Origin: Parcubacteria group bacterium Gr01-1014_20
Lineage (GTDB): Bacteria; Patescibacteriota; Minisyncoccia; UBA6257; 2-01-FULL-56-20
NCBI GenBank assembly: GCA_007376265.1
Contig: VMFW01000007.1
Coordinates: 1 to 43,173, forward strand
DNA: 43,173 nt
Reading direction: 5' to 3'
Both the position numbers and the translations under genes were made by a program. How positions within the stretch are numbered: position 1 is the stretch's first letter; every line of letters starts with the position of its first letter. The notes below the pieces were generated by a model. It had not been told where the DNA came from, searched no databases, and worked only from the letters and a program-made list of their open reading frames with translations. Positions 1 through 43,173 of the stretch are shown here, piece after piece.

Positions 1-1
1 A

Positions 2-1102
2 GTCATCGGGATTATCGGAATCCTATCGACCGTAGTTCTTCTTACCCTTAACCCCACCGAACTCTTGAAACAATCCCGAGATTCAACGAGAATCGCGGAA
101 TTAACCTCGCTCGACAAAGCCATTGGTTTTGCCTCATCCCAAAACCCAGATTTGGTTTTGGGGACGGCTAATACGGTGTACCTTTCGCTATCTGACAACG
201 ATGGGACGCCGGATTGTGATGATTATTTGGCTTCTTTGCCTCCCATTGTTTCGCCGTGGCAATATCGATGTGTGGCGGAATCTAACTTACGAAAGATTGA
301 TGGCAGTGGTTGGTTACCAGTAGATTTCACCTCCCTCACAATCGTGCCTATTGATACTCTGGCAGTTGATCGGGTGAATACAGCAATTTCAGGTTTGTAT
401 TACAGCTATGTGGTTGGTAATGGAACTTGGGAATTAAACGCACAGATGGAATCTAAAAAATATCAGTGGCAAGGGCAGGCAGACGTGGAGAGTACAGATG
501 GGGGAAACACCATAGTTCTTTTTGAGAAGGGGAATAATCTTAATATTATGCCGAAGGAGGCGAATGCACGGTTTACGACTATTCTACGGATTCCCACTGC
601 CGTTGGTGACTGTGAAAATATTAACCCCCAGACCGGTGTTCAATTCAATGCTTATTTTCCGAGGTGGACCATACCAGGTTCGAAGAGGGTGGCGGTGACT
701 AACTTGTGGCATTGGCAGTGGGACAGCAGTTTGGGTGTGGGCGAGACTTTAACCATGGCCCTTTATAAAGACAATAATCCAAAAAAGAGGATGTCTGACT
801 TTGTGACGATCAATGGCAATGGAATAGCTCAGAGTTGGATGTCTGGCACTTTGTCTTCTCCAGTAGAAGTTAACTTGGGTTCAACTTATATTTTTGGAAT
901 TGGAAATGATGAGGGTGGGCAGGCCTATAGTTTATCGGTGGAGGCCGGCGGGCTTGGTGGGTGTTCTAACTATCCTCCGAATACGACTACCACGACTGGG
1001 TACGTAGATGGCAATACAGCAGTACTTTCCGATACTGTGACGGGTACTGGTTTTGGCGGCGCTCAAATTGGAATTGTTGGTATCAGTTACGCTGAGAATT
1101 AA
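2..1102 (+). CDS. Type IV pilin-like protein with large C-terminal domain (5' end cut by window)
   Basis: The frame is open from base 2, so the TTG at base 65 given by the ORF track is internal. The first codons read IIGILSTVVLLTLNP followed by a basic, polar helix, which is the membrane helix and start of the alpha-1 spine of a type IV pilin just after the prepilin cleavage site; the leader peptide lies outside the window. After a pilin-like globular part (to about residue 165 of the track ORF) comes a further ~180 residues rich in Gly, Thr, Ser and aromatic residues, probably a beta-sandwich. Known pilins insert by the N-terminal helix and display the C-terminal part on the fibre. The extension suggests a binding or tip function, but I do not recognise its family. 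It is far from both pilus loci in this window. Confidence 0.72.
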   Translation, partial: VIGIIGILSTVVLLTLNPTELLKQSRDSTRIAELTSLDKAIGFASSQNPDLVLGTANTVYLSLSDNDGTPDCDDYLASLPPIVSPWQYRCVAESNLRKIDGSGWLPVDFTSLTIVPIDTLAVDRVNTAISGLYYSYVVGNGTWELNAQMESKKYQWQGQADVESTDGGNTIVLFEKGNNLNIMPKEANARFTTILRIPTAVGDCENINPQTGVQFNAYFPRWTIPGSKRVAVTNLWHWQWDSSLGVGETLTMALYKDNNPKKRMSDFVTINGNGIAQSWMSGTLSSPVEVNLGSTYIFGIGNDEGGQAYSLSVEAGGLGGCSNYPPNTTTTTGYVDGNTAVLSDTVTGTGFGGAQIGIVGISYAEN

Positions 1103-1233
1103 TAATTTTGGACTTGAATTTATTTAGGATTGATTGTAAGTTTTTACGGTGTCCGACCGCTTATCGTTTACAGACAATTATTTTCCCGTCACCAAGGTTT
1201 TACCGATCCATTTGGCGGGCAGATAGTCGCAGT

Positions 1234-1306
1234 GCCACCTTAGCTCAGTTGGTAGAGCAATGCTTTCGTAAAGCAAAGGTCCGCGGTTCGAATCCGCGAG
1301 GTGGCT
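1234..1306 (+). tRNA. tRNA-Thr (anticodon CGU)
   Basis: A full cloverleaf can be folded. The acceptor stem GCCACCT pairs with AGGTGGC, the D stem is GCTC/GAGC, the anticodon loop is TTCGTAA with anticodon CGT, and the T stem CGCGG/CCGCG encloses TTCGAAT. Positions 27 and 43 form an A-A mismatch at the top of the anticodon stem. The discriminator base is T and no CCA is encoded, so CCA must be added after processing. The prfB start codon begins two bases after the discriminator base. Confidence 0.95.
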
Positions 1307-1307
1307 C

Positions 1308-2279
1308 ATGGATTACAAAGAACAGTTAGAAAAGGATCGGGTTTTGGCGGATCAAAAAATCAAGGAATTGGGTGAGTTGAATGATTTGGTTAATCGTTTT
1401 TATGAAGTAGATAGAGAGATTTTACAGTTAAGTTCCTGCGATTTCGCTATGGGCGAATCCTTCACTCAATCAGAGGATTGGCGAGCCAGGTTTTTTGAAG
1501 TGAGGCGGAAATTCAGACAGTTGGAGATTCGGGAGATTTTTAAAGGGCCATACGATAAGCGGTCGGCGGTTTTGGGTTTTTACCCTGGGGCCGGCGGGGA
1601 AGATGCCGGAGATTGGACCAAGATGCTTTTTTCCATGTATTCCAAATACGCGGAGCGGCAGGGTTGGCGGGTGAATGTTTTGGATGATAATCCGAACCGA
1701 GTGACGACGGAGGTGAGGGGCGAGTATGCTTACGGGTATTTAAAAGGCGAGGCTGGGGTTCACCGGCTGGTTCGAACCTCTCCCTTTTCCGCCAAACAAC
1801 TTCGGCACACTTCTTTCGCTTTGGTTGAGGTTTTACCGGATTTACCGGAGCTAGAAGAATCAAAGTTTCAGATTCCCGAAGGCGATTTAAAGTTTGAGTT
1901 TTTTCGATCTTCTGGTCCGGGAGGACAAAACGTAAATAAGGTGGAAACGGCGGTGAGAGTAATCCACATTCCAACGGGACTGACGACTAGTTCGCAGGTG
2001 GAACGGTCGCAGGTGGCAAACAGGGAAAAAGCGTTGAAAGTTTTGAAGGCGAAGCTGTTTGATTTGATGGAAAAGCAAAAAGTGAAGGAGTTGGGTGAGC
2101 TTCGTACAAAAGTTAAGCCCGAATGGGGGAGTCAGATTCGGTCATACGTTTTGAATCCTTACAAACTAGTTAAAGATCATAGGACTGAAGTTGAGACGAG
2201 TAATGTGGATAGGGTTCTAGAAGGTGATTTAGAAATGTTTATCGAGGCTGAGGTTGAATGGGGAAATAAAAAGGTTTAG
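1308..2279 (+). CDS. prfB: Peptide chain release factor 2
   Basis: Class I release factor that reads UAA/UGA and triggers peptide release on the ribosome. The RF2-type recognition tripeptide SPF is at residues 158-160 and the catalytic GGQ loop (GPGGQ) at 203-207. The protein has 323 aa against about 365 in E. coli, the shortening being in the N-terminal helical domain. The programmed UGA frameshift site of many prfB genes is absent, because a tRNA occupies the sequence directly upstream. The ATG at 1308 is two bases after the tRNA-Thr discriminator base, leaving no room for a ribosome binding site outside the tRNA. The intact gene fits normal use of UGA as stop. Confidence 0.93.
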   Translation: MDYKEQLEKDRVLADQKIKELGELNDLVNRFYEVDREILQLSSCDFAMGESFTQSEDWRARFFEVRRKFRQLEIREIFKGPYDKRSAVLGFYPGAGGEDAGDWTKMLFSMYSKYAERQGWRVNVLDDNPNRVTTEVRGEYAYGYLKGEAGVHRLVRTSPFSAKQLRHTSFALVEVLPDLPELEESKFQIPEGDLKFEFFRSSGPGGQNVNKVETAVRVIHIPTGLTTSSQVERSQVANREKALKVLKAKLFDLMEKQKVKELGELRTKVKPEWGSQIRSYVLNPYKLVKDHRTEVETSNVDRVLEGDLEMFIEAEVEWGNKKV

Positions 2280-2343
2280 TTTTTGCGTTTGCGGTCATTT
2301 TTGATTATTTCTGGTAAATGTTAGAATTAACGCTCGGGTATTT

Positions 2344-2352
2344 TGATATAAA
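2344..2352 (+). promoter_or_regulatory. Extended -10 promoter of ftsE, leaderless geometry
   Basis: TGA plus TATAAA (2347-2352) ends six bases before the ftsE ATG at 2359, so transcription would begin at or next to the start codon. No Shine-Dalgarno sequence is seen. Confidence 0.6.
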
Positions 2353-2358
2353 TCATCA

Positions 2359-3042
2359 ATGATTGCCTTCCAAAACGTTTTTAAAATTTACAATAGCCAT
2401 TCAGTGGCGCTTGAGGATATTGCTTTTCAGGTGAGTCCGGGGGAGTTTATATCGCTCGTGGGTAGATCTGGGGCCGGGAAGTCGACTGTGATTAGGCTGC
2501 TTATTGGAGAGGAAAAACCAACCAAGGGGAGGATATTTTTTGGTCAATATGAGGTTAACAAGTTAACCGATAGGGAATTGCCGGCGTTTCGGCGTCATGT
2601 AGGAGTGGTTTTCCAAGATTTTAGGCTTTTACCCATGAAAAGCGCCTATGAGAATGTAGCTTTCGCACTTGAAGTGGCTGGGCGACCCCAAAGGGAGATC
2701 AGCGATTTGGTGCCACAGGTACTAGATATGGTTGGGCTGGGAGATAAGGGTAAAAACTTTCCTCATGAGCTCTCCGGCGGAGAGAAGCAAAGGGTGGCGA
2801 TTGCGAGAGCTATGGTGCACCGACCGGAGGTTATTATCGCGGATGAGCCGACCGGAAACCTAGACCCATTTCATACGATGGAAATTATTAATTTATTGCT
2901 TAAAATCAATCAATTGGGAACAACCCTGGTTTTAGCCACGCATAATAAGGACATTGTGAACGGTCTGAATAAGAGGGTAATAACTTTGGACCACGGGCGT
3001 ATAATAAGGGACGAGGAGAAGGGGAAGTACATACTAGTATGA
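2359..3042 (+). CDS. ftsE: Cell division ABC transporter ATPase FtsE
   Basis: Cytoplasmic ATPase of the FtsEX complex, which couples ATP hydrolysis to control of peptidoglycan hydrolases at the division septum. Walker A (GRSGAGKST) is near residues 35-43, followed by the signature LSGGEKQRVAIARA, Walker B IIADEPTG and a switch histidine in LATHNKD. Length (227 aa) is normal for FtsE. ftsX follows after about 40 bases, confirming the assignment over other short ABC ATPases. The start is fixed by the -10 element six bases upstream. Confidence 0.93.
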   Translation: MIAFQNVFKIYNSHSVALEDIAFQVSPGEFISLVGRSGAGKSTVIRLLIGEEKPTKGRIFFGQYEVNKLTDRELPAFRRHVGVVFQDFRLLPMKSAYENVAFALEVAGRPQREISDLVPQVLDMVGLGDKGKNFPHELSGGEKQRVAIARAMVHRPEVIIADEPTGNLDPFHTMEIINLLLKINQLGTTLVLATHNKDIVNGLNKRVITLDHGRIIRDEEKGKYILV

Positions 3043-3085
3043 GACATGAAGCGTGTAGTATGAAACATGTAACACAAATAAGGAA
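3043..3085 (+). repeat. ATGAAACATG-type short repeat words between ftsE and ftsX
   Basis: The 43-base spacer carries GAGACATGAAG and TATGAAACATGTAACAC. Similar GAAACA/CATGA words occur in the spacers before the pilin genes at 39256 and 41060. No clear secondary structure was seen. Confidence 0.4.
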
Positions 3086-3994
3086 ATGATCACGAAACTT
3101 TCACGAATAATACATTTTGGACTTCAGAATTTTTGGCGAAACGGCTTGCTTTCGACCGGAACGGTGGCGATTACGCTCTTGGCGCTGATGGTTTCTTTGG
3201 GTTTACTTCTTTTCGGCGTGGTGACGGACGCGGCGATCGCTTCGGTACAGGATAAAATTGACATCAGTGTTTACTTTAAAACCAGCACTTCTGAAGATCA
3301 GGTTTTGAGCATCAAACAGGTACTAGAGGCGCTGCCGGAGGTTAAAAACGTGGATTACGTTTCGCGAGACCAAGCAATGGAAATTTTCAAAACGGAACAC
3401 CAGGGAGACGAATCTATTTCACAAGCCATCAATATTTTAGGAAGCAACCCACTTGAAGCTTATTTAAACATTCGAGCCCATCGGCCGGATCAGTATGCGC
3501 TTATCGATGAGAATTTGAAAAACCCAAGTATCGGCCAGTATGTTAGTAGTAGGAGTTATAGTGAGAATCAGTTGGTAATCGATCGGCTTTCAAGGATTAT
3601 CTCAAATGTGAACTTGGGAGGATTTGCGTTAACAATAATTCTCGCGCTAGTAGCCGGACTGATTGTTTACAACACGATTCGTTTGGCAATTTATTCTGGT
3701 CGGGATGAGATTGGGATAATGAGGGCGGTGGGCGCTTCTAACTTCTTAGTTCGAGGGCCCTTTATGGTAGATGGGATTCTCACCGGAACACTGGCGGCGG
3801 TTTTGAGCTTGATTATTGCCGCGCCGGTCTTGAGTTTCTTGTCCTCTAAATTGGGCGGTTTTGTCCCCGGCTTGAATATTTTTCAGTATTTTTATACGCA
3901 TATTTTTGGTTTATTGGGATTGCAATTATTGTTTGGAGTTGGAGTTTGCACGATTTCGAGTTTTCTGGCAGCTCGGCGGTATCTAAAAAATTAG
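3086..3994 (+). CDS. ftsX: Cell division permease FtsX
   Basis: Membrane partner of FtsE. The 302 residues show the FtsX layout: a cytoplasmic N-terminus, one transmembrane segment (about 22-45), an extracytoplasmic domain (about 50-165) that in this family contacts peptidoglycan hydrolases or their activators, and three further transmembrane segments (about 175-298). The motif IGIMRAVGAS is typical of the FtsX/MacB permease fold. It is co-directional with ftsE at short spacing and probably co-transcribed. Confidence 0.92.
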   Translation: MITKLSRIIHFGLQNFWRNGLLSTGTVAITLLALMVSLGLLLFGVVTDAAIASVQDKIDISVYFKTSTSEDQVLSIKQVLEALPEVKNVDYVSRDQAMEIFKTEHQGDESISQAINILGSNPLEAYLNIRAHRPDQYALIDENLKNPSIGQYVSSRSYSENQLVIDRLSRIISNVNLGGFALTIILALVAGLIVYNTIRLAIYSGRDEIGIMRAVGASNFLVRGPFMVDGILTGTLAAVLSLIIAAPVLSFLSSKLGGFVPGLNIFQYFYTHIFGLLGLQLLFGVGVCTISSFLAARRYLKN

Positions 3995-4048
3995 GGCGGT
4001 GAGTTGGGGTTTTGAGGGAAATTGGGCTGGGTTTAAATCTGATTAACT

Positions 4049-4564
4049 ATGGTTAAAAAAATTTTGTTTTGGTTGATTTTTTTGGGAGCGCTGATCGGGC
4101 TTGTTCTTATTTTGTCGAAGAACACTACTAATTTACCAGAGAAAGTTTTAGATCCGGAAGACGCGACTTATTTAATTGACGAAACCCCGATAACCCTTAC
4201 GGACGGTCTTTTTGAGGGTCTGGTGGCGGTGGATTCAGCGGCCGTTGAGCGGTGGCAGATTTCTAAAAAAATTGAGGGCGATTTGAATGGAGACACGAAG
4301 AGTGACTGGGCTGTGGTTTTGTACGGAAACACTGGGGGGACGGGAACTTTTTACTATCTAGCGGCTGTAGTGGGTAGCGGCGAGAGTATCCCGGCGGTTT
4401 TTGTGGGTGATCGGATTTCGATAAGTTCTTTAATGATAGAGGATGGGATCGTCAAGTTGGTCTACGAGGATCGAAACGAGGGAGAGCCTTTAGCGACAGA
4501 GCCGACAGTCGAGAAAAAGCTTTTGTACCGGCTTGAAAATGGAGAACTTGTTTTAGAGGGATAG
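4049..4564 (+). CDS. Membrane-anchored hypothetical protein
   Basis: This 171-aa protein has an N-terminal transmembrane anchor (about residues 4-22, no lipobox cysteine) and an exported domain. The exported part contains GDLNGDTKSDWAVVLYG, which resembles the Asp-rich calcium-binding loop of FG-GAP-like or dockerin-like repeats, then an aromatic beta-rich stretch. It follows ftsX by about 55 bases and may share its transcript. I do not recognise a named family, and a link to division is inferred only from position. Confidence 0.7.
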   Translation: MVKKILFWLIFLGALIGLVLILSKNTTNLPEKVLDPEDATYLIDETPITLTDGLFEGLVAVDSAAVERWQISKKIEGDLNGDTKSDWAVVLYGNTGGTGTFYYLAAVVGSGESIPAVFVGDRISISSLMIEDGIVKLVYEDRNEGEPLATEPTVEKKLLYRLENGELVLEG

Positions 4565-4613
4565 GGGCGGGAATGGTGCCGAGGGAAGTGGAGTTTTGAA
4601 CTTTTTGTTTTTT

Positions 4614-4622
4614 TGTTACAAT
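4614..4622 (+). promoter_or_regulatory. Extended -10 promoter of the cupredoxin gene
   Basis: TGT plus TACAAT (4617-4622) lies upstream of the ATG at 4660, with a TTGAAC hexamer 15 bases upstream of the -10. This would give a leader of about 30 bases rich in A, unlike the leaderless genes nearby. Confidence 0.45.
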
Positions 4623-4659
4623 TACCCCTCAAAGGTCAAAAACAACAAAAAGAAAAACT

Positions 4660-5133
4660 ATGAATAAAAATTTAATTGTGGGATTGGTGGTTGTGGTTTT
4701 AGTCGTACTTGGCGTTGCTTTTTTCTCGACTAATAAAACGGAGGCTCCAGGAGATGAAGTTGGCACTTCGACTGAAGGGACAATGATGGGGGACAAAGAG
4801 GATGGCGCTATGATGGATGATAAGGAGAAGATGATGGGTGAAGGGGAGATGATGGCGAGCGTTAAAGAGTTTACGGTTGAAGCGCGAAGTTTTAAGTTTT
4901 CGGTTTCAGAGATGAGGGTGAAGAGTGGCGACACGGTTCGAGTGGTTTTTAAAAACGCCGAAGGATTTCATGATTGGAAGTTAGATGAGTTTGGCGTTAA
5001 GACCAAACAGCTTCAGGCTGGTCAAGAAGAGACGGTTGAGTTTAAGGTTGATAAAACTGGAACGTTTGAGTACTACTGTTCGGTTGGTCAACACAGAGCG
5101 AATGGAATGAAGGGGAGATTGATTGTTGAGTAG
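4660..5133 (+). CDS. Membrane-anchored cupredoxin (blue copper protein)
   Basis: A single N-terminal transmembrane helix (residues 5-22) is followed by a linker rich in Met, Asp and Glu with repeated MMGDK/MMDDK-like motifs (about 35-65), then a plastocyanin-like domain (68-157). The expected type 1 copper ligands are present: H104, C140, H145 and M150, with the usual C-x4-H-x4-M spacing. It probably binds copper on the outer face of the membrane for electron transfer or copper buffering. The methionine-rich linker could itself bind copper. No partner oxidase is in the window. Confidence 0.85.
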   Translation: MNKNLIVGLVVVVLVVLGVAFFSTNKTEAPGDEVGTSTEGTMMGDKEDGAMMDDKEKMMGEGEMMASVKEFTVEARSFKFSVSEMRVKSGDTVRVVFKNAEGFHDWKLDEFGVKTKQLQAGQEETVEFKVDKTGTFEYYCSVGQHRANGMKGRLIVE

Positions 5134-5141
5134 TTTTTTTT

Positions 5142-5164
5142 AAAATTCCCCATGGGGTGATTTT
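5142..5164. terminator. Hairpin between convergent genes
   Basis: AAAAT and ATTTT flank the perfect core CCCCATGGGG between the cupredoxin gene and the convergent DUF4382 gene. It has only a short T run on the plus strand, so it is a possible two-way terminator. Confidence 0.5.
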
Positions 5165-6187
5165 CTAGAATTGAACAATGGAGCCGTTGGCCGGATCCAT
5201 GTAAATGGTGGTTTTGGCTGATTTTTTTATTCCCGTGATTTCCCAGAAGAGTGGTCCGTTTTTGCTTACGAGCTCGATTGAGAGAACTTTTTCAAGAGAG
5301 CTGCCGGAGATCGCGATTTCGATAGCGCGGGTGGCAGGAGTGGCAAGCCCGGTTTCACTTAGCTCCACTCGGCCGATTTTAAAGATGTCGCCAATAAGCT
5401 CGATTTGCGTGGCCGATCGGAAGGAAAAGCCCTCTTGAACATCGCCGTTTTCGTCCATACCAATTTCGCGACTAATGTAGTCGACGCCACTGCTCATAAG
5501 TATCTGGCCACCACTTCGAATTTGGGCGATGATGTTGGATTGACTCGATATTTCGAGAAATGGGAAGAAGATATAGCTTCCATTCCCGCTAACGTGGAGG
5601 GATTTATCAACATCGAAATCAAACGTGATCGCCATGGTGTCGCCAGCGTTGACTTTCACCTGGAGGGGAAACCGAATGGTGTCGGAGGGCAGTTTGGCGC
5701 CGCCGGTCGTGCCATCGAATTTAACAACAGCCACATCTTTAATCGTGAGCCAGATTTGGTCGTAGGTTTCTTTTGCTAAATTGCCCTCAGTTAAGAAGGC
5801 TAACGAAGCCGACCGTCTTAGTTCAAGTAAGTCTAACTTTTTTAATACCACCGGAACGCTCAACCAACCCTTGGTCGGACTGTGCATTTTTACCTCAGAG
5901 ATTGTGACAAAGATGGATTTGATGTCGGCCGTATTTACGGCGGCATCTGTAACGGCAAAGATGACTCGACCAGTTGAGGCGGAGGGTTTGGATGGGGTTA
6001 TGGTTGTTTTGGGTGGGGTGGGGGTGGCTTTTGGCTGTTCCTCGTCGATTGTCACAGCCCCAGTGCTAGTTGATTCCTGGGGTTCTTGGTCTAACCCTGG
6101 GTTTTCCGGCCGATTAATAAAAGACAGGCCCAATAAGAAAATGACGACTATTACTAGTCCGCCGATAATTAGATTGTTTTTGTTCAT
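5165..6187 (-). CDS. DUF4382 domain protein, membrane-anchored
   Basis: The start chosen is the ATG at 6187 (MNKNNLIIGG), eight codons inside the ORF-track start, because TATAAT ends six bases before it. The 340-aa product has an N-terminal transmembrane anchor (about residues 6-22), a Pro/Thr/Ser/Glu-rich linker (to about 65) and a beta-rich exported domain starting near GRVIFAVTDAA. The pattern of a TDA motif, VTISEVKMH and LLELRR matches the DUF4382 family of exported proteins of unknown function. The last ~100 residues are a further domain I cannot name. Confidence 0.8.
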   Translation of the reverse strand: MNKNNLIIGGLVIVVIFLLGLSFINRPENPGLDQEPQESTSTGAVTIDEEQPKATPTPPKTTITPSKPSASTGRVIFAVTDAAVNTADIKSIFVTISEVKMHSPTKGWLSVPVVLKKLDLLELRRSASLAFLTEGNLAKETYDQIWLTIKDVAVVKFDGTTGGAKLPSDTIRFPLQVKVNAGDTMAITFDFDVDKSLHVSGNGSYIFFPFLEISSQSNIIAQIRSGGQILMSSGVDYISREIGMDENGDVQEGFSFRSATQIELIGDIFKIGRVELSETGLATPATRAIEIAISGSSLEKVLSIELVSKNGPLFWEITGIKKSAKTTIYMDPANGSIVQF

Positions 6188-6193
6188 GGGGAT

Positions 6194-6202
6194 ATTATAG
6201 CA
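6194..6202 (-). promoter_or_regulatory. Extended -10 promoter of the DUF4382 gene, leaderless geometry
   Basis: On the minus strand TGC plus TATAAT ends six bases before the ATG at 6187. This is a consensus extended -10 with the predicted transcription start on the A of the start codon. Confidence 0.7.
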
Positions 6203-6235
6203 TTTTGCCACTTTTGCTGATGCCGAGTTTTAGTT

Positions 6236-6241
6236 TATAAT
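6236..6241 (+). promoter_or_regulatory. -10 element of the YhhQ-like gene
   Basis: TATAAT ends 13 bases before the ATG at 6255, giving a predicted leader of only about six bases. It lies back to back with the minus-strand promoter of the DUF4382 gene. Confidence 0.55.
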
Positions 6242-6254
6242 TTAACTAGTATTT

Positions 6255-6959
6255 ATGAACGAGCTCCTTTTTTTTCTGGCGGTTTTTATAGATTTTTGTT
6301 TTGTGTTTCTCTTTTTCCACCTTGGCGTCAAAGTGGGACGCCGGCTTTTTGTTGGTATTATTATTAACCTAATTTTGGTGGCCGTTTTTGGTGGCAAGCT
6401 CATCTCGCTTTTTGGGTTTACCACCAATGTCGGTAATATTTTCTATGCGGCGGTTTTTTTGGGTGTGCAGCTTACACTCGAGTACTACGGGCGGAAAGAC
6501 GCTATTCGAAGTGTTTGGGTTAGTTTCTTTGCGGTTAACTTTTTTGTTCTGATGGGACAAGTTGTTCTTGGGTTTCAGGTTGAACCGATGAGCGGTGAAC
6601 TTGCAAGTGCGCTCAGGGTTGTTTTCGGAGTTGTTCCTCGGGTTACGATTGCTTCGCTTTTTGGTCTCATTTTGTCTCAATACGCAAACATTTACATCTA
6701 TGATTTTGTTCGTCGGAGGGTTGGCGAGGCACGGTTATGGCTTAGGTCACTTACGGCTGTGTTAGTGGGCCAACTGGTGGACAGTTTAGTGTTTTTCTCG
6801 ATTGCTTTTTTAGGGGCTCTGGAATTTGGCACGGTTCTACAGGTAATGATTGTCGGTTTTGTAATAAAGGTGTTGATTGGGGTGATGGCGCTCCCATTTT
6901 TGCATATGAGTCGACTGTACGCGCCAGTGATTGAAGCGGAGAGGGGGGGGATTAGCTGA
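6255..6959 (+). CDS. YhhQ/VUT-family membrane protein (putative queuosine precursor transporter)
   Basis: This 234-aa protein has about six transmembrane segments. The segment TNVGNIFYAAVFLGVQLTLEYYG and the later RVTIASLFGLILSQYANIYIYD and VGQLVDSLVFF match the conserved positions of the VUT/YhhQ family (TNV.., DxxxE.YG-like, ASL..sQ, QxxDS). Members take up queuosine precursors for tRNA modification. The DILNEHYG-like motif is weaker here (LTLEYYG). It is followed by a terminator and forms its own transcription unit. Confidence 0.75.
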   Translation: MNELLFFLAVFIDFCFVFLFFHLGVKVGRRLFVGIIINLILVAVFGGKLISLFGFTTNVGNIFYAAVFLGVQLTLEYYGRKDAIRSVWVSFFAVNFFVLMGQVVLGFQVEPMSGELASALRVVFGVVPRVTIASLFGLILSQYANIYIYDFVRRRVGEARLWLRSLTAVLVGQLVDSLVFFSIAFLGALEFGTVLQVMIVGFVIKVLIGVMALPFLHMSRLYAPVIEAERGGIS

Positions 6960-7011
6960 CCATCCATGCTTTTTGGGTTTGGCATCGACAGACGTTCGGC
7001 CGGTTTTTTGG

Positions 7012-7039
7012 TTGACGCTCTGCGTCTTTTTTTGATACT
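7012..7039 (+). promoter_or_regulatory. Promoter of the DUF47 remnant, overlapping the upstream terminator
   Basis: TTGACG (7012-7017) and GATACT (7034-7039) are separated by 16 bases. The element overlaps the hairpin that ends the YhhQ-like unit. Confidence 0.4.
7014..7033 (+). terminator. Terminator after the YhhQ-like gene
   Basis: GACGC-TCT-GCGTC is followed directly by seven T, a compact intrinsic terminator about 55 bases after the stop codon. Confidence 0.65.
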
Positions 7040-7097
7040 CTTTGGTTGGAAAAAGACAGCTGTTTGAAAATTAATCCTTGGAATGAGGAGGGTAGAA

Positions 7098-7641
7098 ATG
7101 GGTCTTTTCGGTTTTGGCCGAACAAGAGATGCCGAGATTCGGAAGATTTTTCGGGATCACATTGTGAATACCAGAAAATGCGCCTACGAACTTAGGACAA
7201 TTTTTGGCGCTTCGGCTACAGATTTTCAGTTAACCCCCGAGCGTATTAGTCGGATCGAGGAGATGGAGCATGAAGGCGATCGACTGACTCATCAGCTTAA
7301 CCTTATTATGAACGATGCTTTCATTACGTGGATTGAAAAAGATGACATCCATCACCTCATAATTGAGCTAGATGAGGTGGTGGATAATATCAAGAAGGTC
7401 GTTTTGCACGTTCGCGCCTATGGGATTAGCGCCGGTCGGCAGGAGGCTTCTGATTTTTGCGGAATTATTACGAGAATGACGGAACTTCTGACCGTGCTTG
7501 TCGAAATGCTCGATAAGCCAAACATTCTCCACGCCCAGGTGGGATATTGTCGGCAAAGTCGTCTTTGCCTGGGTCCTAACCTTTCCCGTTTGCGGGGGGA
7601 TTGCTTTTCTAATTTCGTATTTAATCAAGCAACTTATGTAG
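7098..7641 (+). pseudogene. DUF47 (PhoU-like) fragment fused to the tail of a PiT phosphate transporter
   Basis: The ATG at 7098 (MGLFGFGRTRD) is preceded by the ribosome binding site GAGGAGGG and is preferred to the track start at 7083. Residues 1 to about 145 match DUF47/PhoU-like proteins (EMEHEGDRLTHQ, FITWIEKDDIHHLI, ELDEVVDNIKK), which normally reach about 205 aa and precede a pit gene. From about 7535 the +1 frame reads RWDIVGKVVFAWVLTFP and on to TAG at 7639-7641, which matches the C-terminal end of PiT phosphate permeases. A deletion of more than 1 kb therefore seems to have removed the end of DUF47 and most of pit. In the DUF47 frame there is no stop before msrA, so the track shows one 407-aa ORF. 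Confidence 0.75.
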
Positions 7642-7646
7642 AAACT

Positions 7647-7676
7647 AAAACGAGCTCACAGGAGAGCTCGTTTTTT
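7647..7676 (+). terminator. Terminator of the former DUF47-pit operon
   Basis: AAAACGAGCTC pairs with GAGCTCGTTTT around ACAGGA and ends in a T run. It lies six bases after the PiT-frame stop codon and before the msrA promoter, showing that msrA is a separate unit. Confidence 0.85.
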
Positions 7677-7694
7677 AGTAATTGGCGATTAGAG

Positions 7695-7700
7695 TATAAT
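7695..7700 (+). promoter_or_regulatory. -10 promoter of msrA, leaderless geometry
   Basis: TATAAT ends six bases before the ATG at 7707, which places transcription initiation on the start codon. Confidence 0.65.
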
Positions 7701-7706
7701 GAAGCT

Positions 7707-8306
7707 ATGACTAGCGATAGGAGAGAAATCGTAGTCTTTGGGGGAGGATGTTTTTGGTGCACGGAGGCGGTATTTCAGGGGCTAAAAGGGGTAATTTCGG
7801 TAATGCCTGGATATGCTGGGGGCCCCTCGACGGGCGATCCGCCAGTTAGTGGACCAACTTACGACGAGGTGTGTTCGGGCAAGACTGGGCATGCCGAAGT
7901 TATAAAAATTGAGTTTAATCCAAGTGAGATTTCTTATAAAGATCTTTTGACTGTATTCTTTGCGACTCATGATCCAACTACGCCCAATCGGCAAGGCAAC
8001 GATGTGGGAACGCAGTATCGATCGGTTATTTTTTACACCAATGACAATCAGAGACGACAGGCCGAGGATTTTATAGCAGGACTTAATAGTCCGCATTTGA
8101 CGGGAGAAAGAATTGTGACGGAGATAAAACCGCTCAATAAATTTTACGAAGCGGAAGCAGATCACCGCGACTACTACAAAAAAAATTCGGCGGCGCCGTA
8201 CTGTCAGGTGGTCATAAATCCAAAGCTCCAAAAGATGCAGGAAAAATTTTATCGTTTAGTTAAGAAGTCTAAAGAAAAAGGGGCTGGTGGGGGGATTTTG
8301 GGCTAG
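7707..8306 (+). CDS. msrA: Peptide-methionine (S)-S-oxide reductase MsrA
   Basis: Repairs oxidised methionine in proteins. The catalytic motif GCFWC is at residues 14-18 (nucleophile C15), followed by the conserved NDVGTQYRS and EADHRDYY segments and a C-terminal cysteine in APYCQ that probably acts in recycling. Its 199 aa is a normal length. The ORF track merges it with the upstream DUF47 remnant, but the terminator at 7647-7676 and the TATAAT six bases before the ATG at 7707 define its own start. Confidence 0.93.
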   Translation: MTSDRREIVVFGGGCFWCTEAVFQGLKGVISVMPGYAGGPSTGDPPVSGPTYDEVCSGKTGHAEVIKIEFNPSEISYKDLLTVFFATHDPTTPNRQGNDVGTQYRSVIFYTNDNQRRQAEDFIAGLNSPHLTGERIVTEIKPLNKFYEAEADHRDYYKKNSAAPYCQVVINPKLQKMQEKFYRLVKKSKEKGAGGGILG

Positions 8307-8336
8307 GGCGGGGAATTAGGAAGGGTAGGAGATATC

Positions 8337-8345
8337 TGCTATACT
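8337..8345 (+). promoter_or_regulatory. Extended -10 promoter of the DEAD-box helicase gene
   Basis: TGC plus TATACT (8340-8345) ends seven bases before a TTG at 8353 and ten before the ATG at 8356. The usual 6-8 base spacing in this window would favour the TTG, while standard codon preference favours the ATG. Confidence 0.6.
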
Positions 8346-8352
8346 TGACGTA

Positions 8353-9672
8353 TTGATGAATAATTCTTCTGGATTTACTGGATTAGGGATTGCTCCCGGG
8401 ATTTTAGCGGTTTTGGCGCGGCATAAATTTGTTCAACCGACGCCGATTCAGGCCAGATCCATTCCTGTTGCGCTTGAAGGCAAAGATTTGGTGGGGATTG
8501 CTCAAACGGGAACGGGGAAGACTCTGGCTTTTGGCATTCCGATGGTTCAGAGGATTTTACAGAAACAGGGAACGGGGCTAATTGTTTTGCCAACAAGAGA
8601 ATTGGCGATGCAGGTGAGGGATGCTTTGCAGATGGTGGGCGGATCGTTAGGCATTAAGACCGCACTTTTAATTGGGGGCGCGCCGATGGGTCGACAGGTG
8701 GCAGAGATTAGGCGCCGACCAGAAATTGTGATCGGCACGCCAGGAAGGATTAACGATCACCTAGAACAGAAGACACTGACGCTTTCGAGTGTGAAAATCT
8801 TGGTGCTGGATGAGGCGGACAGGATGCTCGATATGGGTTTTGCGCCGCAGTTGAAGCGAATCATGAAGTTTGTTCCGACTGAACGACAGACCGTGCTTTT
8901 TTCGGCGACGATGCCGCCGGAAATTATGAATATGGCACGGATGTTTATGAAGCTCCCTGTGCAGATTGAAATTGCGCCACCCGGAACGGCGGCCGCGAAT
9001 GTCACTCACGAGGTTTTTGTCCTCGGTCGTGATCAGAAACCAGCGCTTCTCAACAAGTTGCTTTCAGACTATAGAGGATCGGTTTTGGTTTTTACTCGCA
9101 CTAAATTCGCTGCTCGGAAGGTGGCGCTCGCCGTACGAAACTTTGGCCACACCGCGAACGAATTGCATTCGAATCGATCGTTAAGCCAGCGGCGAGAGGC
9201 GCTTGAGGGTTTTAAGAACGGTCGGTATCGGGTTTTAGTAGCGACTGATATCGCCGCTCGGGGCATTGATGTGACGGGGATTGAGCTCGTGGTTAATTAT
9301 GATTTGCCAGATCAGGCGGAGGATTATGTCCACCGGATTGGCCGGACGGGCCGGGCCGGAGCTTCTGGCCACGCCATCTCTTTTGCCACGCCCGACCAGA
9401 GGGGCGACTTACATTCAATTGAGAGATTACTTAAAAAATCTTTGCCGCTCGCAAGACTGCCGGATTCTTTGCCGAGGGTAGCTTTCGAGCCGAGGCGACC
9501 CTTCGAAAACAAACCGAGAAGCTTTCAGTCACGATCACAGGGTCCTAGCCGATCATCAAGTCAGTCTAGATCACGTGGTTATCATTCAAGCGGTCGGGGT
9601 GAGGGGAGCAGCTTTTCGAGTCGACCTCCGAGACGGAGTGGTTTTTCTGGGCGGAGATTTGGAGGCAGATAG
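8353..9672 (+). CDS. DEAD-box ATP-dependent RNA helicase (RhlE-like)
   Basis: Cytoplasmic helicase for RNA unwinding or ribosome assembly. The motifs run in order: Q motif (PTPIQ), motif I AQTGTGKT, PTRELA, TPGR, VLDEAD, SAT, then in the second RecA domain VFTRTK, ATDIAARGIDV and HRIGRTGRAG. The last ~60 residues form a basic, disordered tail rich in Arg, Ser and Gly, typical of an RNA-binding tail in RhlE/CsdA-type helicases. The start is either TTG at 8353 or ATG at 8356, a one-codon difference. Confidence 0.92.
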   Translation: MMNNSSGFTGLGIAPGILAVLARHKFVQPTPIQARSIPVALEGKDLVGIAQTGTGKTLAFGIPMVQRILQKQGTGLIVLPTRELAMQVRDALQMVGGSLGIKTALLIGGAPMGRQVAEIRRRPEIVIGTPGRINDHLEQKTLTLSSVKILVLDEADRMLDMGFAPQLKRIMKFVPTERQTVLFSATMPPEIMNMARMFMKLPVQIEIAPPGTAAANVTHEVFVLGRDQKPALLNKLLSDYRGSVLVFTRTKFAARKVALAVRNFGHTANELHSNRSLSQRREALEGFKNGRYRVLVATDIAARGIDVTGIELVVNYDLPDQAEDYVHRIGRTGRAGASGHAISFATPDQRGDLHSIERLLKKSLPLARLPDSLPRVAFEPRRPFENKPRSFQSRSQGPSRSSSQSRSRGYHSSGRGEGSSFSSRPPRRSGFSGRRFGGR

Positions 9673-9724
9673 GTTCCTCTTGCGATTCAAAGATATTAGT
9701 GGTATTATATTTTTGCTTCAATAA

Positions 9725-9745
9725 GCGCCCTTTCGGGCATTTTTA
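9725..9745 (+). terminator. Short hairpin after the helicase gene
   Basis: GCCC-TTTC-GGGC followed by A and five T lies about 50 bases after the helicase stop. The stem is short, so termination strength is uncertain. Confidence 0.5.
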
Positions 9746-9754
9746 TTTATCTAA

Positions 9755-9907
9755 ATGGAGTTAAGGAACATAGCTATAATTGCGCAAGTAGACGTCGTCC
9801 CGTCGGAACGAGACTCCTTAAAACCCAGCGGTTTTAATATTTCCGCTACGGGAAAACTCCCGTTTTCCCGACCCCTTTCCCGTCAACGTGCGCTAAAATT
9901 TATTTAA
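9755..9907 (+). pseudogene. 50-codon ORF that begins as a recoded copy of the TypA N-terminus
   Basis: The ORF is too short for the ORF track. Its first 13 codons read MELRNIAIIAQVD, against MELRNIAIIAHVD at the real typA start 156 bases downstream: 12 of 13 residues agree. The DNA differs at 11 of 39 positions, and all changes but one (CAA/CAC, Q for H) are synonymous. From codon 14 on (VVPSERDSLKPSG) similarity to TypA stops, and the P-loop GKTT is missing, so this is not a functional GTPase. It could be a relic of a second or replaced typA, or a translated upstream ORF. Confidence 0.6.
9849..9870. other. Strong hairpin in the typA leader region
   Basis: CGGGAAAAC and GTTTTCCCG form a perfect nine-base stem around TCCC, about 40 bases before typA and inside the vestigial ORF. 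A smaller hairpin, AAAACC-CAGC-GGTTTT, lies just upstream. Neither has a proper T run. Confidence 0.55.
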
Positions 9908-9910
9908 AAA

Positions 9911-11722
9911 ATGGAACTTAGAAATATTGCAATTATTGCTCACGTTGACCACGGCAAGACCACTTTGGTTGATGCGCTCTTGAAGCAGTCGGAAAATTTT
10001 AAGATCAAGTCCGACGGTTTAAAGGAGCTCATTATGGATTCAAACGATCTTGAAAGAGAGCGGGGGATTACGATTTTTTCCAAAAACGCTTCTATTCATT
10101 ATAAGGATGTGAAGATTAATATCGTGGACACTCCCGGTCACGCGGATTTTGGGGGCGAGGTGGAACGAATAATGAGAATGGTGGACGGAGTTTTGATACT
10201 GGTTGACGCGAAAGAAGGGCCGATGCCGCAGACAAAGTTTGTGCTACGAAAAGCAATTCAAGCCGGACACAAGATTATTTTAGTGATTAACAAGATTGAT
10301 AAACCTCACGCGAGGCCGGAGTGGGTACTAAATGCTATGTACGATTTGTTTTTAGAATTGGGCGCGAGTGAAGCCCAGATTGAATTTCCAATTATTTACG
10401 CCTCGGCGATTCAGGGGAAAGCCGGGATGACAGCGAATTTGGCCGAGATGGAAAACGTGGAAACGATTTTTCAGCAAATCGTGAGTTTTTTCTCTCCGCC
10501 AGTGATTGATGAAGCTAAGCCGCTTCAGATGCTCACCGTGAACTTGGCCTACGATAACTATAAGGGCAAGTTGGCGGTGGGCCGACTTTACGCGGGGACT
10601 ATTAAAAAAGGCATGGTGGTCGCGCACATTAATCGAGCGGGAGAAATTAAAAAAGGAGAAATTAGTTCGGTAATGATTTTTGAGGGTTTGAATCGGGTGG
10701 ATGTTTTAGAGGCTAGGCCTGGAGACATTGTGGCGGTGGGAGGAATTTCTGACATTTCCATCGGTGAGACGATTGCGGACATCAAAAATCCGATTGCCTT
10801 GCCAATTATCGAAATTGACGAGCCGACGATCAAGATGACATTTGGGGTGAATACCTCGCCTTTTAAGGGGAGAGAGGGAGAGTTTACGACTTCAAGAAAG
10901 ATCAAGGAACGACTAGATAGGGAACTCGAGACGGATGTGGCCCTTACTATTCTCTCGACCGGTTCGGCGGACCGATGGGTTTTGGCTGGCCGCGGCGAAC
11001 TTCATTTGGCGATTTTGATTGAAAAGATGAGACGAGAGGGGTACGAGATCGAGGTTTCGAAACCCCAGGTGATTTTTAAGGAAGTCGACGGGAAGAAGAT
11101 GGAGCCGATGGAGCTCACCTCAATCGAGGCGCCGGAGAAGTATTCTGGGATAATAATCGAAATGATGGGCAAGCGGGCGGCGACGATGAAAGATATGCAC
11201 GTGGATGGAGGTAACGTGTATATGGATTTTATGGCGCCAATGAGAGCGCTCATCGGTTCGCGCGGTGAATTTTTAACTAACACCAAAGGCACGTGTATTA
11301 TGAACAGTATTTTTTTGGGTTATGAGGAGTACAAGGGAGAGATCGGCGGGGAGGCGCGCGGTTCCCTCGTCTCAACCGAAACCGGAGTTTCCAATAATTA
11401 CGGATTAGTAAACGCGCAAGGCCGGGGCAAGCTTTTTATGGGCGATGGCGTTCAAGTTTATGAAGGTATGGTGGTGGGGCAGAATGCCAAGGCGGGAGAT
11501 ATCGCGGTCAATATTTGTAAAACCAAACAACTCACAAATTTCCGAGGAAAAAACGAGGGGCTTCAAGATCAACTGGAAGTGCCGCTGACGTTAACCTTAG
11601 AAGATGCCTTGTCTTATATCGGTGATGATGAGATGGTGGAAGTGACGCCGAAGAGTGTTAGGATTCGGAAAATTTTTCTCACTGAAAACGAAAGGAAGAA
11701 TTCTAAGAGACAGAGTCAATGA
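9911..11722 (+). CDS. typA: Ribosome-associated GTPase TypA/BipA
   Basis: Translational GTPase of the EF-G/LepA class that binds ribosomes and supports assembly and stress growth. It has G1 AHVDHGKTT (10-18), DTPGH, NKID and a SAI motif, then EF-G-like domains and the TypA C-terminal region (RGSLVSTETGVSNNYGL, FMGDGVQVYEGMVVGQN). Length 603 aa matches the family. A TAAAAT hexamer ends 11 bases before the ATG, so the leader would be about five bases. A partial recoded copy of its first codons lies upstream. Confidence 0.94.
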   Translation: MELRNIAIIAHVDHGKTTLVDALLKQSENFKIKSDGLKELIMDSNDLERERGITIFSKNASIHYKDVKINIVDTPGHADFGGEVERIMRMVDGVLILVDAKEGPMPQTKFVLRKAIQAGHKIILVINKIDKPHARPEWVLNAMYDLFLELGASEAQIEFPIIYASAIQGKAGMTANLAEMENVETIFQQIVSFFSPPVIDEAKPLQMLTVNLAYDNYKGKLAVGRLYAGTIKKGMVVAHINRAGEIKKGEISSVMIFEGLNRVDVLEARPGDIVAVGGISDISIGETIADIKNPIALPIIEIDEPTIKMTFGVNTSPFKGREGEFTTSRKIKERLDRELETDVALTILSTGSADRWVLAGRGELHLAILIEKMRREGYEIEVSKPQVIFKEVDGKKMEPMELTSIEAPEKYSGIIIEMMGKRAATMKDMHVDGGNVYMDFMAPMRALIGSRGEFLTNTKGTCIMNSIFLGYEEYKGEIGGEARGSLVSTETGVSNNYGLVNAQGRGKLFMGDGVQVYEGMVVGQNAKAGDIAVNICKTKQLTNFRGKNEGLQDQLEVPLTLTLEDALSYIGDDEMVEVTPKSVRIRKIFLTENERKNSKRQSQ

Positions 11723-11726
11723 TTTC

Positions 11727-11753
11727 TGTCCGTAGAGTCTAGCGAGTAAGGGA
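11727..11753 (+). repeat. GTCCGTAG repeat, copy C
   Basis: GTCCGTAG (11728-11735) followed by AGCGA and AAGGGA lies just after typA. It resembles the intergenic copy at 28074-28103 and, inverted, the insertion inside the pilin gene at 14678-14718. Confidence 0.45.
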
Positions 11754-11797
11754 CCAAATGGAGCGGTTTTTTTGCGCTAATTTGGAATGTTTTTGTT

Positions 11798-11826
11798 TTG
11801 ACACAATCCATTTGTTTCTGTAATAT
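11798..11826 (+). promoter_or_regulatory. Sigma-70 promoter of pilus locus A
   Basis: TTGACA (11798-11803) and TAATAT (11821-11826) are separated by exactly 17 bases, with TG directly before the -10. The leader to the pilB ATG at 11863 would be about 30 bases and carries no clear Shine-Dalgarno sequence. Confidence 0.75.
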
Positions 11827-11862
11827 TCCAAACATATTACGCGGGTCTTTTGCCCCCACAAC

Positions 11863-13083
11863 ATGATTGCCTCCCACACTCAAAAAGAGCTTGAACAGGG
11901 CCCACAGCTATCAATAATTAAGTTTGTTGGTTGCTTGCTTGAGGATGCCTATCATTTGCGGGCATCGGACATCCACCTCGATCCCGAAGACGAGGAGGTT
12001 AAGGTGCGTTTTCGCATTGACGGAGTCCTCTACGATACCAACTCTTTTAACCGAACGATGTATTCCGAGGTTCTTTCACGCATTAAAATTATCGCTCACT
12101 TGCGTACTGATGAGCATCAGGCCCCACAGGATGGCCGGTTTCGTTACTTTTTACAAAAGGACGGCCGGCCAATCGATGTGCGGGTTTCTATCGTCCCCAC
12201 TTTTTATGAAGAAAACGCGGTCATGCGCTTGCTCGTGGATCAAGCCGAAGAATTTTCTTTGAAAAGCCTTGGTTTTAGCGAAGACAATCAGAAAAAAATT
12301 CTTCGCGCGATTCAGAAACCTCACGGCATGATTCTTGCGACTGGCCCAACTGGTTCCGGAAAAACCACCACTCTCTACACGCTCATCAAGATTTTAAACA
12401 CCCGAAGGGCTTCGATCATCACGATCGAGGACCCGGTAGAGTACTCAATTCGGGGTATCAATCAAATTCAGGCTAATCCGAAAGCCGGACTCACTTTTGC
12501 GAACGGCCTGCGTTCGATTCTTCGACAGGACCCTAATATCATTATGGTAGGTGAAATTCGAGATTCGGAAACAGCGGGGATCGCTGTAAATACGGCTTTA
12601 ACCGGGCATTTACTACTTTCAACCCTGCACACCAACGACGCGATTACGACCCTCCCGCGTCTCATCGATATGAAAATTGAGCCTTACCTCATCGTTTCAA
12701 CGGTGAACGTTGCGATTGGTCAGCGGTTAGTAAGAAAGATATGCCCCGATTGTAAAGAGGAGAGGAAGATTACGCCGGCGGAAGCCAAAAGCTTAGCCGA
12801 AGTTTTTCCAACCGGTATTAACCCCACGCAAAGCCAAATATTTTACGCTGGAAAGGGGTGCGAAAATTGCGTGGAGAGCGGCTATCGGGGCCGGATCGGA
12901 GTTCACGAAGTTTTACAGGTGGACGCAAATATTCGCGAGGCGGTGCTTCGAAAAGCCAATGCGGATGAAATTCGTAAGATCGCGGTAAAACAGGGAATGA
13001 CCACAATGTTTGAGGATGGTTTACAAAAAGCTAAGGCGGGCGTTACTACCATAGAGGAGGTGTTACGGTTACTGCATGAATAA
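11863..13083 (+). CDS. pilB: Type IV pilus assembly ATPase PilB (locus A)
   Basis: Cytoplasmic secretion ATPase that drives pilin polymerisation. The 406-aa protein begins almost at the N2 domain (ASDIHLDP), so the regulatory N1 domain of long PilB proteins is missing. Walker A GPTGSGKTTT (about 159-168), the His box, Walker B with IIMVGEIRDSETA, and the zinc motif CPDC...CENC follow in the normal order. Its stop overlaps the pilC start in ATGAATAA, indicating translational coupling. A second pilB at 36670 is clearly related. Confidence 0.93.
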   Translation: MIASHTQKELEQGPQLSIIKFVGCLLEDAYHLRASDIHLDPEDEEVKVRFRIDGVLYDTNSFNRTMYSEVLSRIKIIAHLRTDEHQAPQDGRFRYFLQKDGRPIDVRVSIVPTFYEENAVMRLLVDQAEEFSLKSLGFSEDNQKKILRAIQKPHGMILATGPTGSGKTTTLYTLIKILNTRRASIITIEDPVEYSIRGINQIQANPKAGLTFANGLRSILRQDPNIIMVGEIRDSETAGIAVNTALTGHLLLSTLHTNDAITTLPRLIDMKIEPYLIVSTVNVAIGQRLVRKICPDCKEERKITPAEAKSLAEVFPTGINPTQSQIFYAGKGCENCVESGYRGRIGVHEVLQVDANIREAVLRKANADEIRKIAVKQGMTTMFEDGLQKAKAGVTTIEEVLRLLHE

Positions 13084-14133
13084 ACTTTTCCAGCGACTTT
13101 CAACCCAGGAAAGGGTGATGTTCGCGAAGCGACTTTCGATTCTAGTTAAAGCCGGCATCCCCTTGCTCGAAGGCGTGAAGATGTTGAAGAATTCGGCAAC
13201 TTCTCGGGCGGCGATTGCAATTTACTCCCAGATCGTTTCGGATGTAGAGCGCGGGAAATTTTTAGCCTCGAGCTTAGAGTCCCTTAAGCATGTTTTTGGT
13301 GACTTTGCCGTGAATGTGATTCGGGTGGGAGAGATGAGTGGCACCCTGGAGGGGAATTTGAATTATCTGGCCGAGGAGTTAAAAAAGAAGCAAGAGTTGA
13401 AACGGAAGGTGGTGGGGGCGCTCATCTATCCGGCCATTGTGGTTACGGCTACGATTGCTTTAAGCATACTTCTAACGGCTTTTATTTTTCCCAAAATTAT
13501 GCCGATTTTTGATAGTTTCAAATTCGAATTGCCGTTTACTACGAGAGCGCTTATTTTTGTGAGCGGCGTTTTTTTGAAGTACGGAATTTATATCCTTTTG
13601 GGTTTTGTCGCGCTGGTTGTCCTCTTTATTTTCCTGCATCGGTTGCCCAAGTTTAGAATGGCGATTGATGGATTCATTTTAAAAATTCCAATTTTTGGTC
13701 GGCTGGCGCAAAGTATCATATGGCCAATTTTTGCCGCACGTTGGGACTCCTTCTCAAAAGCCAAATCTTGGTGGTTGAGGCGGCGAGGATTACCGGTAAT
13801 ACTATCAGCAACCGCGTTTACAGGCGAGAGGTTCATGCGCTCTCGAAAAGCCTTCTAAGGGGTGAAAAGATCTCTACTCACCTGGAACGCCATAAAAAGA
13901 TTTTCCCGCCCATTTTGATTCAAATGGTGGCCGTGGGGGAGAAGACCGGGAACTTAAGCGAGACCCTGCTTTTTGTGTCGGAACTGTATGAAAATGACGT
14001 GGATATGCTTACCAAGAATTTATCGACTAGCCTGGAGCCAATTCTTATGATTATCATGGGGGCAGTGGTGGGTTTTATCGCCGTTTCAATTATCACCCCA
14101 ATTTATGAAGTCACCCAACATATTAACCCTTAG
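13076..14133 (+). pseudogene. pilC: Type IV pilus inner-membrane platform protein PilC (locus A), frameshifted
   Basis: PilC is the membrane platform through which PilB acts on pilins. The gene is split over two frames: 13076 to about 13720 encodes the first GspF domain and start of the second, and the other frame from 13720 continues MANFCRTLGLLLKS to the stop at 14133. Aligned with PilC of locus B, restoring one base at ATCATATGG (near 13720) gives QSIIMANFCRTLG and a normal protein of about 353 aa. The remaining sequence is well conserved on both sides, so the change is recent or a sequence error. There is no obvious slippery heptamer for programmed frameshifting. Confidence 0.85.
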
Positions 14134-14139
14134 GTTGGA

Positions 14140-14230
14140 ATAAGGAATCATGAATTAGGAATAGTGAATAAAAACGGTATGAAGCTCAATTTGAAAACTA
14201 TAATTCATAATTCGAAATTCAGTATTCAGG
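14140..14230 (+). repeat. GAAT-rich imperfect inverted repeat spanning the GspH-like start
   Basis: GGAATCATGAATTAGGAAT upstream of the gene and ATTCATAATTCGAAATTC inside its leader are imperfect inverted partners made of GAAT/ATTC words. Part of the prepilin leader peptide (IIHNSKFSIQ) is thus encoded by repeat sequence. Confidence 0.45.
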
Positions 14231-14667
14231 GTCGGGGAGGTTTTACCCTGATTGAGATAATCGTTGTGATCACGATTGTGGTAATTCTCGCCGGTTTGGG
14301 TCTTTGGGTTGGCATGGATGCTTATCGGGGCTATTCCTACCGCTCCGAACGTGATGTTTTAGTGAGTGTTTTGCAAAAAGCGCGGTTGGCTTCTATGGTA
14401 AACATTAACGAGGCCAAGCACGGTGTGCACGTAGAATCAAACCGATACACCGTTTTTCAGGGAGAAACCTATCTTACCCGCGACGCTAATTTTGACCAGA
14501 TTATAACCCCGGGTGGCGCTGTATGGTTAGACAGCCCATTTCCCCTACCACAAGACGTAATTTTTGATCAGTTGAGCGGTGTTTCTTCACCTATTACATT
14601 AACAATCACAGACAGTATAAAGAGTAGCGATATACAAATAAACAATGAAGGTCAAATTAGCTGGTAA
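14164..14667 (+). CDS. GspH/FimT-type minor pseudopilin
   Basis: The prepilin peptidase site is GRGG/FTLIE, with E at position 5 and the hydrophobic helix IIVVITIVVILAGLGLWV after it. The globular part (RSERDVLVSVLQKARLASMVN, YTVFQGETYL, ITLTITDS) fits the GspH/FimT fold. The track start is GTG at 14164, with AGGA a few bases upstream; ATG at 14179 is the alternative, and both keep the leader. It is the first of four overlapping minor pilin genes and overlaps the next gene by 23 bases. Minor pilins of this kind prime the fibre tip. Confidence 0.85.
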   Translation: MNKNGMKLNLKTIIHNSKFSIQGRGGFTLIEIIVVITIVVILAGLGLWVGMDAYRGYSYRSERDVLVSVLQKARLASMVNINEAKHGVHVESNRYTVFQGETYLTRDANFDQIITPGGAVWLDSPFPLPQDVIFDQLSGVSSPITLTITDSIKSSDIQINNEGQISW

Positions 14668-16258
14668 AAATAGAGGGGGGCAGGCCCTCCTTCGTCACAG
14701 GGCTACGGACGGGCAGGCGGCGCTCGAAATGTTAATCGCGCTCGGGGTTTTAGTTTTCGTCACTTCGGCTGCGATTACAGTGACTTTCGGGAGTCAGTCA
14801 ACATCGGTTGATACAGAGACAAATAGCGAAGGGCTTCTCATTGCTCAGAAAACGCTCGAGGATGTCCGCGCTGTTTCTAAACAAGATTTTAACTTAGTGA
14901 ACCCGACGTTGTCGTCGCAAGTCAATGGTCCCTTAACGTACACGATTTCATTGGGTGTGGAACAAATAGACCCTTTTACAAAAGTGGTCACGAGTACGGT
15001 TACCTGGCCTGTGGGAGGGCGGACGCAAAATGTGCAACTAACCACTTTATTTACTAACCCGAGCGCGTTGGGAGGAGGTGATACCTGCGGCTCTGTTTTA
15101 TCAGGAGACTGGACACATCCTCAAAAAATAGAATACGAATTTGGAGCTCAAATTTTAAATGATACGTCAAGCGGTTTTCCTGTTACTTCAATACAGACAT
15201 TCAATAAAAAAATGTACGTAACGGTTAATAATGATAATGGAAATAATGATGACACCTTTTTCATATTAGATATCCAAGATCCAACAATAATGCCGCCGGT
15301 CTTAGGTCAGCTGGACAATAGTCCTGCCCCAAACGATATAAGTGAAGGTTTAAACGCAGTTGCGGTTGATGGCGGAGATTATGCGTATGTTGCAAATGCC
15401 TACGATAGTTCGCCCGAAAGTTGTTTAGAAGATGATAATTGCGCTCAACTACAAGTAATCGATATCAATGACTCCGCGAACCCATTTATCGCTAAAAATT
15501 TTAAAATTCAAAGCGTCACAACGGGTAATAAACTAGCATCGGGCCAAAGTATTTTTTACAAAGACGGTATTGTGTATTTGGGATTAGCGAAAGCGGGTAA
15601 TGGAAATGACGAATTTTTTGTCATAGACGTCGGTGGGGGACCAGGTGGCGGGAGTCCCACGAATCCAGTTATTTTAGATAGTGAAAAAATAGACAACGGA
15701 GTTAATTCAGTTTTTGTAAGGGGAAATTATGCCTATGTTGCATCTCCAAATGACGAAGAGCTAAAAATTTTTAAAATTAGTGGGTCTGGCTCAATAACAC
15801 AAGTTGGCGGTTTTGACGCGCCAGGAGGCGGAGGTAATAACGGAAACGGCAAGAGTCTATATTTAGTTGGCACTAAATTGTATTTCGGAAGAACTTTATT
15901 AAATGGTGATGAGTTGTACGTTTTAAATAATACTGATCCAGAAACGGCAGATTTGCCAATTTTCGGTTCCAAAAACATTCAGGACGGAGATGATGGTCAG
16001 CCACCCGCTCCCGACAACACTACTGTAAATGGTGTAATTGTCAGAGATTATCTGGGATTTTTAATAACCAACGGGGAGTTCCAAATTTGGAAAGTTGACG
16101 ATCCCGTAAATATTGCAAGATACGCAACCCCGCTTATTTTGCCACCCGGATCTGGAAATCTACAAGGTACGGCTACAGACTGCGAGGGAAATTATATTTA
16201 TGTAGGATCAATGGGTTCAAATGATAAAGGATATATTTCTGTGATTACGGGACAATGA
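14645..16258 (+). CDS. Pilin-like protein with C-terminal beta-propeller
   Basis: The N-terminus has a pilin-like leader and helix (DGQAALEMLIALGVLVFVTSA; cleavage after G, E at position 5), then a short pilin-like part to about residue 150. Residues ~165-537 contain repeated units of the type AVDGGDYAYVANAY, LQVIDINDSANP, VFVRGNYAYVASP, LKIFKISGSG and LYFGRTLLNGDELYVLN. Such units resemble LVIVD-type beta-propeller blades, so the protein probably displays a propeller at the pilus tip. The leader carries a 33-base in-frame insertion (14678-14710). It overlaps both neighbours and lies in the locus A operon. Confidence 0.82.
   Translation: MKVKLAGKNRGGQALLRHRATDGQAALEMLIALGVLVFVTSAAITVTFGSQSTSVDTETNSEGLLIAQKTLEDVRAVSKQDFNLVNPTLSSQVNGPLTYTISLGVEQIDPFTKVVTSTVTWPVGGRTQNVQLTTLFTNPSALGGGDTCGSVLSGDWTHPQKIEYEFGAQILNDTSSGFPVTSIQTFNKKMYVTVNNDNGNNDDTFFILDIQDPTIMPPVLGQLDNSPAPNDISEGLNAVAVDGGDYAYVANAYDSSPESCLEDDNCAQLQVIDINDSANPFIAKNFKIQSVTTGNKLASGQSIFYKDGIVYLGLAKAGNGNDEFFVIDVGGGPGGGSPTNPVILDSEKIDNGVNSVFVRGNYAYVASPNDEELKIFKISGSGSITQVGGFDAPGGGGNNGNGKSLYLVGTKLYFGRTLLNGDELYVLNNTDPETADLPIFGSKNIQDGDDGQPPAPDNTTVNGVIVRDYLGFLITNGEFQIWKVDDPVNIARYATPLILPPGSGNLQGTATDCEGNYIYVGSMGSNDKGYISVITGQ
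14678..14718 (-). repeat. 33-base in-frame insertion flanked by 8-base direct repeats, copy A
   Basis: GGGCAGGC occurs at 14678-14685 and again at 14711-14718, exactly 33 bases apart. The DNA between holds CTACGGAC, the inverse of the GTCCGTAG core found at 11728 and 28078. Removing 33 bases restores a normal GQA-LEMLIALG pilin leader. Confidence 0.6.
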
Positions 16259-16731
16259 TAAATCGACAAGGTTACACCCTAATTGAAATAATTATATACA
16301 TGGCGCTCTTCTCTTTCGTGATCGGTGGGTTTCTTTTGACTACTTATTCCATCATTGAGAGCAGTGGCCATCTCCAGAGCAGGGCAATAATTGATGAGGA
16401 GGGGACTTTCCTATTGAGGAAAATTGACTGGGCCCTGAATGGCGCCACTCAAGTTGTGATACCTTGCACGAACACTCTAACCATCACTAACCCCACTTTA
16501 CCCCCATTAGAGAACCCGCTTCTTTTTACGTTTAGTTCTCCGAATATAACCCTGGCTCGGGGTGGTGGAAGCCCGGTAAGGGTTAATAGCGATAGCATAG
16601 CTGTTACCAACCTCCTTTTTACCTGCACTGCTCCTTCGGCTGGTAAACCCGCTAAGGTGCAGGCGCTCTTCACCCTTTCAAGTTTGGGGAGAAGTCTAGA
16701 ATTTGATAGCACCAAGTACTTGAGGCAATGA
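16255..16731 (+). CDS. GspJ/PilW-type minor pseudopilin
   Basis: The leader is only MINRQG, cleaved before YTLIE (E at position 5), followed by the helix IIIYMALFSFVIGGFLLTTYSII. The segment RAIIDEEGTFLLRKIDWAL fits the GspJ/PilW subgroup, which caps the fibre with GspH-, GspI- and GspK-like proteins. The start overlaps the propeller pilin stop (ATGA) and the end overlaps the next start, both signs of one translated operon. Confidence 0.82.
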   Translation: MINRQGYTLIEIIIYMALFSFVIGGFLLTTYSIIESSGHLQSRAIIDEEGTFLLRKIDWALNGATQVVIPCTNTLTITNPTLPPLENPLLFTFSSPNITLARGGGSPVRVNSDSIAVTNLLFTCTAPSAGKPAKVQALFTLSSLGRSLEFDSTKYLRQ

Positions 16732-17135
16732 GCATAACTTCCAAAGATGGCTTTATCGCCCTAACTTCGGCCGTGGTCATCGCGGTTCTCTTGCTTGCCA
16801 TCACTCTTTCCTTAGGCCTCACGGGTTTTTTTGCTCGTTTCAACATCCTTGCAGCAGAATACAAAGAACGAAGTTTGTCGCTGGCTGAAGGCTGTGCGGC
16901 GAGCGCTCTTTTAAAACTTGAGGTTGATTCAACTTACACTGGAAACGAAACTATTACGGTAGCAAATTCAACCTGCGATATCCTTACTATCATTCCAACT
17001 GCTAATCCAATCGTAGTTAGAGCCAGAGCCACGTTTCCCCAAAATACTGTCGAAAAGACGTTTACCAACCTGGTGGTCACGGTTAGCAATCCTGACTTGG
17101 ATATTATTTCTTGGAAGGAAGTACCAAATCATTAG
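16728..17135 (+). CDS. PilX/GspK-like minor pilin
   Basis: A short leader (MSITSKDG) precedes FIALTSAVVIAVLLLAITLSLG. Position 5 is Thr, not Glu, as is common in PilX/GspK-type minor pilins. The motif EYKERSLSLAEGCAASALLKL matches the AEGC..A.L helix of this group, and two cysteines (in AEGCAAS and STCDIL) may form a disulfide. The 135-aa product ends the overlapping gene set of locus A. The start overlaps the previous stop by four bases. Confidence 0.78.
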   Translation: MSITSKDGFIALTSAVVIAVLLLAITLSLGLTGFFARFNILAAEYKERSLSLAEGCAASALLKLEVDSTYTGNETITVANSTCDILTIIPTANPIVVRARATFPQNTVEKTFTNLVVTVSNPDLDIISWKEVPNH

Positions 17136-17222
17136 CTCTTGCAACAAATATGATAAAATGCTAAAAAAGCACTTATTGCTGAAAGGTCGAGAGGATGAAT
17201 AGAAAATGATAATAAGGACGGA

Positions 17223-17302
17223 GTTTAGGTAATCCCTCGTCGCCGAGGCTTCTTGGGACGATAGATTTTCTAAATTTATCCTTCATAATAAAATCTAATC
17301 GA
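17223..17302 (+). promoter_or_regulatory. Shared ~80-base leader element, copy 1 (major pilin)
   Basis: The order is TTAGGTA, CCCTCG, a G-rich block ending GGGAC, GATTTTCTAA, then AAAATCTAATCG directly before the ATG. The same order, with high identity, occurs before the DUF1003 gene at 36012-36089. CCTCG-TCGC-CGAGG and AGATTTT/AAAATCT can form two hairpins. It may be a 5' UTR regulator or a copied promoter module. Confidence 0.6.
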
Positions 17303-17797
17303 ATGAATAAAATCAATAAAAGAGGGGGCTTTACCCTTATCGAAATCTTGGTGGTTATCGGCATTATCGCTGTGTTAGCGGCTGTGGTCTTGATCGCTAT
17401 CAATCCAGCTCGTCAATTTGCACAAGCACGGGATTCGCAGCGCACGAGCAATGTTAATGCGATCTTGAATGCAATAGGTCAGAGAATAGCTGATAACAGA
17501 GGTACCTTTGGTGGTACTTTTGCGGGCTTAGCTTGCCCTGCACTTCCAGTTCCTGGCCTTGCAGATGTCACACTTAGTATTCTTACTGATACTAGTGCAG
17601 CGGACGCAGACTCTGTGGGTTTAGGCTGTCTGGCCCCAACCTATATGTCTGCTATCCCTACTGACCCTACGGCTTTTGCAACTCCGGACACTGGGTACGA
17701 TTTGAGAATTGAAACTATTGCTGAGGGTGGCAGACTTACACTTATTGCTCCCGCTAATGAAGTAGATACGACAACTGACATATCCGTCACACGGTAA
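17303..17797 (+). CDS. Major type IV pilin-like protein
   Basis: The leader MNKINKRGG is followed by FTLIEILVVIGIIAVLAAVV and INPARQFAQARDSQRTSNV, the classic N-terminus of a major pilin with E at position 5. The globular part is short and has two cysteines (in GLACPALP and GLGCLAP) that could close a C-terminal D-region loop. At 164 aa, with its own leader element and a strong terminator after it, it is probably the most expressed pilin of locus A. Confidence 0.85.
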   Translation: MNKINKRGGFTLIEILVVIGIIAVLAAVVLIAINPARQFAQARDSQRTSNVNAILNAIGQRIADNRGTFGGTFAGLACPALPVPGLADVTLSILTDTSAADADSVGLGCLAPTYMSAIPTDPTAFATPDTGYDLRIETIAEGGRLTLIAPANEVDTTTDISVTR

Positions 17798-17814
17798 ATT
17801 CCGGTTTCACTAAC

Positions 17815-17843
17815 AAAAAACTCCCGTGATGGGAGTTTTTTTT
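17815..17843 (+). terminator. Terminator of pilus locus A
   Basis: AAAAAACTCCC-GTGAT-GGGAGTTTTTTTT is a strong intrinsic terminator directly after the major pilin gene. Confidence 0.9.
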
Positions 17844-17885
17844 CTTTAAGAAATTGGACGAGTTGGGGGGGTTGGGTAACTAAAT

Positions 17886-18212
17886 CTAGGTTGAATATCC
17901 ATAGAAAATACAGACAAAGATTAGGATGGCGATAAGGATCATGAAACCAACGGTGTAGATGGCGAGCTTCACGGCCTCTGGTTTTTTACCGTCCAGATAC
18001 CACACGAGTGGCCGGCCGAAGATGATAATTCCCATCGCGGCGGCGGAGACGACAAAGAGGGTCAAAAAGGCAATTATGGGGAGAGCGCTATCGCTACCCT
18101 CGCTTGGGCCGAGGATCCGCTCGATGTTAGACATGACGGTGGCGACTAGGGCGATGTAGGCAGTAGCTCCGAGTGCGTTTATTAGGGCGTATTTGAATAT
18201 TTCTTTTTTCAT
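17886..18212 (-). CDS. Small membrane protein, three transmembrane segments
   Basis: This 108-aa protein has hydrophobic segments at about residues 10-28, 43-67 and 82-105, separated by a charged loop GRPLVWYLDGKKPEA. The ATG at 18212 has GAGG four bases upstream. I do not recognise a family. It is the last gene of a minus-strand run that starts with obg, but a 32-base dyad lies between it and the CYTH gene, so it may be expressed separately. Confidence 0.65.
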   Translation of the reverse strand: MKKEIFKYALINALGATAYIALVATVMSNIERILGPSEGSDSALPIIAFLTLFVVSAAAMGIIIFGRPLVWYLDGKKPEAVKLAIYTVGFMILIAILIFVCIFYGYST

Positions 18213-18255
18213 TCCTCAATTATTAACCCTGATGGTCTAGGAGTCAAATTTTTGA

Positions 18256-18287
18256 ACATTCTAACATTCTTGAGAACGTTAGAATGT
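18256..18287. repeat. 32-base near-perfect dyad
   Basis: ACATTCTAAC and GTTAGAATGT are ten-base inverted partners. Inside them, TTCT-TG-AGAA continues the symmetry after one mismatch. There is no T run on either strand, so a protein-binding operator or transcript-end hairpin is more likely than a standard terminator. Confidence 0.6.
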
Positions 18288-18289
18288 CG

Positions 18290-18874
18290 CTATTCGCGTC
18301 TTTTTTTGTCGAGCCAGCCTGGAGTCGGGATAAAAGTTATTTCTTGCCAGTCGTCGATTTCTTCTTCGGTGACGTCGAAGTGTTTGATGTAGACAGTTTC
18401 AACGCTTCCGTGTTCGGCGTTTTTCCAGTCAAACCCCAGCTTTTGAGTTACGCCTTTCACCTCGTTTTCGGTGGGAGCTTCGATTTCGATGAAAGGTGGT
18501 ACCCAGGGCCAGGTGTCGATTGTGATTTCAGTATTTCCAAGCTGCCATTTTTCTCGCTTGGTTTCTTGATAGGCGACGAATTTGAGTTTAGCGTTTTCGA
18601 GAATGCCGCAGGTTTTATCAAAATCACTGACGTCAACCGATATTTCTTTGGTTCCATGGAGGGTGCGATCGATAAGTCTTTTGTAGCTTAGGGTGATTTT
18701 GTCGCCCTCATCTCGCACGCGGATCCAATCGTTTTGTTTTTCTGTCGGATGTTCAAAAACTTTCCGTCGCATCAGACGTTCGGGGTGGATAAGTTTAGCT
18801 CCGACTTCTTCGAGTTTCTTCCTGACGTTTTCTTTATCAATATCCAAGAACTTGGCTTCGATTTCGGTTTCCAT
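18290..18874 (-). CDS. CYTH domain protein (CyaB/ThTPase-like)
   Basis: CYTH enzymes form a tunnel that binds triphosphates with divalent metal. The signature ExExK is present as EIEAK (residues 4-8), followed by the expected basic and acidic strands: RRKVFEHP, WIRVRDEG, ITLSYKR, KREKW, ITIDTWPWVPPFIEIEAP. The 194-aa length and the EIEAP strand fit class IV adenylate cyclase/CyaB-like members, whose substrates vary (ATP, thiamine triphosphate, polyphosphate). Its start is one base from the obg stop (TAAAATG), indicating coupling. The substrate cannot be predicted. Confidence 0.85.
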   Translation of the reverse strand: METEIEAKFLDIDKENVRKKLEEVGAKLIHPERLMRRKVFEHPTEKQNDWIRVRDEGDKITLSYKRLIDRTLHGTKEISVDVSDFDKTCGILENAKLKFVAYQETKREKWQLGNTEITIDTWPWVPPFIEIEAPTENEVKGVTQKLGFDWKNAEHGSVETVYIKHFDVTEEEIDDWQEITFIPTPGWLDKKRRE

Positions 18875-18875
18875 T

Positions 18876-19850
18876 TTATTTCTTCGCGATTTTTTTTGTT
18901 TTTATGGCGTTGAGGATTTTCTTGACGGCATCAATAGATTTGTCATCGAGGATCGAGATGGCGATGGCGTTTTTCTGGATTTTTTTCAAAACGGTCAATT
19001 TTTTCTTTATCTCAGCGGGAGTGGCCACGTCGCTTTTGGATAAGAAAAGGTACTCTGGTTTTTTGAGAAGCGCCTTATTGAAGAGCCCCAGTTCCTTACG
19101 GATGGTTTTGTAATCTTTGGCCGGACTCTCGGACTCCGCGGAGATGAAGTGAAAAATAATTTTGGTGCGCTCGATGTGGCGCAGAAATTTGATGCCGAGG
19201 CCTTTGCCGACAGAGGAGCCTTCGATTAACCCGGGAATGTCAGCCAAGATTAGTTCGTAGTAAACGCCGAGGTTAGGCTCAAGAGTGGTGAAGGGATAGT
19301 TGGCCACTTTGCTTTGGGCCTTGGTTAGTTCATTCAGAAGACTCGATTTGCCAATGTTTGGAAAGCCCACGAAGCCGATGTCGGCTATGAGTTTTAACTC
19401 TAGGCGAAATTCAAACTCCTCGCCGGGAAGGCCGGGTTGGAATTGGGTGGGGCTAGTGTTTGTCGGTGAGCGAAAATGAAAGTTACCCTTACCGCCGTGG
19501 CCGCCTTTGGCCAAGACTACTCTCTCGCCGATTTGGGTGATCTCCTCTACTTCGGCGTTTGTTAAATTGTGAATGACGGTGCCAACGGGAACTTTGAGGA
19601 TTAAATCTTTGCCGTCGTGACCGTCGCGGAACTGGTCGCGCCCGTAAAGACCATCTTCGGCTTCGAACTCTTTTTTATGGCGGAATTGGTTTAGAGCGCT
19701 CAAATCAGAAACACCCGTGACGATAACACTCCCGCCGTTGCCGCCACTACCGCCCACCGGCCCTAAACTCATCATGGTCTTATTAAAAGACACCGAGCCC
19801 CGTCCGCCGTGGCCGGCTTTGACTTTGATTTTGACGTCGTCGATTAACAT
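18876..19850 (-). CDS. obg: Ribosome assembly GTPase Obg/CgtA
   Basis: Large-subunit assembly GTPase. The Gly-rich Obg fold fills residues 1 to about 155 (GHGGRGSVSFN, GGSGGNGGSV, GHGGKGN). The G domain follows with G1 GFPNIGKSS, a G2 threonine in NYPFTTLEP, G3 ADIPGLIEG and a G4 that reads LSKSD in place of NKxD. The 324-aa length means the variable C-terminal OCT domain is absent, as in many short Obg proteins. It heads the minus-strand unit with the CYTH gene. Confidence 0.93.
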   Translation of the reverse strand: MLIDDVKIKVKAGHGGRGSVSFNKTMMSLGPVGGSGGNGGSVIVTGVSDLSALNQFRHKKEFEAEDGLYGRDQFRDGHDGKDLILKVPVGTVIHNLTNAEVEEITQIGERVVLAKGGHGGKGNFHFRSPTNTSPTQFQPGLPGEEFEFRLELKLIADIGFVGFPNIGKSSLLNELTKAQSKVANYPFTTLEPNLGVYYELILADIPGLIEGSSVGKGLGIKFLRHIERTKIIFHFISAESESPAKDYKTIRKELGLFNKALLKKPEYLFLSKSDVATPAEIKKKLTVLKKIQKNAIAISILDDKSIDAVKKILNAIKTKKIAKK

Positions 19851-19902
19851 AAACTTTGGTTCTATATTAACTCAATTTTTGATTATTCGTAACTGTTGTT
19901 TC

Positions 19903-19931
19903 TTGACTATTCTTGCCAAAAAAGGTAGACT
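19903..19931 (+). promoter_or_regulatory. Promoter of nadA
   Basis: TTGACT (19903-19908) and TAGACT (19926-19931) are 17 bases apart, giving a predicted leader of about 70 bases that ends in a strong ribosome binding site. Confidence 0.6.
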
Positions 19932-19992
19932 GTTGCCTGATAGTCGGATCGGAACACTTGAAAATTTAACATTGGATTGATTTCAATAACCC

Positions 19993-20009
19993 TTAGGAGG
20001 GAGTCCGAT
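19993..20009 (+). promoter_or_regulatory. Strong ribosome binding site deciding the nadA start
   Basis: TTAGGAGGGAG lies a few bases before the ATG at 20010, whereas the TTG at 19977 has no such site. It contrasts with the many starts in this window that lack any ribosome binding site. Confidence 0.75.
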
Positions 20010-21179
20010 ATGACAACCAGGGAGTTGGCGGCTCGACGTTACGAAATGTTTAATCGTTTAGCTGGGGACCTATATCCCGGGCGATATACCGAGGAATCGT
20101 GCCTGGTTCTCGCCGAACTCGAAATCGAGATTCGGAGATTGGCCGAGGAGAAGCACTCGCTCATCGTCGCCCACAATTACCTTCTTCCTGAAGTTCAGGA
20201 GGCGGCAGACAAGGTGGGTGATTCGCTGGGCTTAAGTTTCCACGTGAGAGACTCGGGCGCGGAAAGGGTGGACTTTGAGAGCGTGTTTTTCATGGGCGCT
20301 ACCGCGAAAATTATTGCCGGAGACAAAACGCGGGTCTTCGTGCCCGACAAGCCGGAGGTTATCTCCTGCTCTTTGGTTTTGGGTACGGACTATGAGGTTT
20401 TGCACGCCTGGAAGAGAGCCAATCCGGATGGACTTTTGGTCACGTACATCAATAGCGACGCCTATACGAAGTCGATCAGTGACTTTATCACCACCTCGCG
20501 TAACACCGACAAGATCATCGCGCATGCCTTGAGGGAATATCCTGGGCGGAAGATCTTGGTTCTCCCGGATAAGTATCTGGGTTTCGTCATGAAGATAAGA
20601 GCGCTCAGGATCTTGAAAAATCAGGGAATCAAGGTTGATCCGGATTTGATCGAGATCTACACTCACGAAAAGTTTCCGTTTCACGCTTCCTGCTACGTGC
20701 ATGAGAAGATTGGTGAGATGGGGCTTGAGGTGGCGCTTTCGAAACATCCGGAGGCGGAAGTAATGATTCATCCAGAGTGCGGATGCGCTTCTTCGTGTTT
20801 GATGAAGCTTGAGGCGGGAATTGTGCCGCGGGACAGGTTTTACTTCTTGTCGACTGAACAGATGGTGGAGCAGGCAAAAGAATCTCCGGCCGAAGAGTTT
20901 ATTGTGGCCACCGAAATGGGGATGATCTACCGGCTTCGAAAAGAAGTGCCCGAAAAGAGATTCTTGCCGGTTTCAAATGGAGCCGTATGCGATTTCATGA
21001 AGGAGTGCACCCTGCCTAAGCTCGCGCGTTCGCTTCGCGAGAATCGGTTGGAAATCATTTTGTGCGATGACTGCTGTGACCCGCAAAGTCCGTATCAGGA
21101 TGAGAGCGTGGTTCACATTCAGAAATCAGTCGCCGAAAAGGCCAAACTTGGCATCGAGAGAATGCTTTCGATCCAGTAG
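20010..21179 (+). CDS. nadA: Quinolinate synthase NadA
   Basis: Iron-sulfur enzyme that condenses iminoaspartate with dihydroxyacetone phosphate to quinolinate in NAD synthesis. The product is 389 aa from the ATG at 20010. Conserved parts are AHNYLLPEVQEAADKVGDSL, FMGATAKI, VTYIN, IHPEC, FLSTEQMV and ATEMGM. The three expected [4Fe-4S] ligands fit C120 (ISCSL), C228 (ASCYVH) and C327 (AVCDFMK). Unusual are extra cysteines after HPEC (GCASSC) and near the C-terminus (CDDCC). No nadB or nadC lies nearby. The gene is flanked by its own promoter and terminator. Confidence 0.85.
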   Translation: MTTRELAARRYEMFNRLAGDLYPGRYTEESCLVLAELEIEIRRLAEEKHSLIVAHNYLLPEVQEAADKVGDSLGLSFHVRDSGAERVDFESVFFMGATAKIIAGDKTRVFVPDKPEVISCSLVLGTDYEVLHAWKRANPDGLLVTYINSDAYTKSISDFITTSRNTDKIIAHALREYPGRKILVLPDKYLGFVMKIRALRILKNQGIKVDPDLIEIYTHEKFPFHASCYVHEKIGEMGLEVALSKHPEAEVMIHPECGCASSCLMKLEAGIVPRDRFYFLSTEQMVEQAKESPAEEFIVATEMGMIYRLRKEVPEKRFLPVSNGAVCDFMKECTLPKLARSLRENRLEIILCDDCCDPQSPYQDESVVHIQKSVAEKAKLGIERMLSIQ

Positions 21180-21200
21180 CATCAGCAACTTTATGTTTTT

Positions 21201-21231
21201 AAAACCCCAGGCTTTGAGTCTGGGGTTTTTT
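21201..21231 (+). terminator. Terminator of nadA
   Basis: AAAACCCCAG pairs with CTGGGGTTTT around GCTTTGAGT, followed by a T run. Confidence 0.9.
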
Positions 21232-21254
21232 GTTTTTTCCGGTTTGCGAGCGCG

Positions 21255-21641
21255 CTATTCCTCCCAGTGGGCTTTGAAGTTTTTAATCTCTTCCACTAGT
21301 TTTTCGGCGGACTGGCCTTTGTAGCAGATGGCTCGATCATCAACATACACATAGGCGATGGGTTTCCCAGGGTTTTCGCCCTCTCTTTCTGGGTTGCGGT
21401 TGAAGTAATCAACGGGGATGTCATGCTCGGCGCAGTATTTTTGGATGAGTTCGTTGCCGCGAGTGGAGTAGATAAGAATTCTGTGACCTTCGGACTTCAG
21501 CACACGGATGGCTTTGACTACCTCATCATTCGGTTTTTCGGTGTGGCTGACACCTTTGAAACCATGGTATCCGGCGATTACTCCATCGAAGTCGAAGGCG
21601 TAGACACGCTTTTTTTCGCCCTCTTTTTCCACGTTAGACAT
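21255..21641 (-). CDS. HAD-superfamily hydrolase, small cap-less type
   Basis: The catalytic motif I is FDFDGVI, motif II is IYSTRG, and motif III/IV is represented by VYVDDRA. With 128 aa there is no room for a large cap domain, so the substrate may be a phosphorylated macromolecule or a small phosphate ester. It starts eight bases after the GH18-like gene stop and is probably co-transcribed with it. The substrate cannot be predicted. Confidence 0.82.
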   Translation of the reverse strand: MSNVEKEGEKKRVYAFDFDGVIAGYHGFKGVSHTEKPNDEVVKAIRVLKSEGHRILIYSTRGNELIQKYCAEHDIPVDYFNRNPEREGENPGKPIAYVYVDDRAICYKGQSAEKLVEEIKNFKAHWEE

Positions 21642-21649
21642 TGTTTGAT

Positions 21650-22855
21650 TTAATTTTTACCGTCGTTATTGAACTCGTCCCAGAAGGCTGGGTCAATATC
21701 GCCGTCGGCTTTGAAGAAATAAACGCCTTTAAGGTTGTATTTTTTGGCGAGGTTGATTTTGTCCTTCATTGAGGAGGCGTCGCTAAACGAAACTAATCGC
21801 ATGACGGCCGCGGGATTGGTTTGAGCAGCCAAAACGGCGGGCTTTGTGGACGAGATGGTAAAAGTAAGACCCTGGGAGACGGTGTAGGAGGTGCTCGTCA
21901 CATACACAAAACTTAACTCACCGGCGCTGTTTCGGGCTGAGGTGGCGCCGACTTTTTGGGCGAGCTCGATGGCTTTGGGGTACGTGGTTGCGCCCACTCG
22001 TTTGTAGGTGGTCACGCCGTCTTTCCAAGAAATTTCAAAAATATAGCCGTAGGTGGGGATGCCCAAAATCACTTTTTTAGCGCTGATAGTGGGGATGGTT
22101 TGGTTGATAACTTTTTCCACCCACTCGGGATCGGCCACTGGCATATAGAGATCCGAACCGCCTTTTTTGGCGTTAAGATCAAGGTCGATTCGGCCTTGGT
22201 CATAAGCCATAATCTTTACCTCATCACAAAATTCGTTGATCTTCGCGTAGTTGTTAGCGTAGGCTAAATCTTTCGGGATGACCCGAAATTGAGACGCCCT
22301 AGGAGTGCGGCCTTCGATGGTGCAGCTAAGTTTTTTGCCGAAGGCGTGCAGTTTGTAGGCAAGGCCCTCGATGAATAAAGAAAAATAGGGTTCGGTTTCG
22401 GCATCTTTATCTTCGTAGTCGATGTCGATGCCGTCGTAATTTTTAGTTTTGGCGAGGTTCGCGATGTTTGTGGCATGCTGGCGTCTCCGGGTGGTGTTCG
22501 ATAGGAGTTTGTGGATAGCGGTGCCGTCAAGCAAAGCGACACTTGGCACGATTTTGACTTTGATGGCCCGGACCACGTTTAGCCAATCGGGCCAGAAGCC
22601 ACTTTCCATTTTCATTTTGTCAATTAGCGTGCCGTCCGCGTTAACTTCGTATGAAAAAGGGCTGATGGCGGTAAATTTTGGCAAGCGAAGAGAGAGTTCC
22701 ATCGCACCCTCGGCTTTTTTCCAGAATGGAAGCCAGGCGCCATAAGTGAGCGGGGGATTGGTGGCGGCGAGGAGTGAGTCCGGAAGGATAAGGGCTGCAA
22801 GAATTAGGCCAAGAAGGATAAGCTTATAGGTTTTTTTTAGGTGTTTAGTAAACAT
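21650..22855 (-). CDS. Exported glycoside hydrolase family 18-like protein
   Basis: A signal peptide or anchor (ILLGLILAALILP, cleavage possibly at LLAAT) precedes a TIM-barrel domain. The GH18 signature DGIDIDYED is present, including the catalytic Glu of DxxDxDxE. Other GH18 positions are FSYEVNADG, KIVPSV, KIMAYDQG and GIPTYGY. Proteins of this type (YaaH/SleL-like and chitinase-like) cut beta-1,4 bonds of amino sugars, so cell-wall remodelling is likely. No LysM domain is seen. It forms a minus-strand pair with the HAD gene. Confidence 0.85.
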   Translation of the reverse strand: MFTKHLKKTYKLILLGLILAALILPDSLLAATNPPLTYGAWLPFWKKAEGAMELSLRLPKFTAISPFSYEVNADGTLIDKMKMESGFWPDWLNVVRAIKVKIVPSVALLDGTAIHKLLSNTTRRRQHATNIANLAKTKNYDGIDIDYEDKDAETEPYFSLFIEGLAYKLHAFGKKLSCTIEGRTPRASQFRVIPKDLAYANNYAKINEFCDEVKIMAYDQGRIDLDLNAKKGGSDLYMPVADPEWVEKVINQTIPTISAKKVILGIPTYGYIFEISWKDGVTTYKRVGATTYPKAIELAQKVGATSARNSAGELSFVYVTSTSYTVSQGLTFTISSTKPAVLAAQTNPAAVMRLVSFSDASSMKDKINLAKKYNLKGVYFFKADGDIDPAFWDEFNNDGKN

Positions 22856-22891
22856 AGATCAATGACCATATATTAACGTAAAAAAGCATTA

Positions 22892-22920
22892 TTGACAAGT
22901 GTATTTTTTTGTGATATAAT
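22892..22920 (+). promoter_or_regulatory. Consensus sigma-70 promoter
   Basis: TTGACA (22892-22897) and TATAAT (22915-22920) are 17 bases apart, with TGA directly before the -10. It drives the PQ-loop-like gene and is the best promoter in the window. Confidence 0.85.
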
Positions 22921-22949
22921 CCCGAAAGACCCTTGAAAGGAGGTGTGAC

Positions 22950-23561
22950 GTGGAGAAGGAAACGTTTGGTTTTCTTTCGGGAGCGATTGTGGTTGCGAGT
23001 ATCGTGCCTTATGCCGTGCGAGCCTATCAGGGAAAGGTTAAGCCCAACCCGATGACGTGGCTCTTGTGGACCATGATTGGTTTTTCGCTTTTGGTTACCT
23101 ATCGTGACTCGGGAGCGGAAGCGAATATCTGGCCGGCGGTGTTCGGTTTTACCAATCCGTTTTTGATCGTGGTCTTCCTCATCAAGAATCGCTCGCAGTG
23201 GAAGAAGTTCGAAAAGTTTGAGTACTTTTGTTTGTTTTTCGGACTGGTTTCACTTGCGATGTGGATTTACATGCGGGAAGAAAGAGCGTTCGTGCAGTAC
23301 GCGCTCTTTATGGCAATCGTAGCAGATGCATTTGCGGCGATTCCGACGATTGTTTTTGTCTGGCGGTTCCCGGCGGAAGAGAGGCCTTTCGCTTGGGGAA
23401 TGTACGCGGTTGGTTATGGCTTGGGAGTGTTCGCCATTTCCGAGCACACAGCCTCCAACTACATTCTGCCGATCTACATGTTCTTCGGTGCTCTCTCGAT
23501 TGCTCTACCGCAAGTGATTTACCGCTTGCGAAAGCGTTCACCTCTTACCGAGTGGATATGA
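22950..23561 (+). CDS. PQ-loop-like multi-spanning membrane protein
   Basis: The start is GTG at 22950, a few bases after AAAGGAGGTG. The 203-aa protein has about six or seven transmembrane segments. The segment VPYAVRAYQGKVKPNPMTWLLW resembles the first repeat of PQ-loop/SemiSWEET-like transporters (P at the end of one helix, then P..W.lW), and GALSIALPQVIYR could be the second PQ motif. This assignment is tentative and no substrate is proposed. It has its own consensus promoter and terminator, so it is likely well expressed. Confidence 0.68.
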   Translation: MEKETFGFLSGAIVVASIVPYAVRAYQGKVKPNPMTWLLWTMIGFSLLVTYRDSGAEANIWPAVFGFTNPFLIVVFLIKNRSQWKKFEKFEYFCLFFGLVSLAMWIYMREERAFVQYALFMAIVADAFAAIPTIVFVWRFPAEERPFAWGMYAVGYGLGVFAISEHTASNYILPIYMFFGALSIALPQVIYRLRKRSPLTEWI

Positions 23562-23592
23562 AGCCGTTCCGATTTTCTGGGGCGGCTTTTTT
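23561..23592 (+). terminator. Terminator of the PQ-loop-like gene
   Basis: AAGCCGTTCC pairs with GGGGCGGCTT (two G-T pairs) around GATTTTCT, followed by T residues. It begins in the stop codon. Confidence 0.8.
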
Positions 23593-23618
23593 AGTTTCAG
23601 TTTTTATGGATTTTAAGA

Positions 23619-23624
23619 TATGAT
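23619..23624 (+). promoter_or_regulatory. -10 promoter of the 280-aa gene, leaderless geometry
   Basis: TATGAT ends six bases before the ATG at 23631. Confidence 0.5.
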
Positions 23625-23630
23625 TACACT

Positions 23631-24473
23631 ATGAAAAAAGAGCAAAATTTAGCGGGAATTGATAGTTCTAGCGCTTGGGATGTGCCACCGCTTCGGGAAG
23701 CAGTGATTGACTCAGATGGTTCTGCGTGGGATAGGAAAACCGAAGAAATTATCGAGAAATACAAACGAATTATTGTTTTAAGGGGGGCGGGCTCTGTGAA
23801 TGGCATTGACAAAAAAGCTGCCGACGAGCTTTTGGAGAAAGATTTGCTTCCGAGGATAAAGCGCGAATTGGAATCTGGAGCGGTAGCGATTATGTTTGAT
23901 GGAGATTCGGATAGCCCTGATAAGCCAGACGTAGGATATATAATGGGACGCTTAAGGGATGAGCTGAGGCAGGAGTTGGATGACAGCGTATTGTTTGCAA
24001 CTGCCCAAAAGAAAAGCTGGTATTATCCGGCCGAACCGGGCACGAATTTGGCAAATACTCACGGACTTCAGTACGAAACCTACGTTTTTGAAGACGGGAA
24101 ATTCCCGGGTGAGCATAATAGGTTTACACAATCAGAAAGGCTCGTAAACGCCGACGGTTATGAGCAGTGGTATATTGGTGCTTCTGGCCCCATTGCTTCG
24201 GAACAGCTTCAAGACTACAATGCAAAAATTGAGGGTGATAAAAAACATCGGGTAGTAGTATTTCGTGCCCCGTTGAATGAAGCCCTAAGTGACGATATTG
24301 CGAAAAAACTTGAGGCGGCTAAGGTTTCTCAAGATCAAAGCAAAATTACGAAACTTGAAGGAGCGTTGGAGCAACGGAAACACAAGTATGGGGTGCCCTG
24401 GGATGATAGTGGTAACCCGATAGTGGATGCTAGTAAGTATCCCCACTTGGAGTTTGAGTTTGTGACTAAATAA
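23631..24473 (+). CDS. Hypothetical protein, 280 aa, alpha/beta
   Basis: No family is recognised. There is no signal peptide or membrane segment, so it is probably cytoplasmic. The pattern IIVLRGAGSVNGID, a helix, then GAVAIMFDGDSDSPDKPDVGYIMGRL resembles a Rossmann-like sheet with an Asp-rich loop that could bind metal or nucleotide. VLFATAQKKSW and RVVVFRAPLNEA could be later strands. It lies between two terminators as a single-gene unit, with a leaderless-type start. Confidence 0.7.
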   Translation: MKKEQNLAGIDSSSAWDVPPLREAVIDSDGSAWDRKTEEIIEKYKRIIVLRGAGSVNGIDKKAADELLEKDLLPRIKRELESGAVAIMFDGDSDSPDKPDVGYIMGRLRDELRQELDDSVLFATAQKKSWYYPAEPGTNLANTHGLQYETYVFEDGKFPGEHNRFTQSERLVNADGYEQWYIGASGPIASEQLQDYNAKIEGDKKHRVVVFRAPLNEALSDDIAKKLEAAKVSQDQSKITKLEGALEQRKHKYGVPWDDSGNPIVDASKYPHLEFEFVTK

Positions 24474-24492
24474 CCATTCGGTGATTGTATTT

Positions 24493-24512
24493 AAAAACCT
24501 CCTTGGGTTTTT
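24493..24512 (+). terminator. Hairpin after the 280-aa gene
   Basis: AAAAACC pairs with GGTTTTT around a short loop; the T arm doubles as the T run. Confidence 0.6.
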
Positions 24513-24584
24513 GCCAAAAGGAAGAGTTTTGTTTTTCTATTGAAAAAACAAGCAAATACAAGTAGATTTAGAAGGTTAAATTAT

Positions 24585-24655
24585 TGCCGGATCATCTAAT
24601 GGTAGGATAGCGGACTCTGAATCCGTTCATCTTGGTTCGAATCCAAGTCCGGCAG
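24585..24655 (+). tRNA. tRNA-Gln (anticodon CUG)
   Basis: The acceptor stem TGCCGGA pairs with TCCGGCA. The D arm contains AATGGTAG, the anticodon stem GCGGA/TCCGT encloses CTCTGAA with anticodon CTG, and the T stem CTTGG/CCAAG encloses TTCGAAT. The discriminator is G and no CCA is encoded. The track ORF that starts inside it is an extension of the Nudix gene. Confidence 0.95.
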
Positions 24656-24677
24656 CATTGCTCGCAAATCGGTGAAG

Positions 24678-24683
24678 TATACT
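24678..24683 (+). promoter_or_regulatory. -10 promoter of the Nudix gene, leaderless geometry
   Basis: TATACT ends eight bases before the ATG at 24692, just downstream of tRNA-Gln. Confidence 0.5.
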
Positions 24684-24691
24684 ATCAAGAT

Positions 24692-25111
24692 ATGGAAGAA
24701 GTTAAAAGTGGATTCTATCGGGTAAGTATTAAAGGGCTCATTCTTGATGAGACTGGTAAAAAGTTTGCCGTGATTCTTGAAGATAATGGCTTGTGGGAAT
24801 TGCCTGGCGGGGGACTGGATTGGGGAGAATCGATCGAGACGTGCCTGAAACGGGAAATTTACGAAGAGATGGGCTTGGAGGTGACGGAGGTTAACCCAAC
24901 GCCGTTATACTACCTAACCGGCCAAAACATGAAAGGCCGGTGGACTTTTAATTTAGTGTTTGAGACAAGGGTGAAGGACTTTAACTTTACTCCTTCGGAA
25001 GAGTGCCGCGAGTTGAGGTTCATATCGCCAGAGGAGGTGGATTCCATTAACGCTTTTAGAACAGTTAAGGAGCTGGCGGTGTTGTTTGGGAATAGAGGTA
25101 AGCATGAATAA
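24692..25111 (+). CDS. Nudix hydrolase
   Basis: The start is ATG at 24692, not the track start at 24632, which lies inside tRNA-Gln. The 139-aa protein is a single Nudix domain. The Nudix box is complete, from GGGLDWGESIETCLKREIYEEMGL (G-x5-E-x7-REUxEExGU). Members cleave nucleoside diphosphates linked to another group, and specificity cannot be read from this sequence. The last codons overlap the next start by eight bases (ATGAATAA), implying translational coupling with the HAD gene. Confidence 0.88.
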   Translation: MEEVKSGFYRVSIKGLILDETGKKFAVILEDNGLWELPGGGLDWGESIETCLKREIYEEMGLEVTEVNPTPLYYLTGQNMKGRWTFNLVFETRVKDFNFTPSEECRELRFISPEEVDSINAFRTVKELAVLFGNRGKHE

Positions 25112-25751
25112 AATGGAAATAGACAAAACCAATCAAGAAAAAAGATTTAAGGCGGTGGTGTTTGATTTTGGCGGGGTGATTGAGATTAATGATGGGGAAG
25201 ACATTTTAAGTTCGGTGGCCGGGATGCTTGGTTTGTCGATCGAGCAGTTGAAGAAAACTTACTTTGAACACAACCACCTTTCGAATGTGAAGAATATGAA
25301 CTGGGTGGATATGCTCATGGAGGTGGTAAGGGAGTTTGATAAAACTAAAGAGACCGAGGACAAGGTGAGAGAAGCAGTGAGAGACCATATGGCGAAGGGC
25401 ACGACTAATACCGAGCTTTTGTCTTTCCTCCCGAAACTTCGGAGTAGGGGCTTTAAGACGGCAATTTTTAGCAACAACACTTCCGAGCTTAGAGATAAGT
25501 TGGCCGAGATGGGGATAGTTGAAATGTTTGATGAGGTCGTGGTTTCAGCCGAGATCGGTTTTCAAAAACCCCACAAGGCGGCGTTTGATGTTTTGTTTGA
25601 AAAGTTGGGGTTGACTCCCCAAGAAGTGATTTTTATAGATGATTCAGCGAAAAGCTTGGAGAAGGCGGCGGAGATCGGTTACTTTCCGATTCGTTTTGAA
25701 AGTAATGAGCAACTTAAGAGTGAGTTTAAAAAGCTTGGGATTTTTGTGTAG
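25104..25751 (+). CDS. HAD-superfamily hydrolase, subfamily IA
   Basis: The start is ATG at 25104, with GAGGT upstream; the track start at 25086 is an extension. Motif I is FDFGGVIE (second Asp replaced by Gly, as in many IA members of the DFGGV type), motif II FSNN, motif III in FQKPHKAAF and motif IV FIDDS. A helical cap domain lies between motifs I and II. Substrates in this group are small phosphate esters. The ddl start directly follows its stop codon. Confidence 0.87.
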   Translation: MNKMEIDKTNQEKRFKAVVFDFGGVIEINDGEDILSSVAGMLGLSIEQLKKTYFEHNHLSNVKNMNWVDMLMEVVREFDKTKETEDKVREAVRDHMAKGTTNTELLSFLPKLRSRGFKTAIFSNNTSELRDKLAEMGIVEMFDEVVVSAEIGFQKPHKAAFDVLFEKLGLTPQEVIFIDDSAKSLEKAAEIGYFPIRFESNEQLKSEFKKLGIFV

Positions 25752-26849
25752 ATGAAAAAAAATAAAATTAGAGTTGGGATACTTTTTGGAGGTAAGTCAG
25801 CCGAACACGAAGTTTCTCTTCAGTCGGCAAAAAATGTTGTTGACGCAATTGATAAGGAAAAATATGAAGTGGTTTTGATCGGGATTGATAAGTTTGGAAA
25901 GTGGCTTCTTCCAAACAAAGCCCAGTTTCTTTTAAACGCAAGTGACCCTAAGCTCATAAAACTAAATAAAGAAAATGTGGAAAGCGTGGCGCTCGTGCCG
26001 CAGAGCGGTGGGGAGCTAACTAATCTATCGAGTGAGGGAACGGTGGCCGGAGTGGATGTGGTTTTTCCGATTTTACACGGTCCCTTTGGAGAAGATGGTA
26101 CGGTTCAGGGTTTGCTTAAACTAGCGGGGGTGCCATTTGTTGGCGCTGGCGTGCTTGGTTCAGCGGTCGGAATGGATAAGGATGTAATGAAGCGACTTTT
26201 GCGTGACGCCGGTCTTCCAATTGCAAACTTTCTTGTTTTCAAACAAGGAGATAACTTGGACTTTGAGGAGGTATCAATTAAACTCGGGCTGCCCTTTTTT
26301 GTGAAGCCGGCGAATTTGGGTTCATCAGTGGGCATTAGCAAGGTGCGGAATCGGGAAGATTTTAGAAAAGCGATTGACGAGGCATTTCAGTATGATATTA
26401 AGATTGTTATTGAAGAGTTCGTGGATGGTCGAGAACTTGAGTGCGCGGTGCTTGGAAACGAGAAGCCGATGGCTTCGGGAGTGGGAGAGATAATCCCAAA
26501 CCATGAGTTTTATTCCTATGAAGCTAAATATGTTGATGAAAATGGGGCACGGTTGGAAGTGCCGGCAAAAATTCCTTCGGAAATTAACGAGCGGGTGCAT
26601 GAGCTCGCCGTAAAGAGTTTCAGGGTTTTGGAATGCGAGGGGTTGGGCCGGGTGGATTTTTTCCTGAAAAAGGATGGCGATTTGGTGGTTAGTGAAATTA
26701 ACACAATCCCGGGTTTTACTAAGATCAGCATGTACCCGCGACTATGGGAGGCGAGTGGCGTTTCCTATACAGAGCTCATTAGCAGTTTGATTGAGCTGGC
26801 TATTGAACGGTTTCAAAGGGAGCAAAAGTTGAGGTTTTCGAATGGCTAG
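25752..26849 (+). CDS. ddl: D-alanine--D-alanine ligase
   Basis: ATP-grasp ligase that makes the D-Ala-D-Ala dipeptide of peptidoglycan. Family motifs are GGKSAEHEVSLQSA, FPILHGPFGEDG, MDKDVMKRLL, KPANLGSSVGI, EEFVDGRELECAV and SEINTIPGFT. Length (365 aa) is normal. The ATG directly follows the TAG of the HAD gene, so the Nudix-HAD-ddl set looks like one operon. Its presence implies that the cell makes its own peptidoglycan precursor. Confidence 0.94.
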   Translation: MKKNKIRVGILFGGKSAEHEVSLQSAKNVVDAIDKEKYEVVLIGIDKFGKWLLPNKAQFLLNASDPKLIKLNKENVESVALVPQSGGELTNLSSEGTVAGVDVVFPILHGPFGEDGTVQGLLKLAGVPFVGAGVLGSAVGMDKDVMKRLLRDAGLPIANFLVFKQGDNLDFEEVSIKLGLPFFVKPANLGSSVGISKVRNREDFRKAIDEAFQYDIKIVIEEFVDGRELECAVLGNEKPMASGVGEIIPNHEFYSYEAKYVDENGARLEVPAKIPSEINERVHELAVKSFRVLECEGLGRVDFFLKKDGDLVVSEINTIPGFTKISMYPRLWEASGVSYTELISSLIELAIERFQREQKLRFSNG

Positions 26850-26914
26850 GGCGGTTTGGCGCAATGATAAAACCGACTTGCGTTTATGGTGGGTGAGTTT
26901 TAGTATCTAGGAGA

Positions 26915-27196
26915 ATGGAAATAGATTCATCGGAATTGGAAAAATACGTCAGGTCTTCAGTTGTTGCGATAAGTAACGGTGTTAGGGGTACTGACTTTAA
27001 GGTAATCAAGCCAATACTTTTTGATTTGGCAGTCATCAACACGATAGAGGGGGCTGGGGAGTTTAAGATTTTTATTGCGAAAGCTGATGGCAGGTTAAAA
27101 TCAGATGAGACTAGCCGTATAAGATTTGAGGTACAACCTATTTCAGAGGTCCGCCCGTATAAACCCAGTCGCCCCAAAGAAAACCCTGCCCTATAA
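26915..27196 (+). CDS. Trypco2-like small protein
   Basis: This 93-aa protein starts at ATG 26915 with TAGGAGA close upstream. The layout is a short N-terminal helix (SSELEKYVRSSVVAISNGV), then strands: FKVIKPILFDLAVINTIEG, FKIFIAK and IRFEVQPI. It resembles the trypsin-co-occurring domain 2 (Trypco2), a small domain linked to prokaryotic conflict systems in comparative work. The match is from pattern memory and modest. It sits directly before an MltR-like gene. Confidence 0.55.
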   Translation: MEIDSSELEKYVRSSVVAISNGVRGTDFKVIKPILFDLAVINTIEGAGEFKIFIAKADGRLKSDETSRIRFEVQPISEVRPYKPSRPKENPAL

Positions 27197-27200
27197 ATTT

Positions 27201-27788
27201 ATGGAAGACGTCAAAAAGCAAGACAAGCGTAGTTTGCCTGTATATTGGTCTGATTTCCTTATGGAGGAATTTTCCAAAGAGACAGATCGTGCCGCTGTAA
27301 TTCTAACAGTTTCGCTATTTGAAAATGCCCTATCTTCTTTGCTGAAAGCGTATTTAGCCCCAATAAATAGCAGTAGTGACGAGTTATTTGATGGGCCGAC
27401 GGCGCCGTTATCTGAATTTAGTTCAAAAATTCAGATATCATATAGGCTAGGACTGATCAGTCAGAAATTTGCTCAAGATCTCCATGTGATTAGAAAAATT
27501 CGGAATGAGTTTGCGCATAATGTGCACGGCTCGAGCTTGAAGGAGGGAAGAGTTAAGGATCTTTTAACTAATCTTGTTTGTTCTTCTGATATTGTTAAAA
27601 ATGAAAGGACTAATGGTAATAGTGTTTACCCAAAAGGACCGCGAGGAGAGTTTTTAACCGTGGCAAATATAGCGCTTTTTTATTTGAATCAGCAGGTTGA
27701 AGGTATATCTACTAGGCAGATTCGAGAGAAAGAAATCGAGTGGATATATTTTTGGAAACCAGAAAAACAGGAGAAGAAGACTGGTTAG
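27201..27788 (+). CDS. MltR-like / helical RNxFAH family protein
   Basis: The start is ATG at 27201, five bases after the Trypco2-like stop; the track start at 27126 overlaps that gene. The 195-aa protein shows RAAVILTVSLFENALSSLLK, then LFDGPTAPLSEFSSKIQISYRLGLI, then the motif IRKIRNEFAHN. This order matches the mannitol-repressor-like (MltR) family. The R-x4-H-like RNEFAH motif is also reminiscent of HEPN-type helical domains. No mannitol genes are near, so a repressor role for mannitol is unlikely here. A conflict or RNA-linked role is possible. Confidence 0.65.
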   Translation: MEDVKKQDKRSLPVYWSDFLMEEFSKETDRAAVILTVSLFENALSSLLKAYLAPINSSSDELFDGPTAPLSEFSSKIQISYRLGLISQKFAQDLHVIRKIRNEFAHNVHGSSLKEGRVKDLLTNLVCSSDIVKNERTNGNSVYPKGPRGEFLTVANIALFYLNQQVEGISTRQIREKEIEWIYFWKPEKQEKKTG

Positions 27789-27812
27789 CTCGGATTAAGA
27801 TACTTTTTTTTC

Positions 27813-28052
27813 TTGTACTACCTTTATATAATTCAATGCGAAGATGGGAATTTATACACCGGCATCACCACAGACGTTCGGAGGAGGTTTTTAGAACACA
27901 AAAAAGGTTTGGGCGGGCACTACACGCGAGCCCATAAGGTGAAGAAAGTTCTTTATGCCGAAAAAGTTGGCACGCGAAGCCAGGCTTTGAAGCGCGAGGC
28001 CGAGATTAAGAGCTGGCGTCGCGAGAAGAAACTGGGATTAACTAGAAAATGA
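27813..28052 (+). CDS. GIY-YIG endonuclease domain protein (UPF0213/YhbQ-like)
   Basis: The 79-aa protein is a single GIY-YIG domain, starting LYYLYIIQCEDGNLYTGIT (the two catalytic Tyr positions), with the conserved Arg in DVRRRFLEHKKG and later HYTRAHK. The start is TTG at 27813; GATACT ends eight bases before it, the leaderless spacing seen elsewhere. Family members are small nucleases acting on DNA, often of unknown role. Confidence 0.85.
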   Translation: MYYLYIIQCEDGNLYTGITTDVRRRFLEHKKGLGGHYTRAHKVKKVLYAEKVGTRSQALKREAEIKSWRREKKLGLTRK

Positions 28053-28073
28053 AAAGCCAGATAGTATCGTTGT

Positions 28074-28103
28074 CCCCGTCCGTAGCCTTAGCGAAGGCTG
28101 GGG
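28074..28103 (+). repeat. GTCCGTAG repeat, copy B
   Basis: CCCCGTCCGTAG then AGCCTT-AGCG-AAGGCT (a perfect six-base hairpin) and GGGG. The core GTCCGTAG is at 28078-28085. It is the clearest of three related copies in the window and lies in the 119-base gap between convergent genes. Confidence 0.6.
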
Positions 28104-28171
28104 CGATGTGTCCAGGGAAAAAAACCACCGATCTATTTCTACGATGACATGCGTTCTTTTTAGCAATCACC

Positions 28172-28996
28172 CTAGAGCTTCAGTAAGTAGTGATTGGTGG
28201 GATGGTACACAAATCCGGCACTTCGATACAAATGGTTTGCTACCTCTCTATGTTGGCCACTCGTTAGTTCGATAACTTCTACGCCCTGTTTTTTAGCCCA
28301 GTGAATCAGCTCGTTTAATATGGCTCGCCCGATGCCCCGACCTCGGTGCTTTGTATCAACAACCATATCTTCGATGACGGCTTGCTTTCTCAAGAGTGTC
28401 TGCCGAACGAATATCCATCCCATGCCCACAAGTTTTTTCCTGCGACGAATGCTTACAATATGGCCATTCAGAATGGCGTGGTAGAGGGCGTATTCTCCTA
28501 CGTAAGCGGAGGGGTCGAGTTGTCGGACCAACCCCCGCAACTCTTCTATGTCAAACTTTCCAAATTGCGCTTTGATAAATCTGACGATGTTGCGATTTGA
28601 GTCGAAAGCTACTAAGCGAGGATCCAGCCTACTAATCGTAGTAAATTTGTAGGAGCCATTCTCGTTGTTTAGTTTTATATCTTTCTTCCCAATGTCCGCT
28701 AAAAACGCATGGCTCAATACTGCAAACTTCCGCTTCTGCCACGATGCCTCTCCGGGAAAAGTATTTACAAAGAGGAGGCGGGGCCGTACGCCGAGCTCCT
28801 CTTTTAACTCTCTTCGCATCGCCTCTTCCGGTTTTTCAAGCGATTCCATATAGCCGCCCGGCAGATCCCATTTGCCCTTGTGTGGCTCCTGACTTCTCCG
28901 AAGGAGTAAGAGCTTGCCGTTGCGGATGATTATTGCCGTTGCGGTGCATCGGGGATTGTTAAATTTACACAGCTCACATTCTATGGTTCGAGACAT
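28172..28996 (-). CDS. Nudix hydrolase - GNAT acetyltransferase fusion
   Basis: The start is ATG at 28996 (MSRTIECELC), 27 codons inside the track ORF, because TATAAT ends six bases before it. The 274-aa protein has an N-terminal Cys-rich motif (CELCKFNNPRC, a possible zinc site), a Nudix domain with a complete box (GGYMESLEKPEEAMRRELKEELGV), and a GNAT domain in the last ~110 residues (VVDTKHRGRGIGRAIL, the acetyl-CoA loop, then ANHLYRSAGF). Such a fusion could couple nucleotide hydrolysis and acetylation in one pathway. Substrates are unknown. Confidence 0.85.
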   Translation of the reverse strand: MSRTIECELCKFNNPRCTATAIIIRNGKLLLLRRSQEPHKGKWDLPGGYMESLEKPEEAMRRELKEELGVRPRLLFVNTFPGEASWQKRKFAVLSHAFLADIGKKDIKLNNENGSYKFTTISRLDPRLVAFDSNRNIVRFIKAQFGKFDIEELRGLVRQLDPSAYVGEYALYHAILNGHIVSIRRRKKLVGMGWIFVRQTLLRKQAVIEDMVVDTKHRGRGIGRAILNELIHWAKKQGVEVIELTSGQHREVANHLYRSAGFVYHPTNHYLLKL

Positions 28997-29002
28997 AATT
29001 CG

Positions 29003-29008
29003 ATTATA
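29003..29008 (-). promoter_or_regulatory. -10 promoter of the Nudix-GNAT gene, leaderless geometry
   Basis: On the minus strand TATAAT ends six bases before the ATG at 28996. Confidence 0.65.
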
Positions 29009-29047
29009 TCGTGTGAGACATTGTTTTCCAAATTTGCGGCTACCCGA

Positions 29048-29053
29048 TATAAT
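29048..29053 (+). promoter_or_regulatory. -10 promoter of the MBOAT operon
   Basis: TATAAT lies 26 bases before the ATG at 29080 and 40 bases from the divergent minus-strand -10. The leader contains GAGAGAGA, a possible weak ribosome binding site. Confidence 0.55.
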
Positions 29054-29079
29054 GTATTTTGCGAGAGAGAAAACCATCT

Positions 29080-30564
29080 ATGACATTTAACTCACTAGAG
29101 TTCGTAATCTTCTTTCCAGTAGTCACCGTTCTTTATTTTTTATTGCCGCACCGTTTACGTTGGCTCTTGCTCCTTGTTGCTAGCGTCGTTTTTTACATAG
29201 CATTCATCCCGGCGTATATTTTTATTCTTGCGGCGCTCATCGTAATAGATTACTGGGCGGGCATCTTGATCGAGAGATCGTCCGACAAAAAACAGAGGAG
29301 GTTATTCTTAATACTAAGCGTTATTTCGACTTGCCTCGTGCTTTTTATTTTCAAATATTTCAATTTTTTCAACTTTAATCTCGGGACCCTTGCCTCTTTT
29401 CTCCACTGGAACTATCCGATTGGCGCCCTCTCGATACTTTTACCCCTCGGTCTTTCTTTTCATACGTTTCAGAGCCTAGCTTATGTTATTGAGGTATATC
29501 GGGGAAGGCAGAAGGCGGAATATAACATCGGTATCTACTCGTTATATGTCATGTTTTATCCCCAATTAGTTGCGGGGCCAATTGAGAGACCACAGCATCT
29601 CATCCCCCAGCTCTATCAAGAACATAGATTTGAATATAAACGGGTTGTAGACGGCCTCAAAAGAATGCTTTGGGGGATGTTTAAGAAAGTTGTTATTGCC
29701 GACAATTTAGCGTTTCTCGTCGACCAAATCTACAGTAACCCTCATGGTTATGCGGGCCTAGAACTCATATGGGTTACAATGATCTTCGCTATCCAAATTT
29801 ATGCCGATTTCTCCGGTTATGTTGATATCGCCATTGGCAGCGCGAAGGTAATGGGTTTCGACTTAGTGGAAAACTTCAGAAACCCTTACCTCGCAAATTC
29901 GATTCTCGATTTTTGGAGACGATGGCACATTTCCCTTTCGTCTTGGTTCCGGGACTATGTTTATATTCCCCTTGGCGGCAACCGCGTTCTCGAGTTACAC
30001 TGGTATTCCAATATACTAATCGTTTTTCTTTTGAGTGGCCTTTGGCATGGCGCCAGTTGGACTTTCATTCTCTGGGGAGCGCTGCATGGAGTTTACATAG
30101 TTTTTTCAAAAACAACGCAGGGAATCAGAGAAAAAATCGCCCAGGGTATTGGCTTGAACTACTTTCCGAAACTTCGCTCCTTTATGCAAATCGTCACTAC
30201 ATTTTCCCTAGTATCTTTTGCGTGGATATTTTTTAGAGCAAATAGTATTTCTGACGCATGGTACATCGTTTCGCACCTGTTTGCGGGCGGCTGGGAAAGC
30301 ATTCCGCGATCTTTGGCAGGCAATTACCTTGTGAACGCCTTAGTGCTGTCGCTCTACGATACGCGTTTTGTTATTCTTCTCTCGGCAATTTTCAGCGCGT
30401 TGTATATGTGGCGACACATTCAACGACGCGGCGGCGCTTACAACTTCTTTTTCCACAGTCCCTCCATATTTTTGCGATGGTCTACCTATTTAACCATAAT
30501 TTGGGCGATCTTTTCGGTCGGCGTCTTGAGTGGGTACCGCCCGTTCATCTATTTCGCATTCTAA
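29080..30564 (+). CDS. MBOAT family O-acyltransferase (AlgI/DltB-like)
   Basis: The start is ATG at 29080 (MTFNSLEFVIFF). This 494-aa membrane protein has about 11 hydrophobic segments. It has the AlgI-type signatures FNSLEFVIFFPVV, LPLGLSFHTFQSLAYVIEVYRG, QLVAGPIERPQHLIPQL, DFWRRWHISLSSWFRDYVYIPLGGNR, and the catalytic His in LSGLWHGASW. It moves acyl (usually acetyl) groups across the membrane onto an extracytoplasmic sugar polymer. The next gene encodes an SGNH/AlgJ-X-like partner, so the pair likely O-acetylates a surface polysaccharide. Confidence 0.92.
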   Translation: MTFNSLEFVIFFPVVTVLYFLLPHRLRWLLLLVASVVFYIAFIPAYIFILAALIVIDYWAGILIERSSDKKQRRLFLILSVISTCLVLFIFKYFNFFNFNLGTLASFLHWNYPIGALSILLPLGLSFHTFQSLAYVIEVYRGRQKAEYNIGIYSLYVMFYPQLVAGPIERPQHLIPQLYQEHRFEYKRVVDGLKRMLWGMFKKVVIADNLAFLVDQIYSNPHGYAGLELIWVTMIFAIQIYADFSGYVDIAIGSAKVMGFDLVENFRNPYLANSILDFWRRWHISLSSWFRDYVYIPLGGNRVLELHWYSNILIVFLLSGLWHGASWTFILWGALHGVYIVFSKTTQGIREKIAQGIGLNYFPKLRSFMQIVTTFSLVSFAWIFFRANSISDAWYIVSHLFAGGWESIPRSLAGNYLVNALVLSLYDTRFVILLSAIFSALYMWRHIQRRGGAYNFFFHSPSIFLRWSTYLTIIWAIFSVGVLSGYRPFIYFAF

Positions 30565-30568
30565 GCAC

Positions 30569-31498
30569 ATGAAGCGTTTTGTACTAAAATGCATCGTATT
30601 CTTCGTCATCAATCTTGCGTTTGTTTTGCTACTCTACATTACGAATAACAATTTCAACATTTATAATCATGCTATTACCGAATCGAATTTTTTGACGATT
30701 CCCCAAAACGCGAATTACGACTTTATCATCCTCGGGACCTCGCATGCCAGACAACTCTCGGTTGGCGAGAGGCAGCGACTAATTGAGGAGGGCGTTGGGA
30801 TGAACTTTATGAACATCGCCGGATCAGGGCTTGGTATTCTGCCGGAGAAAATTTATCTCTCCTACTTTTTTCAAAGGCAGAACAGCGTCAAAGACGTGGT
30901 GTATGTTATCGACCCCTTCGTGTTTTACTCGCCACAATGGAACGAGGAGATAACGTTTGACAACGAACCATTTCGCATAACACTCCTTTCGGCGTTAGTC
31001 GAAAACCGCTTTTCGACGAACACCATCATGGGTTACGTGGGCAACTTTTTGCGTTGGCCTCCATTCGCTGGATTTGATCCTATTTGGGATAATACAAGTA
31101 CAAGCACACTGGAAAAAGAAGTGGGCTTGTCGAATTTAAAAGAGGCCATCGATCGCGAGCATAGCGCTCTTTACCCCGATGGTTTCGAAACTTCTAACTT
31201 CAACAAATATACGGCGCACCTCAAGAGCATCATTGACATGAGTAAATCGCACGGTGCCCGCGTAATCTTTATTATTCCGCCGACTCTATGGGATTTTGAC
31301 CCGGGAAAACAAACGACAAAAAACTTGTTGATTAATTATCAAAAAAGTGACGGGGTGGGATTTTACGACCTATCGGGCTCTCTAAAAAATCCTAAATTCT
31401 ACTCCGACAGCAGTCATTTCAATACAAAAGGAGCGGTTTATTTTTCAACGTACTTTTTGAAACAAATTCTGACTGAAACCCGCGCTACGAAACCCTGA
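30569..31498 (+). CDS. SGNH/AlgJ-X-like O-acetylation partner protein
   Basis: The start is ATG at 30569, four bases after the MBOAT stop; the track ORF runs into that gene. The 309-aa product has an N-terminal transmembrane anchor (residues 4-23), then an SGNH-hydrolase-like exported domain. The nucleophile block is IILGTSHARQ and the C-terminal Asp-His pair is in SDSSHFNTKGA. Such proteins (AlgJ/AlgX/DltD-like) receive acetyl groups from the MBOAT partner and transfer them to the polymer. Confidence 0.85.
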   Translation: MKRFVLKCIVFFVINLAFVLLLYITNNNFNIYNHAITESNFLTIPQNANYDFIILGTSHARQLSVGERQRLIEEGVGMNFMNIAGSGLGILPEKIYLSYFFQRQNSVKDVVYVIDPFVFYSPQWNEEITFDNEPFRITLLSALVENRFSTNTIMGYVGNFLRWPPFAGFDPIWDNTSTSTLEKEVGLSNLKEAIDREHSALYPDGFETSNFNKYTAHLKSIIDMSKSHGARVIFIIPPTLWDFDPGKQTTKNLLINYQKSDGVGFYDLSGSLKNPKFYSDSSHFNTKGAVYFSTYFLKQILTETRATKP

Positions 31499-31551
31499 TT
31501 TTCCCAGCAATACGCGGGATTCTTTGTGGTGCTGGAAGATTAATAAAAATG

Positions 31552-31839
31552 CTAGTCTTCAACTCCTAGCTCGAGGAGGCGGTTGTTAACGGCGGCGAGA
31601 CGGTCGCGGATAGGGTTTAAGGCGTCTCTTTCAAACGTAGAGTCTAGTTGTTCTTCAAGCTGGCTTCTCACCGCGAGGAGATTTTCTTTAGATCTTTCTT
31701 GTAGCGACTCGACGAACTTTTGGAGTTCTTCTTTTTCCTGGTCCGCTGTCAGCTTAGCAGCGTCTCTCTCTTTTTCCCACTCCTCTCGACTGCTATCACC
31801 CCCCGCTTGATCGGGGCCAACTTTTTCAAATGGATTCAT
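31552..31839 (-). CDS. Small coiled-coil protein
   Basis: This 95-aa protein is highly charged and helical from about residue 18 on (WEKERDAAKLTADQEKEELQ, heptad-like to the end), with no membrane segment. TACAAT ends seven bases before the ATG at 31839, so it follows the leaderless pattern. No family is recognised. A role as an oligomer or adaptor is only a guess from the coiled coil. Confidence 0.65.
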   Translation of the reverse strand: MNPFEKVGPDQAGGDSSREEWEKERDAAKLTADQEKEELQKFVESLQERSKENLLAVRSQLEEQLDSTFERDALNPIRDRLAAVNNRLLELGVED

Positions 31840-31846
31840 AGTTTAA

Positions 31847-31852
31847 ATTGTA
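31847..31852 (-). promoter_or_regulatory. -10 promoter of the coiled-coil gene, leaderless geometry
   Basis: On the minus strand TACAAT ends seven bases before the ATG at 31839. Confidence 0.45.
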
Positions 31853-31910
31853 CTAAACTAGGGTTTTTACTCAAGACGTTCTTAGTAAATAGGTTCTGAG
31901 GTATTTTTTG

Positions 31911-31919
31911 TGCTACATT
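31911..31919 (+). promoter_or_regulatory. Extended -10 promoter of the ABC-F gene
   Basis: TGC plus TACATT ends 12 bases before the ATG at 31932, giving a predicted leader of about five bases. Confidence 0.45.
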
Positions 31920-31931
31920 TATCAGTACTAA

Positions 31932-33422
31932 ATGAATGAAACCAGGGGCAAAACTGTAAACGTGATGCCGCAAGGCAACGTGATTATTCGCTTTAATAAG
32001 GTGTCTTTCGAGTACGGCAATAAGCCGATTTTGAATGAGGCGGATTTTTCGGTGCGGGAAGGCTCGAAGATTACGCTTATGGGTCAGAACGGGGCCGGGA
32101 AGAGCACGATTTTTCAACTGATTGCCGGGAACTTGAAGCCGGAGATGGGGGCGATTTCGGTGACTAAGGGGCTGACCATGGCCACGGCGCGGCAGGTGAT
32201 TCAAAGGGATGAGGCGGAGCTCACCGTGCAAGAATTTTTTGAAAAGGCGTTTGATATGAAGATTTATGATATTGAGCCGAGGATTAAGAAGGTTTTAGGC
32301 GTGGTTCATTTGGTCGTGCCTCACGATAAGGTTTTGAAGGACTTATCGGGTGGCCAGCAGGCGCGGGTGCTTCTGGCGCAGGCGCTCATTCAGAACCCGG
32401 ACATCCTTTTGCTCGATGAGCCGACGAATAATTTGGACAAACAGGGGATTGCGCATCTCACCCAATTTCTTAAAGACTACAACAAAACCTGCATCGTGAT
32501 TTCGCACGACGCGGACTTTTTGAATTCGTTTACGCACGGGGTTTTGTATTTAGATGTTTTTACGAAAAAAATCGAACAGTACGCCGGGGACTATTTGAAA
32601 GTGGTTGAAGAGATCAAGGCTCGACTCGAACGGGAACGGATGAAAAATGTTCGACTCGAGAAAGATATTCAACACCGGAAAGACCAAGCGGGATTTTTCG
32701 CCCAGAAAGGCGGCCACATGAGGGATGTGGCTAGGAAAATGAAAGAGAAGATTGAAGAGCTCGAGGGGGATATTGTTGAGGTTCGACGGGAAGACAAGGC
32801 GATTCGGAACTTTGTGATTCCTTGCCAGGCGGGCCTCGTGGGGCAGATTTTGGAGTTGAAGTCTGTTTCGATTATGAACCTCGGGACCCACAAGCCGATC
32901 ACTAAAAAAGTGGAGGTGGTTTTGAAGAGAAAGGAGCGTCTACTTCTCTCTGGCCCGAATGGAATTGGAAAGACAACCTTGCTTGAAAAACTGGCAAGCG
33001 GGCACGCTAAAGGCGAGCACGTGGCGCACGGCGTTCACATTGGCTATTACCGGCAGGATTTTTCGACATTAGATTTTGAGGAGACGGTTTACGGGACGCT
33101 CGCGAACGCCATGAAAGATGGCACCGAACAGGAACTGCGTTCTTGCGCCGCCGGTTTCCTATTAGATTCGGATATTTTGAAAGCTAAAATTGGCTCGCTT
33201 TCGGAGGGACAGAAAGGACTGGTAGCTTTCGCGAAACTTTCTCTTGAGCGGCCGGGGCTCTTAATTCTTGATGAACCGACCAACCACATCAATTTTCGCC
33301 ATATCCCGGTGATTGCGCAGGCTCTGGACCGTTACGAAGGCGCAATGATACTTGTGAGCCACGTGCCCGAGTTTGTGAAGCAGATTCGGATTGATTACAC
33401 GCTTGATCTCGAAAGTCTTTAA
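31932..33422 (+). CDS. ABC-F family ATPase
   Basis: Soluble protein with two ABC domains and no membrane segment. Domain 1 has GQNGAGKST, LSGGQQARVLL and LLLDEPTNN; domain 2 has GPNGIGKTT, LSEGQKGLVAF and LILDEPTNH. The charged linker between them (ARLERERMKNVRLEKD and following) is the helical hairpin that reaches the ribosomal P/E-site tRNA in ABC-F proteins. It thus acts in translation quality control or antibiotic protection. At 496 aa it is on the short side. Which subfamily it belongs to cannot be told here. Confidence 0.9.
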   Translation: MNETRGKTVNVMPQGNVIIRFNKVSFEYGNKPILNEADFSVREGSKITLMGQNGAGKSTIFQLIAGNLKPEMGAISVTKGLTMATARQVIQRDEAELTVQEFFEKAFDMKIYDIEPRIKKVLGVVHLVVPHDKVLKDLSGGQQARVLLAQALIQNPDILLLDEPTNNLDKQGIAHLTQFLKDYNKTCIVISHDADFLNSFTHGVLYLDVFTKKIEQYAGDYLKVVEEIKARLERERMKNVRLEKDIQHRKDQAGFFAQKGGHMRDVARKMKEKIEELEGDIVEVRREDKAIRNFVIPCQAGLVGQILELKSVSIMNLGTHKPITKKVEVVLKRKERLLLSGPNGIGKTTLLEKLASGHAKGEHVAHGVHIGYYRQDFSTLDFEETVYGTLANAMKDGTEQELRSCAAGFLLDSDILKAKIGSLSEGQKGLVAFAKLSLERPGLLILDEPTNHINFRHIPVIAQALDRYEGAMILVSHVPEFVKQIRIDYTLDLESL

Positions 33423-33426
33423 GAGC

Positions 33427-33454
33427 TTTACAAGACCAGTGTTTTTTGTATATT
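33427..33454 (+). promoter_or_regulatory. Promoter of the small CxxC gene
   Basis: TTTACA (33427-33432) and TATATT (33449-33454) are 16 bases apart, starting just after the ABC-F stop. Confidence 0.5.
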
Positions 33455-33488
33455 GGGAGTAGCTCAAGGGGAAAGGAGGTGTTTCAAA

Positions 33489-33728
33489 ATGCCGAACATT
33501 TTGGGAGGCGATAGTACACATCCCGCGTACATGCCTCGAAGGTTGACTAGTCGCGAGGTCTTGATTGGAGACAGTCTTTACAGCATAGTCGGCAACGGTC
33601 GAAAGATGAGAGTTTCGTTTGAGAATGTGAACGGTTCATGCTGGAGCTGTTCAGCGAATGATTCTAGTTTACCGGTCCAGGTCCAGGCGAGAGTTAGGCT
33701 TCTTAAGAAAGCATGGATGGGAAGGTAG
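33489..33728 (+). CDS. Small CxxC protein, unknown
   Basis: The start is ATG at 33489 because AAAGGAGGTG, a full-strength ribosome binding site, ends about eight bases upstream; the track start at 33453 lies before it. The 79-aa product has no membrane segment, a CWSC pair near residue 52-55 and a basic C-terminus (RVRLLKKAWMGR). No family is recognised. It has its own promoter and terminator and an expression signal stronger than most genes here. Confidence 0.65.
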   Translation: MPNILGGDSTHPAYMPRRLTSREVLIGDSLYSIVGNGRKMRVSFENVNGSCWSCSANDSSLPVQVQARVRLLKKAWMGR

Positions 33729-33751
33729 CTTCCTTTATCAATCAAATTTAT

Positions 33752-33777
33752 AAACCAGCGCTAAGGCACTGGTTTTT
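33752..33777 (+). terminator. Terminator after the CxxC gene
   Basis: AAACCAG pairs with CTGGTTT, with an inner GC/GC pair, and is followed by T residues. Confidence 0.75.
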
Positions 33778-33826
33778 CTTTGTAGACTTGATTTTTGGGA
33801 GCGAGAAGAGGAAAATCGAAGCAAGA

Positions 33827-34249
33827 ATGACCTGTCCATTTTGTGAGGTTTTGGTGAGCAAAAAAGAGCGGGTTTTAGTTGAAAAGCTGCATGTCTTTGT
33901 GATGTTGAGCGATCCGCGACTTATGCCCGGACACCTTTTAGTAATTCCAAAGAGGCATGTGGAAAAACTTAGCGAATTGCTGGAAGCTGAACGAAAAGAG
34001 CTTTTTGATGTTGTGATTGAAGCAGAAGAAAAAATTTTAAGAGAAGTAGCTTCGGGATGTGATATCGGTCAGCACTTTAGGCCGTTTATTTACCAGAACA
34101 AGCTAAAAGTGAACCACCTCCATGTTCATCTTAGACCAAGGGAGTTGAAGGACGAGCTTTACGAGAAATCGCAAATATACGAAAAAGATGTTTTTAAGGA
34201 TTTAAGTCAGGAAGAGTTTGATAGATTTAAGAAAGTTTTTAATAACTAA
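33827..34249 (+). CDS. HIT domain protein
   Basis: The start chosen is ATG at 33827 (MTCPFCEVLV), because the track ORF start at 33713 lies before the terminator of the previous gene. The 140-aa protein has the histidine triad HLHVHLRP and the preceding strand MPGHLLVIPKRHVEKLSEL. HIT proteins hydrolyse or transfer nucleotides from nucleoside 5'-phosphate conjugates. An N-terminal CPFC pair may bind zinc, as in some HIT members. Its stop overlaps the start of the 2H gene (TAATG), so the two are coupled. Confidence 0.88.
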   Translation: MTCPFCEVLVSKKERVLVEKLHVFVMLSDPRLMPGHLLVIPKRHVEKLSELLEAERKELFDVVIEAEEKILREVASGCDIGQHFRPFIYQNKLKVNHLHVHLRPRELKDELYEKSQIYEKDVFKDLSQEEFDRFKKVFNN

Positions 34250-34848
34250 TGGAAAACCCAAACAAAAATAGCGAATCTGGTCCGAGTGGAGATAAGTTTG
34301 TAAAGAACATTCGTTTCAATTTAGAGTCAGGCACTTTGCTTTTAGATTTGGATAAAAATAAAACCGATCCAGAGAAGGTAAGGGGTTTTGCCGAAGAGCG
34401 AGGTCTTTTAGAGAAAGACGAAGCTCATGTGACAGTTATCGGGAGCGATACGGCTGAGCAGATTATGGCCCGCTTGGGTGATCTTCCCCGGGGCGAGAAG
34501 GAGGAGATTTTAGCTAAGATAAGGGCAGTGGTTGAGAGCATTGATTGGCAATTTGTTTTTAAGCCAGAATATTACTATATAAAGAAAGAGTATGACGATC
34601 CCGATCCGACTGATTCGAGTAAAATAATTCACGAGGTTCGAGAGTCGGTGATTCAGTTAGCGGAAACAGGGAATTTGGCGGAGTTTTACGCAAAACTAAA
34701 AGAGGTAACCGGCTTGGAGCTGGAGGTTCCGATGCCGCATGTAACCTTGTTTACCACAAGCACGCGGGAGGATAAAAGGAAGCGGGGGATTGGAATTTAT
34801 TCGGAGAGGGATTTTGACGAGTTAAAACCGGAGCGGATAGAAATCTAG
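34249..34848 (+). CDS. 2H phosphoesterase-like protein
   Basis: Two H-x-T motifs, AHVTVIG (about residue 63) and PHVTLFT (about residue 166), are the signature of the 2H superfamily (RNA ligase-like and cyclic phosphodiesterase enzymes). The spacing of about 100 residues fits a single 2H domain. Such enzymes open or form 2',3'-cyclic or 2',5' phosphodiester bonds in RNA or nucleotides. The start overlaps the HIT stop, so both probably act on nucleotide or RNA-end phosphates. Substrate unknown. Confidence 0.75.
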   Translation: MENPNKNSESGPSGDKFVKNIRFNLESGTLLLDLDKNKTDPEKVRGFAEERGLLEKDEAHVTVIGSDTAEQIMARLGDLPRGEKEEILAKIRAVVESIDWQFVFKPEYYYIKKEYDDPDPTDSSKIIHEVRESVIQLAETGNLAEFYAKLKEVTGLELEVPMPHVTLFTTSTREDKRKRGIGIYSERDFDELKPERIEI

Positions 34849-34903
34849 AGGCGAATTGCAAGTCATTGCTAAATCCATGGGAAAGGAGTAGGATTGAGGT
34901 ACT

Positions 34904-35146
34904 GTGAATCTATCTAATAAACATGTGGTTTCGCTCGTGGAACTCAACAAAAAGCTAGATGTGGAAGCTAGGCGTTTGGTTAAGGGAAGAGAAGAGGGTA
35001 TTGTGAAATACGTGAGCAAAAAGGCTAATCTACTCGGCAATTCCACGATGGTTTTTAAAAACAAAACTGGAGTGGAGGTGACAATGGCTTTTCGGCTGAA
35101 CAAGGACGGTGATGTAAGGTTCGCCTACGAAAACCAGTTGGCGTAA
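34904..35146 (+). CDS. Small hypothetical protein, 80 aa
   Basis: The start is GTG at 34904, three bases after GAGGT. Upstream lies a four-codon ORF (MGKE-stop, 34877-34891) that contains AAAGGAG, so a short leader peptide is possible. The product is a soluble, basic protein: a helical N-half (LVELNKKLDVEARRLVKGREE), then strands (TMVFKNKTGVEVTMAFRL, GDVRFAYEN). No family is recognised. A strong terminator follows. Confidence 0.6.
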   Translation: MNLSNKHVVSLVELNKKLDVEARRLVKGREEGIVKYVSKKANLLGNSTMVFKNKTGVEVTMAFRLNKDGDVRFAYENQLA

Positions 35147-35170
35147 AAACGTTCGCTGGGAACAGACTAT

Positions 35171-35200
35171 AACCGCCTGGATTTGTTTCGGCGGTTTTTT
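35171..35200 (+). terminator. Terminator after the 80-aa gene
   Basis: AACCGCC pairs with GGCGGTT across a 12-base loop, followed by a T run. Confidence 0.85.
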
Positions 35201-35207
35201 GTTGAAA

Positions 35208-35216
35208 TGGTAGAAT
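35208..35216 (+). promoter_or_regulatory. Extended -10 promoter of the EEP gene, leaderless geometry
   Basis: TGG plus TAGAAT ends six bases before the GTG at 35223. It supports a GTG start on a leaderless mRNA. Confidence 0.65.
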
Positions 35217-35222
35217 GGGTGC

Positions 35223-35978
35223 GTGACTTTAACATCGCTAAACACTTGGGGCGCGAGGGCAGGAAAGGAAAACCTGCTCAAATTTTTTAAAGACCACAGG
35301 GACACGGATGTTTTTTGTTTGCAGGAGATTTGGAATGGGGGAGAACACATGGAAGGAAAAATGGCGGGTGGGGCGAAGCTCAAGAATATCACCTTCAGGC
35401 TTTTTGAGGATATCGGAAAAACTTTAACCGGACACATTGGATTTTTCCGACCACATTTTGGTGATCACTACGGATTGGCTATTTTCGTAAAAAAGGATTT
35501 GAAAATTTTGGAAGAGGGGGAGATTTTTGTTTATCGGGAGCGGGGTTATTTTTCGTCGGAGGAGCCGGGAAATCACGCGCGGAACATTCAATTTGTGACG
35601 CTTCGGATGCCCCAGGGAGTTCGAACGATGGTTAACTTTCATGGTCTTTGGAACGGCGGAGGAAAATTTGATAGTCCGGAAAGGCTCACGCAGTCAGATA
35701 AAATTGTGGAATTTTTAAAAAACCTGACTGACCCCTTCGTGCTTTGCGGAGATTTTAACTTGCTTCCAGAAACGAAGAGTTTGAAGAAGCTTGAAGTTTT
35801 TGGTTTGAGGAATTTGATCAAGGAGTATGGATTCAGTTCGACCCGGACGAAGTTTTACACCAAAGAACACAGATTTGCCGATTACGCTTTGGCTAGCAAG
35901 GGGATCCGAGTGAAGGATTTTAAGGTTTTGCCGGATGAGGTCTCAGACCATTCGCCGCTATACCTGGACTTCGAGTAG
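35223..35978 (+). CDS. Endonuclease/exonuclease/phosphatase (EEP) family protein
   Basis: This 251-aa protein has the EEP catalytic blocks in order: SLNTWG (metal-binding Asn), FCLQEIW (Glu), an NFHGLWNGGG segment, CGDFNL (Asp/Asn) and DHSPLYLDF (terminal Asp-His). These fit metal-dependent phosphodiesterases such as exonuclease III-, DNase I- or sphingomyelinase-like enzymes. No signal peptide is present, so it acts in the cytoplasm. The exact substrate is open. The GTG start is fixed by the -10 element six bases upstream. Confidence 0.87.
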   Translation: MTLTSLNTWGARAGKENLLKFFKDHRDTDVFCLQEIWNGGEHMEGKMAGGAKLKNITFRLFEDIGKTLTGHIGFFRPHFGDHYGLAIFVKKDLKILEEGEIFVYRERGYFSSEEPGNHARNIQFVTLRMPQGVRTMVNFHGLWNGGGKFDSPERLTQSDKIVEFLKNLTDPFVLCGDFNLLPETKSLKKLEVFGLRNLIKEYGFSSTRTKFYTKEHRFADYALASKGIRVKDFKVLPDEVSDHSPLYLDFE

Positions 35979-35982
35979 TATT

Positions 35983-35999
35983 GAATCGCCAAGCGATTC
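35983..35999. other. Hairpin after the EEP gene
   Basis: GAATCGC-CAA-GCGATTC is a perfect seven-base stem with a three-base loop, four bases past the stop. It lacks a T run. Confidence 0.5.
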
Positions 36000-36011
36000 C
36001 AATCAGTTATA

Positions 36012-36089
36012 CTTAGGTAGGAGGTCCCTCGCGGTCGTTCGGGACAATTGATTTTCTAATCTCGTCCCTCGATAACAAAATCTAATCGT
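36012..36089 (+). promoter_or_regulatory. Shared ~80-base leader element, copy 2 (DUF1003 gene)
   Basis: CTTAGGTAG, TCCCTCG, TTCGGGAC, GATTTTCTAA and AAAATCTAATCG directly before the ATG repeat the order seen at 17223-17302. GTCCC/GGGAC and GATTTT/AAAATC are inverted partners. A TATACT hexamer ends just upstream (near 36013), so the element is probably transcribed as a leader. Confidence 0.6.
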
Positions 36090-36620
36090 ATGGAAGACCA
36101 AAACCATTTGAAAGAGCCCCACCATCCTTCTGAAGCGAGCAGGAGGATTGTTCGGAGTTTGAAGGCGAAGGCAGACGCGCGGCGAACCAGGTCTGAGAAG
36201 TTTGCCGATTGGCTGACCAGTCGGTTGGGAAGCGTTAAGTTTTTACTCGCGAATGTGACCTGGTTTGGGGTGTGGATTGTTTTGAATACCGGACTGATTC
36301 CTGGCATTACTCCTTTTGATCCATACCCATTTGGGTTTTTGACCATGATCGTGTCTTTAGAGGCGATCATGCTCGCGATCGTTGTCTTAGTTTCCCAGAA
36401 TAGAGCCATGAAAGTGGATGATCTTCGAGAGGAAATTGATCTTCAGGTGGATATAATTACCGAGCAGGAAATCACCAAACTCATGAGCCTGGTTATTCTG
36501 CTTCTTCAGAAAAACGGGGTGGATATTTCAAAAGATATGGAACTTCAAGAGATGCTCCAGCCGACTGATACCGGAAAGATTCAGAAGATTTTAGAAAAAC
36601 AGGCTTTTTCCGAGCATTAG
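36090..36620 (+). CDS. DUF1003 membrane protein
   Basis: The 176-aa protein has a basic N-terminal region, two transmembrane segments (about 50-68 and 86-105) and a cytoplasmic tail. The signature of DUF1003 is visible: FLLANVTWFGVWIVLN, DPYPFGFLTMIVSLEAIMLAIVVLVSQNR, then EEIDLQVDIITEQEI. Function of the family is unknown. Its leader closely resembles that of the major pilin gene of locus A, and pilB of locus B follows after about 50 bases. Confidence 0.87.
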   Translation: MEDQNHLKEPHHPSEASRRIVRSLKAKADARRTRSEKFADWLTSRLGSVKFLLANVTWFGVWIVLNTGLIPGITPFDPYPFGFLTMIVSLEAIMLAIVVLVSQNRAMKVDDLREEIDLQVDIITEQEITKLMSLVILLLQKNGVDISKDMELQEMLQPTDTGKIQKILEKQAFSEH

Positions 36621-36635
36621 GATTGGCCTTAAACG

Positions 36636-36644
36636 TGGTATAAT
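36636..36644 (+). promoter_or_regulatory. Extended -10 promoter of pilus locus B
   Basis: TGG plus TATAAT (36639-36644) lies 25 bases before the pilB ATG at 36670. Confidence 0.6.
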
Positions 36645-36669
36645 TAAGCAATAATTCCAATTTAACTTT

Positions 36670-38016
36670 ATGGCATTTTTTGGGGGAAAACATGACGATA
36701 AAGCTCACGCCGAAGAAAAAGCAACGAAGGTGGAGCCGGGCGACAAGGTTGAAAAAATTGTTGAGGATAAGAAGTCATTAGGCAACGTTGCTTCACTCAA
36801 GCTTGAGATTGAAAAGCAGATTACGAAACCACTCGAGGAAGTTTCGATTGTTAATCTAGTCAATCTATTCATTTATTACGCTTTTATAGCGAGAGCGTCG
36901 GATGTTCACCTTGAGCCGATGGCGGATAAGATTAGGGTGCGTTTTAGGATCGACGGTGTGCTTCAGGATATTTTTGACAAGATTGCGATTACGAAATCTT
37001 TGCACCGCGAGCTCATCAGTCGCATTAAAGTGATGTCCGGGCTCCGGACCGATGAACATTTCACGCCGCAGGATGGAAGGTTTAAAGTAGAGCCGGATCA
37101 TGTGGGATCGATTGACGTGCGCGTTTCGATTATGCCGACCTATTACGGAGAGAACGCGGTTCTTCGACTGCTCGCTGAAACCCACACGTTCACCCTCGAG
37201 GATTTGGGGTTTTTGCCGGATGAGCTTAAAAAAGTGGAGAAGGCTATCCGGAAGCCCTACGGGATGATTTTGGCTAACGGCCCGACTGGTTCTGGTAAGA
37301 GCACCACGCTCTACACGATTTTGAAAAAACTGAACGTGCCCGGGATTTCAATTATTACCGTTGAAGATCCAATTGAATACTCACTTGAAGGGACCACTCA
37401 AATTCAGGTGGATACCAGGGTGGGTTTAACATTTGCCGGAGGGCTTCGGTCAATCTTGAGACAGGATCCGAACATTGTGATGGTGGGTGAAATTCGAGAC
37501 CAGGAAACAGCCTCGATCGCGGTTAACGCCGCTTTAACCGGACACTTGATGCTCTCGACACTCCACACTAATGATTCCGCCACCACTTTCCCGAGGCTGA
37601 TTGATATGGGTGTGCCGCCGTTTTTGATTGCTTCAACCGTCAATATTGCTATGGGGCAAAGGCTCATAAGGATGCTTTGCGAAAACTGTAAGAAAGAAAG
37701 GCAACTTAGCGAAAGCGAAATTCAGAGCCTTAAGGAAATTATTCCAAGCTTTGATTTTTCGAAACATAAAAAGTTTTTCATGACTCAAGGATGCGCGAAG
37801 TGTGGCAGTAGTGGATATAAGGGCCGGACGGGTATTAGGGAGGTGCTTGAGGTTAACGATGAGATTAGGCAGCTCATTATGAATCGGGCGAACTCTCAGG
37901 AGATTAAAAACGCGGCGGTTAAGAACGGAATGATGACGATGCTTGAAAACGGTATTCAAAAGGCGATTGCCGGGGTGACAAGCCTGGAGGAGGTTCTCCG
38001 GATTATCCACGAGTAG
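36670..38016 (+). CDS. pilB: Type IV pilus assembly ATPase PilB (locus B)
   Basis: The 448-aa paralogue of the locus A ATPase shares the same order of motifs: ARASDVHLEP, GPTGSGKSTTLYT, VEDPIEYSLEG, IVMVGEIRDQETA, LSTLHTND and a zinc motif CENC...CAKC. The N-terminus carries an extra charged, Lys/Glu-rich stretch of about 45 residues, probably disordered, in place of an N1 domain. pilC follows after about 70 bases. Two PilB proteins in one window suggest two pilus machines or a division of labour. Confidence 0.93.
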   Translation: MAFFGGKHDDKAHAEEKATKVEPGDKVEKIVEDKKSLGNVASLKLEIEKQITKPLEEVSIVNLVNLFIYYAFIARASDVHLEPMADKIRVRFRIDGVLQDIFDKIAITKSLHRELISRIKVMSGLRTDEHFTPQDGRFKVEPDHVGSIDVRVSIMPTYYGENAVLRLLAETHTFTLEDLGFLPDELKKVEKAIRKPYGMILANGPTGSGKSTTLYTILKKLNVPGISIITVEDPIEYSLEGTTQIQVDTRVGLTFAGGLRSILRQDPNIVMVGEIRDQETASIAVNAALTGHLMLSTLHTNDSATTFPRLIDMGVPPFLIASTVNIAMGQRLIRMLCENCKKERQLSESEIQSLKEIIPSFDFSKHKKFFMTQGCAKCGSSGYKGRTGIREVLEVNDEIRQLIMNRANSQEIKNAAVKNGMMTMLENGIQKAIAGVTSLEEVLRIIHE

Positions 38017-38049
38017 GCGACCCAGGATGTGATTTTGGGCACATGTCGC
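38017..38049 (+). other. Bulged hairpin between pilB and pilC of locus B
   Basis: GCGAC and ATGTG pair with CACAT and GTCGC, with a CCAGG bulge on one arm. It starts at the pilB stop. It may act as a processing or attenuation site between the two genes. Confidence 0.4.
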
Positions 38050-38088
38050 ATAGCAGAAAGATAATTCTTCCCGGTTTTTAAAAATTTT

Positions 38089-39171
38089 ATGGCTGGCAAA
38101 TTACGACTACATAAGTTTTCATTTTTTGAACATCTTTCGGTTCAGGAAAAAATAAATTTTGCGCGCCATCTTTCAATAGTGGTGAAAGCGGGTTTGCCGA
38201 TTTATGAGGGACTAAAAGTTATTCGCCGGCAAATTACCAATAAGACCCTAATCGAAGTGGTAGATGGCTTGATTGTGGACTTAAATAAGGGCCAGTCTTT
38301 GGCTGACAGTCTTGAATTTCACCGACACATTTTCGGAGATTTTTTTATCAATATCATAAGGGTGGGTGAGACTAGTGGAACTCTTTCGCAAAATCTTCTT
38401 TACCTGGCTGAAGAGCTAAAGAAATCGAAGGACCTGGCTGGAAAGATTAAGTCGGCGATGATTTATCCGCTTGTGATACTTGTAGCGACGGTGGCTATCA
38501 CCGGGTTTCTGACATTTTTCGTTTTCCCGAAAATTTTGCCAGTTTTTTCAGGGTTGAACGTTGAATTGCCATTTACCACCCGCCTCCTGATTCAAGTGCT
38601 CGATTTTTCTAAAACGTACGGTCTTTACTTTCTTGTCGGAGCGATAGTTTTTATCGTGGGTTTTCGCTTCGCGCTTAGGTTGCCGGTTTTCAGGTACTTT
38701 TTCCATCGATCACTTTTTTTTGTACCGGTTTTGTCGTCCCTTATTATAGATATTAATATGGCTAATTTTACTAGAATTTTGGGGCTACTCTTAAAAAGCG
38801 GAGTGAGAATTGTTGAGGCCACGATGATTACGAGTTCAACCATAAGCAACATGGTCTACAGTCGAGCGCTTGCAAAAGCGAACGAGGAAGTTAAGAAAGG
38901 CGTTCCTTTCGCGCAATATTTATCGGAGAATAAGAAATTTTTTCCACCGCTTCTAACTGGCATGATCGAAATCGGTGAAAATACAGGAAACTTGGAGGAG
39001 AATTTGTTTTATCTAGCCCAGTATTATACGGAAGAAATTGACACTCGGATTGCTAACTTGACCAACATGCTTGAGCCGATCCTCCTCCTTTTTATGGGCG
39101 TTTTCGTTGGTTTCGTAGCCCTTTCAATTATTACGCCGATGTACTCTATCTCGCAGGGATTGTCTAAGTAG
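38089..39171 (+). CDS. pilC: Type IV pilus inner-membrane platform protein PilC (locus B)
   Basis: Intact 360-aa PilC with two GspF domains and three transmembrane segments (about 137-160, 180-205 and 325-350). Motifs include ARHLSIVVKAGLPIYEGL, FPKILPVFSGLNVELPFTTR, MANFTRILGLLLKSGVRIVEA and PLLTGMIEIGENTGNLEENL. It serves as the reference that shows the frameshift in the locus A copy. A GATAAT 23 bases before the ATG may be an internal promoter. Confidence 0.93.
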   Translation: MAGKLRLHKFSFFEHLSVQEKINFARHLSIVVKAGLPIYEGLKVIRRQITNKTLIEVVDGLIVDLNKGQSLADSLEFHRHIFGDFFINIIRVGETSGTLSQNLLYLAEELKKSKDLAGKIKSAMIYPLVILVATVAITGFLTFFVFPKILPVFSGLNVELPFTTRLLIQVLDFSKTYGLYFLVGAIVFIVGFRFALRLPVFRYFFHRSLFFVPVLSSLIIDINMANFTRILGLLLKSGVRIVEATMITSSTISNMVYSRALAKANEEVKKGVPFAQYLSENKKFFPPLLTGMIEIGENTGNLEENLFYLAQYYTEEIDTRIANLTNMLEPILLLFMGVFVGFVALSIITPMYSISQGLSK

Positions 39172-39172
39172 G

Positions 39173-39255
39173 TTGTGAATAATGAATCTTGAAACACAGG
39201 TCATAAAACACGAAAGACAAAGGCGTTTATAATCATGAAAGATATATTTTGAGAC
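39173..39255 (+). repeat. GAATCTTGAAACA-type repeat words before the pilin gene
   Basis: TGAATCTTGAAACACAGG here and CGAATCCTGAAACATGAAA before the pilin gene at 41060 differ at few positions. Words of the same type lie between ftsE and ftsX. A TATATT ends seven bases before the ATG at 39256, the leaderless spacing. Confidence 0.45.
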
Positions 39256-41034
39256 ATGTCATATGGTTTGGGTTACATGAGGCGGGGCCTAACTTTCATA
39301 GACGTTATTATCAGCGTGGCGATTTTGTCTTTGCTTTTTGGAGGAATTTATCTTATCTATTTTTCTATCTTGGATGTGGTGACGGGATTAGACTTCAGGT
39401 CGGCGGCGACTTCAGCGCTAAATAGACAATTGGAGCTCATACGTAACCTGCCTTACGACAAAGTGGGGGTGGTAGGAGGAGTTCCTTCCGGGGTGATTCC
39501 GTCCGAGCAGACAATCGCGGTTGGGGATTTGGCTTTTACGATTAAGGCTTTGATTAGAAACATCGACGATCCTTTTGATGGGGTCTTGGGTGGAAATCCC
39601 AATGACACGGCACCCGCGGACTATAAACTCGTTCAGCTGGAGGTTAGCTGTTCGGCTTGCGCTCGATTTGTACCTCTGATTCTGACTGGAACGGTGGCGC
39701 CAAAAAACTTGGAGGGCGCCAGCAATAATGGATCGCTTTTTATAAACGCAATTGACGCGAACGGGTTTGCGGTAGCTCAGGCGGATGTGCGGGTGGTCAA
39801 CGCGAGCGTCACGCCCGCAATTGACTTAACTGATGCGACAAACTTGAGTGGAGTTTTGCAACTGGTGGGCGTACCGACCAGCACTCAAAATTATCAAATT
39901 GTTGTTAGCAAGCCAGGTTATTCCAGTGACCAGACCTATGTGATTGGGGAACCGTCGAACCCAAACCCATTAACACCTCCGGCGACGGTGGCAGCACAAA
40001 CAGTTACCACTATTACTTTTACGATTGATAAAGTGAGCACGCTTAAAGTCGACACAGTAAGTTCTCTTTGTGTCCCGGTGGGAAACAAAAATTTTTCAAT
40101 TAGCGGAATAAAACCGATAGGTATAAATCCAGACGTGCTTAAGTTTTCGACGAGCACGACTACCAACGCAAGCGGCACAAAAACTTTTTCAAATTTGGAA
40201 CTGGATACATACTCACTGGCTTTAAACGAGGCCGCATATGATCTTTTAGGTACAATTCCGCTGACCCCATTTATCGTTAATCCTAGTTCTACTTACGATT
40301 TTAAATTTGTCCTGACTCCGGCGGAGGCGCGATCACTTTTGGTGACCGCAAAGAGTCTTTCGGGGGGGCAGCCGATATCCGAGGCGGTCGCAACGCTGAC
40401 TAAGTCTGGATTTTCGGAAACTCTCGTGACGGGAAGGAACTATTTAAAGTTTACCGATTGGTCTCTAGGAGGTTATAGCAATCAGGACGGAGGGATTGAG
40501 CCGGATGACCCAGCGGGCGCTTTAAAACTTGAACTTAATGCTTCTTCAACTTATACGACCTCAACCGTGAGTTGGCTCGAGTCGAACACGATTGATTTCG
40601 GATCGACATCTTCGACTTTTTATTTGATAAGCTGGAATCCTGGGTCACAGTCACCGCTAACTGGGAGCGACAGTTTAAAGTTCCAAATCGCCACGAACAA
40701 CGACCAGGTAAGTTGGAACTATATAGGGCCGGATGGGACAAGTGGCAGTTACTACACTCAAAGCAGTTCAACGATTAGCTCTTCGAACAATTCGAAAAGA
40801 TATATGCGCTACAAAGTTTTTATGAAAACCGATGACGAAAACACAACTCCCGAACTTTATGATTTAAGAATCGATTTTGGCGGAGCTTGTGTGCCTTCAG
40901 GTCAAGCGCTTTTCGGTAATTTGGGATTGGGGGACTACACACTGGAGGTAGCTGCCACCGGGTTTCAGATTGTGACAAGTTCGGTCTCGATTACCGGAAA
41001 TTGGCAACAAGCTGGTGTGGAGATGACTCCTTGA
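39256..41034 (+). CDS. Large pilin-like protein with carboxypeptidase-regulatory-like domains
   Basis: A prepilin leader (MSYGLGYMRRG) precedes LTFIDVIISVAILSLLFGGIYLIYF, with Asp rather than Glu at position 5. The 592-aa protein then has a PilV/GspI-like part (ALNRQLELIRNLPYDKVG). Later stretches such as LFINAIDANGFAVAQADVRVVN and LLVTAKSLSGGQPISEAVATL look like carboxypeptidase-regulatory/Ig-like sandwiches. The middle region (SSTYTTSTVSWLES, LKFQIATNNDQVSWNYIGPDGTSG) resembles a further beta-sandwich. It is probably a pilus-tip adhesin of locus B. Confidence 0.8.
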   Translation: MSYGLGYMRRGLTFIDVIISVAILSLLFGGIYLIYFSILDVVTGLDFRSAATSALNRQLELIRNLPYDKVGVVGGVPSGVIPSEQTIAVGDLAFTIKALIRNIDDPFDGVLGGNPNDTAPADYKLVQLEVSCSACARFVPLILTGTVAPKNLEGASNNGSLFINAIDANGFAVAQADVRVVNASVTPAIDLTDATNLSGVLQLVGVPTSTQNYQIVVSKPGYSSDQTYVIGEPSNPNPLTPPATVAAQTVTTITFTIDKVSTLKVDTVSSLCVPVGNKNFSISGIKPIGINPDVLKFSTSTTTNASGTKTFSNLELDTYSLALNEAAYDLLGTIPLTPFIVNPSSTYDFKFVLTPAEARSLLVTAKSLSGGQPISEAVATLTKSGFSETLVTGRNYLKFTDWSLGGYSNQDGGIEPDDPAGALKLELNASSTYTTSTVSWLESNTIDFGSTSSTFYLISWNPGSQSPLTGSDSLKFQIATNNDQVSWNYIGPDGTSGSYYTQSSSTISSSNNSKRYMRYKVFMKTDDENTTPELYDLRIDFGGACVPSGQALFGNLGLGDYTLEVAATGFQIVTSSVSITGNWQQAGVEMTP

Positions 41035-41059
41035 TAATGCAAACCACGAATCCTGAAAC

Positions 41060-41728
41060 ATGAAAAACAGAGTATTAAACACCAAAGTGACTCAAGGCTT
41101 GAAATTCGAATTTCGTGATCATCAGGGTTTTTCGCTTATCGAGGTGGTGATTGTAGCGGCTTTGGCGGTCGGGGTACTTTTTGTGATTGTTTCTCTTCGA
41201 GGAAATGTTGGAAATTTAGAAAATATTATTACTCAGAAACTAGCGTCAAGACAGGACATTGAGCAAGTTTTTCAGATTATGACTACCGAGATTAGGTCGG
41301 CTAGCCAGGCTTCGAATGGGGCATACGCGATTGGGGCGGCGACGACAAGTTCCTTTTCTTTTTACAGCGATGTAGATGGCGATAAAATTTATGATAAGGT
41401 TAGATATTTCTTAGCAACGAGCACGGCGGTGACAAGCACCGTTTACCGGGGAGTAATCAAGCCGACCGGAAATCCGTTGCAGTACGCAACTTCGAGCGAG
41501 ATGGTTTCAACGGCCATTAAAAACTTTGTTAAATCAACTAGCACCAATTTTTTTGAGTACTATGACGCAGATTACACTGGCTCGGAGCCGGCGATGACGT
41601 CAACTCAAGACATTACAAAAATTAGAATTGTTAAGGTTTCAGTTTATGCGGATGTGACTCCCGGAAAGGCGCCGAAACCGGTTTTCTTTTCAAGCTTTGT
41701 TTCAATTAGGAATTTACGTTCCAACTAG
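41060..41728 (+). CDS. PilW/GspJ-like minor pilin
   Basis: A long leader of about 22 residues (MKNRVLNTKVTQGLKF and following) ends at HQG, followed by FSLIEVVIVAALAVGVLFVIVSL (E at position 5). The segment KLASRQDIEQVFQIMTTEIRSASQAS fits the PilW/GspJ subgroup. The 222-aa product is the second pilin-like gene of locus B. The leader region contains AATTCGAATTTC, again repeat-like sequence within a prepilin leader, as in the locus A GspH-like gene. Confidence 0.82.
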   Translation: MKNRVLNTKVTQGLKFEFRDHQGFSLIEVVIVAALAVGVLFVIVSLRGNVGNLENIITQKLASRQDIEQVFQIMTTEIRSASQASNGAYAIGAATTSSFSFYSDVDGDKIYDKVRYFLATSTAVTSTVYRGVIKPTGNPLQYATSSEMVSTAIKNFVKSTSTNFFEYYDADYTGSEPAMTSTQDITKIRIVKVSVYADVTPGKAPKPVFFSSFVSIRNLRSN

Positions 41729-41740
41729 TAAATCTTCGAG

Positions 41741-43173
41741 ATGACCTTTAACAAGAAACACAATTTCAAAAGAGAGGGGCAGTTGTCGCTTGAAGTGATT
41801 TTCTTTGCCGCGGTGGTGCTTATCATTATGACTGGTTTTATTTTCTGGGCGCTCTCTTTTCTGAAGCTTTCGGTTCGGGTTTTTTATAAAACCATGGCTT
41901 TTTCGGTAGCCGAGGGTGGAATTGAATATTATCGTTGGCACTTGGCTCACAATACTACAGACTATTGGGATGGGCAGGGATCAACCAGTACGGGTCCGTA
42001 CACCCATGATTACTATGATAAAAATGGCCAGAAGATCGGAAGTTTTAGCTTGGAGATAACGCCACCGCCGACTGGATCAACGATCGTTACCGTACGTAGC
42101 ACTGGCCGAGTTATAGCTGATAGTTCCGTGGATAAGGTGATTGAGGTAAGGATGGGTATCCCCTCGTTTGCTAAGTACGCATGGGCTATCAACGGAGATG
42201 TTAATTTTGGAACGGCGGCCGAGGTTTTTGGGCCGGTTCACTCAAACGGTGGGCTTCACTTTGACGGGTTGGCTCACAATTTGGTTACGAGTGCTTTAAC
42301 ATCTTACGATGATCCCGACCACCAAGAACCAGGGACTGATCCACTGGAATTTTCAGTGCATACTCATAGAGCGCCAGTTGACCCATTGCCGCCGGCAGCG
42401 GTGCCGAGCCGCACAGACGTTTTTCAGGTTGGCCGACAGCTTTCGGTACCGGCGGTAGATTTTCCGGGTTTGACTCAAGACCTAGCGCAGATTCGAGCCG
42501 ATGCCTCGAGTACCGGTTTCTATCGGCCTTCATCCACGGCCTTTGGTTACGACATGCTTTTTAAGACTAACGATACTTTTGATTTATTTCGGGTAACTGC
42601 CCTAGTTCCGCCGGGAAGTTGTACGAGCTCCCAAAGCTATTGGGGGACTTGGAGTATCCAATCCTCAACTCTACTCGGCAACTATCCTTTTCCGACCAGC
42701 GGCTTGATTTTTCTTGAAGATAACGTTTGGGTTCGGGGGCAGATTAATACCGCCCGACTGACTTTGGGGTCCGGTCGTTTTCCCAACCAACAATCCACCT
42801 GGTCGAGTATCACCATAAATAATGATTTACTTTATACGAATTATGATGGCCAAGATACCATCGGTTTGATTTCACAGAATAATGTTAATATCGGTTTAGT
42901 GAGCGAAGATGATTTGAGGGTGGACGGAGCACTCATTGCTCAAAACGGAAGAGTGGGTCGCCACTCTTATAGTCAGTCGGCCTGTGGGTCAACGCGGAGT
43001 AGGGCGCTCTTCACTTCCTATGGGATGTTGGGTTCAAACACTCGCCCTGGATTTTATTATTCGGCTACTAACGGTTATCAGGCAAGAAATTATATCTATG
43101 ATGCCAACTTACTATATGGACCGCCGCCTAGTTTTCCGCTCACCAGCGACAACTACACCCAGATTTCGTGGGA
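41741..43173 (+). CDS. PilX-like pilin with long exported domain (3' end cut by window)
   Basis: This gene is missing from the ORF track because it is open to the window end (477 codons and two bases). ATG at 41741 starts a leader ending REG, then QLSLEVIFFAAVVLIIMTGFIFWALSF with E at position 5. The helix segment TMAFSVAEGGIEYYRWHL is PilX-like (AEGG). The exported part has WAINGDVNFGTAAEVFGPVHSNGG and later NNVNIGLVSEDDLRVDGALIAQNG, a beta-helix-like pattern common in large PilX-type proteins. It follows the PilW-like gene by 12 bases. Confidence 0.82.
   Translation, partial: MTFNKKHNFKREGQLSLEVIFFAAVVLIIMTGFIFWALSFLKLSVRVFYKTMAFSVAEGGIEYYRWHLAHNTTDYWDGQGSTSTGPYTHDYYDKNGQKIGSFSLEITPPPTGSTIVTVRSTGRVIADSSVDKVIEVRMGIPSFAKYAWAINGDVNFGTAAEVFGPVHSNGGLHFDGLAHNLVTSALTSYDDPDHQEPGTDPLEFSVHTHRAPVDPLPPAAVPSRTDVFQVGRQLSVPAVDFPGLTQDLAQIRADASSTGFYRPSSTAFGYDMLFKTNDTFDLFRVTALVPPGSCTSSQSYWGTWSIQSSTLLGNYPFPTSGLIFLEDNVWVRGQINTARLTLGSGRFPNQQSTWSSITINNDLLYTNYDGQDTIGLISQNNVNIGLVSEDDLRVDGALIAQNGRVGRHSYSQSACGSTRSRALFTSYGMLGSNTRPGFYYSATNGYQARNYIYDANLLYGPPPSFPLTSDNYTQISW

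Follow-up and report, generated by a model that had tools for sequence, protein, structure and literature searches.

The closest described counterpart of the locus studied here is the DUF47(PhoU_div)-pit operon, in which a gene for a PhoU-like accessory protein precedes that for a PiT phosphate permease, and we take OrfA of Sinorhizobium meliloti to be such a DUF47 protein. The orfA-pit pair of this species is mentioned in PMC3131613. Decayed genes in general are documented for two genome-reduced Parcubacteria genomes, with 4.9% and 9.4% pseudogenes, respectively (PMC11188291). Furthermore, leaderless genes with a -10 element placed directly before the start are known in other phyla (PMC3160421, PMC12340547).

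Here, we analysed a stretch of 43,173 nucleotides of Parcubacteria group bacterium Gr01-1014_20 (the window), in which the two gene fragments, the hairpin and msrA lie on the forward strand. Our preferred reading, held with considerable confidence, is that a single deletion scarred a DUF47-pit operon, leaving two fragments out of frame with each other and an accidental open frame that continues into an intact msrA.

Two gene fragments and the sequence missing between them

At 7098..7520 lie the first two thirds of a gene for a DUF47 (PhoU_div, PhoU-like) protein, encoding residues 1-141, as delimited by PF01865 and by alignment with complete relatives. The ATG at 7098 is preceded by a Shine-Dalgarno-like GGAGG, and among solved structures the nearest is the putative PhoU-like protein 3l39_A (E 2.6e-7). 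In a Pfam profile search, positions 11-135 of the 214 of PF01865 matched frame residues 16-139 (E 7e-10), with no match beyond; likewise, ten complete DUF47 proteins of 206-236 aa, when aligned with the frame, resembled it only up to about K140/P141, and the conserved C-terminal columns of these relatives were missing from the fragment. It therefore falls short of a full-length DUF47 protein, which would carry PF01865 over about 205-235 residues together with those columns. A preliminary description of this DNA had the DUF47 match break off near residue 145; the break itself is real, but it lies nearer residue 140.

Shortly downstream, the 3' end of pit, consisting of its last 33 codons and the stop, was recognised at 7540..7641 in the +1 frame relative to DUF47 by PF01384 and tblastn, with a conserved W at 7540, the motif AWVLTFPVCG and TAG at 7639-7641 as landmarks. 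Searching the genome with the profile, positions 324-350 of the 350 of PF01384 matched 7525-7605 in this frame (E 4.5e-4), and hmmscan gave E 9.9e-5 at 21.9 bits against a gathering score of 33.7 bits, the match covering just 27 profile positions. In tblastn against a small database, the tail shared 50-51% identity with the C-termini encoded by relatives' PiT genes that are preceded by DUF47 (E 5e-12 and 2e-10), and the remnant terminates at the same place as these genes. The resemblance of the +1 frame to PiT, on which the earlier proposal of some 35 terminal permease residues had depended, was thus borne out by both profile and relatives, with 33 residues counted from W 7540 to the stop. Both conserved motifs of PiT, FxNGxxD and HGxND, fall within the missing stretch, and no full-length PF01384 permease is encoded at this site.

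Right after the tail, where a terminator had also been anticipated, a hairpin with a U-run at about 7644..7679 folds with -17.2 kcal/mol (z -5.1) and probably served the former operon as its intrinsic terminator; it is missing from the terminator list of a pattern scanner. A search for known RNA elements returned none at the scar and, across the window, two tRNAs only.

The size of the missing part follows from the spacing of landmark codons, for which nine same-class genomes with DUF47 directly before pit served as comparison. Between the DUF47 K140 codon and the conserved pit W codon lie 22 nt here versus 1112-1138 nt in the nine intact operons, and because of this difference we place the junction within 7518..7540 and the loss, judged from sequence, at about 1.09-1.12 kb, truncating both DUF47 and pit. 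The absent part comprises the 3' third of DUF47 and about 290-300 codons of pit, while both ends are collinear with the intact homologous operon, as is expected of a pseudogene pair made by deletion. The suggestion that a DUF47-pit operon had lost over 1 kb thereby gains support. Alignment with such operons, proposed as a way to the exact junction, narrowed it to this interval but did not reach a single base, because the nearest DUF47 proteins are only 32-33% identical: two scans of contig collections with the DUF47 fragment turned up no intact operon in a close relative, and the sole match in the two-sequence-alignment scan, from Nomurabacteria, had 33% identity. Since more than 1 kb of the homologous region is absent, a frameshift alone was ruled out. 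One order member (G056, L034 3986-5656) carries pit before DUF47, opposite to the order in the other relatives.

In the ancestral state, a DUF47-pit operon closed by its terminator would have stood upstream of an independent msrA. A single deletion of about 1.1 kb would then have taken out the final third of DUF47 together with the first ~90% of pit and joined the two fragments out of frame. Neither remnant product is expected to work, since the DUF47 protein would be a third short and no permease is left.

Alternatively, an intact operon might exist in the organism, with about 1.1 kb of it passed over in assembly or with two strains joined. This is a draft assembly (912,976 bases in 20 contigs, with 1.6% contamination), and the 33-codon pit tail shows neither stop nor frameshift, even though it would have been untranslated since the deletion, which fits a recent event or none at all. 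However, the assembly is 99% complete, and a search for a second DUF47 or PiT stretch across all contigs returned one match each, both at the scar; the junction, moreover, lies well inside a 43-kb contig, away from its ends. We therefore regard an assembly artefact as unlikely, though not negligible, and favour a real deletion, given that the missing part was found on no other contig.

The downstream msrA and the long open frame

At 7707..8306 follows a complete msrA, encoding a peptide methionine sulfoxide reductase of 199 aa that matches positions 2-153 of the 153 of PF01625 (E 2.7e-60) and carries the active-site motif GCFWC (within GGGCFWCTEA). Its best match among ten genomes searched was a congener (69% identity), and the contig thus fits the genus of the genome. 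The ATG at 7707 is without a Shine-Dalgarno sequence, and the TATAAT at 7695..7700, 6 nt before it, probably serves as the -10 element for leaderless transcription of msrA; the homologous start in the congener (L030) likewise reads TATAAT-N6-ATG (MSRKEVAIFGGGCFW). Across the window, hexamers resembling TATAAT stand 5-8 nt before the predicted starts 7707, 8353, 17303, 23631, 29059, 35223 and 39256, that is, before 7 of 42 gene starts versus 2.9% in the background (binomial p 2e-4; indicative only, with starts hand-picked from the ORF list and a loose hexamer pattern). This excess suggests that leaderless transcripts occur in the lineage. Most likely, msrA is expressed independently of the scar from its own predicted leaderless promoter and, being intact as well, should be unaffected by it.

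The DUF47 frame nevertheless runs into msrA, extending over 7083..8306 through the DUF47 fragment, the out-of-frame pit tail and the terminator. The 407 aa reported earlier are correct if counted from the ATG at 7083, but the better-placed ATG at 7098 is the likely start and gives 402 aa. From the junction to 7707 the frame is free of stops over about 57 codons, across which it would have stayed open by chance to meet msrA in phase. As to how often this could happen, within the coding sequence of the window, 35-codon stretches read in the same relative frame are open in 10% of cases, and the shuffled 65-nt terminator region in 15%; the same wrong frame is open in the pit tails of 4 of 10 relatives. 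Given the frame, the combined chance amounts to a few per cent. This is unlikely, yet no reason to postulate selection, since the frame was noticed because it is open, and with such tails and shuffled regions open at these rates the long ORF needs none.

These figures bear on whether translation through the former terminator might yield a functional DUF47-MsrA fusion of ~402 aa, in which case a deletion would have given rise to a new gene in a bacterium of a candidate phylum. The frame open from 7083 to 8306, its Shine-Dalgarno-like start and the low chance expectation speak for such a protein. However, its linker would be composed of out-of-frame pit and a terminator, its DUF47 part would be without the last third, and the strong hairpin with its U-run would break the transcript; in addition, none of four relatives inspected has DUF47 before msrA. 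We consider a functional fusion very improbable. Because msrA has its own start and a leaderless-type promoter, both common to the congener, the 402/407-aa frame is most likely accidental, as the preliminary description had supposed.

Phosphate uptake in the genome and its relatives

The phosphate importer lost at the scar was probably the only recognisable one in this small genome. The genome search for another pit, suggested at the outset, found no second PiT on any contig; likewise, no NptA was found in the genome, no PstC scored above cut-off, and the search for PstB returned only general ABC ATPases far below cut-off.

Such absence appears common among relatives. PiT scored above cut-off in two of 61 genomes searched (one family member, one order member) and in 5 of 244 genomes of the order, and it was absent from both congeners and from 35 of the 36 other family members searched. 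This indicates that lack of PiT is tolerated, and its loss therefore returned the genome to the usual state of the family. The DUF47-pit operon was probably an occasional acquisition that has since been lost. Just upstream of the scar, at 6255-6959, lies a gene for a Vut_1 family (PF02592) transporter, which may be part of the same acquired block, as it shares only 29-30% identity with its matches in congeners. Elsewhere, PiT was matched weakly at G048:C5:20995-21171 (L006), where two stops interrupt the reading frame; this is possibly another decayed pit or a chance match.

Comparison with known systems

The scar is ordinary reductive gene loss in a genome of the Patescibacteria type and no pointer to a new mechanism. 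Its practical consequence concerns annotation, as automatic gene calling would record a false DUF47-MsrA fusion protein.

With regard to leaderless genes of other phyla (PMC3160421, PMC12340547), msrA is similar in having TATAAT 6 nt before an ATG without Shine-Dalgarno sequence, but here the leaderless start is predicted only. Compared with the Parcubacteria pseudogenes (PMC11188291), the scar likewise preserves remnants of genes in a similarly small genome, although here a defined internal deletion has merged two of them, with an open frame leading into a third gene. Finally, it shares with DUF47(PhoU_div)-pit operons the order of DUF47 followed by pit, homologous segments at both ends and a terminator after pit, whereas its middle ~1.1 kb is gone and both genes are truncated and mutually out of frame.
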